From assembly GCA_017962315.1 (NCBI GenBank), contig JAGCVN010000030.1, positions 1-50,044 of the forward strand: a stretch of DNA of 50,044 bases, read 5' to 3'. A model generated the notes under the pieces. The model was not told where the DNA came from and ran no database searches. It worked only from the letters and a program-made list of their open reading frames with translations. The stretch's first letter is position 1, and the number at the start of each line of letters is the position of its first letter. Positions 1-50,044 of this stretch are shown here, one piece after another. This stretch comes from Kiritimatiellia bacterium (GTDB taxonomy: Bacteria > Verrucomicrobiota > Kiritimatiellia > RFP12 > UBA1067). The translations under genes were made by a program, and so were the position numbers.

Positions 1-63
1 CGCGAACGGAATGTTCTCGAGTTCTCCCAGTATTTCGGCCCTGCGGCGCTTTTGTTCTTTCAT
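1..63 (-). CDS. Partial hypothetical protein (N-terminal 21 codons)
   Basis: A minus-strand frame opens with ATG at 63-61 and runs off the left edge. The visible peptide starts MKEQKRRRAEILGELENI and is strongly basic at its N-terminus. No family can be assigned. I call it a real gene because an excellent sigma70-type promoter lies directly upstream, with its -10 box ending 7 nt before the ATG and no Shine-Dalgarno sequence. That predicts a leaderless mRNA. It is divergent from the sigma factor gene. Only the start is in the window. Confidence 0.5.
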   Translation of the reverse strand, partial: MKEQKRRRAEILGELENIPFA

Positions 64-70
64 GTTCTAT

Positions 71-99
71 AGAATACCAAAGAATATGGCGTTTGTCAA
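71..99 (-). promoter_or_regulatory. Sigma70-type promoter for a leaderless start
   Basis: On the minus strand, TTGACA (99-94) and TATTCT (76-71) are separated by exactly 17 bp. The -10 box ends 7 nt before the ATG at 63, so transcription should begin at or next to the start codon. Confidence 0.7.
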
Positions 100-167
100 T
101 GGGGTTTTGAAAGTTTTTGCAGAAAAATCTCGTTGCACCCCTTGTAGTGATGCGTGAAATTTGCTTC

Positions 168-196
168 TTGCGTAGGAGGGCTATAAGCCGTAAACT
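168..196 (+). promoter_or_regulatory. Promoter of the sigma factor gene, leaderless layout
   Basis: TTGCGT (168-173), a 17-bp spacer, and TAAACT (191-196) lie 6 nt before the ATG at 203. An AGGAGG at 174-179 is too far from the ATG (23 nt) to act as its ribosome-binding site and lies inside the spacer. The match is weaker than the divergent promoter but has the same geometry. Confidence 0.5.
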
Positions 197-202
197 AGTC
201 GC

Positions 203-748
203 ATGAAAGCAAGCACCGAAATGACCATTGACGAATTCGCCGCGGCCTTCATGCGGATCCGGAACGAGATGACCACATCCGCCGGAAAAAACATGAGCGA
301 GGCGTTGAAACAGATCGTACCGCCAGCGGACGTCGTTCAGGAGACGTATTACCGTGCGGCGGCGAACCTGGCGGAATTTCCCACCGGCAAGTCGATTCGT
401 GAACGTTTCCTTTCCATGATGTTGGACGACATTCTCGCCCTTGAGAAGAAACACCACACCGACCAGCAGTCCGCTGCATCGGGAAAATCGGTCGAAATCG
501 ATATGTCCGGCATGAAGGATGACAGCCGCATCCGCATGGTGCGTTCCGACCCCTACGCAGCCATCCACAAAATCATCGACGAGCTTTCCGAGCAAGACCG
601 CCAGATTCTGGATCTCCGCCTCTTCAAGGGCATGAACAACATCGCCTGCGCGAAGCAGCTGAAGATCACTCCCCGCGAAGCCGAGACCAGGTACTTACGG
701 GCTCTAGCGAACGTGAAATCCCGTTATTCAGGCGGGCTGCGCTTCTGA
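203..748 (+). CDS. ECF-type RNA polymerase sigma factor (small, sigma70 family)
   Basis: A 181-aa protein. The residue 42-75 segment has the region 2 signature DVVQETYYRA, followed by a helix like the region 2.3/2.4 part of ECF factors. Residues about 125-175 form a typical region 4 helix-turn-helix, beginning LSEQDRQILDLRLFKGMN and ending in RALANVKSRY. The part before DVVQET does not look like a standard region 2.1, so promoter melting may differ from classical ECF proteins. It would direct RNA polymerase to specific promoters; no anti-sigma gene is next to it. The helicase gene starts 6 nt after its stop, so the two are almost certainly co-transcribed. The start is set by the promoter layout rather than by a Shine-Dalgarno sequence. 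Confidence 0.8.
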   Translation: MKASTEMTIDEFAAAFMRIRNEMTTSAGKNMSEALKQIVPPADVVQETYYRAAANLAEFPTGKSIRERFLSMMLDDILALEKKHHTDQQSAASGKSVEIDMSGMKDDSRIRMVRSDPYAAIHKIIDELSEQDRQILDLRLFKGMNNIACAKQLKITPREAETRYLRALANVKSRYSGGLRF

Positions 749-753
749 TTTTC

Positions 754-2700
754 ATGACGGATTACGCCCAACTGCTGAACCCGGAACAGTGTGCGGCGGC
801 CACGGCGGGCGACGGTCCCTTGCTCGTCCTCGCCGCCGCAGGTACGGGGAAGACGCGTACCCTCGTCTACCGCGTCGCCTACCTGACGGAAAGCGGGGTG
901 GATCCGGAGAACATCCTTCTCCTGACGTTCACGAACCGTGCGGCGCGGGAGATGATCGAACGCGCGCGGGGACAGGTCGGCGAGGCGGTCGGCACGCTCT
1001 GGAACGGAACGTTCCACCACATTTGCAACCGTTTCCTGCGGCATTTCGCCAAACGCCTCGGATACGCGAATGATTTCACCATCCTCGACCAGGACGACTC
1101 CCGTTCCCTGATCGACCAGTGTATCCGCGCCGTCGTCACGCGCAAGCGGGACTTTCCGAAACGTGAGGTCATCGCCTCGCTCATCAGTTCCGCCGCGAAC
1201 CGGGCAATCCCGCTCGGCGATGTCCTCGCAGAAAGTTCCGAGGAGATTTTGTTCCACGGAGACCAGATCCATGACATCGCGCACCGGTATGAAGAGAAGA
1301 AGCGTGAACTTGACGCGATGGACTTCGACGACCTCCTTGTCAACGGGCTGCGCCTTCTGCGCGAACATCCCGACGTCTGCGAATTCTATCAGCGGAAATT
1401 CCGGCACATCCTCGTCGATGAATACCAGGACACGAACCTGATCCAGGCGCAGATGGTCGATCTCCTCGCCGAAAAGAACCGGAACCTGATGGTCGTCGGC
1501 GACGATTTCCAGTGTATCTACTCCTGGCGAGGCGCGAATTTCCGTAACATCATGGATTTCCCCAAACGTTGGCATGATGCGAAGGTCATCAAGCTGGAGC
1601 GGAACTACCGCAGCACGCCCGACATCCTGAACGTCGCAAACGCCTGTATCTGCGGAAACCCGGAACAGTTCCAGAAGACGCTCCGCCCCACGCGCGCCGG
1701 ACGCCGCAAACCACAAGTCTATTTTCTCCATGACGGAGAGGAACAGGCTTATGCCGTCACCTCCCTGGTCCGCCGTTACCTGGACGAGGGGTACTCGCTC
1801 GGCGACATCGCCGTCCTTTACCGCGCCCATTTCCATTCCATTGAACTCCAGATGGTGCTTGGACGGACGCGGCTCCCCTTCCGCATTACCTCCGGGGTCG
1901 GTGTTTTCGAGCAAGCCCACGCAAAAGACGTGATCGCGTTCCTGCGGCTCTGCGAAAATCCCCGTGACTATCTGGCGTTCCTGCGTTTCCTCTGCCTCTT
2001 TCCGAAAATCGGGGAGAAGAGCGTCGAAAAATACTGGTCAAAACTCGGTTCCCGGTTCGACGCCTCCAGCGCGGAGGCGCGCGAAACCTTGCTCGCCGCC
2101 GCGCCAGCCGCCGCCCGCGACTTCCTCAAGCCCGTCCTCTCCCTTTTCGCCGACTATCACACGGCGTGTGACGCAGACGGGAGGATGGGCGCCGATGTCC
2201 TCAGAATATTGTGCGACGTATTCTACAGCGGATACCTACAGCGTGTCTACGACAATGCCGAAGACCGCGAGGAAGACGTGCGCGAACTGGCCCGGCAAAT
2301 CGAGAAGCATCCACGTGGCGTCCCCGGTTTTCTGGAGGAAGTCGCGCTGCTGACCAACGTCGATGCCGAATACGCGCAGATGCAAGAGGACGAAACACCG
2401 CGGCTTCACCTTAGTACGGTACATCAGGCGAAAGGGCTTGAATGGCCGGTCGTCTTCGTCATCTGGACAAGCGAAAGCATGTTTCCTTCCTCGAAAGCCG
2501 TGGAGTCTTCGTCCGACGATTCCGAGGAACGACGCCTGTTCTACGTAGCGGTTACACGTGCAAAGGACGAGCTTGTCATCGCCTCGCCCTCCATGCGCGT
2601 TATGCGGGACGGTAGCACGTTCTTCTGCAAACCCTCGCGTTTCGTCAAGGAAATTCCCCGTTCGCTTCTTCAAGAACACTACGGTTTCTCTCGTTATTAA
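754..2700 (+). CDS. UvrD/PcrA/Rep-family (SF1A) ATP-dependent DNA helicase
   Basis: A 648-aa cytoplasmic 3'-5' DNA helicase of the UvrD/PcrA/Rep type, acting in repair or replication restart. All superfamily 1A motifs can be read in order: Q-motif LNPEQCAAAT near residue 8, Walker A AAAGTGKT near 28, DEYQDTN near 220, VVGDDFQCIYSWRGAN near 247, LERNYRST near 282, LSTVHQAKGLEW near 553, and VAVTRAKDEL near 598. At 648 aa it is shorter than UvrD or PcrA (about 720), mostly in the C-terminal part. The first residue of the Walker A loop region is A-A-A-G rather than the common A-G-A-G. The 6-nt gap to the sigma factor gene indicates one operon. Whether it is UvrD, PcrA or Rep cannot be decided by eye. 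Confidence 0.92.
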   Translation: MTDYAQLLNPEQCAAATAGDGPLLVLAAAGTGKTRTLVYRVAYLTESGVDPENILLLTFTNRAAREMIERARGQVGEAVGTLWNGTFHHICNRFLRHFAKRLGYANDFTILDQDDSRSLIDQCIRAVVTRKRDFPKREVIASLISSAANRAIPLGDVLAESSEEILFHGDQIHDIAHRYEEKKRELDAMDFDDLLVNGLRLLREHPDVCEFYQRKFRHILVDEYQDTNLIQAQMVDLLAEKNRNLMVVGDDFQCIYSWRGANFRNIMDFPKRWHDAKVIKLERNYRSTPDILNVANACICGNPEQFQKTLRPTRAGRRKPQVYFLHDGEEQAYAVTSLVRRYLDEGYSLGDIAVLYRAHFHSIELQMVLGRTRLPFRITSGVGVFEQAHAKDVIAFLRLCENPRDYLAFLRFLCLFPKIGEKSVEKYWSKLGSRFDASSAEARETLLAAAPAAARDFLKPVLSLFADYHTACDADGRMGADVLRILCDVFYSGYLQRVYDNAEDREEDVRELARQIEKHPRGVPGFLEEVALLTNVDAEYAQMQEDETPRLHLSTVHQAKGLEWPVVFVIWTSESMFPSSKAVESSSDDSEERRLFYVAVTRAKDELVIASPSMRVMRDGSTFFCKPSRFVKEIPRSLLQEHYGFSRY

Positions 2701-2787
2701 CTTTCCGACGACGCCCTTGTATCACTTCTGCTCGCCACGCCCGAAAACGGGCTGCCATGGCTATCCGGCAACTGTTCCAGATAAAAC

Positions 2788-2824
2788 AAAAAGCGTTTCG
2801 CCCTTGATCCTATCGGGGAAACGC
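2788..2824 (-). terminator. Intrinsic terminator of tRNA-Val
   Basis: On the minus strand GCGTTTC (2824-2818) pairs with GAAACGC (2799-2793). A CCC/GGG pairing extends the stem inward, and five T residues plus a further T-rich stretch follow. It lies 11 nt beyond the CCA end of the tRNA. Confidence 0.85.
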
Positions 2825-2834
2825 ATCTTCAAGA

Positions 2835-2911
2835 TGGTGGGCAATACTGGACTCGAACCAGTGACCCCCGCCGTGTGAAAGCGATGCTCTAACCAACTGA
2901 GCTAATTGCCC
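2835..2911 (-). tRNA. tRNA-Val (anticodon CAC), CCA encoded
   Basis: A complete 77-nt cloverleaf reads on the minus strand. The acceptor GGGCAAT pairs with ATTGCCC, with discriminator A and an encoded CCA. The D stem is GCTC/GAGC, the anticodon stem TCGCT/GGCGG with loop TTCACAC, the variable region 5 nt, and the T stem ACTGG/CCAGT with loop TTCGAGT. Positions 34-36 are CAC, which reads GUG (valine). A promoter lies upstream and a terminator downstream, so it is a single-gene transcript. Confidence 0.95.
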
Positions 2912-2938
2912 GGACACCGTGTCGTAAAAACGGGAATT

Positions 2939-2967
2939 ACTTTACCATGCTTGGAGGGATACGTCAA
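2939..2967 (-). promoter_or_regulatory. Promoter of tRNA-Val
   Basis: TTGACG (2967-2962), a 17-bp spacer, and TAAAGT (2944-2939) lie on the minus strand. The -10 box is 27 nt before the mature tRNA 5' end, leaving a short leader for processing. Confidence 0.75.
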
Positions 2968-3138
2968 GGCCGAATTTCAAAAAGCTTTCAACCCTTCATG
3001 AACAGTTGTGTCGCTCCTCCGGAGGCGTTCGTGGTCGTGACACGGCGCCCCCCAATATGAATGCCGATCAAGCGTAGGCAAGTGAGGTGCATCCCCCGGA
3101 CGCCCTTCCACCCGGAGAAGGCGGCCTCCAGAAAAGGC

Positions 3139-3167
3139 TTGCTGAAAGCGGGGGTTTTGCGTATGCT
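3139..3167 (+). promoter_or_regulatory. Promoter of purD, leaderless layout
   Basis: TTGCTG (3139-3144), a 17-bp spacer, and TATGCT (3162-3167) end 7 nt before the purD ATG at 3175. There is no Shine-Dalgarno sequence before that ATG. No purine riboswitch structure was noticed in 2968-3138. Confidence 0.65.
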
Positions 3168-3174
3168 TGACGCC

Positions 3175-4461
3175 ATGAAAATCTTGGTTGTCGGAGGAGG
3201 CGGACGCGAGCACGCCATCGCTTGGAGACTCGCAAAAGATTCATGCAAACCGGAGTTGTTCTGTGCCCCCGGAAACGCGGGGACGGAGGCTATTGCCACA
3301 AACATCCCGATTTCGGCGGAGGATGTTCCCTCGCTCTTGAACTGGGCGCGGGAGAACCGTCCCGATTTGACCGTCGTCGGGCCAGAGGCACCGCTCTGCG
3401 CAGGACTGGTCGATGCCTTTTCCTCGGAGGGCTTGCGCGTGTTCGGTCCCTGCAAGGCCGCCGCGCAAATGGAGGGAAGTAAAGAGTTCGCGAAAGAGGT
3501 GATGAATGCGGCGGGGGTTCCGACGGCAAAGGCTCTCGTGTTCAGCGATGCGGATGCTGCCGTCGCCGCGCTCCCCTCCTTCTCCCTGCCTGTCGTGATC
3601 AAGGCGGACGGGCTGGCCGCCGGCAAAGGGGTCGTCATCGCGCAGACACGCGAGGAAGCGGAGTCGGCGATTCGCGATATGCTCGTCGATGCCAAGTTCG
3701 GGAAAGCCGGCAGCCGCGTACTGCTGGAAACCTTCCTCGACGGCGAAGAAGCTTCCATCCTCGCACTTGTTGACGGTGAACACGCCGTACTACTCCCCTC
3801 CTCGCAAGACCACAAGCGCGTTTACGACGGCGACCGCGGCCCGAACACGGGCGGGATGGGTGCCTATTCTCCTGCCCCGGTCGTGACGGATGCAATGCTT
3901 CCGGAAATCAGGGAGAAGGTTATCCTGCCGGTCGTCCGAGAGCTGTGCCGTCGCGGGATCGTCTACAAAGGTGTCCTCTATGCGGGATTGATGATCGGGA
4001 AAGACGGGTCGATCAACGTTCTGGAATTCAACTGCCGTTTTGGTGACCCCGAAACGGAAGCGGTGCTGCCGCGACTGGACGGGGCATTCATCCCAGCGTT
4101 GGAGGCGTGTATCGACGGTACGCTTGAAGATTCGCTGGTGGCTGTCCGTCCGGAAGCCGCCGCGACGGTTGTCATTGCCGCAGGCGGGTATCCGGGGGCT
4201 TACGCGAAAGGCACGCCAATCGGCGGGTTGGCCGATGCGGAACGGCTCGCCGATGCCGTCTTCCACGCGGGAACGAAGCGCAAGGATGGCGTCGTCGTCA
4301 CCTCAGGCGGGCGGATTCTCACGGTGACGGGACTTGGAACAGATCTGCGCGCAGCCGTCGCGAAAGCCTACACAGGCGTCGCAAAGATTCAGATTGAAGG
4401 GGCGCACTACCGTCGCGACATCGCGCATCGGGCGTTTGAACGGGAACAGACCGCCGGATGA
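3175..4461 (+). CDS. purD: Phosphoribosylamine--glycine ligase (GAR synthetase)
   Basis: A 428-aa ATP-grasp enzyme that joins glycine to phosphoribosylamine in purine synthesis. The N-terminal motif ILVVGGGGREHAI begins at residue 3. The ATP-grasp part carries GLAAGKGVVIA and NTGGMGAYSPAP, and the metal-binding segment LEFNCRFGDPETE is near residue 285. The length matches the family. The frame is open upstream to 3061, but I chose the ATG at 3175 because PurD proteins begin a few residues before the VGGGGREHA motif and because a promoter -10 box ends 7 nt before it. The ATG at 3163 lies inside that -10 box. The purE gene follows immediately, with the open frames overlapping near 4458-4461. 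Confidence 0.95.
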   Translation: MKILVVGGGGREHAIAWRLAKDSCKPELFCAPGNAGTEAIATNIPISAEDVPSLLNWARENRPDLTVVGPEAPLCAGLVDAFSSEGLRVFGPCKAAAQMEGSKEFAKEVMNAAGVPTAKALVFSDADAAVAALPSFSLPVVIKADGLAAGKGVVIAQTREEAESAIRDMLVDAKFGKAGSRVLLETFLDGEEASILALVDGEHAVLLPSSQDHKRVYDGDRGPNTGGMGAYSPAPVVTDAMLPEIREKVILPVVRELCRRGIVYKGVLYAGLMIGKDGSINVLEFNCRFGDPETEAVLPRLDGAFIPALEACIDGTLEDSLVAVRPEAAATVVIAAGGYPGAYAKGTPIGGLADAERLADAVFHAGTKRKDGVVVTSGGRILTVTGLGTDLRAAVAKAYTGVAKIQIEGAHYRRDIAHRAFEREQTAG

Positions 4462-4484
4462 CCGGCGGACGCATGGAGAGAAAA

Positions 4485-4991
4485 ATGATCAAGGTCGGTA
4501 TCGTGATGGGAAGTGACTCGGATTGGGGTGTCGTGCAGAAAGCGGTGACGACACTCCGCCAGTTCGGCGTTGAAAGTGAAGTACGCGTGATTTCCGCACA
4601 CCGCACGCCGGACATCGCATGTGAATACGCGACGACGGCCGAAGAACGAGGTTTGAAAGTGATCCTCGCGGCCGCGGGAGGGGCGGCCCATCTGGCCGGT
4701 ATCCTGGCAGCGAACACGGTGCTCCCTGTAATCGGCATCCCTGTGGCGGGAGGAGCCTTGAACGGGCTGGACGCGCTCTACGCAACCGTCCAAATGCCGT
4801 CCGGCGTTCCTGTCGCAACGGTCGCTGTCGGCAACGCCGGTCCGACGAATGCGGCACTACTCGCCGTCCAGATCCTCGGCACGGAGGACGCCGCCCTCCG
4901 CGACAAATTCCGCGCACACAAGCAGACGCTACGCGAAAAAGTCGTGAAGGCGGATGCGAAAATCCGAGAGGCGGTCGAGCAGTTGAACTGA
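4485..4991 (+). CDS. purE: N5-carboxyaminoimidazole ribonucleotide mutase
   Basis: A 168-aa class I PurE, which converts N5-CAIR to CAIR in purine synthesis. It shows the substrate-binding motif GSDSDWGVVQKA near residue 8, SAHRTPD with the catalytic histidine near 40, and the AAGGAAHLAG loop near 65. Starts at 4458, 4473 and 4485 are all in frame. I prefer 4485 because GGAG (4475-4478) is 6 nt before it and the protein then begins MIKVGIVMGSDSD as in the family. The 4458 ATG overlaps the purD stop, so coupled translation is possible. No purK is visible nearby. Confidence 0.93.
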   Translation: MIKVGIVMGSDSDWGVVQKAVTTLRQFGVESEVRVISAHRTPDIACEYATTAEERGLKVILAAAGGAAHLAGILAANTVLPVIGIPVAGGALNGLDALYATVQMPSGVPVATVAVGNAGPTNAALLAVQILGTEDAALRDKFRAHKQTLREKVVKADAKIREAVEQLN

Positions 4992-5013
4992 CGCCGGCGC
5001 TTTCGGAGAAGGT

Positions 5014-6408
5014 ATGAAACCATTCAAGGGTACGTTGTACAAACGTGCCAAGGGTCGTTATTTGTCTGCTTCATCCAAACAGGATGGCAGGTTTTATTAT
5101 CAGTTTCCGCTTCACGGTGTACCGCGAAACCAAATGCGCGTCTGTCTCCAGACTGAGGATGCCGCCGTCGCCGAAGGGAGGGCAATGGTTCTGACCGGTT
5201 TAGAACCGTCCCCCGTTACGATGAACCTTGCGGAGGCAATCGCCCTGCTCTTGCGGGTCGTCCAAACGCGCTACGGTCAGAACGGGAACGCACCCCAACA
5301 ACAGATACAACCGCCCGCCTCCCCGGCACCAACGGTCCCCGAACCGCGACACACGGCAGAGGACCTTCAGGAGAAACTGGACACCCTTCCCCCGTGCCCC
5401 CGCATTCCCCTCGGCGACCTTTGGTTCCATTTTACCCAACGATACGAAATCGCCAAAACGAGTTTCGCACGTTACCGGCAAATCCTCAGGAACTTTCAAA
5501 ACTGGACAGACGCGGAATTTGCAGATCAAGTGACCCGCTGCGTCGCCGAAGAGTACATTCGCCATATTTTCAGCCGAAAAGTCTCAGCACGTCAGGAACT
5601 CAACACGCTGAAACGAATCTGGCACACCATCTGGCCAGAAAGTGTGAATCCGTGGGACAACGGGCTGCGTCTCTTGCCGAAGCAAAGGACGGGGGTGACA
5701 CGCTACCGCCGCCTCACGTTGGAGGAAGCCCGCGCGTTCCACCGTCAGCTAGCGCGAGAACGCGACATACGAAAACTGGAAGACCGAAACGGGGATTCCC
5801 GCCGCACACCAGATGATGCCGACAGACGGCGTACCATCGACGCCGAACTTTATGACGACCTCTACGATGCCTTGTTCTTCGCATGGAACTACGGGATGCG
5901 CATCGGTTCGCTCGCAAGCCTCCGTTGGGAAGATTTCAAGCTTGAAGAAAACCGCGAATATTTCCTTCATGTCCCGCCGAAAACGAAGGGAATGAAACCC
6001 TGGCCGCTTGAACTTCCTTTCTTGCCGGAAATTTCCGCAATCCTTTTGGCACGGATGAAACGCTACACACAACGTCCGGAAGGTTGGCTGTTCCCTACCC
6101 TGCATGAAACCTATACGTACCGGATGACGCGCATCACCGCCGTCGTCAAGCGCACCATGAAGGCGGCCGGCGTCGCCGATGACCACCGAGGCCGCGCCAC
6201 GATGCACTCCTTTCGAGCCAGTTTCATCACGCGCATGGACGAGGCGGGGTGCCCCTCCGGCGTGACGGACAGCGTCACCGGTCACGCACCGCAGACCATG
6301 CACGATATCTACAGCCACTCGAGCATTCTGGCGAAACGCCGCTGGATCATCCGGGCCATTCCGCCGCTCATTGCTCCGGAGGCAAACCAAATGGCTAGTT
6401 GCACTTGA
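5014..6408 (+). CDS. Tyrosine recombinase / site-specific integrase
   Basis: A 464-aa phage-type integrase. The N-terminus (GTLYKRAKGRYLSASSK) resembles an arm- or core-binding region; residues about 130-220 look like a SAM-like core-binding domain, and 240-450 form the catalytic domain. The catalytic set is visible: Arg in NYGMRIGSLASL near 292, Lys in PPKTKGMKPW near 325, HSFRASF (HxxR) near 396, His in VTGHAPQTM near 424, and the nucleophile Tyr in IYSHSS near 432. A GGAGAAGG site precedes the ATG, and the gene begins 22 nt after purE in the same direction. The 3' end overlaps the convergent gene by 14 nt. Its target site is not evident. Confidence 0.9.
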   Translation: MKPFKGTLYKRAKGRYLSASSKQDGRFYYQFPLHGVPRNQMRVCLQTEDAAVAEGRAMVLTGLEPSPVTMNLAEAIALLLRVVQTRYGQNGNAPQQQIQPPASPAPTVPEPRHTAEDLQEKLDTLPPCPRIPLGDLWFHFTQRYEIAKTSFARYRQILRNFQNWTDAEFADQVTRCVAEEYIRHIFSRKVSARQELNTLKRIWHTIWPESVNPWDNGLRLLPKQRTGVTRYRRLTLEEARAFHRQLARERDIRKLEDRNGDSRRTPDDADRRRTIDAELYDDLYDALFFAWNYGMRIGSLASLRWEDFKLEENREYFLHVPPKTKGMKPWPLELPFLPEISAILLARMKRYTQRPEGWLFPTLHETYTYRMTRITAVVKRTMKAAGVADDHRGRATMHSFRASFITRMDEAGCPSGVTDSVTGHAPQTMHDIYSHSSILAKRRWIIRAIPPLIAPEANQMASCT

Positions 6409-7249
6409 TGCGATAGAACGAGTTGGTGGACTGGGCGGGAAGAAGGTAAATCGTACAGGAAACGGGCGGTTCGTTGTCGGCCGGACGCACGAGGTAGTTC
6501 ACGGGTTCCGCCCCTTTCGAAAGCATAAACGCCTTCGGTTTCCAATCTCGCGCCTTGAGGTCGGTAGCCTCTTCCACGGAATAAGCGCGTCCGTCGACAG
6601 CCGTGAAGGAAAGCGAGAACACCTCCGTTCCCCTGGTCGGCGCAGAACGGGAAAACGCCGTGATTTTCAAAACGGCGTCGGGATTAAAGGGGTCCGTTCC
6701 GGAAAGGGCTTCGGCAATCGTGGAGACTCCGTCCCCATCGTAGTCTTTTTCGGGATCGAACGTCTCGTCCGGCGACCACCAGTCACTCTCCTCCCAGTCG
6801 CTTTCAAGCCAGTCGTAAAGTTCATCGTCGATGCCATCTCCGTTAGAGTCCTGACCAAGGACGATATCGACTTCACGGACAGCCGCCGGCGCACCGGCGG
6901 TCGCACCGACGACCACACCGCGCCAGACCTTTCCGATGTCGTCCGTCACGATAATCGTAAGCGCGTCATCCTGTACGGCGTAACCCTCTACGGGAGAGGA
7001 TGCCAGCGGCACGGCGAGCGAATAGTTACGACGCGTCTCTTCGCGGAAGAAGGCCACCGTATCGGACAGGAGTTTGCCATCTGCGGTGTACGCTGCGACC
7101 GTCGCGGAACGGTCAGCATCGAACGCCTTGTGGGTGGCGTCCATTACCCGCCCGAGGAAGGTGCATGGCGTGACGGCGGAGGGAGGATTTGCCGCAAACA
7201 CAAAAAATGACGCGGCACAGAACAACACGATGGATAGAATATGCTTCAT
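6395..7249 (-). CDS. Secreted protein with thrombospondin type 3-like calcium repeats
   Basis: A 284-aa protein with a Sec signal peptide (MKHILSIVLFCAASFFVFAA). Residues about 25-140 are a beta-rich region of unknown family. Two aspartate-rich calcium-binding loops follow: DSNGDGIDDELYD near 154 and DYDGDGVSTIAEALSGTDPF near 184. An acidic Trp/Asp linker separates them. The C-terminal 85 residues are a beta domain ending NSFYRIKCN, a tail type also seen in the relic at 33.96 kb (RMRFFRLKA). AGGAG lies 7 nt before the ATG and overlaps the stop region of the giant protein gene, from which it is separated by 10 nt, so the two are translated from one mRNA. A structural or anchoring partner of the giant protein is an inference. 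Confidence 0.7.
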   Translation of the reverse strand: MKHILSIVLFCAASFFVFAANPPSAVTPCTFLGRVMDATHKAFDADRSATVAAYTADGKLLSDTVAFFREETRRNYSLAVPLASSPVEGYAVQDDALTIIVTDDIGKVWRGVVVGATAGAPAAVREVDIVLGQDSNGDGIDDELYDWLESDWEESDWWSPDETFDPEKDYDGDGVSTIAEALSGTDPFNPDAVLKITAFSRSAPTRGTEVFSLSFTAVDGRAYSVEEATDLKARDWKPKAFMLSKGAEPVNYLVRPADNEPPVSCTIYLLPAQSTNSFYRIKCN

Positions 7250-7259
7250 GGTTGTCTCC

Positions 7260-10200
7260 TTAGTTTCCGCTGGTGGAGTAGGTCTTGAGGCCGATCTTGA
7301 TATCGACGACGCCCGCGAAGTCGAGCTTGCCGTCGCGGTTGGAATCGACGCCGTTGACGAACGCGGAGAGGGCGGCCTCGCGGTCCGCGCCGAGCGAGCC
7401 GGCGGGGATGATCAGGAGCCACTTCGTGTTCCATGCGGAGCGGCCCACGAGTCGCGTGCAGTCGAGCGAGTCATCGACCGGGTCTTTGCCCGCATCATCG
7501 TAGTAGGCGCGGAAGGACGGATGCTTGCGGATACGCGCGCCAAGGTCGTTACCGCCCGTGTTGCCATCGTAGAGCGGCGTCCAGTCGGGGTCGTCCAACT
7601 GCGTGGAACCGATCGCGTAGGGTGCGGGAATGGTCTGATCCACGATCTTCCAGGAGAGGACGACGTTCCTGTCGCCCACGGCCCGCATGCGGTCCTCGCC
7701 CACGGGGACAAGGTACGCGGTCGGTGTCTTTGCGAGCGAACTGTCGTCGTATCCCTCGAAGTGAACGCCCGCCGTGGAGATGTGGGTCGCGTAGTACGTG
7801 GGATCGAGCGCGGAGTCGCCGCCGGCGAGCTTCTGCCCGAAGAAGTTGTAACCGTGGGCAATCAACGACGGGAACGGGATCACGAGTCCCGGCTCCTTCT
7901 GCGCCGTCGAACCAGCGAGCGGCTGGCAGTAGTGGCGGAACTCGGGCAGCTCGTTGAGGTCCTTGACGACGTACTTGCGCAGTTCCGTCTTCCACGCCTT
8001 GTCGCCTTCCTCCTCGTCGTAGATGCGGAAGAGGTCGTGGCGGAGAGAGAACCAGGTCGCGTAGGGCTGCGGGTTGTTGATGCCGAGGCGGGGCTTGAGG
8101 ACGAGCCAGTTGGCGTCCATCTCCGCGAGGATGGCGGCAAGCCCGCCGTCGCCCTTCGCGGCGTCGGAGGCGGCGATCGGGTCACCGTCGTCATCGAACT
8201 CGCCGGGCGTACGCGCGCCCACGATGCGGGCCATGAAACGCTCGCCGCTCCGACGGTCGGAGGAGAGCAGGCCCGTCTCGTAGTCGTAGGCCTGCGCGGC
8301 AAGGTATGCGTACTTCTGCGCAAGCTCGAACTGCGCGGAGTAGCGCGAGAGCGCATTGTTGCGCACGAGGCGGAAGAACATTTCGTTGTAGCGCGTCTTG
8401 GTAAGCGAGTCGACGGCCTGCTGGCGGACGAGCGTGCGCTCGTCGATGAGGCGCTCCGCCTCGGCGATCACGGTCTCGACGGCGCACTGCGCGGTCTGGA
8501 GCTCGACGAACGCCGAGCGCACCTCGCCCGCCGCGTCGTTCACCTTCTCGGCGGCCGCGAGCATCCGCTGATAGTACTCGTCGTACTTGTCGACGTACTC
8601 GCTCGCCGTCTCCAGCTGGTCCAGCAGCACCTGCAGGAATGTGTCCCACCCGTTATTCTCGTCCAAGGCGTTCTTGGCGGCGATGAGGGCCGTCGCCTGG
8701 GCGGTCGTGGCCGCAAGACGAGGCACGTTCTGGACGGCGGCGGCGGCGGCCTGCGGATCGACGTTCACGGTCATTCCCGCGCCCACCACCTTCGGGACGG
8801 CGTGGAGGACGGCGTCCGACGCCTTACCCGTGAGGCGCATGGTAACCTCCAGCGTGTTCGCCGTGATCTTGCTCGCGGCGTCCGTCCAGGCCGAGACCGC
8901 GTCCTTCGCGTACTTGACCTCCTTCATAACCAGAATGGCGTGGTCGCGGCCGAACTTCGACCAGATCGTCGTGTTCTCGTAGTCGAACTGGTGGATGGCG
9001 ACGTCCCACGCCGCGACGGCCGCCTTGAAGTTCGCGTAGGCGGCGATCAGGTTGCCGAGTTCGTCCTGGATGCGTCCCTGCGCCCGGCGCTTGCCCGTGA
9101 CGGTGGACGGCTTCAGGACGATGCCGGCGGCGGACTTGTCGAACTCGAACGTCATCTGCCCGGTCTGGTCGTAGAAGTTGTACATCTCCACCACGCCGCC
9201 CGCGCCGCCGCCCGTGTACTTCGTCACGTCGAACTTGTAAATCGCCTTCGTGACGGACTTGACGTCCTCGCCCGCCGAAAGCCCGCACGTCTCCGGCTCC
9301 ATCCAGGCGTAGTGGAAGAGGTCCGGACCGTCGTATCCCTGCGCGTACGTCCCGCCTGGCCCGATGTCGCCCTCGTACGGATAGCCGAAGTACTCAATCA
9401 GCGCGTTCTTCTTCTCCAGCTCCATCGTCTCAAGCTGGTTCTCGCGCGAGAACTGCGACTCCTGCAGCATCCGAATGCGCGATCCGTAGAACTGCGCCTT
9501 GTCGAGGAGTTTGCGCGCGTTGGCGAGCGCCGTGCCGGCGCGTTCGCGGATCTGCTCGAAGTGCGTCTTGCCGTCCTCGTCCCTGTCGATCGGCGTAAGG
9601 TCGAACGGAATTGCGGCCGATGCAAGGCCGAGCGGGTTCAGCCCCGCGTCCATCTGGTCGACCTTCTTCTGGATGGCGGGGATGAGCGAGGCGAGCGAGG
9701 CGAGCTCCGGCACGGTGGAACGGTCGATGCGCTTCAGGCCCTCGTCCTCGAAGTCGATGTTCATCCCGCTCTCGGCGGAGGCGAGCCACGCGCCGCCTTC
9801 GACATGCCAGATGGCGGACGGATCCGTGTCGTCGACAAGGGAAACGTCGCCCGACGGCAGGGTGTCCACGATCGACCGCAGGTAGAGCGCAAGTCCCTCG
9901 GCGACGGGAGAGGCGAACTCGCGCTTCGCAAGAAGGTCGGCGTCCGACCTGTTCGCTCCATCCCAGAACCGGACCTCTCCGATCTCCCCGGCGTACCCGG
10001 CACCGAGCAGCACGTAGCACAGCTCGGTACCCAGCGGGCCGCCGACAGGCTTCTCAACGATCTTCGCGCCGGAATTGTCGAACAACGACACGGTCGGCGC
10101 ACCGCCGCGAGACCGGAGCGCCACGAGCGTGTTCTCTGCGGACGCGACCGTGCCGATCTCGACGCTGTCGTAAGCGATGTCGGAAGGTTCCGTGGTCTCG

Positions 10201-13200
10201 ACCGTGGTCTCGTACACGTAGGGCAGGAACTCGCCCGTGTCCGGATCACGCCACTTCGCGCAGGCCCAGCCATCCCAGACGGGCGCGTCCGGAGCGTCGT
10301 CCAAGTCATGGCCGAGCTGCTGCTCGACGACGTACCCCTCGGGCAGGGCAACCGGCACGCTGTTCGTGCCGTAGAACACGCACTCGAGGATCCGGGTGCC
10401 GTTCGTCACGGCGAACGTGGCGGACAATTCGGAGTCGGCGGTGGCCGTCGTGTTGGTGTAGGCGTAATGGTAGACCGTGTTCGTGACGGTCTCGGAGATT
10501 ACGTGGAGGCGTTCGAACATCAGCTTGTTTCCGTCTGCCAGGCTGAACCCGAACGCCGTGTCGTCGCCCATCACGGTCAGGAGATTCGCGTCGTTGGAAG
10601 GCTGCGTGGACGCCGGCACGATCTGGAACTCGACCGTCCACTGCTCGTCCGGGTCGAAGTCCCCGTATGGATCCTCGTCCTCTTCGACCCCAAGCGCGAT
10701 GAAATCGGACTCGCTCTGGAAGAGATAACGCCAGTAGTTGCCACTCTTGGGCTCGACGGGCAGGAGTGCGTTGCCGACCGCCCAGTTGCAGAGCGCGCCG
10801 AAGCCACCGCGCGAGGCCCACTCGCCGTAGCCGAAGTTCCGAGTCTTGTCGTCATCGAGGTAGCCCGCGCCGGACGCGCCGCCGTTGTCGCGGTATGCCT
10901 TGCGGGCCGTACGGTCGACCGTCTCGGCGGCGACCTTGGCGACGTTGTACGCCGCCTTCGCGAACTGCGCCTCGTCGTAGTAGTCCACATTCACCACAGC
11001 GTCGGCCACCGTCATCTCGCCCATCGCGGGCACACCCCACGTGAAGTACGGGTTGCGGAGGAGGCGGTAGTAGCCGGAGAGCGCGCTGAGGTAGTGTCCG
11101 TAGGCGTCGCCGTGTCCCTGCGGGTACATGTCGGCCGCGTCGTTCTCGTCGATGATGCCCTTGTTGTTGCCGCTGATGTCGTAGTTGACGGCGTACGCCA
11201 CCTCGCCCGCCGTGATGCCCTTGGTGAAGTTCCACACGAGGCGGTTGTAGTACGGCGAGATGCGCGTCGAGGGCGCGTTGTCGCCGCTCCGGCCGCGTAG
11301 GAGCGCAAGCTCTTCGTCGAGGAGCGTCGGCACCTGGTTGTCGAACGCGAAAAGCGCGGTGGAGAGCGCGCCGTAGTCGAGCTCGAAGCCGGTCATCTCG
11401 ACGTTGTTGAAGTTCGCGCCGAAGCCGATCGTCGGGTTCAGGGCGTCAATGTACGCCTCGTCGCCGAGCGTGTTGTAGAGGTCGGCGAGGCGGGCGACGG
11501 CGAGCTGGAGCTGCTTGTTCGCGTCGAGGTCGTCGATGCCCATCTGGAGCGACATCGACTCCGCCTTCGAGAGAATCGTCTCGTAGAGCTGGATGAGGCC
11601 CACGTCCTTGAGCGCGTCGTTGTTGAGCGCCACGTCGCCCTCGTAGGGCCGGCCGGCCTGGACGATCATCGAGACGGGCGTCTCCGCCTCGTTCTCCACG
11701 AGGTCGCGCATCCGCTGCGCGAACGGCGTCACGTTGTTGAGGACGCGCTGCACCCACCCTTCCGCGAGCGCGGGCGGATCGGTCCAGTCGCTCCAGGCGA
11801 GGCCCATCGCCGCGTAGGACGGTGAATTCGCGTCCTTGGCCCGGTAGCGGACGGCGTAGTACGTGTTCACCATGTTCTCGAGCGTGTCGCCCTGGTGTCC
11901 GATCGTGAAGCGCGTGAGTCCGGCCGTGGGCTCGAACTTCGCCGTGTACTCGTCGTCGAAGTCCGTCGGCACGGAGCCGTCGGCGTGCGGACGGCACTTC
12001 TTCCACTCGAACACGTACTGCCCCGGCTCGCCGGCGAACGCCTCGCCGTAGATGATCGACAGCTGCTGCGAGAGGAGGTTGAGCGGGTCCTCGCGCGTGA
12101 CGACGCGGCCCGTGTAGTAGCGCGGCACCACTTTCACGAGGTGCATCGAGATCGGATCGCCCGGATCGACGTTCATGAGCACGTTCGTCGAGTCGTTCTC
12201 GATGAACGTCACGTAGTTCGTGGAGCCCATCGTGAAGAGCGCGTAGTGGTCGCGGGGACGGTAGTCGATGCGATCTTCGGCGGCGGAGACCGACACGTGC
12301 GGACTCGGCTTCACGCACCCCGTCGCGAGCGTGGCGATGGCGGCGCGCCACGCCTTCTGGCCGGCGGTAGAGGCGGTCGAGTCGAGAAGCGACGAGAGGA
12401 CCGCGCGCTCCGACGCGCTCAGCACGTTCACGTGCAGGAGCGAGACGCCGGCCTTGTTGTCCTCCATCTCGCCCTCGAGCTTCAGGCAGCGCGTGACATC
12501 CGCCGTCGTATCGAGGTAGAACCGCTTGGAGATGGACGGTGGCAGCCCGTCGAACGTCCAGCGCCCCTTGCGGAGCGTCCCGTTTCCGCCCGCGCCCTGC
12601 TTGATGCCGAGGTCGGCGATTGCGTCGGCCACGGTCGCGTAGGTCGTCTTCGGGAAGCCGCTCGTCTGCGCCACGGTGGGGTCGAACAACACCGCCGTCG
12701 CGTCGCGCGCGGCGTCCGTCGCGGGCCACACCACGCCCACGGACTTGCAGTTCCACACCTCCGGGAGACCCGACGCCGCCACGGTGAGCGTGCGGCCGAT
12801 CTCGATTTCCGGGACGTTTTCCGGCCACTTCACGCGCCACTTCCACGGATGCGGCATGGCGGACAGGACCGACGGGGAGCTCGGCAGGCCGCCGAGGAGC
12901 GAGAGCCACGGAATCGCCGTCCCCACCTTGGGCCAGTTCGCCGAGTCGAGGGACGGAAACGCGAAGCCCTCCTGCATGCGGTAGTACATGCGCATCGTCG
13001 CCGTGCCGGCGGCGCGCGCCCAGAGCTGCTCCTTGCGGTCGCGGAACGCGGGCGCCGTCGCCACGGGTTCGTCCCACGAATCCTCGGGACACCACGGATC
13101 GTCGAAGAAGTCGATCGGGTGAGGCCCGGGGAACGCCTTGCCCGCCACGCAGTCGGCGGCGAGCTCGGGATAGACGCTGTTCGTGACCGCCACATCGAAC

Positions 13201-15776
13201 CACTGCATCGCCTTGCGTCCACCCTTCACGTACTCCACGAGCACGCCCGGCGCGGAGCTGCCCTCCATGTTGAGGTCGGCGCGGAGCGCCCACGCCACGT
13301 AGCCGCCCGAGCCCGCGCGCACGATGGCGTGCTCCTCGTTCGGGTTGTAACCCGTCTTGCCCCTCTCGTTCTGCACATAAATCTTCGGCGTGCTGTCGCC
13401 GTCCGCGTCGATCACGCCGGTTCCGGTGGCCGGCGGCCCGTTCTCATCGGCCAGACACCCGTGTGCCACGCAGACGGTTCCGAGGACCTTGTCGGTGAAC
13501 GTGCGCCTGTCGGTCCCGGTCACGGCGAGGTCCTTGCCGTCGATGAACGAATAGCATCCGGTGAGGTGGTTCTCGCGCCCCGTGTGCGTCTTCAGCCGCT
13601 CCTCGACGATCTCCTCTGCGGTAAGAGACCTGTTCCAGAAAAGGACTTCGCCCACCGTGACGCCCTTCCCCGTGAACTGCGGCGCAATCACGCCGGCTTC
13701 GTCGCTGCCGAACGTGGCGGACCAGTGGCGCCATTCCGTGCCAGGCATGGAATACCCGCCCGCGATGTCGCCGGCCGTCACCGACACGTCGGCGAACGTC
13801 AGCACCACGGTTGCCGGATTGACGTCATCGGCGATTTTCGCCCAGAACATCACCGTGCCGCCGTCGTTCTCGTCGAAGTACTTGCGCTCGGACAGCACGG
13901 CGGTGGAATTCGTCTCGGAGAGATACAGTCCCATGTTGTGCGAGAAGACCGATTCCGACGCGCTGCCGAGCTGCGAGGCGAGCACGATCTGCGGCGTCTC
14001 GCTCGGCTCCGGCCATCGCACGGAATAGACCTGCGGCAACGTGGGAATCGCGAGCGGCTTTGCCATGCCCTCTTCCCGGATCGTGGTGTTCCACCAGACT
14101 TCGATGCGGGGAACGGAGACGGAGGAACCGGGAACGGGGTTGGCGGAGACGGCATAGATGACGGATTCGTATTTGTTGGTGTCGGAGGACACCTCGGTCA
14201 TGTTAGTCGAAGCGCCGCCTGCGGAGTCCGGTTCCGGCGCGACGTAGAGGTCCGGATTCCAAATTGGCGCGGACACGGTCTCGTAGATGAAACCGGGGCT
14301 GGACGGGTTGCATCTCGGACTGAACCCAGGTGCCGTGCCGGCAACGCTCCCGCCGCGTAGCCTCAGTTCGACGCCGACGCGGATATCCTCCGCGGCGAGC
14401 GTGTAGTAGTTGGTGTTCGTGCGCATGATCGAATGGATCGGCACGAACCACACGTTGTCGTCCGCCGCGAGCTTGAGGAGAGAATACCCTTCGCCGAGCG
14501 TCGTGAACGTGCCATCACCGGCGACCGCGCGGGCGTGTCCCTCGGGCTCCTGGTAGTCCATGAGCGTGGCGTTGTATCCCGACGGTACGTAGATGGGGCG
14601 TCCAGGGGCGGCGGCGTTTTCGCCGCGTACGAACACGGTCGTGTCCTCTGGCCAGTCGCATGCGTATTGGTCCAGCTCGAACGGCCAGTCGACCTCCATC
14701 TCGTCCGTTTCCATCCAGTAGACCTCCATGTTCGACGGATAGTCCTTCGTGGGACGGAGCGGATACACGTTGCCGTTCTTGGGGCTGTAGGAATGTTGTC
14801 CCTTGTGCTGGTAGTAGTAGTCGCCCCGGTTGTCGGACGGCTGCACGTAGGTGGGCTGGGGACGGAGTCCGACCACGTCGTAACCGCGTCCGTCGGGCTT
14901 GAGGGGACGCCCGATCTCACCCGTGAGGCGGTTCACCTGCGGACGGCACACCTCGACCACCTGCACGTGGAGCAGCCGTTCGAACGTGCCCGAGTCGTAG
15001 TAGGCCATCACGACCTGCCCCTGGAGCTGTCCGTAGGCGAAGAGCGTCTTGGTCGAGGGGTCCAGGCTGAGTCCGCTCACGATCTTGTTGGTGATGACCT
15101 GCTGGATGCCGGCGGCGACGTTCGTGACACTGCCGTAGCGGGGGGTCAGAATCTCCTCGCTCCCGAAGAACTTCACGAACTTGCCGCTTAGGTCGATGCC
15201 TGGGCTGTTGTACGGGTAGTCCGTCCAGTAGATGCGGCGCGGACGCCCGGAGCACGACATCGACACGTTGTACGTCATCTGACGGACCGAGCCGCCCACG
15301 AGATGCCACGTGAACGTCTGGACGCCGCCCCGCGCCGCGAACAGGCGGTGGTCGTCCTCGTCAAAGATGAACTTGTCGCGCGCGTCGGCCGGCAGCGCGA
15401 GATAGGCGTCATACGTAGCCGCCCAGTCCACGCCGTCCGGTGGCTCGATCTCGTCGGCAAGGTAGTAGTCGGGCTTGGCGCGCTCCAGCGGGAACCCCGC
15501 CTCGGCGGACGCCAGCGCCATGCGCGGCGCGCCGAGGAACTCGACGCGCGACACGCCACCCGTCGTCGCGACGATTGACATCGCGGGGTAGGCGCCGTTC
15601 GCGGCCAGCCACGGATTGTCGCCGGCATCCGCCGAAATGTAGATCGTCGGCGCGCTGGGAACGCCCAACACGTACGTCGGCGAATCAGCAAACGCACTGA
15701 CTGCCACGAGGAAAATGACGAATGATAAATTACGAATTACGAATGACGAGTGACGAATGAATGAAAAATTGCTCAT
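7260..15776 (-). CDS. Giant secreted multidomain protein with LamG-like domains (2838 aa)
   Basis: The largest gene here. Residues 1-31 form a signal peptide ending VAVSAFA-DS. The first 600 residues are beta-rich with no family I recognise. A LamG-like jellyroll is read around 640-760 (GTVMFWAKIADD through VGEVLFWNRSLTAEEI). A second lies around 1710-1950 (QWTVEFQIVPA through IGEVRFWDGANRS). Residues about 2000-2500 are largely helical, probably coiled coil, with many Ala/Glu/Gln heptad-like stretches. The C-terminus has a calcium-loop-like VDSNRDGKLD near 2812. No LPxTG, autotransporter barrel or transmembrane anchor is visible. It lies between the four-helix-bundle gene (4-nt ATGA overlap) and the calcium-repeat gene. 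Codon use is more GC-rich than in flanking metabolic genes. A surface or extracellular structural or adhesive role is inferred. Confidence 0.8.
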   Translation of the reverse strand: MSNFSFIRHSSFVIRNLSFVIFLVAVSAFADSPTYVLGVPSAPTIYISADAGDNPWLAANGAYPAMSIVATTGGVSRVEFLGAPRMALASAEAGFPLERAKPDYYLADEIEPPDGVDWAATYDAYLALPADARDKFIFDEDDHRLFAARGGVQTFTWHLVGGSVRQMTYNVSMSCSGRPRRIYWTDYPYNSPGIDLSGKFVKFFGSEEILTPRYGSVTNVAAGIQQVITNKIVSGLSLDPSTKTLFAYGQLQGQVVMAYYDSGTFERLLHVQVVEVCRPQVNRLTGEIGRPLKPDGRGYDVVGLRPQPTYVQPSDNRGDYYYQHKGQHSYSPKNGNVYPLRPTKDYPSNMEVYWMETDEMEVDWPFELDQYACDWPEDTTVFVRGENAAAPGRPIYVPSGYNATLMDYQEPEGHARAVAGDGTFTTLGEGYSLLKLAADDNVWFVPIHSIMRTNTNYYTLAAEDIRVGVELRLRGGSVAGTAPGFSPRCNPSSPGFIYETVSAPIWNPDLYVAPEPDSAGGASTNMTEVSSDTNKYESVIYAVSANPVPGSSVSVPRIEVWWNTTIREEGMAKPLAIPTLPQVYSVRWPEPSETPQIVLASQLGSASESVFSHNMGLYLSETNSTAVLSERKYFDENDGGTVMFWAKIADDVNPATVVLTFADVSVTAGDIAGGYSMPGTEWRHWSATFGSDEAGVIAPQFTGKGVTVGEVLFWNRSLTAEEIVEERLKTHTGRENHLTGCYSFIDGKDLAVTGTDRRTFTDKVLGTVCVAHGCLADENGPPATGTGVIDADGDSTPKIYVQNERGKTGYNPNEEHAIVRAGSGGYVAWALRADLNMEGSSAPGVLVEYVKGGRKAMQWFDVAVTNSVYPELAADCVAGKAFPGPHPIDFFDDPWCPEDSWDEPVATAPAFRDRKEQLWARAAGTATMRMYYRMQEGFAFPSLDSANWPKVGTAIPWLSLLGGLPSSPSVLSAMPHPWKWRVKWPENVPEIEIGRTLTVAASGLPEVWNCKSVGVVWPATDAARDATAVLFDPTVAQTSGFPKTTYATVADAIADLGIKQGAGGNGTLRKGRWTFDGLPPSISKRFYLDTTADVTRCLKLEGEMEDNKAGVSLLHVNVLSASERAVLSSLLDSTASTAGQKAWRAAIATLATGCVKPSPHVSVSAAEDRIDYRPRDHYALFTMGSTNYVTFIENDSTNVLMNVDPGDPISMHLVKVVPRYYTGRVVTREDPLNLLSQQLSIIYGEAFAGEPGQYVFEWKKCRPHADGSVPTDFDDEYTAKFEPTAGLTRFTIGHQGDTLENMVNTYYAVRYRAKDANSPSYAAMGLAWSDWTDPPALAEGWVQRVLNNVTPFAQRMRDLVENEAETPVSMIVQAGRPYEGDVALNNDALKDVGLIQLYETILSKAESMSLQMGIDDLDANKQLQLAVARLADLYNTLGDEAYIDALNPTIGFGANFNNVEMTGFELDYGALSTALFAFDNQVPTLLDEELALLRGRSGDNAPSTRISPYYNRLVWNFTKGITAGEVAYAVNYDISGNNKGIIDENDAADMYPQGHGDAYGHYLSALSGYYRLLRNPYFTWGVPAMGEMTVADAVVNVDYYDEAQFAKAAYNVAKVAAETVDRTARKAYRDNGGASGAGYLDDDKTRNFGYGEWASRGGFGALCNWAVGNALLPVEPKSGNYWRYLFQSESDFIALGVEEDEDPYGDFDPDEQWTVEFQIVPASTQPSNDANLLTVMGDDTAFGFSLADGNKLMFERLHVISETVTNTVYHYAYTNTTATADSELSATFAVTNGTRILECVFYGTNSVPVALPEGYVVEQQLGHDLDDAPDAPVWDGWACAKWRDPDTGEFLPYVYETTVETTEPSDIAYDSVEIGTVASAENTLVALRSRGGAPTVSLFDNSGAKIVEKPVGGPLGTELCYVLLGAGYAGEIGEVRFWDGANRSDADLLAKREFASPVAEGLALYLRSIVDTLPSGDVSLVDDTDPSAIWHVEGGAWLASAESGMNIDFEDEGLKRIDRSTVPELASLASLIPAIQKKVDQMDAGLNPLGLASAAIPFDLTPIDRDEDGKTHFEQIRERAGTALANARKLLDKAQFYGSRIRMLQESQFSRENQLETMELEKKNALIEYFGYPYEGDIGPGGTYAQGYDGPDLFHYAWMEPETCGLSAGEDVKSVTKAIYKFDVTKYTGGGAGGVVEMYNFYDQTGQMTFEFDKSAAGIVLKPSTVTGKRRAQGRIQDELGNLIAAYANFKAAVAAWDVAIHQFDYENTTIWSKFGRDHAILVMKEVKYAKDAVSAWTDAASKITANTLEVTMRLTGKASDAVLHAVPKVVGAGMTVNVDPQAAAAAVQNVPRLAATTAQATALIAAKNALDENNGWDTFLQVLLDQLETASEYVDKYDEYYQRMLAAAEKVNDAAGEVRSAFVELQTAQCAVETVIAEAERLIDERTLVRQQAVDSLTKTRYNEMFFRLVRNNALSRYSAQFELAQKYAYLAAQAYDYETGLLSSDRRSGERFMARIVGARTPGEFDDDGDPIAASDAAKGDGGLAAILAEMDANWLVLKPRLGINNPQPYATWFSLRHDLFRIYDEEEGDKAWKTELRKYVVKDLNELPEFRHYCQPLAGSTAQKEPGLVIPFPSLIAHGYNFFGQKLAGGDSALDPTYYATHISTAGVHFEGYDDSSLAKTPTAYLVPVGEDRMRAVGDRNVVLSWKIVDQTIPAPYAIGSTQLDDPDWTPLYDGNTGGNDLGARIRKHPSFRAYYDDAGKDPVDDSLDCTRLVGRSAWNTKWLLIIPAGSLGADREAALSAFVNGVDSNRDGKLDFAGVVDIKIGLKTYSTSGN
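15712..15770. repeat. AATGA-type repeat tract, left inverted arm of the four-helix element
   Basis: On the plus strand this reads as imperfect tandem units of the form AATGACG / AATTACG. The opposite orientation occurs at 16163-16219 across the four-helix-bundle gene. The whole tract lies within the coding sequence for residues 3-22 of the giant protein. Confidence 0.7.
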
Positions 15777-16168
15777 TGGTTCACCAGCCCTTTCTCAATT
15801 GTTCTACATGATGCAGAAAGCAGGAGCCGCATTTCACGACAATCATTTAGCATAGAGATCATCTGAGATTCCTCTGCGATACCACTTTTGAAAAGAAGTT
15901 CGAGCCAAAACATCGTCTCGGAACATTCCTTGAGCGAGATCTTGCACTTATTTAAGAAGTCCTTTCTTGAAGCAGCGTATCTCGCTTCCGACAGGTTGGC
16001 GCCAATACTGGTACCGCTCCTCACTATCTGATCTGCAATCGAGAACTCTTTTTTCTCGTTTCGCAGCCATCGAGAAAGCTTGACGATCCGCACGGCGAAG
16101 TCCATGCTTTTGACCTTCAGTGGATCGTCTTTCGCCGCACGGCCTCCATCTGTCCTTCCAGTCTTCAT
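15773..16168 (-). CDS. Four-helix-bundle protein (23S rRNA IVS-encoded / S23 family)
   Basis: A 131-aa protein. From about residue 20 it matches the four-helix-bundle family often encoded by 23S rRNA intervening sequences: VKSMDFAVRIVKLSRW, SIADQIVRSGTSIGANLSEA near 45-65, KDFLNKCKISLKECSETMFWL near 70-90, and a final helix. The family is small (110-130 aa), cytoplasmic and of unknown function. No rRNA surrounds it here. The first ATG lies in the repeat tract; the ATG before DFAVRIVK at residue 22 is an alternative start that would give a more typical N-terminus. The stop overlaps the start of the giant gene (ATGA), so translational coupling is expected. Confidence 0.85.
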   Translation of the reverse strand: MKTGRTDGGRAAKDDPLKVKSMDFAVRIVKLSRWLRNEKKEFSIADQIVRSGTSIGANLSEARYAASRKDFLNKCKISLKECSETMFWLELLFKSGIAEESQMISMLNDCREMRLLLSASCRTIEKGLVNQ

Positions 16169-16219
16169 TCACCACTCTTCATTCTTCATTTGTCATTCGT
16201 CATTCTTCATTCTTCATTT
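16163..16219. repeat. TCATT-type repeat tract, right inverted arm of the four-helix element
   Basis: Tandem imperfect units of the form TTCATTC / GTCATTC on the plus strand, that is AATGA units on the minus strand. It holds the stop codon of the collar protein (16216-16214) and the first ATG of the four-helix gene (16168-16166). Confidence 0.75.
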
Positions 16220-17215
16220 GACTCTCATGATAAAGCACAGCGTGTAGTACGGCGGGCGGTTCTCATGTGCATCGCCGTTGCCAACGTAGCTCGTGCCGTA
16301 GACGCCGCTGCTCCAGGAGCCGCCCATCTTTGAGTCTGCGTCATAGCGGGAGGTTGTCGCGCGCAGTTTCGTGGAGCATCCAGACTCGATGTTCTCCAGC
16401 TGGTCGTCGCCGACGTACTCGTGGCGGTGCCGCGGCATTTGGGATTCCGTCAGAGTCACCGTATTCGCGCCGCCGGTCTTTCCGACCGAGTTGTAGCTGG
16501 TATCGCGGGAATCGTATCCGACGATGAACCGTCCCCGGAGGTCTGGCGTACCGTTCGATCCGTTGCAAAGCTTCCAGCCGTCCGGGATGTTGGACGCCGA
16601 ACCGCTCCACATGATGATGCCGCCGACGGGCGTGATGCCGTAGCCGGAGAAGGCGCCGGACGCCCCGGCGGAGATGTTGCCGGTCACCGAAAGGCTCGTC
16701 GCCGAGAGCGCGCCCGCGTTCATGGTACCCTGCACGGCGAGCCCTCCCTTGAGGGTCGTCTGCCCTTCCACGGTAAAGTCGCCGCTCGCCGCCGCCGCGT
16801 CGGACGCATGGATGGCGTAGGGCACCGCGAGAAGCGCCTGGCGCGGCGAGATTTCACCGGACGAGTTGTCCACCGTGAGGCCGATGTAGAGCGTCGTCCC
16901 GGAATTCCGTGCGAGGATGGACGCAAGCCCGGTTGACGTCACGCCGTCGATCTCGCTACCGGCCGCGTCGGTAATCGCCGTGTTGAAGAGCCCGTTCGCG
17001 TCGAGGAGCACGTTGTACGCGCGGCCCCAGAGCGGCGTGTCCGTCGCCGGCCCGTCGTAGATGCGGAACTGGACCGTCCTGTTCTTGTTGGCGGGCACGG
17101 CGCCGCCCACCTCCTTGATGACGCCCTGGTACGTGAACGCGGCGCCCGCCGCGACGCAGGGAAGAGTCGCGACAGACGCGACAATGACAATGATTCCGAA
17201 GATGAACTTCCTCAT
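16214..17215 (-). CDS. Secreted fibre-like protein with phage tail-collar domain
   Basis: A 333-aa protein with a Sec signal peptide (MRKFIFGIIVIVASVATLPC). Residues about 25-150 form a domain common in PVC and planctomycete surface proteins, with FTYQGVIKEVGGAV and PRQALLAVPYAIHA. A low-complexity Gly/Ala/Ser/Thr shaft follows (TTLKGGLAVQGTMNAGALS). From about 195 comes a tail-collar domain: GWKLCNGSNGTPDLRGRFIVG, then VTLTESQMPRHRH and ENRPPYYTLCFIMRVK. Collar domains cap phage and R-type tail fibres, but there are no other phage genes here and the signal peptide argues for a secreted surface fibre. AAGGA lies 7 nt before the chosen ATG; an in-frame ATG at 17278 would hide the signal peptide. 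The stop codon is in the repeat tract. Confidence 0.8.
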   Translation of the reverse strand: MRKFIFGIIVIVASVATLPCVAAGAAFTYQGVIKEVGGAVPANKNRTVQFRIYDGPATDTPLWGRAYNVLLDANGLFNTAITDAAGSEIDGVTSTGLASILARNSGTTLYIGLTVDNSSGEISPRQALLAVPYAIHASDAAAASGDFTVEGQTTLKGGLAVQGTMNAGALSATSLSVTGNISAGASGAFSGYGITPVGGIIMWSGSASNIPDGWKLCNGSNGTPDLRGRFIVGYDSRDTSYNSVGKTGGANTVTLTESQMPRHRHEYVGDDQLENIESGCSTKLRATTSRYDADSKMGGSWSSGVYGTSYVGNGDAHENRPPYYTLCFIMRVK

Positions 17216-17292
17216 GGTCGTTTCCTTTTTGATAATCGCAGATTGCACTCGATCGCCGGGAATGGCCATCGACGACATTCGTTTATACGTGT

Positions 17293-17739
17293 CTACTTAC
17301 TTTCCGATGCCTCTGGTTTGAGGATTATGCACTGTGTGCGTACCTCGTGCCGGTTGATCAACAGAAGACTCCACATCGAACTGTCATCCTCGGTGATCCT
17401 CAGTTGGGAAATCCGGTGGGAACCGGCGACATCCAGCGCGTGGTTAAGCGTGGCAAGGTTGTTGTCTATCGTCGCCTCATCCGCGAACAGCCGGACGTTG
17501 AACCGGTCCACGACCTCCTCGTTGCCCTTCGTCCACGGACGCCCCGTACACAACGGAATGAACCCCAGAAGCTGGTAGGAGAAATTCTGCGTCACGAACG
17601 ACGCGATCGGTACTTCACCGTCGTTAATCGCGGTATTCGATTTCCAACGGGCGATCTCCGTGTAGGAACTACACCCCGTGAACGCGAGAACCGAGGCGGC
17701 AAACGAAACAGCAACAAACGCTTTTATCTTTATGTTCAT
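17293..17739 (-). CDS. Small lipoprotein, paralogue of the next gene upstream
   Basis: A 148-aa predicted lipoprotein with a hydrophobic leader and lipobox LAFTGC-SS (Cys23). The mature part carries NFSYQLLGFIPLCTGRPWTK followed by an alternating helix with DNNLATLNHALDVAGSHRIS. The arrangement matches the neighbouring lipoprotein (SGFYMFWAIPIVSG plus a C-terminal helix), so the two look like diverged duplicates. A strong AAGGGGG site lies before the ATG, 10 nt after the previous stop. The function is unknown. It would sit in a membrane facing the periplasm. Confidence 0.75.
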   Translation of the reverse strand: MNIKIKAFVAVSFAASVLAFTGCSSYTEIARWKSNTAINDGEVPIASFVTQNFSYQLLGFIPLCTGRPWTKGNEEVVDRFNVRLFADEATIDNNLATLNHALDVAGSHRISQLRITEDDSSMWSLLLINRHEVRTQCIILKPEASESK

Positions 17740-17749
17740 CTTTTCCCCC

Positions 17750-18226
17750 TTACTTTGCGGTTGTTTTACGCGGCATCAGAATCGCGGAAACGCTCATCGC
17801 CGATGAACCAAAACACGAACCGATCGCACCGCTGTAGCTCGCCCCTGCGTAGGAAGCGTCAGAATCGTTGAAATAGACCTCGGCAAGATCGCAATTACGG
17901 CTTTCGGCGATCTTGAGAAGCGCGTTCTGAAGCTCGGCGTAACTAACCTGGTCTTGGAAGAGCGAAGTTCCCCCCTCGATGGTCTTTGCCCGCTCATTCC
18001 AGCGAAGGTCGCCTGAAACGATCGGGATCGCCCAAAACATATAGAAACCGCTTGTCGTAATCGTCACAAGCTGACCGTCTTCTGCACCTTTCGCCCCCTT
18101 CACTGAAACATTCTTCAACATTCCCGGAGACGAATACTTCACCGTAGCACATCCCGTCACCATTGAGGCAAGGACTGCCGCCACACCTAGCTTCACCAGC
18201 TGACTCATTTTGCTCTTCCTTCCCAT
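17750..18226 (-). CDS. Small lipoprotein with aromatic-IP-(T/S)G motif
   Basis: A predicted lipoprotein of about 158 aa (lipobox SMVTGC-AT). Two in-frame starts are plausible: 18226 (GAGG upstream) and 18208 (GGAAG upstream, MSQLVKLGVAAVLA). The mature protein has SGFYMFWAIPIVSGDLRWN near residue 70, then a helical segment (YAELQNALLKIAESRNCDLAE) and a Ser/Ala/Gly-rich end with one cysteine. It is likely a paralogue of the 148-aa lipoprotein that follows in the same operon. The promoter is 18372-18344. No family name is assigned. Confidence 0.7.
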   Translation of the reverse strand: MGRKSKMSQLVKLGVAAVLASMVTGCATVKYSSPGMLKNVSVKGAKGAEDGQLVTITTSGFYMFWAIPIVSGDLRWNERAKTIEGGTSLFQDQVSYAELQNALLKIAESRNCDLAEVYFNDSDASYAGASYSGAIGSCFGSSAMSVSAILMPRKTTAK

Positions 18227-18281
18227 TAGCGCCTCGTCTATCCCTCGGATGCGACGCAAACAGTATCGCAATTGAGAACGG

Positions 18282-18304
18282 TTGGTCGGGCACGTCCCGA
18301 CCAA
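18282..18304. repeat. Perfect 9-bp inverted repeat with 5-nt loop
   Basis: TTGGTCGGG and CCCGACCAA flank the loop CACGT on the plus strand. No T-run follows on either strand, so it does not look like a terminator. It lies in the untranslated leader between the lipoprotein promoter and its start codon. It could be an mRNA hairpin, an operator or a dispersed REP-type palindrome. Confidence 0.6.
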
Positions 18305-18343
18305 CATGAAAAAGAAACAGCGTTCTCAACGACAACGAGTACA

Positions 18344-18372
18344 AGTATACACACTCCCTTGCCGGATTGCAA
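18344..18372 (-). promoter_or_regulatory. Sigma70-type promoter for the lipoprotein pair
   Basis: TTGCAA (18372-18367), a 17-bp spacer, and TATACT (18349-18344) lie on the minus strand. The leader to the lipoprotein start is about 110 nt and contains the 18282-18304 hairpin. This 246-bp intergenic region holds no gene. Confidence 0.65.
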
Positions 18373-18472
18373 CCTTGATTCCTTGTATTTTCAAGTATGC
18401 TACCCCAACCACCCCTCAACCCCGAAGCAACCTCCCAACTCTCTCAATATGGGATCCTCGTAAGGTATCGGT

Positions 18473-19855
18473 TCAAGCTTGCAGAAACTTCTCCGTATCA
18501 ACCTCTTCTATGGGCCTTGGGGTAGCTGACTTCCATGCCCCCCGCGTAAAGTCCGGAACCTTGACCGCTTGTCCAGCCGCTCGTGCGGATTTATCAGTCA
18601 ATTCCATGAGCGAAGCCCATGTCGCAAAATCGTACACGTCAATTCCCATTGGCAGTCCGTTTCGAAGACAATATATGCGGCACATATCCCCTATTAGAGC
18701 AGCCCCACCATGTCCACCGAGTTTTTGCGCAACATTCCTAACCGAGTTACATAGCGGATGCCTTAATTCTCCACGCATTCCTTCCGTGATCTTATCATCG
18801 AAGAACCTTCTCGTGCGTCCGCCTCCAGGAACCTTGTCGCACGTCATCTTCATACCATCCGCGCCACCCCAAATCAAGACGCCTTTCGTGCCACAAACTT
18901 CGGCAGGGGCATACCATGGACAAGACAACGTCAGGGCTTGTCGCAATGTGACAAGCCGCCCTTTCGCCGTTCGGATTAACGTCGCGCACATGTCACAACT
19001 GTCGTTTGTCAACCGGTCCGACAGAGAAACTTCCTTGTTGCTCTCCGCAAACGCCCGCAAGCTTGCATTCCCTGACGACATTGCCACAAGCGTTTCCAGT
19101 CGGTCACCCCGATTTATGTCGAGACAGCGGGACAGCGGAGCAAATACATTCCACGGAATGGAAACACCCTGCGATGCCATGCGCATTTCCCAACAATCCA
19201 CCTGTCGAGCTGGCATCTTCCGATACAACGAACTACGCCAATCCATGAAGTATGTTCCGCCACATGCCACAACATCACCCAGAAGACCACGCCGGACGAT
19301 ATTCAGCGCAAAAAGCGCATACTCGCCATAGACATAACCAAAACTGCCAGACGTGCAGTGTACCTTGTTCTTTTCGGACGTCTCCACGAGTTTCCAGCAG
19401 TCATCGATGGTACACCGAACCGGCGGAGCGGAAACAACATGCATTTTGCCGTTCATGGCGTACACATTGAGTTCCGTATTGTTCAGACAATACATGCTGT
19501 TGTAAAAAACATCCGCGACACCATCGTCCACCATTTTTTTGCATGCGTCGGTCCCGATATATTCCTTCGGCGGAGGCAATTTGGCTCGTTCGATGAACCC
19601 TTTTGCAGATTTCAAGTCATCGGCCGTTTCAGCGCAGAGGGCAGTGATTTCTACGCCTGGGAAACGACAAATACGACCAACCGGATTGTCAACACCTGGC
19701 GCAACCGCCACGCGCACCTTAGAAATCGGAGGTGCAGCAAAACCAAGCATGGAATCGCCCCCCTTCCGTTCTTCGGACGCAATGCCTTTCCCCAACATCG
19801 AGACTGCACCCAAGCAAGATGCAGCCGTCAGGAATTCTCTTCTGTTCTGCCTCAT
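18473..19855 (-). CDS. Tat-exported Gfo/Idh/MocA-family protein, GH109-like, degenerate NAD site
   Basis: A 460-aa protein with a twin-arginine signal (NRREFLTAASCLGAVSMLG). The body follows GH109-type alpha-N-acetylgalactosaminidases: FPGVEITALC near 70, DDCWKLVETSEK near 150, ALNIVRRGLLGDVVACGG near 185, GHGGAALIGDMCRIYCLRNG near 390, and IDVYDFATWASL then VPDFTRGAW near the end. Two expected features are altered. The glycine-rich Rossmann loop (GxGxxG) is replaced by VAVAPGVDNPVGR, and the usual EVP before the ECW helix is PPV. It may therefore bind NAD poorly or be inactive. AAGGAG precedes the start. The gene is visibly more AT-rich than the giant gene and looks acquired. Confidence 0.75.
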   Translation of the reverse strand: MRQNRREFLTAASCLGAVSMLGKGIASEERKGGDSMLGFAAPPISKVRVAVAPGVDNPVGRICRFPGVEITALCAETADDLKSAKGFIERAKLPPPKEYIGTDACKKMVDDGVADVFYNSMYCLNNTELNVYAMNGKMHVVSAPPVRCTIDDCWKLVETSEKNKVHCTSGSFGYVYGEYALFALNIVRRGLLGDVVACGGTYFMDWRSSLYRKMPARQVDCWEMRMASQGVSIPWNVFAPLSRCLDINRGDRLETLVAMSSGNASLRAFAESNKEVSLSDRLTNDSCDMCATLIRTAKGRLVTLRQALTLSCPWYAPAEVCGTKGVLIWGGADGMKMTCDKVPGGGRTRRFFDDKITEGMRGELRHPLCNSVRNVAQKLGGHGGAALIGDMCRIYCLRNGLPMGIDVYDFATWASLMELTDKSARAAGQAVKVPDFTRGAWKSATPRPIEEVDTEKFLQA

Positions 19856-20017
19856 CTTCGTTTCTCCTTTTAATCGTTCCTCAAATCAGAATCCGTCCTC
19901 CAGACACCACTTCGGCTGACGGCGGTCGCGGGGCGACGGCCCTACCGATACCAGCACCCCACGGCGCGTGGCCGCCGGCGCATAACGAGAACGCCAAACT
20001 CTTCGGCATGACAATAC
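19856..20017. other. Intergenic stretch with GC-rich inverted repeats, no gene
   Basis: This 162-bp gap contains a GC-rich cluster around 19915-19980 with short inverted segments (for example GTCGC/GCGAC around a GGG loop at about 19925-19937). It resembles dispersed REP-type sequence found in intergenic DNA. No confident promoter for the GH109-like gene was found. Confidence 0.35.
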
Positions 20018-20689
20018 TCATGGCAAGACCTCCCAGTAACCGTTCTTGCGAGCCCCACGGCGAATGATGTATCGTTCCTTTATCAGAATGACTATAGCTT
20101 TCGTTATTGCAGCCCGCGAGAGATTGAGCTTACGCATCAATACCTGTTGTGTAAACGATCCGTCTTCTGATAACGCCTTGAGTACTTGCCTACACGAAGC
20201 TGGTAATTCGCTAAGCAATTTCCTTTCTGATTGTTCTTTACCATCATCAGGTTGAATGTTACCCTCTGCATTATTGTCTACTTTAATGTCATCTTCTGGG
20301 GCACTTTCAACTTCATCATCGGTAGTGACAACGATTACAGTCCGATCTGGGTCATAGGATTCGGTGATTTTGGGTTCGGCGCAGCCGTATTTCTTCCACA
20401 GGCCGTGGAGGTTCGCAAGGCCCATGCCGGAACGCTCGCCGATATCGACCAACGCAAAGATGTTGAAGATCGCGGTGTTGCGTGCGTCACTCGTTCCACC
20501 CGCTACGGAAACGGACTTGCTGATGCGCATCGTGCCGGGGTTTGAAAAGGTGATCGTTCCGCCGTCCGTGTTGCAGAAGGCGCTGTACGTCTCCCAGAGG
20601 TTGTCGGGCAATTCAGAGGTTGCGCGTTTGAATTCAACGCGCTCATTTACCCTAAGAAGCTGGGTAATCTGTCCACCCGTCAGCTTCAT
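20018..20689 (-). pseudogene. AlbA_2/Schlafen-type ATP-binding regulator with internal in-frame deletion
   Basis: A 223-aa frame. Residues 1-45 match the start of AlbA_2 (Schlafen-like) DNA-binding proteins: MKLTGGQITQLL, then ERVEFKRATSELP and AFCNTDGGTI. At about residue 46 the sequence jumps to the far C-terminal part of the accompanying ATPase domain (FSNPGTMRISKSV, then DIGERSGMGLANLHGLWKK and DPDRTVIVV). An acidic linker and a winged-helix end follow (QQVLMRKLNLSRAAITKAIV). Full-length relatives are about 450-550 aa, so some 250-300 residues are missing between the two parts without a frameshift. I call it a deletion derivative, probably a pseudogene; a functional mini-protein that keeps the winged helix is possible. 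Its ATG lies in a repeat tract. Confidence 0.7.
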
Positions 20690-20734
20690 TCGTCATTCAT
20701 TCATTCGTCATTCGTCATTTGTCATCCGTCATTC
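20686..20734. repeat. AATGA repeat tract spanning a stop-start junction
   Basis: On the minus strand the tract is a run of AATGA/GATGA units spaced by C/A/G triplets. It contains the TGA stop of the 595-aa gene (20731-20729) at its beginning and the ATG of the AlbA_2 remnant (20689-20687) at its end. It is the same repeat type as flanks the four-helix gene at 15.7-16.2 kb. Confidence 0.75.
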
Positions 20735-22516
20735 CAACACGATCTCCGTCTGGGAACTGACGCGGGTGAACGACATATCGCCGACGAGCGTGACCGGTCC
20801 CTGCCGCATGAGGTTCGTGAGCTTCCATGTGATCCGTCCGCTCTTCACCTGCTCCGGGTTCCACGCCGCCTCGCCACCGTTCAGGTCGAGCGAAAGCGAA
20901 ATCTCGTTCCCGACCGAGAACGTCTCCGGCTTCACGTCGCCCTTGTAATTCGAGAGTACATCGCCACTCGGCGCGGGTGTCTTAAAGTCCCACTGTAGTC
21001 CGTCGTGCTGCGGGTGGAGCGGATGCCGCAAAAGGCTCGTCGCACCGCCGCCCGCCACCGTGAACGCGAACGTCACGCCGTCCGGCTGGCTCAGCGAGTC
21101 CGCACCGCCGGACGCCTCGATGACGGGAGTCTCCGTGGGCAGGCACACCGCGCTGATGCGCATCGCGATATGGGCCGTCGTCGGGACTGTCGCCTTTCCC
21201 GCAAAAAGATGGTAGGCATACGTGCCGTCCGCAGCCATCTCGCCCGCCGCCACGACGCGCTGCAGAAGGCGGACCGTGCCGTGCGCGTCGATGTGGATCG
21301 GAAGCCTCAGCTTCGCCGTGCCGCCCGTCTCCGTCTCCACGGACTTGTCTGGCGTGACAATACGGTTGAAGGCAACGTCCGCCACCCACAGTCCGCCCGG
21401 CCACGCCCTGTTTGCGGTAGAAATTCCGGACGTCTCGCCGACAAGCGGCACGTCCACGCGCATCTTCGACTTGCCATCCACGTCCGTGATACGCAGGAGC
21501 GCACCGAAGGTTCTGCCCTGCACTTCCGCGTCGAACACCCTTCTATCTAAGCCGAATTCGATCTTCCACGTCTCACCGGCGGAAAGGCGTTTCGTCGCGA
21601 TCGGCGCGGAAGACTGCGCACCGCCCAGTGGCGTCCATACCGCGTTCGTCAGCGCCACCGCCGCATCGCGGATGTGTACGGCCGTCTTGGGCAACATCAC
21701 GTCGCCGTAAGCAGCGTCAATCTCCATCGCGACCGCCACCGTACGCGCAGCCTCGCCGTCGTTGCGGATGGACAGCGTCTCCTTCGACGAATCGCTTCCG
21801 AAGTCGAGCCCGCCCATCGGCGAGACGTTCAGCACACCCGACCAGTCGCTCTGCGTGTCGGACGACACGAGCAGCACGTCTCCGTCCGAGACCGTCGCCG
21901 TAGAATAAACCGGCTTGATCACGGGGGATTGATTCTCGGAGTTTCCGGAAAACTTGAAAAAGCCGCTCTTCAGGAATTCACCGTCGAATCCTTCCAGATA
22001 CTCGCCCGGATAGATTGACGCGCCCTGTTGGAGCGAAAAACCGATAAAGTTGTAAACCTCATTCGTATCCGTGATATGCCAAGTCATACGCGGCGCGGCG
22101 GGCACCCCGGTGATTGACACCACCGTCTTCGTCAAATTGGTGTTGAACGCCAGACATACCGTACCGGCGGGGATCGATTGAACTTTCGTCGCCTCTGGAA
22201 ACATACGGTTCCAAGTGGCGACAGGCGACATCGTCCCTCCTTTTGAATTCCATGTCTGGGAGAACTGGCGCGTCGCCAGGAAAGACGCCGGATCGTAAAA
22301 ACCGACAGCGTTCACCGGCCATGCCGCGAATACCTCATCAAGCGGCGCAACCGGGGAAACCTCCACATAAACCGCGTTCCAGCCCCTGTTCAGGGTAATC
22401 TCCTGCCGTACCATGACGTCCGCAGAACCAGACAACACGGCAAAGAGTACCGTCAAAAACGGTAACCACAAAGAGGCACCAAAGACCTCGTCCGACAAAA
22501 TGCGTTGTTTGTTCAT
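20729..22516 (-). CDS. Secreted 595-aa beta-rich protein, probable partner of the giant protein
   Basis: A 595-aa protein with an N-terminal signal or membrane anchor (LWLPFLTVLFAVLSGSADV). Then comes an ITLNRGWNAVYVEVSPVAP motif and a long beta-rich body with many Thr/Ser/Val strands. I recall similar GWNAVYVEV-type proteins next to giant LamG proteins in PVC genomes; this is a recollection, not a search result. There are no catalytic motifs that I recognise and no C-terminal anchor. The start at 22516 is chosen because the promoter -10 box ends 20 nt upstream; a GTG at 22546 would begin before that transcript. The leader would be only about 13 nt, without a Shine-Dalgarno. It heads the 16-kb minus-strand block, though distance and internal promoters argue against a single mRNA. 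Confidence 0.7.
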   Translation of the reverse strand: MNKQRILSDEVFGASLWLPFLTVLFAVLSGSADVMVRQEITLNRGWNAVYVEVSPVAPLDEVFAAWPVNAVGFYDPASFLATRQFSQTWNSKGGTMSPVATWNRMFPEATKVQSIPAGTVCLAFNTNLTKTVVSITGVPAAPRMTWHITDTNEVYNFIGFSLQQGASIYPGEYLEGFDGEFLKSGFFKFSGNSENQSPVIKPVYSTATVSDGDVLLVSSDTQSDWSGVLNVSPMGGLDFGSDSSKETLSIRNDGEAARTVAVAMEIDAAYGDVMLPKTAVHIRDAAVALTNAVWTPLGGAQSSAPIATKRLSAGETWKIEFGLDRRVFDAEVQGRTFGALLRITDVDGKSKMRVDVPLVGETSGISTANRAWPGGLWVADVAFNRIVTPDKSVETETGGTAKLRLPIHIDAHGTVRLLQRVVAAGEMAADGTYAYHLFAGKATVPTTAHIAMRISAVCLPTETPVIEASGGADSLSQPDGVTFAFTVAGGGATSLLRHPLHPQHDGLQWDFKTPAPSGDVLSNYKGDVKPETFSVGNEISLSLDLNGGEAAWNPEQVKSGRITWKLTNLMRQGPVTLVGDMSFTRVSSQTEIVLE

Positions 22517-22536
22517 AGCACGAATAAAGAAATGGC

Positions 22537-22565
22537 ATTTTATCACCTCGAACTGTCTACTGCAA
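22537..22565 (-). promoter_or_regulatory. Promoter of the 595-aa gene
   Basis: TTGCAG (22565-22560), a 17-bp spacer, and TAAAAT (22542-22537) lie on the minus strand. It gives a very short leader and is divergent from the fucosidase promoter 54 bp away. Confidence 0.7.
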
Positions 22566-22618
22566 GTGAATAAATGTGGGACCGGGGCTGTCGCTATGCA
22601 GATGTATCCGAAAAGCCA

Positions 22619-22646
22619 TTGCAGAACGGGCGGAGTCTGCTATACT
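22619..22646 (+). promoter_or_regulatory. Promoter of the fucosidase / lactate dehydrogenase operon
   Basis: TTGCAG (22619-22624), a 16-bp spacer, and TATACT (22641-22646). The leader to the ATG at 22743 is about 90 nt and ends with AAGGAG at a usable distance. Confidence 0.65.
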
Positions 22647-22742
22647 TCTCCCGTCCGCCGGGTATCATCCCGGTTTCGACCGTGTGACAGGTGTTGCGCG
22701 GACTGGCAAAACCGGCGGAGGAATCAAGGAGAGGCGTTACCG

Positions 22743-24161
22743 ATGCAAGAGACAGACAACAAGCAAACAAGACGGATTGCCGCGTTCGTGTTGACGGCGG
22801 GACTCGTATTCGGAGCGGCGACCGCAGGCGCGCGCCCCGTCCCGAATCCGGTGTTGTTGGAACGTATGAAGAACGGCCCGGAAATCCTCGGAATCATCCA
22901 TTTCGGGTTGAACACCTTCACCGACCGTGAATGGGGGTACGGCGACGCGGATCCAAAGAGGTTCAATCCCGTGAAATTCGACGCCGACCGGATTGTCGGC
23001 GCGGCAAAGGCAGGCGGGATCGGCGGGCTTGTGGTTGTCGCCAAGCACCACGACGGATTCTGCCTCTGGCCGACCAAGACGACGGATTACAACATCAGCC
23101 GTTCCCCCTTCCGGGACGGGAAAGGGGATTACGTGCGTGAAATCGCCGATGCCTGCCGTCGCGCGGGGATCAAGTTCGGCGTGTACATCTCCCCTTGGGA
23201 CCGGCACGACGAGGGATACGCGACGGCAAGGTACGTCGAACGTTACCACGCGCAGATCAAGGAACTTCTCGGCGGCGGGTACGGGCCCGTATTTGAAATG
23301 TGGTTCGACGGCGCGAACGGAGGCGACGGCTGGTACGGCGGCACGAAGGAAAAACGACAGATCGGTTCCGCCGATGAATACTACCGTTTCAACGACGTTT
23401 TCCGCTTCGTACGGGAGCTCCAGCCTGCTGTCACGATTTTCGCCGGCGAAAACGATGGTTCCGACTTCCGCTGGCCGGGGAACGAACAGGGCATTCTCAG
23501 TCCCTCTTCCCGCGCCACAATCGAGACGGTCGGAGGGTTCGCGAACCGCCGCTACGGCAATCCGAACTATCCGAAACAGATTAACACGGGATCGCCAAAC
23601 GGCACATGCTTCCGTGTCTGCGAGGCGGACTTCCCCCTGCGCAAAGGATGGTTCTGGCACGAGCGGGACCGCAGCACGACGAAGAACGCGGCGTATCTCG
23701 CGCAACTCTATTGCCGCAGCGTGGGTAACGGCGGAACTATGAATATCGGACTGTCGCCGAACAAGGACGGCCTTCTTGACGAGGAGGATGTGCGCGCACT
23801 CTCCGGATTCGACGTCATGCGCAAAGCACTCTTCGTCCACGAGGTGCGCGAAAACGGCAAACCGTTCAACGTCATCGTGATGCGGGAGGACATTTCAAAA
23901 GGTGAAAATATCGACGCGTGGCGGCTCGTCGCCGACGGGAGAGAGATCCTTTCCGGCACCGCCATCGGCGCGAAGCGGATCAGGCTTCTTCCGGAAGCCG
24001 TTGCACCGAAACTCTGCCAAGTCGAGGTCACGAAAGGGCGCGGACCGGTCGAACTCCGCCGTTATCTTGCGGATCCCGCGCTTGTCAAAACGATTCTCGA
24101 GGCGAAATCGAACGGCGGGGAGACGGATACCGCGAAATGGATGACCGCCGGACGGTATTAA
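22743..24161 (+). CDS. Secreted alpha-L-fucosidase (GH29)
   Basis: A 472-aa GH29 enzyme that releases L-fucose from glycans. Residues 1-35 are a Sec signal (IAAFVLTAGLVFGAATAGA). The barrel follows: ILGIIHFGLNTFTDREWG near 45, GGLVVVAKHHDGFCLWPT near 95, IKFGVYISPWDRH near 143, and the nucleophile-bearing EMWFDGANGG near 186. The C-terminal half has GNGGTMNIGLSPNKDGLLD. The form resembles the bacterial Bacteroides-type GH29 subgroup; which subfamily cannot be fixed by eye. AAGGAG lies upstream of the ATG. The open frame reaches back to 22413, but that start precedes the promoter and would not give a signal peptide. Fucosidases of this kind attack mucin or algal glycans. Confidence 0.9.
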   Translation: MQETDNKQTRRIAAFVLTAGLVFGAATAGARPVPNPVLLERMKNGPEILGIIHFGLNTFTDREWGYGDADPKRFNPVKFDADRIVGAAKAGGIGGLVVVAKHHDGFCLWPTKTTDYNISRSPFRDGKGDYVREIADACRRAGIKFGVYISPWDRHDEGYATARYVERYHAQIKELLGGGYGPVFEMWFDGANGGDGWYGGTKEKRQIGSADEYYRFNDVFRFVRELQPAVTIFAGENDGSDFRWPGNEQGILSPSSRATIETVGGFANRRYGNPNYPKQINTGSPNGTCFRVCEADFPLRKGWFWHERDRSTTKNAAYLAQLYCRSVGNGGTMNIGLSPNKDGLLDEEDVRALSGFDVMRKALFVHEVRENGKPFNVIVMREDISKGENIDAWRLVADGREILSGTAIGAKRIRLLPEAVAPKLCQVEVTKGRGPVELRRYLADPALVKTILEAKSNGGETDTAKWMTAGRY

Positions 24162-24200
24162 CCGTTTCGCACGACGCGCTACGGATACGCAGGGGACGAT

Positions 24201-26990
24201 ATGAAAACGATGACACGAGAAATCGACAAACTGGCCTGGGGGACGGACGCGGGCTTCTACCGCCTTCTGCCGGAAAAGGTCTGGATGCCCTCCAACGAGA
24301 CGGACGTACGGGAAATTCTTGCCCAGGCAAAAGGCAGCGGTAAATCCGTGACGTTCAGGGCCGCCGGAACCTCGCTTTCCGGACAGGCGGTCAGCGACGC
24401 CTGGCTCGTCGTCTGCGGCAAGCAGTGGGAACGGCACGAAGTCCTCGACGACGGACTCCGGATCCGCCTCCAGCCGGGTGTCGTCGGCGGGCGTGTCAAC
24501 GAAATCCTCCGTCCCTACGGGAGGCGATTCACGCCCGACCCTGCCTCGCTGAACAGCGCAATGGTCGGGGGAATCGTAATGAACAACGCCTCCGGGATGA
24601 GCTGCGGCGTCCACGCCAACAGTTACCGGATGCTGGAATCCGTCAGGATCGTCCTGACGGACGGTACCGTACTCGACACGGGCGACGCCGAGTCGCGTGC
24701 GGCCTTTGCCGTCTCGCACGAGGCGTTTGTCAAACGACTACTCGCCCTGCGCGATCGCGTCCGCGCCGATGCGGAACTGTCAGCCCGCATCCGCCGCAAG
24801 TACGCGATCAAAAACGTGACCGGGTTGACGATTCTGCCGTTCGTGGAGTTCGAGGATCCGTTCGAGATCATCGCGCACTTGATTCCGGGAAGCGAAGGCA
24901 CCCTCGCATTTCTCTCGGAGATCACCTTCCGAACGGGTGAAATCGCGGTACATTCCGAATCCGCGCTGTTGCTCTTCCCGACAGCGCACGCGGCTTGTGA
25001 AGCGGTTCCCGCGTTGAAGGCGACCGACGCGCCTTGCGCGACGGAATTCTTCGATCGCCGCGCCATGCGCGCCGTGGAGAGCGAGTTCCCCGAACTCGCC
25101 GGACTGCCCGAAACCGCCGGTGCGCTGCTCGTCAAAATCGAAGCGCGGGACGAGGCGGGACTCAGCCGGAAACGCGAGGCCGTCATGCACGCGCTCGAAC
25201 GGTTCACACTCGCCGCTCCAGCCGCCTTCACCGCCGATCCCGCCTTGACCGCCCGCTATTGGGCGATGCGCAGCGGCATCTTCCCGGCGGTCGGCGGGAC
25301 ACGCGAAATCGGCACGACCTGCCTGATCGAAGACATCGCCGTTCCCGTGGCGCGGCTGGCGGAAGCCACGGATGACCTCCAGCGCCTTTTCGCCGCACAC
25401 GGTTATCCCGACGCGGTCATCTACGGACACGCCCTCGACGGAAACTGGCATTTCATCCTGAACCAACGGTTCGATTCGCCTGAGGCCGTCGCTCAATACG
25501 ACCGCATGATGCGCGACGTTGTCGCACTTGTGACGGAGAAATACGACGGCTCCCTGAAGGCGGAACACGGGACGGGACGCAACATGGCGCCGTTCGTGCG
25601 CCGCGAATGGGGCGACAAGGCGTATGCGTTGATGAAAGACGTAAAGGAGCTTTTCGATCCGGACGGGATCCTGAACCCCGGTGTAATTTTCAACGAGGAC
25701 GAAGGTTCATACGTCCGCAACCTTAAACCCCTTCCCCGACTCGACCCATTGGTTGACAAATGCATCGAATGTGGTTTCTGCGAAGTGCGGTGCGTCTCGC
25801 ACGGCTACGCGATGTCTTCCCGGCAGCGGATTGTCGTACAACGGGAGATCGCCCGCCTCATGCAGTTACCGGAACCGGAGGCGCGCCGTCGCGCAAACCG
25901 TTTGATCAAGGAATTCCGGCGTATCGGGAAAGACCTTTGCGCGGGCGACGGGCTTTGCGCGACAGCCTGTCCCGTCGGGATTAACACAGGGGAGCTTGTC
26001 CACGTGATCCGCGAACGGGAGCTATCCTTCCTTTCACGTCGAGGCGGGGAATTCTCAGCCCGGCACTTCGCGTTCACGGCGGGATGCGCGAAAGGCGCAC
26101 TTGGACTGGCCTCGTTCGCGCGACGTGTGCTCGGTGCGCGTGCGATGGCTTCGTTCTGCCGGTTCCTGCACCGGGCTTCCGCTGGAAGAATCCCGCTCTG
26201 GACACCGTCCACGCCGGGTATCGTGGACATCGCCGCCGTTTGCCGTCACGCCCAAGACACGACGTCGCAGTATTCGAAACACGCAGGGAAAGTCGTTTAC
26301 TTCCCTTCCTGCATCAACCAGCGCATGGGATGCCCTCCCGGCGAGAAACATCTCGTGGAAGAGACGGTGGAACTCCTCGCCAAGGCGGGATTCGAGACTG
26401 TTTTCCCGGAACGCATGGGGGACCTCTGTTGCGGTACGATTTGGGAATCAAAGGGGATGCCCGACCTCGCGGACAGGAAGACCGCCGAACTCGAATCCTC
26501 CCTGCGGAACGCTTCGGAGGAAGGGAAATGGCCGGTGCTGTGCGACCAAAGCCCCTGCCTACGGCGGTTGCGCGAGAAAATTCGCTGGCTAGACCTTTAT
26601 GAACCGGCGGAATTCATCGAAAAATTCGTGCTAGACCGGATCACGGTCACGCCCATCCAAGAATGTGTGGCGGTACACGTCACCTGTTCCATGCGCAAGA
26701 TGGGGCTGTCGGATTCCATCATCCGCGTCGCGAAGAAATGCGCCGCGAAGGTGGTCGTTCCGGACGAAATCGGCTGTTGCGCGTTCGCGGGCGACAAAGG
26801 GTTCACCCATCCCGGGCTCAACGCATGGGCGTTGCGAAAATTGCGCGGCGCGATCGAACAAAGCGGGGCGGTCAGCGGATACAGCAATTCGCGCACCTGC
26901 GAGATCGGCCTTGCAACCCATTCCGGCATCCCTTACAAAGGGATTGCCGCCCTGGTGAACCGTGCCGCCGCCCCGAAAGCGGGTTGTTGA
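24201..26990 (+). CDS. FAD- and Fe-S-binding D-lactate/2-hydroxyacid dehydrogenase
   Basis: A 929-aa fused dehydrogenase. Residues about 30-200 are the FAD-binding (PCMH/VAO-type) domain with FRAAGTSLSGQAV and LNSAMVGGIVMNNASGM. Residues 210-500 are the FAD-linked oxidase C-terminal domain (IEDIAVPV, YGHALDGNWHFIL, AEHGTGRNMAPF). Two 4Fe-4S motifs follow: CIECGFCEVRC near 520 and CAGDGLCATACP near 580. The C-terminus carries two CCG-type motifs, DLCCG near 742 and GCCAFAGDKG near 857. This is the architecture of cytochrome- or quinone-linked D-lactate dehydrogenases; D-2-hydroxyglutarate or glycolate are other possible substrates. AGGGGA precedes the ATG, 39 nt after the fucosidase stop, so co-transcription is likely. 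Confidence 0.88.
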   Translation: MKTMTREIDKLAWGTDAGFYRLLPEKVWMPSNETDVREILAQAKGSGKSVTFRAAGTSLSGQAVSDAWLVVCGKQWERHEVLDDGLRIRLQPGVVGGRVNEILRPYGRRFTPDPASLNSAMVGGIVMNNASGMSCGVHANSYRMLESVRIVLTDGTVLDTGDAESRAAFAVSHEAFVKRLLALRDRVRADAELSARIRRKYAIKNVTGLTILPFVEFEDPFEIIAHLIPGSEGTLAFLSEITFRTGEIAVHSESALLLFPTAHAACEAVPALKATDAPCATEFFDRRAMRAVESEFPELAGLPETAGALLVKIEARDEAGLSRKREAVMHALERFTLAAPAAFTADPALTARYWAMRSGIFPAVGGTREIGTTCLIEDIAVPVARLAEATDDLQRLFAAHGYPDAVIYGHALDGNWHFILNQRFDSPEAVAQYDRMMRDVVALVTEKYDGSLKAEHGTGRNMAPFVRREWGDKAYALMKDVKELFDPDGILNPGVIFNEDEGSYVRNLKPLPRLDPLVDKCIECGFCEVRCVSHGYAMSSRQRIVVQREIARLMQLPEPEARRRANRLIKEFRRIGKDLCAGDGLCATACPVGINTGELVHVIRERELSFLSRRGGEFSARHFAFTAGCAKGALGLASFARRVLGARAMASFCRFLHRASAGRIPLWTPSTPGIVDIAAVCRHAQDTTSQYSKHAGKVVYFPSCINQRMGCPPGEKHLVEETVELLAKAGFETVFPERMGDLCCGTIWESKGMPDLADRKTAELESSLRNASEEGKWPVLCDQSPCLRRLREKIRWLDLYEPAEFIEKFVLDRITVTPIQECVAVHVTCSMRKMGLSDSIIRVAKKCAAKVVVPDEIGCCAFAGDKGFTHPGLNAWALRKLRGAIEQSGAVSGYSNSRTCEIGLATHSGIPYKGIAALVNRAAAPKAGC

Positions 26991-27068
26991 CGGTCTCCGC
27001 TTCCCCGGAGTTAACCGTGTCCATGTTTTTGGTTTGATGCGCCCGCTTCAAAAAATCACGGTTTGCGC

Positions 27069-27097
27069 TTGATTCCGGGCTTGTTCCGGGGTATCAT
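27069..27097 (+). promoter_or_regulatory. Promoter of fba
   Basis: TTGATT (27069-27074), a 17-bp spacer, and TATCAT (27092-27097). The leader to the ATG at 27173 is about 68 nt. A weak hairpin (27000 region) separates it from the upstream dehydrogenase. Confidence 0.7.
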
Positions 27098-27172
27098 AAT
27101 TGCATTCGTTTTTGGACGGAACCCTGTCGGTTCAGGTTGCCTCCGTTCGGACGTTTTACTGGAGTTAGGGAA

Positions 27173-28126
27173 ATGATTGTCACGACCAAAGAGCTTTTCA
27201 AGCACGCCTACGGCAAGTATGCCATCGGTGCGTATAACATCAACAACCTCGAACAGACGATGGGGCTTTTCGAAGGTAACGTCCGCAGCAAGGCCCCCTT
27301 CATCGTGCAGCTTTCCAAGGGGGCGCGCAAATACACCCACAAGCTGATGCTCGAAGCGATGATGAAGACCGCCAGCGAGATTTTCCCCGATGCCATTTTC
27401 GCCGTCCACCTGGACCACGGCGATGAAGAGACCTGCATGGATTGCATCGCCTCCGGAGTCTATTCCTCCGTCATGATCGACGCCTCGGCCTTCCCCTACG
27501 AGAAGAACGTCGAAATCACCAAGCGCGTCGTGGACGCCGCCCACGCCAAGGGCATCGTCGTCGAGGCCGAACTCGGCCAGCTCAAGGGCGTCGAAGAGGA
27601 CGTCAAGGCGGCCGAACACGTCTACACGAAGCCCGAAGAGGTCGAAGATTTCGTCTCCAAGACCGGGTGCGACTCCCTCGCCTGCGCGATCGGCACCTCC
27701 CACGGCGCATTCAAGTTCTCCGGCGACCAGAAGCTGCGCTACGACATTCTCGAAGAGGTGCAGCGCCGCCTCCCCGGATTCCCGCTGGTGATGCACGGTT
27801 CCTCGTCCGTCCCTCCGGGCGAAGTCGCCCGCATCAACGCGGCCGGCGGTGCGATCAACGGTGCCAAGGGCGTTGACGCCACACAGTTCCTCGGTGCCGC
27901 GAAGCGCGGTGTCACAAAGATCAACATCGACACAGACGGCCGCCTCGTCTGGACCCGCGTTCACCGCGAGTTCTTCCGCGACCAGCCCGCGAAGTTCGAC
28001 CTGCGCGATCCCGGCAAGATCTTCATGAAGGAATACGCGGACTTCATTTACGAAAAGAACTGCCTGCTCGGTTCCGTCTACCAGGCGGACGCCGTACGCG
28101 AGGCGATTCTCGCCGCGAAGAAGTAG
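27173..28126 (+). CDS. fba: Class II fructose-bisphosphate aldolase
   Basis: A 317-aa zinc-dependent aldolase that cleaves fructose 1,6-bisphosphate to dihydroxyacetone phosphate and glyceraldehyde 3-phosphate. It shows IGAYNINNLEQTMG near 18, the zinc and catalytic segment HLDHGDEETCMD near 80, ASAFPYEKNVEITK near 107, EAELGQLKGVEED near 135, GTSHGAFKF near 175, MHGSSSVPPGE near 207, and KINIDTDGRL near 250. The start at 27173 has a GGAG upstream and gives the standard N-terminus; an in-frame ATG at 27137 would add 12 residues not typical of the family. The gene has its own promoter and a strong terminator. Codon choice is highly biased (C-ending), as expected for an abundant enzyme. Confidence 0.93.
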   Translation: MIVTTKELFKHAYGKYAIGAYNINNLEQTMGLFEGNVRSKAPFIVQLSKGARKYTHKLMLEAMMKTASEIFPDAIFAVHLDHGDEETCMDCIASGVYSSVMIDASAFPYEKNVEITKRVVDAAHAKGIVVEAELGQLKGVEEDVKAAEHVYTKPEEVEDFVSKTGCDSLACAIGTSHGAFKFSGDQKLRYDILEEVQRRLPGFPLVMHGSSSVPPGEVARINAAGGAINGAKGVDATQFLGAAKRGVTKINIDTDGRLVWTRVHREFFRDQPAKFDLRDPGKIFMKEYADFIYEKNCLLGSVYQADAVREAILAAKK

Positions 28127-28144
28127 CCCTTCCCGGGTTTTAGG

Positions 28145-28175
28145 CGGGGGCGGTTTTCCAGCCGCCCCCGTTTTC
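28145..28175 (+). terminator. Intrinsic terminator of fba
   Basis: CGGGGGCGG (28145-28153) pairs with CCGCCCCCG (28162-28170) around an 8-nt loop, followed by TTTTC. It ends only 14 nt before the ccsA start codon. Confidence 0.85.
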
Positions 28176-28188
28176 GTAGGGAGGTTTC

Positions 28189-28980
28189 ATGGCGCTGAAA
28201 TTCACGATACAGGGGGCTTTGATCTACGCCACACTGGCTTTTTTCATCGCGACTTTCATCGCGGCTTTGTTGTCGCGGAAAGCGTCCGTGTTCTCCCGCG
28301 TTTTCTGGTTTGGCGGATTCCTCGCCGCACTCGCCTCCCTCGTCTGGCGGGCCATCGCCTCCGGACACGCCCCCATGCAGAACCTTTTCGAGTTCTTTCT
28401 CTGCATGGCGGCAGTCCTCTGGCCGCTCTCCTTTTTCGCGAAACGCCGCAGCGGAATCGATACGACCGTTACCGATGCCATTCTCGGAGTCCTCATCCTT
28501 TTCCCGGCGGGATTCGTATTCGACGAGGGTATCCGCTTGCTTCCACCCGCGTTGCAGAGTCCCCTTTTCGTTCCGCATGTGGGAAGTTACATCGCGGCTT
28601 ACGTTCTCCTGGCGCGCGCGACCTTCCTCGCGTTACCGCTTTGGTCGGCCGAGCTTCCGGAGAACGAGCGCGTGCGCCGCGACGCCGCCGTCCGTGAAAT
28701 GGTCGCCGTCGGTTTCTGTTTCCTTACGGCGGGGCTTCTTCTCGGTTCGGTCTGGGGGCAGTACTGCTGGGGACACTTCTGGGCGTGGGATCCGAAGGAG
28801 ATGGCCTCGCTGGCAACGTGGTTCGTGTATGCGGCCTATTTCCATGTCCGGCTTCGGAACGGTTTGTCACATCCCCGTCTTTCTGTTTTGCTTCTCGTCA
28901 CCGGAATCGTTTTCATCCTGTTTACGCTGACGTGGATCAACATCTCACGACTTTTTAGCGGAATGCACACCTACGCATAA
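28189..28980 (+). CDS. ccsA: CcsA/ResC-type cytochrome c assembly protein
   Basis: A 263-aa polytopic membrane protein with about eight hydrophobic segments. The haem-handling tryptophan-rich WWD motif is clear near residue 189 (WGQYCWGHFWAWDPKE), with LATWFVYAAYFHVRL after it. The family presents haem for attachment to periplasmic c-type cytochromes, usually with CcsB/ResB, which is not in this window. The length agrees with the family's short form. AGGGAGG is just upstream of the ATG. No separate promoter is visible behind the fba terminator, so expression may rely on readthrough or on a promoter that overlaps the hairpin. Confidence 0.88.
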   Translation: MALKFTIQGALIYATLAFFIATFIAALLSRKASVFSRVFWFGGFLAALASLVWRAIASGHAPMQNLFEFFLCMAAVLWPLSFFAKRRSGIDTTVTDAILGVLILFPAGFVFDEGIRLLPPALQSPLFVPHVGSYIAAYVLLARATFLALPLWSAELPENERVRRDAAVREMVAVGFCFLTAGLLLGSVWGQYCWGHFWAWDPKEMASLATWFVYAAYFHVRLRNGLSHPRLSVLLLVTGIVFILFTLTWINISRLFSGMHTYA

Positions 28981-28985
28981 TTGCC

Positions 28986-30125
28986 ATGCGCGTTTCCTTC
29001 TTCCATCTCATCCCGTTCCTTCTCCCGCTTCAGCTTGCCTTCGCCCAGGGCATGGATGTCGGGGGCAATGCGCCTTTCCGACTGCCCAGGCACGTCCAAG
29101 CCGCCGTCGGCTGCACCAACTACCTCTGGACGGGAAGCCAGCTATCGTTTACCCATTCGACGAATTCGCTTGTTTTCTATCCGGGGCGCAAGCGGTGCGA
29201 GGTTAACGGCGTGACGGTCTGGCTGAACACGGAACCGACCGGAAACGTGAATGACGCAACCTGGCAGATGGCGGGAATCGATCTCGACCTCGTGAACATC
29301 GGCATCCTGAAACCTGTCCCCGCCGCAAAACGCCGCCGTTTGACCGTCTTAATCGATCCGGGACACGGTGGAACGGACAGCGGCGCGCTTTCCTGCGACG
29401 GCACGATGTACGAGAAAGACCTGACCCTCGCCGTCGCCCGCCGCGTCGGAAATCTTCTTTCGACAAACGGATTCAACGTCTGTTACACGCGGACAAACGA
29501 TGTCGAAGTCACCCTGCAAGACCGCGTCCAGCGGGCCACGCGCGTCAAGGCGGATTTCTACGTCAGTCTGCACGCCAATCACGCGAACAATCCGCAGGCC
29601 GCAGGTGTCGAGACCTACGTGCTTCCCTCAAGCGGGTTCGGCGGTACGCCGGACGGCAGCCGCATCCGCGGCTGGCAGGTGGGCAACAGGAACGATTACG
29701 CGAACCTTTTGCTTGGGTACTGGATTCAGCGCAACCTCTGTTCCTCGCAACGCATCGACCGGGGCGTGAAGCGCCAATCCTACTACGTCCTTCGGGGAAC
29801 GGCGTGCCCCGCCGTGCTGATCGAAATCGGGTTCTTGTCGAACCCCACCGAATCGGGTGCCATGCGTACCGCCGTCTGGCGCAACACGTGCGCCCGTTCC
29901 ATCGCGGCGGGCATCTGCGACTACGCGGTACGCGCCGATTCCCTCTCCGGGCTTGTCGCCGTAAAACGGAAAGCGGATCAGGAGGCGAACGAACGCTGGC
30001 GGAAAAAACTGGCGGAAATGGCGAAGAGCAAACTTCCCGCGGACACCGCCACAAACACCCCGCCCGCCGCCGTCAAGGACGGAACCGCGGTAGACGACCC
30101 CGAAGAAGAACCTCCTACGCATTAG
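28986..30125 (+). CDS. N-acetylmuramoyl-L-alanine amidase (Amidase_3), secreted
   Basis: A 379-aa zinc amidase that cleaves the peptide stem from peptidoglycan glycan chains. It has a signal peptide (FFHLIPFLLPLQLAFA). Residues 30-110 are an N-terminal region of unknown fold. The catalytic domain runs about 113-310: IDPGHGGTDSGA (zinc His) near 121, MYEKDLTL (zinc Glu) near 141, YVSLHANHANN (zinc His) near 192, and the catalytic Glu in AVLIEIGFLSNP near 277. A charged Lys/Glu helix and a Pro/Thr-rich tail close the protein. It starts 6 nt after the ccsA stop without an evident Shine-Dalgarno, so translation may be coupled. Confidence 0.9.
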   Translation: MRVSFFHLIPFLLPLQLAFAQGMDVGGNAPFRLPRHVQAAVGCTNYLWTGSQLSFTHSTNSLVFYPGRKRCEVNGVTVWLNTEPTGNVNDATWQMAGIDLDLVNIGILKPVPAAKRRRLTVLIDPGHGGTDSGALSCDGTMYEKDLTLAVARRVGNLLSTNGFNVCYTRTNDVEVTLQDRVQRATRVKADFYVSLHANHANNPQAAGVETYVLPSSGFGGTPDGSRIRGWQVGNRNDYANLLLGYWIQRNLCSSQRIDRGVKRQSYYVLRGTACPAVLIEIGFLSNPTESGAMRTAVWRNTCARSIAAGICDYAVRADSLSGLVAVKRKADQEANERWRKKLAEMAKSKLPADTATNTPPAAVKDGTAVDDPEEEPPTH

Positions 30126-30132
30126 ACAAACC

Positions 30133-32148
30133 ATGAAAACCAATTCCCTCCTTTTGTCGGTCATTTCCCTGTTTCTGTTCTCCGCCTCTCACGCGGCGGA
30201 CGGGCTGTGGTTGATGCAGGAACGGTTTCCGCGCCACCAGATGTTGCGCGCACGTTTCGTGCAGGCGGTGCGCAGCGGCGAGACGGAAGAAATGGAACGC
30301 CTTTGCCGTGAAGGTGTCGAACTTCTCCCGGAGGATCCTACATGGCGGTACAATCTGGCCTGTTCCCTCGCCTACCTCGCCGACAAAACCGAATCGCTGA
30401 ACGAGCTGGAAAAGGCGATTGAGCTCGGATTCGACGACCGCAAAAAAATCGAGGCGGATTCTGATCTGAAAGCCCTGGCGCAACACCCGCGTTTCGCCCG
30501 GCTTCTTGAGAAAGCGGATCAACACCGTGCGTCCAGGCAGAGACCTTTGACCGTCGTGGCGGGACATCCGCTCACCCTCACGCCTTCCAACACGGTCTGG
30601 AATTTCGAAACCGCCTGTTATCAAGCCGTCTTCCGGATTCTTCCGTACATTGCCGGAACGAACGCCCCCGCCTACAACGGGCCGTGTGCAGAATCCGTCC
30701 GCGCCTGGCTCGATACCAAAGCCGCCGCCGGAAACAGCGGCGACCTCTACGTCAACCGCGACGCTGGACACTCCCTGCTCGATGTTTCGAAGTTTCCCGG
30801 TCTCACCCCCGTCCTCTACGAAAAGGCGGCGCATAAAGCGTTCGTGGATGTCGGTCCGGCGAACACCCTCTTCCCCTACCCTGTAATCGGCAATTCTTCG
30901 ACCTCGCTCACCGAAGGCCCGTTCTGGCGGAGCCTTACCCGGTCTCTCGTCGCAACCCCCTTCCGGGCACGTCTGGCCGCGCAGTTTTTCCTCAACAACC
31001 AATGCTGGATCTACCCGGCCCACAAGGATTTCACGCCGGATGCAGGCGACATTTTCTCGGCGAACCTTCCCTGCCTCGTAACCACGAAAGGTTCTTCCTT
31101 CATGGACAAACCTTTTCTTGAAGCCTTCGCCGCCGTCTCTGCCGCCTTCCGCCCGGAGGTGAAAAAAGCCCTGCTCGCCCGGAAATTGTACGCGGTCGCC
31201 CTCCAAGTGATTCTCCGCTCGACGCTCAAGACCGTGAAATCCGGCGGGGCGTACTACACAAGCGCAGCCCACCCCGTCGTCTTCGACGGACACGACCTCG
31301 ACCCCGAAGCGATGGTACGCATGGCGCATGAGATGACGTTGCAGGATTTGCCTTCCTTCGCCATGATCCGGATGCTCCGGGAATCTCCGGCGAAGCCGGG
31401 CGTCGCGTACTTCGACCTCGGCGGCGAAGCCCTGGCCGATACCGGGCTGTGCGTGGCGCGTGTGGCACGGAATGTTTTCCAGAACGAACGCAAGTCCGTA
31501 CTCGCTGCGTCCGTCCCGGGCAAGCCAGACGCGAAATTCCGCTGGGTCGTGCTGCAGGGGGATCCGGCGAAAATCGTGATCAAACCGCTGGACGCCCGGG
31601 CCAGCCAAGTCGAAATCCTCGTTCAACACCACGGCCGCTTCCGCCCGAAGGGAGAGGACGGCCTTCCCGCGGGCTACATTACGAGTCGCGTTGACATCGG
31701 ATGTTTCCTCGACACGGCATCGAAAGTCCCTTCCCTGCCAGCGATGTACTGTGTCTATGCGCTTCCAAACGAGACGCGCTGTTACCGGCCCGACGGGAAA
31801 ATCCTCTCCGTCGATTATACGAATCCACACCATTTCTATGCCGACCCTACGCTCACACTTGCAAAGGGATGGAAAGACATCTACTCCTACACGGAGTCGG
31901 GTGAATGCATCGGCTGGATCCGTGTGCAAGGGGAACACAAGCAGCACTTCACGGCAGACGGATACCGCGTACTCGACACCGACCGTCAGGGACGCGCGTG
32001 CAAGGCGGTCGAAGTCCGTTACCAGGCGCAAAGGAACGGGCCCGGCAACCTCCCCCCCGTCCTCGCTTGCGAAGACGGCACGCGGCATTTCCTCTACACG
32101 TACAAAGATGAACACGACAAACGCGGTTCTGTTTCGCCTGCCCCTTGA
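30133..32148 (+). CDS. Secreted protein of unknown function with N-terminal TPR-like repeats
   Basis: A 671-aa protein with a signal peptide (LLLSVISLFLFSASHA). Residues about 35-130 contain TPR-like helices (TWRYNLACSLAYLADKTES, then ELGFDDRKKIEADSDLKAL), the pattern of a C-terminal TPR cap. Residues 140-660 match nothing I recognise: mixed alpha/beta with scattered cysteines (about eight) and motifs such as CWIYPAHKDFTPDAGDIFSA and GGAYYTSAAHPVVFDGHD. No catalytic motif can be named. It begins 7 nt after the amidase stop, with no clear Shine-Dalgarno, so the two are probably one transcript. A cell-wall or envelope role is suggested only by that neighbour. Confidence 0.7.
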   Translation: MKTNSLLLSVISLFLFSASHAADGLWLMQERFPRHQMLRARFVQAVRSGETEEMERLCREGVELLPEDPTWRYNLACSLAYLADKTESLNELEKAIELGFDDRKKIEADSDLKALAQHPRFARLLEKADQHRASRQRPLTVVAGHPLTLTPSNTVWNFETACYQAVFRILPYIAGTNAPAYNGPCAESVRAWLDTKAAAGNSGDLYVNRDAGHSLLDVSKFPGLTPVLYEKAAHKAFVDVGPANTLFPYPVIGNSSTSLTEGPFWRSLTRSLVATPFRARLAAQFFLNNQCWIYPAHKDFTPDAGDIFSANLPCLVTTKGSSFMDKPFLEAFAAVSAAFRPEVKKALLARKLYAVALQVILRSTLKTVKSGGAYYTSAAHPVVFDGHDLDPEAMVRMAHEMTLQDLPSFAMIRMLRESPAKPGVAYFDLGGEALADTGLCVARVARNVFQNERKSVLAASVPGKPDAKFRWVVLQGDPAKIVIKPLDARASQVEILVQHHGRFRPKGEDGLPAGYITSRVDIGCFLDTASKVPSLPAMYCVYALPNETRCYRPDGKILSVDYTNPHHFYADPTLTLAKGWKDIYSYTESGECIGWIRVQGEHKQHFTADGYRVLDTDRQGRACKAVEVRYQAQRNGPGNLPPVLACEDGTRHFLYTYKDEHDKRGSVSPAP

Positions 32149-32175
32149 CCCTCACCTGAACAGGAAGCCTCTCTT

Positions 32176-33033
32176 ATGAACGAACTGAACGAAACCCAGG
32201 ATTTCCGCGAGATACGGAAAGCGGCTTGTCTGACCATCGCAGGAAGCGACAGTGGCGGAAACGCCGGTGTCCAGGCGGATCTCCGGGCCTTCCACTGTTT
32301 CGGCGTACACGGATGCACCGTTTTCACCGCGCTTACAGCCCAGAACCCGTTCGGGGTGGATGCCGCGATCGCCGTATCGCCCGAATTCGTCCAACAGCAG
32401 CTTCAAGCCGTCCTTGAACCGTACACGATCAACGCGCTCAAGACGGGGATGCTGGCCACGGCAGAGGTGGCAGAAGCCGTTGCGGAAACACTCGCCCTCC
32501 ATCCCCGTATCACCAAGGTGGTCGATCCCGTGATGGTTGCGACAAGCGGCGCCCCCCTCTTGGAAGACGACGCGATTGCACTTGTCCGCGAGAAACTCCT
32601 TCCCGCCGCCTCGCTGATGACGCCGAACATCCCGGAGGCCGAGATCCTCGCGGATGGTAGTAAAATCGATTCATGGGACGGGATGGCGGGAACCGCGAAA
32701 CGGCTTGCGGATCGGTACGGATGCGCCGTCCTGCTGAAGGGCGGGCACGGTACGCTACCCGCACAAGACGCGCTCTTCGACGGGAAAACCCTGTACCGTA
32801 TTTCCACGCCTATCGTGGAAGATCCCATCTCCACGCACGGTACGGGATGTTCGCTCAGCGCCGCAATCGCGGCGTCCGCCGCCTGTGGAGACTCGTTGTT
32901 GGATGCCGTGATCGCCGGAAAGGCATACGTCTACGAAGCCATCCGGACTGGAATCCTTGTCGGGGAAGCCGCCTCCGTGATGGGCACGCCGAAGCGGATC
33001 CCGGTTGAGGATGTACGGGTCGAAACCTTCTAA
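32176..33033 (+). CDS. thiD: Hydroxymethylpyrimidine/phosphomethylpyrimidine kinase
   Basis: A 285-aa ribokinase-fold enzyme that phosphorylates HMP and HMP-P for thiamine synthesis or salvage. It shows ACLTIAGSDSGGNAGVQADL near 17, GVHGCTVFTALTAQN near 45, the substrate region KTGMLATAEVAEAV near 90, VVDPVMVATSGAPLL near 115, MTPNIPEAEIL near 145, LLKGGHG near 185, and the anion-hole GTGCSLSAAIAA near 222. AGGAAG lies 10 nt upstream. No TPP riboswitch is seen before it. It lies between the TPR protein and pyrD in the same direction, with gaps below 30 nt. Confidence 0.92.
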   Translation: MNELNETQDFREIRKAACLTIAGSDSGGNAGVQADLRAFHCFGVHGCTVFTALTAQNPFGVDAAIAVSPEFVQQQLQAVLEPYTINALKTGMLATAEVAEAVAETLALHPRITKVVDPVMVATSGAPLLEDDAIALVREKLLPAASLMTPNIPEAEILADGSKIDSWDGMAGTAKRLADRYGCAVLLKGGHGTLPAQDALFDGKTLYRISTPIVEDPISTHGTGCSLSAAIAASAACGDSLLDAVIAGKAYVYEAIRTGILVGEAASVMGTPKRIPVEDVRVETF

Positions 33034-33051
33034 CCCTGAAGAGGAGATGCC

Positions 33052-33954
33052 ATGAACCTTGCTGTAAACCTTGGCGGAATCAAGATGAAAAACCCCGTGA
33101 CCGTTGCCTCGGGAACGTTCGGATACGGGCAGGAATACGCTGACCTTGTGGATGTCCGCCGGCTTGGTGCGATCACGGTGAAGGGAATACGCCTCTGCCC
33201 CTGGCCGGGGAATCCCCTGCCCCGCCATGTCGAGGTGCCCGGCGGCATGATCAACGCGATCGGGCTGCAAGGACCGGGCGTGGACGGTTTCATAACCGAA
33301 GACATGCCTTTCCTGCGCAAATTACGCATCCCGGTGATCGTAAACATCTGGGGTACGAGCGTAGACGAATACGTGGAAGTCGCGAAACGACTGGACGGCG
33401 TGAAGGGGGTTTCCGGATTGGAGTTGAACGTCTCCTGCCCGAACGTCAAGCGAGGAGGGCACACCTTCGGGCAGAATCCCCGGACGCTTGCGCGGCTTGT
33501 CGCGGCCGTCCGCGCGGCGACACGGCTTCCGCTTCTCCCCAAACTCGCGCCGAACGTGCCGGACATCAAAGTTTTCGTCCGGGCCGCCCAGGAAGCCGGT
33601 GCGGATGCGATTTCTCTGATCAACACGATTCCCGCGATGGCGATCGACATTGACCGCCGTCGTCCCGTGCTGGCCAATAAATCCGGCGGACTCTCCGGGT
33701 TAGGCATCCACCCCGTCGCGGTGAAACTCGTTTGGGACGCGGCAGAGGCGGCGACCGTGCCGTTGCTGGCGATGGGCGGGGTGTTCGGACCGGAACAAGC
33801 CGTCGAACTGCTCGCCGCCGGCGCGACCGCCATCGCAGTGGGTACGGCGAACTTCATCGATCCGTCCACCTCGCTCCGCGTAATCGATGGAATCGCCGCT
33901 TACATGGAGAAACACGGCATGAAGCGCGTCCGCGACATTCCGCTTGCGCGTTGA
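33052..33954 (+). CDS. pyrD: Dihydroorotate dehydrogenase, class 1B catalytic subunit
   Basis: A 300-aa flavoenzyme that oxidises dihydroorotate to orotate in pyrimidine synthesis. It shows NPVTVASGTFGYGQEY near 15, ITVKGIRLCPWPGNP near 42, NAIGLQGPG near 68, the catalytic cysteine in LNVSCPNVKRGG near 123, LPLLPKLAPNVPDIK near 160, SLINTIPAMAID near 188, ANKSGGLSGLGI near 204, and GMGGVFGPEQA near 242. The catalytic Cys (not Ser) makes it class 1; NAD-linked 1B types need a PyrK partner, which is not visible here. GAGGAG precedes the ATG, 18 nt after thiD. The stop is 4 nt from the convergent relic. Confidence 0.92.
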   Translation: MNLAVNLGGIKMKNPVTVASGTFGYGQEYADLVDVRRLGAITVKGIRLCPWPGNPLPRHVEVPGGMINAIGLQGPGVDGFITEDMPFLRKLRIPVIVNIWGTSVDEYVEVAKRLDGVKGVSGLELNVSCPNVKRGGHTFGQNPRTLARLVAAVRAATRLPLLPKLAPNVPDIKVFVRAAQEAGADAISLINTIPAMAIDIDRRRPVLANKSGGLSGLGIHPVAVKLVWDAAEAATVPLLAMGGVFGPEQAVELLAAGATAIAVGTANFIDPSTSLRVIDGIAAYMEKHGMKRVRDIPLAR

Positions 33955-33958
33955 CCCG

Positions 33959-35275
33959 TCACCAGGCCGAAGTGGGTTGTGCCACGTCGGCTTTCAGTCG
34001 GAAGAAACGCATCCTCTTGCCGTTTTCTTCAATGACGGTCGTGCCGTCAGGTGAGAGCGGATAGCTTTCCGTGTTCTCCGTTCCGGCTATGTCGTCCGAA
34101 GCAAGGATCGTGAATGTGAACCCTTCCGTATTCACGAGTTCAGGCGTTGTTATGACCGCCTTGCCCGCTTTAAACGAGATGTCGAACAAAGGTTTCGGAA
34201 AATCGCCGCTGGGCACATTGAACGCATAGCGGAATACGTTGTAGATGCCATTTGCGTCTTTTGCGTCCCATGTGCCGGTCAAAGAATTCGCCTCAGACCA
34301 AACCTTGTAACCGTTGATAAAATACAGGTCAAAGGCAAGGAACATCCGAAGAGAGGCGCTACGCATTGACTGGGAGAAGGTTTTGAACTTTCCCGAGGAA
34401 AAATCATAAAACCATACCGAATTATCTTGTGTGTCAGAGGTGAAATACCGACTTGCAACGATGGGGGACTCACTTATATCGATGCCGCCTGCCGTTATCA
34501 AAGACGAGCGGAAATCACCATAGTCGTATCCTTCGTCCGCAAGTACCGGAGTAGCATATTCGGCTCCGCCGAAATTGGCGAAAACCCGCTTCCAATCCGC
34601 AATCGACGGAATTCTCCATTCGCCGAACTGTATCGGATTCCAGGTACTCCACTCACTTGCCCAGTCTTCTACATTGTTGCTGGTACGGAACGCATCCATA
34701 AGCGCGATGGCGAGCCCCGTGCCGGATGAGAGATCTACGTGGACGATCATAGCTTCACCCAAAGTGCCGGCAGCCTCGGCATTGATTGTCGAGGCATAAA
34801 CCCTCCCATCGGCACCGACCACCTTGCCGATGTCAGCCTCTGTAGCCGGAACGCTATGGAGAGCCTCGGGGGGTTCGTAACCCGGAATCGTGATGGTTAC
34901 ATAGTAAGAACCGCTCGCCGTGCTGACGATAGGAACCCAAGTATCGGTCTCCACGTCATATTCGTAATTCATGCTCTCGCCTTGATATGATCCATTCACT
35001 TCGACCATCCCTTCGAACGGACTCGACAGGGTGAGGGTATAGGTAGTCGTACTCGAATCATAAGGGGAAACCGAAACGACACCGGGGACTACATTGGCGT
35101 CACTTACATAAGGCTCGCCATCTGTATGTCCATAACAAGGGTTATCGTACTGGAGCAACTCGTAAAGGATCGAATCAAACGAACCGCTTCCCCATTCGTC
35201 GATTGTAAGTTCGAGCGGGAACGACTGGTTGAATAACGTGTATGTGTAACCGTTCAGCTCAAACTGAACGTCGTC
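33959..35275 (-). pseudogene. 5'-truncated surface protein relic with DUF1566/FISUMP-like domain
   Basis: An open frame with no credible start. It opens immediately behind the TGA of the heparinase fusion, in the same reading frame, and its first ATG is about 88 codons in (35011). A TTG at 35158 has no Shine-Dalgarno. The readable protein starts DDVQFELNGYTYTLF, then has beta-rich repeats, then a domain typical of Bacteroidota/PVC surface proteins: ATEADIGKVVGADGRVYAS, GLAIALMDAF, GEWRIPSIADWKRVF, YFTSDTQDNSVWFYDFSSGK, and LRMFLAFDL. It ends in a beta domain with a RMRFFRLKA tail. I read it as the 3' part of a larger secreted protein whose 5' end was lost. GC content is lower than in neighbours. 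Confidence 0.7.
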
Positions 35276-38200
35276 TCAATCTTCCTTACAACAATAAATG
35301 AAATTAAAACGGCCGAGCGGGGCGACATCGCCGCTCACGTAAAAATCCATCACGTCGCCTTCAAGTTTGAGGTTGTCGCCCCACTTGAATTCAAAATCGA
35401 GCGGACCGTCGCCGAAAAGCGAACGGGGTAGCGCAAGGACAAGTGCGTCCCCCTGCGCGGCCATCTCGACCTCGGCCGTCTTTCCCCACTTCCATTCCCT
35501 TCCCTGCGAGCGTTCGACGACGGCTTTCCCGCCCGCCGGGGAGACACGGTTCACAACGAGGTCATACCCTTGCCAGCCGGTCTTGCGCGAACGATCCGTG
35601 TCGACAAAGAGCGTCATCCATGCCCGGTCCGCAGACGAAGTAAGCGGCGCAAATGTCTTGACCCTAAAATACACCTTTCCTCCATCTCTCGCAACCTTCG
35701 CCTCCACGATGTCGTTACGACCCGACGTGTCGGTATAATGCGTTTCACAATACCCTTTTGCGTCACGGCACACGATGTCCCCCCTTGAATCGATGTAGCG
35801 CGGCGAAACGTCGTCCCAATCGCCGGGCGAATCCAGACGGACGACCTTCGGGCCGGAGGGACGCGGGATTCGCCCCATTCCCTTGAATTGCCTCACACGG
35901 TCGGCGAACTGGAGATAGTAGACGTCGCCGCGATCCCCCCAGCTCTTCACCGGTTCGATGTCGCGGCTACGGTCGGCATCGAACTCATCCACAAACGAAA
36001 AAGGCTTGGCCTGCCAGTTCGTCCACATCCCGGCAACCCACTCATTCCAGCCGGTGACGAATACGGCGTCGGGATTCAATTCATACGCCCGGTCCCACTG
36101 CTCACAGAAGTTCGCCCCGTAAAGGTAGGCCTCTTTCCGCGTGTCGAATCCCCTCCGCTTGGTGAACGAGCGCGAATGCGCCCCGGGCATGTTGAACGCG
36201 CTACAATGCCCTTTCGTCGCGGGACAGGCGTTTTGCGCCACCCCTACGGTGACGAGTTCGGGGCGGCCGTCGGCGACCTTTCGGTAAGGATGCTGCGGAT
36301 AGTTTTCAAGCCAGCCCCACTGATCGTCACGCCAGGGGCCTCGCACGTAGTCAGGCTGTCCGGGGCGGAACGTAAAAAACGTCCGGATGGCCTCATCCTC
36401 TGGGGATTTCGTCAGCGAGTCGGGATACGCCATGATACAGGGTTTGCCGTCACGGCGATACCAGAGTTCGGAATACCTCCCCGCGCCGTAGATGGTTTTG
36501 TAGAGATGGCGAAGCGACGCCAGCGTATTCGTTCCGGGCGAGAACGGCAGCAGAAAGGCGATCTTCGGTACCGACACTCCCTCCTGCCTCGCCGTGTCCC
36601 ACGTCGCCATCAACGCCTCGGTCGAGCGATTCCAGGTCTGGGCACCGTTCGTACAATCGAAAAATACCGCATCCACCCCGACGGCGGCAAGCATTTCGGC
36701 ATGCTTGCGCAACACCCAGGAATCCCATGTTTTGTAATATCCGAAAAGCGGTTCGTCCCAGAAATAGCGGTTCCCGCTCACCCCCTCCTTCCAACACGGC
36801 AGATTGCCGTTCTGCATCGCGCCGGGGTTGTTCCGGAGAATGTTCGTGATGTTCTTGACGGTCGAACCGGGTGTATCCACATTGTCATGCCACGTCCAAT
36901 AGAAGAGCAGCACTTCCTTTCTGGATGGGTTGGCTTCCGCTCGTCCGGATTGACCGGAATACAAACCGACCTTGCGACCAAGTGCGTCTTCCGCCGCCCA
37001 AGTGTCCGGTCCCGCCGTTTCAACATCCGCACGGAGCGCCGAGACCCGAATCGGCCGCAGAATCGTTTTGAACCGATGTGTCCTTTTACGCGGTACCTTG
37101 ACGAACACGGTCGTCGCGGGGCGGACCATCGGCACCAGGTAGTCGCGCCCCACGAACCATCCTGCCATCGAGGGTTTGAGACGCCCCGAAACCGCCTCCG
37201 CCCGCTCGCCGCCGTCTCCGCCGATCTCCATCTCAAGCGCGTACTTCTTCCCCTCGCCGTATTCCGCCCGCACGCGCCTGCCGTCCGCCGAGACGACGAC
37301 GTTCGTGGTGTCGAGCTGGAAGAGGAGCGTGTAGTCGTGTTCCTTGCCGTCGGAGGATTCCGCCACGTCGCAGATGGTGAACACGTCGCGCTTCTTGTCG
37401 AATGTGATCTCGCGTCGATGCGTCGCGAGCTTCAGGCGCTTCGGACCGAACTCCTGGTCGTAGATTCCGAAGGCGAAGTCCTCTTCATGGGTCGAACGCC
37501 AGCCGGCATCGATGGGTCCGGTGACGCGCTTCGGTCTCGAACGGTTCTGCGCAAGGCCATCGACGAGCAGCGTGTTGTGGTCGTAGCCCGAAAGGCCGTA
37601 GCTCCTTCTTCTGGAAGATTCGTACTGTCCGCCGCCGTCGTCGAACACAAGGCACTCGTTCCCCTTCCACAGCACGAAGGAAAGCTTGTCCTGATGCCAG
37701 TGCCCCATGCCGAGAGGCCCGACGTCGAACGCAAGATACGTCGTGTCGGGTGTCCAGTCCGTGCGCATCGCGGCGAAACCCGAATACGGCAGGTAGCGCG
37801 ACGCCGTCTCGCCCTTCGGCGGAGGCTCGCCCTCGCGCCCTTCGGTAACGAGCCACAGGAAGTCACGCCGCGCCGGGAATATCTGCGCGGCGGCGGCGAG
37901 CGAGGACGCCAGCGGATCGGTGAAGGTGTCGTTGAAGTTCGGCTGCGTGAAGGCCGGCGTCACGAGCGCAAGCGGGCCCTCCGTGCCGAGGCGGAGCGTA
38001 TCGAGGAAGTCCTTGGGAATCTCGCGTTCAAGCCCGCACGCCTTCGCGCGCAGATACAGTTTCGTCAAAGTTGAATGGAACACCTGATGGTAGTTCGGCG
38101 ACAGCTCGAAATGCAATCCGTCTGGCAGGACCTGTTCCTTGATCGCCTGTGAAAACACGCGAAGCGCCTCGCGGCGGATCGACTCCGAATCCTCGAACTC

Positions 38201-38848
38201 CGGGAAGTCGAGCGCGAAGAAGTACGCGCCCGTCATCTCCATCAGGAGCCAGTTCCCGCGCGTGCGGTGCGCGATCAGGTGTCGCGCCTGGGCATGGGCG
38301 GACTTGATGAAGGCGAGAATCAGATCGTCCGTAAACGCAGGCGACTTCCTGAACGCCTCGAACGCGACGCTCCAAGACCCCATCAGCCGGACACCCTCCT
38401 CGATAGTGCGCCACGGGGAGCCCCTGTTGTTGTATCCGCGCTCCGGCGGAATTCCGCCCGTCTGCTTCAGCCAGTCGGAAAACTGCTGTGCGAAGGCGCT
38501 GGCGTATTTCTCGTCGCCCGTGCGCGTGTAGGCCCGCGCGAGAGCGGTCCAGAACGACATCCGGTTGAGCTGCCATGTCCATTCGGGATTGTAAGGCCCT
38601 TTCTTCGCCGAGGCGTCGAAGAGCCAATTCACGCGGTTGGACGGGAACGCCCAGGTGACGCCCACAACCTCGATCTCGCCCTTCACGATGCGGTCCACCG
38701 CCGAGAGGTCGCGCGCCGCATCCCGCGCAAACACGCCGGAATCAACCTCCGGCTTCGCTGGACGCGTACGGAAATACGTGGCAGGCGGGAGCGCCAAGGC
38801 TTCCGCACCGAATGCGAACAATAAGGAAAGGAATATTCGTGCTTTCAT
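35276..38848 (-). CDS. Heparinase II/III-type lyase fused to a GH99/71-like glycosidase and CBM-like end
   Basis: A 1190-aa secreted enzyme with a signal peptide (MKARIFLSLLFAFGAEALA). Residues about 25-330 form an alpha-toroid like heparinase II/III N-domains (WTWQLNRMSFWTALARAY, RTRGNWLLMEMTGAYFF, HFELSPNYHQVFH). Residues 350-600 are the beta-sandwich (GMGHWHQDKLSFVLW near 376, YDHNTLLVDG near 423). At about 605 a second module starts, TWAAEDALGRKVGLYSG then VLLFYWTWHDN, with RYFWDEPLFGYYKTWDSWV, VGVDAVFFDCTN and TGWNEWVAGMW, resembling GH99/71-like (alpha/beta)8 hydrolases. Residues about 1020-1190 look like a CBM9/DOMON-type beta domain (FVDTDRSRKTGWQGYDLVV). ATG 38848 is chosen because the promoter -10 box ends 7 nt before it. 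Substrate unknown. Confidence 0.8.
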   Translation of the reverse strand: MKARIFLSLLFAFGAEALALPPATYFRTRPAKPEVDSGVFARDAARDLSAVDRIVKGEIEVVGVTWAFPSNRVNWLFDASAKKGPYNPEWTWQLNRMSFWTALARAYTRTGDEKYASAFAQQFSDWLKQTGGIPPERGYNNRGSPWRTIEEGVRLMGSWSVAFEAFRKSPAFTDDLILAFIKSAHAQARHLIAHRTRGNWLLMEMTGAYFFALDFPEFEDSESIRREALRVFSQAIKEQVLPDGLHFELSPNYHQVFHSTLTKLYLRAKACGLEREIPKDFLDTLRLGTEGPLALVTPAFTQPNFNDTFTDPLASSLAAAAQIFPARRDFLWLVTEGREGEPPPKGETASRYLPYSGFAAMRTDWTPDTTYLAFDVGPLGMGHWHQDKLSFVLWKGNECLVFDDGGGQYESSRRRSYGLSGYDHNTLLVDGLAQNRSRPKRVTGPIDAGWRSTHEEDFAFGIYDQEFGPKRLKLATHRREITFDKKRDVFTICDVAESSDGKEHDYTLLFQLDTTNVVVSADGRRVRAEYGEGKKYALEMEIGGDGGERAEAVSGRLKPSMAGWFVGRDYLVPMVRPATTVFVKVPRKRTHRFKTILRPIRVSALRADVETAGPDTWAAEDALGRKVGLYSGQSGRAEANPSRKEVLLFYWTWHDNVDTPGSTVKNITNILRNNPGAMQNGNLPCWKEGVSGNRYFWDEPLFGYYKTWDSWVLRKHAEMLAAVGVDAVFFDCTNGAQTWNRSTEALMATWDTARQEGVSVPKIAFLLPFSPGTNTLASLRHLYKTIYGAGRYSELWYRRDGKPCIMAYPDSLTKSPEDEAIRTFFTFRPGQPDYVRGPWRDDQWGWLENYPQHPYRKVADGRPELVTVGVAQNACPATKGHCSAFNMPGAHSRSFTKRRGFDTRKEAYLYGANFCEQWDRAYELNPDAVFVTGWNEWVAGMWTNWQAKPFSFVDEFDADRSRDIEPVKSWGDRGDVYYLQFADRVRQFKGMGRIPRPSGPKVVRLDSPGDWDDVSPRYIDSRGDIVCRDAKGYCETHYTDTSGRNDIVEAKVARDGGKVYFRVKTFAPLTSSADRAWMTLFVDTDRSRKTGWQGYDLVVNRVSPAGGKAVVERSQGREWKWGKTAEVEMAAQGDALVLALPRSLFGDGPLDFEFKWGDNLKLEGDVMDFYVSGDVAPLGRFNFIYCCKED

Positions 38849-38855
38849 GGACGTC

Positions 38856-38884
38856 AATCTATCAAACCGTCCTTCCGTTGACAA
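38856..38884 (-). promoter_or_regulatory. Promoter of the heparinase fusion, leaderless layout
   Basis: TTGTCA (38884-38879), a 17-bp spacer, and TAGATT (38861-38856) lie on the minus strand, ending 7 nt before the ATG at 38848. No Shine-Dalgarno is present. Confidence 0.65.
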
Positions 38885-38930
38885 GAATTCTCGAAAGAGC
38901 CAGATTTTCCTTTTCCTCTCTTTCTGGTGT

Positions 38931-38939
38931 TGCTAAACT
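38931..38939 (+). promoter_or_regulatory. Extended -10 promoter for the SPFH/pilus operon
   Basis: TGC followed by TAAACT (38934-38939) is an extended -10 box. The -35 (TTTTCC at 38911-38916, 17-bp spacer) is weak. The -10 ends 7 nt before the ATG of the upstream ORF at 38947. Confidence 0.5.
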
Positions 38940-38946
38940 AACGGGC

Positions 38947-39009
38947 ATGGAAAGATGCCGTCTCCGTCGGTGCGAGCGTGTTCGCGCCTTTGGGGGATTG
39001 CGAAAGTGA
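38947..39009 (+). CDS. Putative 20-aa arginine-rich leader peptide (uORF)
   Basis: ATG at 38947 opens a 20-codon frame, MERCRLRRCERVRAFGGLRK, ending at TGA 39007-39009. Seven of 20 residues are Arg and two are Cys. Its ATG is 7 nt after an extended -10 box, so it would be the first codon of the transcript. Its stop codon merges with the AGGAGG of the SPFH gene (TGAGGAGG), a layout that lets a terminating ribosome influence initiation downstream. Translation is unproven; short frames can arise by chance. Confidence 0.35.
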   Translation: MERCRLRRCERVRAFGGLRK

Positions 39010-39022
39010 GGAGGATACACCT

Positions 39023-39820
39023 ATGAAAAAACCAGTTGTGATTTCAATCATCGCGACAGTAGCCCTTTTGTTCATTTTCTTCGGGTGCTGTCAACAAGTG
39101 GATACTGGCGAAGTCGGCTTGAAGACTTGGTTCGGGAAAATCGTCTCGGACTCGCTTCCAGAGGGAATCTACTTCTATTCACCCATCGGCGGAAACGTGG
39201 TCATCTACGATGCGAAACAGCAGCGAGCGGACTTCGACACCGAGATCTTCACGAAAGACCTCCAGGCCGCGCAGGTCAAATTCGTCGTCAACTTCTCGCT
39301 GGACAAGGGACATATCAAAGAGCTTCACACAAACATCGGCAGACAGTACGAAAAGAAACTGGTGGAGCCGCTTTCCATTGCCGCCATCAAGGATGTCATC
39401 GGGCAATGGCAGGCCGACGAACTGGTTCCGAAACGTGAAGAGGCGACCCGTCTGGTGTATTCCGCGCTCACGAACTCGCTCACGCGAACGGGCGTGAAGG
39501 TGGACTATGTGAGCATCCTCAACATCGACTTCTCGGAAAGTTACGAGAAGGCCGTCGAAGCGAAACAGGTCGCCATGCAAGAAGCGATCCGGGCCAAAAA
39601 TATCACGACTCGCATCGAAGAAGAGTCTCACCAGGCGGTTATCACAGCGGAGGCAGAGGCCAAGGCGATGGAAGTCCGGGCAAAGGCACTGGAGAAGAAC
39701 AAGGGGTTGATCCTGTACGAAGCCGTGAACAAGTGGGACGGAAAGCTTCCCGTCTACATGATGGGCGACAACACCATGTTTCTGAAGGAACTGGCGGTGC
39801 CGCGCAACCAGCCCCGCTAG
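39023..39820 (+). CDS. SPFH / prohibitin-family membrane protein
   Basis: A 265-aa protein with a single N-terminal membrane segment (VVISIIATVALLFIFFGCC) and a band-7/SPFH domain at about 30-200 (VDTGEVGLKTWFGKIV, EGIYFYSPIGGNVVIYD, QAAQVKFVVNFSLDK, YVSILNIDFSESYEKAVEAK). A charged Ala/Glu/Lys coiled coil (AEAEAKAMEVRAKALEKN) follows. Prohibitin-like proteins form membrane rings that scaffold proteases or organise microdomains. AGGAGG lies 8 nt before the ATG. It leads a same-strand run with the pilus ATPase and PilC genes, which suggests, without proof, a role in organising that machine. Confidence 0.88.
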   Translation: MKKPVVISIIATVALLFIFFGCCQQVDTGEVGLKTWFGKIVSDSLPEGIYFYSPIGGNVVIYDAKQQRADFDTEIFTKDLQAAQVKFVVNFSLDKGHIKELHTNIGRQYEKKLVEPLSIAAIKDVIGQWQADELVPKREEATRLVYSALTNSLTRTGVKVDYVSILNIDFSESYEKAVEAKQVAMQEAIRAKNITTRIEEESHQAVITAEAEAKAMEVRAKALEKNKGLILYEAVNKWDGKLPVYMMGDNTMFLKELAVPRNQPR

Positions 39821-39863
39821 CGTACCCGCCGGGTGCCCGGAAAGCACAAGGGAGGAGATCGTC

Positions 39864-40694
39864 ATGGCCGATTCCGCAGAAAAACTACAGGAAGGCATCG
39901 CTTTTTTCGAGAATATGCTGGTCTCGATGCCGGGAGACCGAACCAGTCTGGAATTCCTGGCGATGGCGTACGAACAGACGGGAGAGACGGAGAAGCGCCG
40001 GAACACGCTCGTCAAGCTCGCCTATGCGCTGCTGCGTGAGAAAGAATACGACAAAGCGGAGTTGATCGCCAAAGCATTGAGCGCTTTCCCGGACAACCCC
40101 GATGCGCGTCAGGCGGTCATGCGGATCGCGGAGGCGACGCAGGGGCAGATCCTGCAAGGGCAGTTCCACAGGGACATCGCAGCGTCCGGCGCCAGCGGGC
40201 AGACGCAGGACCCCGCTCTCGAAGTCCACGCGCTTTCGCGTGCCGCGACCTCCACCGAGCTGGATCTGGTCTGGCGCTGGAAAGAGCGCGGTACCGTGGA
40301 CAAAGCGTTCTGTTCCGAGTTATTGCGGATCCTGACCGACCGCCCCGTCTCCGACGTCCCGATGACGATTTCGGCACTCCGCCTACTTGATGAACAGCAT
40401 CCCGAATGGACCGACCGCGTGTTGGAAACCATGCAGGAGGAGAGCCATACGCCATTCATCCCGATTGAATATTACGAACCCGCGCCGGAGATTGTCGAAC
40501 CTTTCTCGCCGGTGTTCATGCAGATCAAGGCTGTCCTGCCCTTCGGGAAAATGTCCGGCGAACTTCTGGTCGCTTTCCTGAATCCGTTCAGCGAGACACT
40601 GCGGGTGGAGATTTCTGAACGCGCCAAGGCGCCCTGTCATTTCTTTCTGGCACATCCCAAGTCGCTGCTCGACGTAATCAGCAAGACCTATTGA
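39864..40694 (+). CDS. TPR protein with C-terminal GspE-N-like segment
   Basis: A 276-aa soluble protein. Residues 1-90 are TPR-like helices (KLQEGIAFFENMLVSMPGD, LEFLAMAYEQTGE, YDKAELIAKALSAFPDNPDA). A helical linker follows. The last 60 residues (AVLPFGKMSGELLVAFLNPF, then ISERAKAPCHFFLAHPKSLL) align well by eye with part of the N-terminal GspE/MshEN domain of the next gene (LTVAFGDPFDL, then VPLVAGEKSVSEAVS). It therefore probably works with the secretion/pilus ATPase, for example as an adaptor. GGGAGGAG precedes the ATG; the ATPase gene starts 16 nt after its stop. Confidence 0.75.
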   Translation: MADSAEKLQEGIAFFENMLVSMPGDRTSLEFLAMAYEQTGETEKRRNTLVKLAYALLREKEYDKAELIAKALSAFPDNPDARQAVMRIAEATQGQILQGQFHRDIAASGASGQTQDPALEVHALSRAATSTELDLVWRWKERGTVDKAFCSELLRILTDRPVSDVPMTISALRLLDEQHPEWTDRVLETMQEESHTPFIPIEYYEPAPEIVEPFSPVFMQIKAVLPFGKMSGELLVAFLNPFSETLRVEISERAKAPCHFFLAHPKSLLDVISKTY

Positions 40695-40710
40695 GGGAAA
40701 GGGGAAATCC

Positions 40711-42432
40711 ATGTTCGCAAACCGTACATCCAATTTCCAGAAACTGCTCGTTACGCGCGGACTGCTTACCGAGGACGAACTTCGCCACGAGTTGGAAGAG
40801 GCGGGCCAGATTCCCCTTGAACGGCATCTCGCGCAGACGAACCGCGTCAATCCCGATGCGCTCACACTCACAATCGCCGCTTACTTCAGTCTGCCGCCCG
40901 TGCAGCTTCCGACCGCCTTCATCCCTCCCGCGCAGCTTATGGACCTGGCCCCCGCAACGGTCTGGGGCCGACTGAAGGCAGTCCCGCTCGCCCGCCTGGG
41001 CAAGCACCTGACCGTCGCCTTCGGAGATCCCTTCGACCTGATGGCGCAGGAGGAAATCGCCCGTATCACCAAGACCCAGATCGTCCCGCTCGTCGCCGGC
41101 GAAAAGTCCGTCTCCGAAGCCGTGAGCCGCGCCCAGCAGCGGAAGGACGCGGAAAATCCGAAGCTGGCGATGGAAAACGTCATGAAGGTCCAGGACTCGG
41201 AGATCGAGGTGACCACGGAGTCCCGCGACACCGAGGAGAACCTGGACAAGGCGTTGGAAAGCGTGGACGAGGCGCCGGTCATCCGCATGGTGAACATGAT
41301 GCTCGTCGAGGCGTTGCGGACAGGGGCAAGCGACATCCATTTCGAGGCACTGGCGAAGACCTCTCGCCTACGCTACCGTATCGACGGCGCATTGATCGAA
41401 CGCCCCAGCCCGCCCCGTTCGCTGCACAACGCAATCGTTTCACGTCTGAAAATCATGGCGGATCTGGACATCGCCGAGCGGCGCGTCCCGCAAGACGGCC
41501 GTTTCAAAGTCAAGGCTCTGAAAAAGGAGGTCGATGTCCGCGTCTCCATTCTCCCGACCGTACACGGCGAAAAGGTCGTGATGCGTATTCTGGACAAGAG
41601 CAACCTTGCCCCCGGCCTCGGCAAGCTCGGTCTGGACGAGTATGCGTACAAGGCGATGAAGCACGCCATCGACCAGCCGCACGGCATTATCCTCGTGACC
41701 GGCCCGACGGGATCCGGGAAGACGACCACGCTGTATTCCTGCCTACAGGACCTCAACCAGCCCGACGTGAACATCGTCACGGCGGAAGACCCGGTGGAAT
41801 ACGAGATTGAAGGCATCAACCAAGTCCACGTCAACCAGGCGGTCGGTTTGAGTTTCGCCTCGGTGCTTCGCAGCGTCCTGCGTCAAGACCCCGACATCGT
41901 ATTGGTCGGTGAAATCCGCGACGGCGAAACAGCCGACATCGCCGTCAAAGCCGCTCTCACGGGCCACCTTGTGCTCAGCACGCTCCATACGAACGATGCC
42001 GCTAGCGTGATGGCGCGTCTCGTGGACATGGGCTTGCCGCCCTATATGCTGGCATCTTCGCTCATCCTCGCCCAGGCACAGCGTCTCTACCGGAGACTCT
42101 GCCCGTTCTGCAAGCGCCCAGTTGACCTCACGCCGGAAATCCTTTCCGCGAACGACATTGACCCGCACGTCTTCGAAGGCGTCCAGATCTACGGTCCGGG
42201 GGGTTGCACCAAATGCCACGGCATCGGATTCAAAGGCCGCGGGTCTGTCATGGAGGTCTTGCCGATCACCGACACGATCCGTGCCGAAATCGTCAAGAAC
42301 AGTCCCGCCTCCGTCATCCGCGAGCAAGCGATCCGCGAGGGGATGATCACGCTGAAAGAGGCGGGCCTCCGCAAAGTCGCCGAAGGCGTAACCTCGCTCC
42401 ATGCCGTCCTGGAAGTGACCGGCAGCGAATAG
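40711..42432 (+). CDS. pilB: Type IV pilus / type II secretion assembly ATPase (PilB/GspE)
   Basis: A 573-aa hexameric motor ATPase for pilus extension or type II secretion. The N-domain (residues 1-150) is GspE-N/MshEN-like (LLVTRGLLTEDELRHELEEA), but lacks the RLG at the start of the c-di-GMP-binding motif. The core shows DIHFEALAKTSRLRYRIDG near 212, Walker A GPTGSGKTTTLY near 330, the Asp box TAEDPVEYEIEGI near 355, Walker B LVGEIRDGETADIA near 398, and HTNDAASVMARL near 423. A zinc tetracysteine is CPFC near 465 and CTKC near 499. AAAGGGG precedes the ATG. PilB versus GspE cannot be settled here; no pilin or secretin is in the window. Confidence 0.92.
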   Translation: MFANRTSNFQKLLVTRGLLTEDELRHELEEAGQIPLERHLAQTNRVNPDALTLTIAAYFSLPPVQLPTAFIPPAQLMDLAPATVWGRLKAVPLARLGKHLTVAFGDPFDLMAQEEIARITKTQIVPLVAGEKSVSEAVSRAQQRKDAENPKLAMENVMKVQDSEIEVTTESRDTEENLDKALESVDEAPVIRMVNMMLVEALRTGASDIHFEALAKTSRLRYRIDGALIERPSPPRSLHNAIVSRLKIMADLDIAERRVPQDGRFKVKALKKEVDVRVSILPTVHGEKVVMRILDKSNLAPGLGKLGLDEYAYKAMKHAIDQPHGIILVTGPTGSGKTTTLYSCLQDLNQPDVNIVTAEDPVEYEIEGINQVHVNQAVGLSFASVLRSVLRQDPDIVLVGEIRDGETADIAVKAALTGHLVLSTLHTNDAASVMARLVDMGLPPYMLASSLILAQAQRLYRRLCPFCKRPVDLTPEILSANDIDPHVFEGVQIYGPGGCTKCHGIGFKGRGSVMEVLPITDTIRAEIVKNSPASVIREQAIREGMITLKEAGLRKVAEGVTSLHAVLEVTGSE

Positions 42433-42457
42433 CGCAAGAACGAAAGGAAGGTTCGTC

Positions 42458-43525
42458 ATGGCCAAGACACTCAAAATCACAGGCGTCTCGCAGATCCTGA
42501 AAAAAGACCTCATTCCGTTCACGCGCCAGTGTGCGAGTATGTTGAACGCGGGTATGTCCATTCTCTCCACCGTCGCCACGCTGGAAGACCAATGCGGAAG
42601 CCCCAACTTCAAAAAGGTACTGGGGGTGCTTCGTTCCTCCATCGAAAGCGGAGAACCGTTTTCGTCGGGATTGTCGCGTTTCCCGAAAATCTTTGACGAC
42701 ATGTACGTGAACATGGTTGCCGCCGGGGAACGGAGCGGACAGTTCGCGGCCGTGTTGAAACGCCTCGCCACGATGATGGACTCCGCCGCACGGCTGTCAC
42801 GCAAAGTCCGTTCCGCCCTCACCTACCCTGCCGTCATCCTCAGTATCGCGTTCCTGATTGCGGGCGGCCTGATCACGTTCGTTGTGCCGGTCTTCACGGA
42901 AATGTTCTCGGGGTTCGGCGCCCAACTCCCCGCCGCGACGCAGATGCTGGTCAACATGAGCGATTTCATCCGGGGAAACTGGTACTGGTTGATCGGGGGC
43001 TTCGCCATCGCCGTCGTCCTGTTCAAGCGCTGGCACGCGACAAAGGCGGGCGAATACCAATTCGACAAGTTCAAGCTCAAGCTGCCGGTCTTCGGCGAAC
43101 TGACGGAGAAAGTCGCCATCGCGCGTTTCTGCCGCCTTTTCGCGCAAATGCTGAAAAGCGGGGTGCCGATCTTAGACTCGATGCAGATCGTCGCGCTTTC
43201 CATCGGGAACAAGGTTATCGAGAAATCGATTCTCGCCTCGCGCGAGGGGGTTGAACAGGGCGGGACGCTCGCCTCTTCGCTGGAAGGGAAACCCTGCCTC
43301 CCCATCCTGATGGTCCGCATGATCGCCGCCGGTGAAAAGAGCGGCCGGATCGACGAAATGCTGGAAAGCATCGCCGACACCTACGACGACGAAGTGGAGA
43401 CGACCCTCGCCACCTTGACTTCATTGATGGAACCGTTCCTGATGGTGATCCTCGGCGTGGTCATCGGCGGTATCGCGATCGCGATGTTCCTTCCGATCTT
43501 CAAGCTCGGAACCATCATAAACTGA
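42458..43525 (+). CDS. pilC: PilC/GspF-family inner-membrane platform protein
   Basis: A 355-aa polytopic protein, the inner-membrane partner of the PilB/GspE ATPase. It has the two repeated T2SSF domains: FTRQCASMLNAGMSILSTVA near 22 with VAAGERSGQFAAVLKRLA near 87, and ARFCRLFAQMLKSGVPILDS near 225 with MIAAGEKSGRIDEMLESIA near 287. Membrane segments lie near 125-150 (YPAVILSIAFLIAGGLITFV), 170-190 and 325-350 (LMVILGVVIGGIAIAMFLP). The length is slightly below the usual 400 aa, mainly a shorter N-terminus. AAGGAAGG precedes the ATG, 25 nt after pilB. Confidence 0.92.
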   Translation: MAKTLKITGVSQILKKDLIPFTRQCASMLNAGMSILSTVATLEDQCGSPNFKKVLGVLRSSIESGEPFSSGLSRFPKIFDDMYVNMVAAGERSGQFAAVLKRLATMMDSAARLSRKVRSALTYPAVILSIAFLIAGGLITFVVPVFTEMFSGFGAQLPAATQMLVNMSDFIRGNWYWLIGGFAIAVVLFKRWHATKAGEYQFDKFKLKLPVFGELTEKVAIARFCRLFAQMLKSGVPILDSMQIVALSIGNKVIEKSILASREGVEQGGTLASSLEGKPCLPILMVRMIAAGEKSGRIDEMLESIADTYDDEVETTLATLTSLMEPFLMVILGVVIGGIAIAMFLPIFKLGTIIN

Positions 43526-43536
43526 GGAGGAAAACA

Positions 43537-46017
43537 ATGAACAAACTGCTGTTCGGCATGGCGGCGATGTCCGCCGGATTGTGCATGGCGGGCGACTATC
43601 CGTTCCGTCCCGCGGAGATGACGAACGTCACGGTGAAAGCGGGGTTCTGGCTGCCACGCTTTGAAACGAACCGGATTGTGACCGTGCAGGTCGATTTCCG
43701 CAAGAGCGAGGATACGGGGCGCATCGCCAACTTCGAGCTTGCAGGCGAACGCGCAGGGCGCGGATTTCAGGGTATCCCGTTCAACGATTCCGATGTATTC
43801 AAAATCATCGAGGGCGCGGCATATACCCTTTCCACGCATCCGGATCCGAAGCTCGAAAAGTACCTCGACAATCTCATCGCCAAGATCGCGAAGGCGCAGG
43901 AGCCGGACGGCTACCTCTACACCGCACGCACGCTCCACTTCAACTACGGCTTCGACGAGAAGACCGGCAAGGCCCAGTACCGCATGATGGGCCCGACGCG
44001 CTGGAGCAACACGGCGCACGGACACGAACTCTACAACGTCGGCCACATGTACGAGGCCGCCGCCGCGTACTACTGGGTCACCGGCAAGCGGACCCTCCTC
44101 GACGTGGCGATCAAGAACGCCGACCTCGTCTGCCGCACGTTCGGTCCGGAGCCGACGCAGCTCAAGAACGTCCCCGGGCACGAGGAGATCGAGCTCGCCC
44201 TCTGCAAGCTCTACCGCGCCACCGGCGACGAGAAGTACCTCCGCCAGGCGAAGCACTTCCTCGACCAGCGCGGAAAGGCTGAGGCCGCCGACCGCCGTCC
44301 CAACGGCAAGGTGTTCGCGCAGAGCGGCGCACTCGTGAACTCGAGGGAAATGGGCGCGCCCGGCTCGTACAACCAGAACCACCGTCTCGTGACCGAACAG
44401 CAGGAGGCCGTGGGCCACGCCGTGCGCGCCACGTACCTCTACTGCGGCATGGCGGACGTGGCGGCGCTCACGGGCGACCGCTCCTACGTGAAGGCCATCG
44501 ACACGATCTGGGAGAACGTCGTCTCGAAGAAGCTCCACCTCAACGGCTCCGTCGGCGCACGCCACGCGGGCGAGGCGTTCGGCGAGAACTACGAACTGCC
44601 GAACGCCTCCGCCTACCTCGAGACGTGCGCGGGCATCGGCAACGCCCTCTGGAACCAGCGCATGTTCCTCATGTACGGCGACGCGAAGTACATCGACGTG
44701 CTGGAGCGCGTGGTCTACAACGGCTTCCTGAGCGGCATCTCGCTTGGCGGCGACGAGTTCTTCTACCCGAATCCGCAGGCGTCGCGCGGCGGCTACAAGC
44801 GCTCCAAGTGGTTCGGCTGCAGCTGCTGTCCCGTGAACGTGGTGCGCTTCATTCCGCAAATCGCACAGTTCGCGTACGCGACGCGCGGCGACGCGGCCTA
44901 CGTGAATCTCTTCGTCGCAAGCGACGCAAAGCTCAACCTCACAGCCGGAGACGTGACGCTCAAGCACTCCACCGAGTATCCCTGGAAGGGCTTTTCGCGG
45001 ATTGAGATCGCTGACATTGCCAACGCACAACGGACAACCTGCAACTTCAAACTCAACATCCGCGTACCGGGTTGGTGTGTGGGCCGTCCTGTGCCGAGCG
45101 ACCTCTACACGCAGACAATGCCAGGTTCTCTCGCCGATTTCACGGTGAAGGTGAACGGCGAATCGTTTGCGTTCACGCCCGAAAAAGGCTACTGCGCCAT
45201 CAACCGCGCGTGGAAGAAGGGCGACGTGGTGGAAGTCACGATGAACATGCCCGTGCGGCGCATCAAGGCGCACGACGCGGTGAAGAACGACTGCGGCCGG
45301 CTGGCCGTCGAGGTCGGACCGATCCTCTACTGCGCGGAGGGCGTGGACAACGACGGGAAGGTGCTCGACAAGGTTCTTGCGGCCGACGCGGCGTTCACGC
45401 CCACGACGTGCAACATCCTCGGCAACGTCTACCCCGCGCTCACGGCCCCGGCGGTCTCGCTCCGGCGCGGACTCAAGTCGGGTGTCCGCAAGGAGGCGAC
45501 CACCCTCACGCTCGTTCCGTATTTCGCGTGGTGTCATCGCGACGCGGGCGAGATGCAGGTGTTCTTCCCGACGGAGGTGAAGGACGAGAACGCCGCGTTC
45601 GACTTCAAGACGTCTGCGTCGTTCTGTTACCCGAAGGACAGCGTTGCGGCGGCGTTCGACGGAATTCTCCCGAAGGCGTCCAACGACGAGTCCATCCCGC
45701 GTCTCACCTTCTGGAACCACCTCGGCACGGACGAATGGGTCGCGTGCGAATTCGCCGCGCCGGAGGAGGTCAAGGGGGTCGAGGTCTATTGGTTTGACGA
45801 CGGCAAGAAGGGAAACTGCCGCATTCCCGCGTCGTGGAAGGTACAGTGGCGCCCCGCGAAGAACGCCCCGTGGCTGGACATCGCCGCCGCAGGGCCTGTC
45901 GCCAAGGACGAGTTCTGCACGATCACCTTCCGGCCCGTCAAGGCGCAGGCCGTGCGTCTCGCCATCAAGCTCCAGCAAGGCTGGTCCGGCGGAATCTTGG
46001 AATGGACGTTCCTCTAA
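43537..46017 (+). CDS. Secreted GH127-family beta-L-arabinofuranosidase with C-terminal CBM-like domain
   Basis: An 826-aa enzyme with a short signal peptide (KLLFGMAAMSAGLCMA). The GH127 (former DUF1680) body shows GFWLPRFETNRI near 33, AYTLSTHPDPKLEKYLD near 95, HGHELYNVGHMYEAAAAY near 162, PGHEEIELALCKLYRATGD near 210, and the zinc/nucleophile cysteine cluster FGCSCCPVNVVRF near 424. A beta-sandwich follows, and the last 110 residues resemble an F5/8-type carbohydrate-binding domain (WVACEFAAPEEVKGVEVYW, VRLAIKLQQGWSGGI). GH127 enzymes remove beta-L-arabinofuranose from plant glycans. AGGAGG lies 7 nt before the ATG, only 11 nt after pilC, so it is co-transcribed with the pilus-type genes. 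A strong terminator follows. Confidence 0.9.
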   Translation: MNKLLFGMAAMSAGLCMAGDYPFRPAEMTNVTVKAGFWLPRFETNRIVTVQVDFRKSEDTGRIANFELAGERAGRGFQGIPFNDSDVFKIIEGAAYTLSTHPDPKLEKYLDNLIAKIAKAQEPDGYLYTARTLHFNYGFDEKTGKAQYRMMGPTRWSNTAHGHELYNVGHMYEAAAAYYWVTGKRTLLDVAIKNADLVCRTFGPEPTQLKNVPGHEEIELALCKLYRATGDEKYLRQAKHFLDQRGKAEAADRRPNGKVFAQSGALVNSREMGAPGSYNQNHRLVTEQQEAVGHAVRATYLYCGMADVAALTGDRSYVKAIDTIWENVVSKKLHLNGSVGARHAGEAFGENYELPNASAYLETCAGIGNALWNQRMFLMYGDAKYIDVLERVVYNGFLSGISLGGDEFFYPNPQASRGGYKRSKWFGCSCCPVNVVRFIPQIAQFAYATRGDAAYVNLFVASDAKLNLTAGDVTLKHSTEYPWKGFSRIEIADIANAQRTTCNFKLNIRVPGWCVGRPVPSDLYTQTMPGSLADFTVKVNGESFAFTPEKGYCAINRAWKKGDVVEVTMNMPVRRIKAHDAVKNDCGRLAVEVGPILYCAEGVDNDGKVLDKVLAADAAFTPTTCNILGNVYPALTAPAVSLRRGLKSGVRKEATTLTLVPYFAWCHRDAGEMQVFFPTEVKDENAAFDFKTSASFCYPKDSVAAAFDGILPKASNDESIPRLTFWNHLGTDEWVACEFAAPEEVKGVEVYWFDDGKKGNCRIPASWKVQWRPAKNAPWLDIAAAGPVAKDEFCTITFRPVKAQAVRLAIKLQQGWSGGILEWTFL

Positions 46018-46022
46018 TCTGC

Positions 46023-46062
46023 AAAACAGCGGCGACGGCCCAAAAGCCGTCGCCGCTGTTTT
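46023..46062. terminator. Strong bidirectional intrinsic terminator
   Basis: A perfect 17-bp stem: AAAACAGCGGCGACGGC pairs with its complement at 46046-46062 around loop CCAAAA. T-runs lie on both strands. It separates the GH127 gene from the convergent purA. Confidence 0.95.
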
Positions 46063-46095
46063 TTGTCAACGATAATACGTTCCCTCGGCAAACCC

Positions 46096-47376
46096 TCACA
46101 GCCCGAGGCGCATTGTACTTTCACGCGCCGGTCCGACGGAGAGGATGCCGATACGGACACCGGTAAGCGACGAAAGCCGCTCCACGTAGGCACGGGCTTT
46201 CAGCGGAAGGTCTTCGTAACGGGTCACCTCGCTTGTCGAAGTCTGCCAGCCGGGCATTTCCTCGTAGACAGGCTTGCAGCGGGCGAGCTCATCAAGGTCG
46301 GAGGGGAATGTTTCATAACGGAAGCCGTCGTCCCGTTCGTAGGCGACACAAATCCTGACCACCGGGAGTTCATCTAGCACGTCGAGCTTGGTCATCGCCC
46401 AGAAATCAAACCCGTTGACCTGCGCGGCATAACGGGCGACCACGGCGTCGAACCAGCCGCAACGACGGCTGCGCCCGGTGGTCGCCCCGTACTCGCCGCC
46501 GCGACGACGCAGCATTTCCCCCACGTCATCATCCAACTCCGTCGGGAACGGTCCGGCTCCGACACGGGTGGTGTAACACTTCAAGACGCCGACGACACGG
46601 TCGATACGGCGGGGCGGAAGCCCGGATCCCGTGCAGGCGCCCCCTGCCGTCGAGCTGGAGGAGGTGACGAACGGATAGGTGCCGAAATCGATGTCGAGCA
46701 TCGTACCCTGCGCCCCTTCCAACAAGATGCTTTTACCGGCGCGGTCCGCCTCGTGGATCACCTTTACGGTATCCGCCACATACGGCGCGATCTTGTCCGG
46801 AAGCTCCCTGTAAAGCCCCGTGATCTCCGCGACATCCAGCAACTCCGCTCCCCAGGAGGCAAGCGTGGCATTGGCGGCCTCGACCTGTTCGACAACACGA
46901 TCCAGGAAGTCCGCCTTCAACACGTCTCCCGCGCGCATACCGGTACGCCCGACTTTCGCACCGTAGGTGGGACCGATACCGCGCCCGGTCGTGCCGATCT
47001 TCTTGCCGGCGGAACGGCGGGCTTCATCGGCCTGATCGAGTGCGCGATGCCAACGCATCACGAGGTGGGCGCGGTCGCTGATGAGAAGCCGCCCCTTCGT
47101 CTCGATTCCCTTTTCATGCAGTTCGTTCAGTTCCCTAAGGAGGTCGAACGGTTCGAGGACGACGCCGTTTCCGATGACGCAAAGCTTGTCCTCGTGCAGG
47201 ATCCCGGAGGGGATCAAATGCAGGACGTACTTTTTATCGCCAACGATCACCGTATGCCCCGCGTTGCTGCCGCCCTGATACCGGACAATCACGTCCGCCT
47301 GCTGCGTCAGGACGTCGATGATTTTACCTTTCCCCTCATCGCCCCACTGGGCGCCGACAAGTACCGTATTCGGCAT
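46096..47376 (-). CDS. purA: Adenylosuccinate synthetase
   Basis: A 426-aa GTP-dependent enzyme that converts IMP and aspartate to adenylosuccinate. It shows VGAQWGDEGKGKIIDVL near 7, YQGGSNAGHTV near 33, LHLIPSGILH near 50, GTTGRGIGPTYGAKVGRTGMR near 128, LLEGAQGTMLDIDFGTYPFVT near 222, TRVGAGPFPTEL near 274, and RCGWFDAV near 306. The length is typical. ATG 47376 is chosen over the upstream in-frame ATG (47478) because the family starts here and GGGAG lies about 10 nt upstream; the longer frame would run through the oadB terminator. No separate promoter was recognised in the 64-bp gap to oadB. Confidence 0.95.
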   Translation of the reverse strand: MPNTVLVGAQWGDEGKGKIIDVLTQQADVIVRYQGGSNAGHTVIVGDKKYVLHLIPSGILHEDKLCVIGNGVVLEPFDLLRELNELHEKGIETKGRLLISDRAHLVMRWHRALDQADEARRSAGKKIGTTGRGIGPTYGAKVGRTGMRAGDVLKADFLDRVVEQVEAANATLASWGAELLDVAEITGLYRELPDKIAPYVADTVKVIHEADRAGKSILLEGAQGTMLDIDFGTYPFVTSSSSTAGGACTGSGLPPRRIDRVVGVLKCYTTRVGAGPFPTELDDDVGEMLRRRGGEYGATTGRSRRCGWFDAVVARYAAQVNGFDFWAMTKLDVLDELPVVRICVAYERDDGFRYETFPSDLDELARCKPVYEEMPGWQTSTSEVTRYEDLPLKARAYVERLSSLTGVRIGILSVGPARESTMRLGL

Positions 47377-47390
47377 AGCCTTCACTCCCA

Positions 47391-47429
47391 CAAAAAGCAC
47401 GGGAGGCCCGGCGAACGCCGCCCTCCCGT
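47391..47429 (-). terminator. Terminator or attenuator between oadB and purA
   Basis: On the minus strand ACGGGAGG (47429-47422) pairs with CCTCCCGT (47406-47399). An inner CGGCG/CGCCG stem extends it, followed by CTTTTTG at 47398-47392. It ends 15 nt before the purA ATG. Confidence 0.8.
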
Positions 47430-47440
47430 TCATAAAACCC

Positions 47441-48880
47441 CTACCGGCAACAAAGCGTATACAAGACACCTGCGACAACCGCGGATCCGATGACGCCGGA
47501 AACGTTCGGCCCCATCGCGTGCATCAACAGGAAGTTGGTGTTGTCGTATTCCAAACCGACTTTGTTCGAGACGCGCGCCGCCATCGGGACGGCGGAGACG
47601 CCGGCCGAACCGATCAACGGGTTGATCTTCTCTTTCAGGAAGAGATTCATAAAACGCGCCATGATACATCCAGCCGCCGTGCCAACCGCGAACGCCATCA
47701 GTCCGAGCGCGAGGATACCGAGCGTTTCAGCGGAAAGGAACTTCTCGCACGCCAGTTTCGAACCGACAGAGAGACCGAGCATGATGGTGACGATGTTCAT
47801 CAGGGGGCCGCTCATGGTGTCTGCGATACGCGCCACGGAGGGGCCGACTTCGCGACAGAGGTTGCCGAGCATCAACGCGCCGAGCAGCGGCACCGCGCTA
47901 GGCAGCAGAAGGGCGCAGAGCAACAGTACCGTCAACGGGAAGCAGACCTTCTCCATCTTCGAGACTTTGCGGAGCTGGCGCATCTTGATCTTGCGTTGCG
48001 CTTCGGGGACAAGCGCCTTCATAATCGGCGGCTGGATAATCGGCACCAGCGCCATGTACGAATACGCCGCGACCGCGATCGCGCCGAGGAGTTCCGGCTT
48101 CAGTTTCGAAGTCAGCCAGATGGCCGTCGGGCCGTCCGCGCCGCCAATGATGCCGATCGACGCGGCCGCCTTCAGGTCGAAGTTGATCGCCCCGCCGCTC
48201 ACATTCGTCAAGATCAACGCGCCGAACACGGCGAAGAAGATGCCGAACTGTGCGGCCGCGCCGAGGAGGGCGGTCTTGGGGTTGGCGATCAGCGGCCCGA
48301 AGTCGGTCATCGCGCCGACGCCCATGAAGATCAGGATCGGGAAAAGCCCCGTGTCGATACCGAAATCGAAGAAGTAGTAGAGATACCCCCCCGGCTCCGT
48401 CACCAGCTTTGTCACGGCATCGACCACCGGCGGTGCGGTGACGCCCGCGAACGGCAGGTTGGAGAGCAGACCGCCAAACCCGATCGGGAGCAGCAGAAGC
48501 GGCTCGAACCCCTTGACCACCGCGAGGTAGATCAACAGCAGGCAGATCGGGATCATGATCAACTGACCGATCCCGTACGGAATCCCGAAAATGCATTTGA
48601 CGGGATGTCCTTTGACAATCGCGCCGTTGGGCGTAAGCCGATCCTTCGTCACGAAGTCCGGAGCGTCCTTCCTGCAGAACCCGGCGATTCCCGTGGTGCC
48701 TGCGAGGTTCTTGACCTTCGTCACCATCTGCCGCCAGTCCTGCACGTCCTCTCCGCCAGCGGGAGCGGCGGCGGCGGCCGCAGGTGCGGCGGGGGTGTCG
48801 GGCGCGACGGGTGAGGCCCCTTGCGCGAACCCGACTGCCGCACAGAGGGCGGCCGCGAAAACGAGAAAAGCGTGTTTCAT
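47441..48880 (-). CDS. oadB: Na+-translocating decarboxylase beta subunit, with N-terminal extension
   Basis: A 479-aa polytopic membrane protein that couples carboxybiotin decarboxylation to Na+ export (oxaloacetate or methylmalonyl-CoA type). It has about ten hydrophobic segments and family motifs such as [16 protein letters not shown] near 152, [23 protein letters not shown] near 190, [20 protein letters not shown] near 227, [18 protein letters not shown] near 265, and [20 protein letters not shown] near the end. Typical OadB proteins are 370-430 aa. Here a cleavable-looking signal ([17 protein letters not shown]), an Ala/Pro linker and about 50 extra residues precede the core. AGGAAAGG lies upstream, 18 nt after oadA, so the two form an operon. 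The exact substrate is undecided. Confidence 0.9.
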
Positions 48881-48898
48881 GGGAACCCTTTCCTATCC

Positions 48899-50044
48899 TT
48901 AGCCGATCACCGCGAGAACGTCGCCTGTGTTGACTTTGTCCGTCTGGGCCACGTTGATGGCCTTGACCGTGCCGGCGCAAGGCGCGGCGACCGGCGTTTC
49001 CATCTTCATCACGTCCATGACCAGCAGTTCATCGCCCTTCGCGACCGTCGCACCGACCGTCGCCGTAACGCGCAGCACGGAACCGGGCACGGCCGCCTTG
49101 ACCTCGGTGCCGCCTCCGGCGTTCCCGGACGCACCGGCGTTCCCCGGCGCAGCAATACCATCCTTGGTCGAAAACGCGACTTCCTTTCCGTTGACAACCG
49201 CCTTGCCGTCGCCTTTGATCTCGACGCCGTAGGCTTTGCCATTGATCGTGACGGTGACGGGACCGCCCTTTCCCACCGCCGGTTTCGCCTCTTCGGCGAA
49301 CCGGCAGCCCATCGGCGCCTTGGCGGGATCCTTCAGGAAGAGAATGCCCTTCTCCTTGCAGGAGGCGGCAATGAAGATGTTCTCGTCGGTAACCGGGAGT
49401 CCCTCCTTCTCGAGCATCGCCTTCGCGACCGCGCCGCCTTTGCGGGGATCGGCATCGTTCATCTCCAGCACCGTCTTCGTGGTGGGCGTGGAATAGGGCT
49501 TGTTCAACTCGGACGACGCCATGAACGCGGCGGCCTTCTTGACGATCTCCGGGTCCGGCGGAACGGGCGTCTTGCCGAAATAGCCGAGCACCATCTTGGC
49601 GTACCCGGGGGCGAACGTCGAAAACGACTCTTTGCCCTGCGCGTGCGCCATGACGTTGGCGATCGCCTGCTGGGCGTAGAACTGGGAAACCGGCGTGACG
49701 GACGTCCCGAACCCGCCGAGACGCACGCAGTCGTACATTTCGGCGATCATGTCGTCGTACTTGTCCATCATGTTGTTGTCGCGCAACATCTGCGTGTTCG
49801 CGGTGAGCGCCCCCCCCGGCATCGGCGACCAGATGATCTGCGGGTTGACGTTCATCGCCTCCGGCGGAAGGAAGTACTTCTTCATCGCGTTCTTGAAAGC
49901 GTCCTCCGCCTTCTTGATCTTGCGGATGTCGAAATCGAACGCAAAGTCCGGATCGCCGTCGAGGCAGTGCCACATGGTGATGATATCGGGCTGGCAGGTG
50001 CCGCCGCTCATCGGAGCCATCGAGAGGTCGATGCGGTCCGCGCC
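48899..50044 (-). CDS. oadA: Biotin-dependent decarboxylase alpha subunit (OadA/PycB type), partial
   Basis: The C-terminal 381 codons are present and the gene continues past the right edge; the frame is open through 50044 (GADRIDLSMAPMSGGT). The conserved PYC/OADA domain reads NPQIIWSPMPGGALTANT, YDDMIAEMYDCVRLGGFGTSVTPVSQF and AIANVMAHAQGK. A Gly/Ala linker and a biotinyl domain with VMDVMKMETPVAAPCAGTVKAI near the C-terminus follow. The subunit transfers the carboxyl group to its biotin for the beta subunit. The missing N-terminal part would hold the carboxyltransferase catalytic motifs. It is followed by oadB after 18 nt. No gamma subunit is seen in the window. Confidence 0.9.
   Translation of the reverse strand, partial: GADRIDLSMAPMSGGTCQPDIITMWHCLDGDPDFAFDFDIRKIKKAEDAFKNAMKKYFLPPEAMNVNPQIIWSPMPGGALTANTQMLRDNNMMDKYDDMIAEMYDCVRLGGFGTSVTPVSQFYAQQAIANVMAHAQGKESFSTFAPGYAKMVLGYFGKTPVPPDPEIVKKAAAFMASSELNKPYSTPTTKTVLEMNDADPRKGGAVAKAMLEKEGLPVTDENIFIAASCKEKGILFLKDPAKAPMGCRFAEEAKPAVGKGGPVTVTINGKAYGVEIKGDGKAVVNGKEVAFSTKDGIAAPGNAGASGNAGGGTEVKAAVPGSVLRVTATVGATVAKGDELLVMDVMKMETPVAAPCAGTVKAINVAQTDKVNTGDVLAVIG

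Follow-up and report, generated by a model that had tools for sequence, protein, structure and literature searches.

In a 50,044-nt stretch of DNA from a Kiritimatiellia bacterium (hereafter the window), the 3′ arm of an S23 element has probably become both the start and part of the signal peptide of a giant gene, where it would have displaced the beginning of an ordinary signal. Comparable takeovers are found in related bacteria and in unrelated secreted proteins, and these loci offer tangible natural examples, and more than one, of a mobile-element repeat that has turned into a likely targeting signal for a protein and brought a new start codon with it. They also suggest that S23 intervening elements, which are known from 23S rRNA, are common in operons. 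The basis throughout is sequence inference from metagenome assemblies.

The anatomy of the locus can be read directly from the assembly (Table 1). On the minus strand, the order is tail-collar-like gene, heptamer tract, S23 gene, heptamer tract and giant gene. The tail-collar-like gene is a conserved neighbor of the giant gene that is also present in orthologous loci, and the 5′ heptamer tract begins at its stop codon. The S23 protein scores above the curated family cut-offs (87.4 bits against 33.8 for PF05635 and 97.4 bits against 24 for TIGR02436). As originally predicted, the start codon of the giant gene (15776-15774) overlaps the stop codon of the S23 gene (TGA, 15775-15773) as ATGA on the minus strand. 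Tandem Repeats Finder reports the 3′ tract at 15714-15760 with period 7 and 6.7 copies; the heptamers remain in phase from about 15766 to 15712 and encode residues 4-22 of the giant protein, FSFIRHSSFVIRNLSFVIF. The translated tract at the N-terminus is thus as first described, apart from its extent, which had been given as residues 3-22. The tract pattern TCATTYNTCATTYNTCATTY has 48 overlapping matches at about 14 places in the same genome compared to 0 for a reversed control, indicating that it is not a product of chance.

Table 1. Features of the giant-gene locus in the window.
Feature	Position	Strand	Evidence and remarks
Giant exported-type protein gene	7260..15776	-	2838-aa open frame; no confident Pfam match (no significant hit in a profile search against Pfam)
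Signal-peptide codons of the giant gene, MSNFSFIRHSSFVIRNLSFVIFLVAVSAFA	15687..15776	-	Translation; hydropathy within the range of native orthologue signals; orthologue alignment of the mature start
3′ heptamer tract of the S23 element, TCATTYN units	15712..15766	-	Translated as part of the giant protein
ATGA, S23 stop overlapping the giant start codon	15773..15776	-	In frame with the mature protein
S23/four-helix-bundle gene, 131 aa	15773..16168	-	PF05635 8.8e-25; TIGR02436 5.3e-28; PDB 2rld 1.8e-29
5′ heptamer tract of the S23 element	16165..16220	+	Inverse orientation to the 3′ tract; gene strand reads AATGANG
Tail-collar/Gp10 C-terminal-like gene, upstream	16214..17278	-	PF21939 1.8e-07

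Translation of the signal-peptide codons shows the features of a Sec signal, i.e., a basic n-region with R8 and R15, the hydrophobic core FVIFLVAVS and A-F-A at positions −3/−1, so that cleavage is expected before DSPTYVLG. The mean hydropathy of the core is 3.06 compared to 2.4-3.1 in native orthologue signals, signal quality being judged by hydropathy and the −3/−1 rule only. Both arginines and four of the nine core residues are supplied by the tract, which contributes neither the remainder of the core (LVAVSAFA) nor the cleavage site; these are unique sequence. The original prediction that the repeat runs straight into LVAVSAFA and a cleavage site is therefore borne out; its claim that the repeat provides both the n- and h-regions applies to the n-region and to about half of the hydrophobic core. 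The tract is likely part of a Sec-type targeting signal, and export of the giant protein is predicted from it.

An ideal TCATTCG tract encodes (SFVIRHS)n in all three frames without any stop, since seven is not a multiple of three and every frame yields the same peptide; its opposite strand has one TGA per 21 bases. The tract in the window has stops in both unused frames, and the used frame is open into the conserved mature protein. A special arrangement that keeps 3′ tracts free of stops was rejected, as 45 fully open tracts were observed and 48 are expected with shuffled units; the scarcity of stops results from the pyrimidine-rich composition.

Tract-made signals were observed in seven giant-gene relatives with S23 upstream (G020, G032, G155, G157, G128, G142, and G153), and one further relative has an S23 relic. 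In all seven, the signal region contains the repeat that follows S23, and the giant start and the S23 stop overlap. The repeat units are TTCATTC in G020, TCATTTG in G032 and GTCACTC in G155 and G157, and those of G128, G142, and G153 are longer (∼24-28 bp), with a TCATTCG-like core and a GC hairpin. Each of the eight giant genes examined that has S23 or an S23 relic directly upstream has an in-frame start at the S23 stop, at distances of 78 to about 228 nt from stop to mature start. If the loci were independent, the chance of this would be ∼(1/3)^8; the loci are related and only partly independent.

Relatives of the giant gene were found in 72 of the 192 genomes searched, including that of the window. 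S23-free orthologues mostly begin shortly past the stop of the collar gene with an ordinary signal, e.g., the MRRLLLL... signal of G028, G041, G036, G065, and G096. An N-terminus shared with orthologues lacking the repeat had been named as grounds for rejecting the prediction; such orthologues turned out to carry unrelated signals, e.g., MRRLLLLMMAVAATGAALPARA. The closest S23-free sister gene, in G028, is also the nearest to the window on both flanks: the upstream gene is mostly 86-90% and the giant gene mostly 86-96% identical at the nucleotide level, but the signal is only 60% identical to that of the window, against 86% to that of G036. Judged by these identities, G028 and the window form an empty-site comparison. 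We infer from it the direction of the change and prefer replacement of the ordinary signal in the lineage of the window over its regain in G028. Alternatively, S23 could have been lost from G028 and its signal restored through recombination with a resident copy, as the signal DNA of G028 and G036 is nearly identical. A single S23 insertion for all giant loci is not supported, since the S23 tree and the giant-gene tree are incongruent. In G157, an S23-free orthologue of the giant gene (L058) has a hairpin repeat, CTCGCCGTTTCCGGCGAGGCGCAG, inside the signal region, indicating that other repeats also enter signal regions. In G137, an S23 gene related to that of the window follows the C-terminal end of a giant-like gene (L157), and the element is thus also found at the other end of giant genes.

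It is possible, though we think it the less probable course, that this gene clade originally had signals made from S23 tracts and lost them on several occasions, while MRRLLLL signals spread by recombination. The DNA of these signals is nearly identical across proteins that are only ∼75% identical, a parsimony count needs five changes, and G002, where only an S23 tail is left ahead of the giant gene, retains a signal that resembles a decayed tract. However, the better match of G028 to the window on both flanks would then call for a pair of breakpoints close on either side of the signal. An untranslated spacer, with the giant protein starting downstream or remaining unexported in the lineage of the window, is improbable. 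At many other S23 loci the downstream ATG directly follows the tract, so that a tract could serve as leader only. In the window, however, the next candidate starts past the tract are GTG +65, which would leave seven residues ahead of the cleavage site, and GTG +101, which lies inside the mature protein; neither leaves a usable signal, and a true start past the tract, the other outcome that would have spoken against the original prediction, finds no suitable codon. Moreover, the frame is kept at the eight giant loci although tract lengths differ, and nearly all orthologues with a complete 5′ end have a hydrophobic signal-like N-terminus. That a repeat-like signal is ancestral and functionally conserved, with the S23 gene and the repeat arising around it, is hardly credible despite tract signals in several branches of the giant tree, as tract sequence, unit and length vary by locus and resemble the opposite flank of the respective S23 gene, and as S23-free orthologues mostly have unrelated signals, none of those in the present sample being FIRHSSFVIR-like.

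We therefore favor a takeover by the S23 element, which would have landed between the tail-collar-like gene and the giant gene and most likely displaced the short spacer between them along with the beginning of the ordinary signal peptide. The S23 stop would provide the new start, ATGA, and we infer that this codon is translated by termination-reinitiation, aided by GAAAGG, an SD-like motif in the tail of S23. Stops are few or absent when the pyrimidine-rich tract is read in this direction, and an ideal tract gives an identical peptide in every frame, so that the tract could lead into the downstream gene as a preformed adaptor. Its hydrophobic peptide with Arg and His, joined to the retained LVAVSAFA end, would then make up the n-region plus half the h-region of a Sec-type signal. 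The sequence evidence supports the earlier reading of the tract as an export signal and also the suggestion that a repeat took over signal and start, which recurs elsewhere; what does not hold is a free repeat invasion, as the repeat is an arm of the S23 element.

The element in the window consists of a tandem tract, the S23 four-helix gene and an inverted complementary tract, and this arrangement is frequent. Among 116 distinct S23 loci, drawn from the best-scoring S23 matches so that the fractions describe that sample, 75 have a flank complementarity above the 95th percentile of mismatched pairs (∼6 expected by chance) and 48 above the 99th, compared to 4 and 2, respectively, for direct similarity of the flanks. 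The window scores 34, with the 99th percentile at 27, and in the predicted RNA its tracts base-pair from end to end around the S23 gene (fold z −4.0). Period 7 predominates in S23 flanks, and the repeat unit varies by locus. All six S23 loci inspected by eye on Nostoc and Bernardetia plasmids have inverted short tandem tracts; at one locus on a Nostoc plasmid (L238), the S23 gene lies between cas2 and cas1. A diversity-generating retroelement with an Avd-like four-helix partner is unlikely, judged on the reverse transcriptase: none is adjacent, and the only RVT_1 match of the genome lies on another contig (C127).

The S23-bearing intervening sequence (IVS) of Coxiella burnetii 23S rRNA has complementary ends that fold into a stem, and tandem GACAGAT heptamers in variable number directly upstream of the S23 ORF (PMC4990558). 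This was the one relevant paper in our literature search on S23 with repeats; searches with the repeat letters or the tract peptide gave no relevant paper, and Rfam gave zero matches. Like such an IVS, the window has an S23 ORF in a short selfish-type element with complementary, stem-forming ends. The window element differs in lying between two protein genes and hence outside 23S rRNA, in its arms, which are longer heptamer tracts, and in the reading of its 3′ arm as protein. Based on the complementary flanks at S23 loci and the likeness to the Coxiella IVS, we read the feature in the window as a putative intergenic relative of IVS elements.

Cyanobacterial STRR are comparable heptamer direct repeats near start codons. 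TAACTGA heptamers occur near start codons in Beggiatoaceae, cyanobacteria and Bacteroidetes, in a paper whose text, by text search, mentions neither S23 nor signal peptides (PMC4679880). Both share with the window tandem 7-bp units, often right before a start codon and some inside ORFs; in contrast to TAACTGA-type repeats, the units of S23 elements vary by locus and are paired in inverted arms. Rickettsia palindromic elements are selfish repeats that come in sequence families, are inserted within genes and are translated as part of host proteins. The tract in the window is likewise translated in a host protein, but it brings a new start codon along with the N-terminus, and unit sequences vary between S23 loci instead of forming one sequence family across loci as in Rickettsia. 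Random or low-complexity sequences can act as secretion signals in laboratory selections, which explains how a repeat with mild hydrophobicity can function in this way; compared to these selections, S23 tracts are a recurrent natural source.

The start and signal takeover proved as general as anticipated, recurring in other giant genes and in several other exported families. In G002, the full S23 gene now precedes a secreted-type M4 protease with a tract-made signal, the propeptide starting from residue 79. In G151, a close S23 relative precedes a serpin with a tract-made signal, the serpin Pfam domain starting from residue 39. The N-terminus of a CBM/GH123-like protein is likewise formed by an S23 tract, the tracts of all three proteins being of other sequence than that in the window, and several uncharacterised proteins with hydrophobic N-termini also begin with S23 tracts. 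We take the serpin, the M4 protease and the CBM/GH123-like protein to be normally secreted kinds. The enrichment of exported families among tract-fused genes is suggestive only (p = 0.075), and fused loci were counted partly by visual curation. S23 3′ tracts also encode N-terminal extensions of Tgt, HsdM and an amidohydrolase (L185, L197, L165, and L205), for which no export is anticipated, indicating that the tract is not selected for export as such. S23 tracts also begin non-exported proteins, and export is hence a by-product. Rather doubtful as a whole is the wider view that S23 elements are a widespread IVS-like selfish class in protein operons, with tracts that serve as adaptors in any frame and repeatedly furnish signal peptides in nature, and that gain or loss of a single 7-bp unit, which shifts the frame, could switch downstream export or expression on and off.

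Other tracts in the genome of the window are intergenic or located at the ends of genes or contigs, and none was seen as the source of a signal. Many of them (e.g., L036, L038, L041, L042, and L046) directly follow CGATATTTGTATTTGTGAACATTCG, which suggests a second repeat element joined to the heptamers; several of these are at contig ends. Within the window, another TCATTCG tract (20686-20735), without an S23 gene, lies exactly between the stop of one gene (20729-22546) and the start of the next (20018-20692), and may supply the stop and start region of the two.
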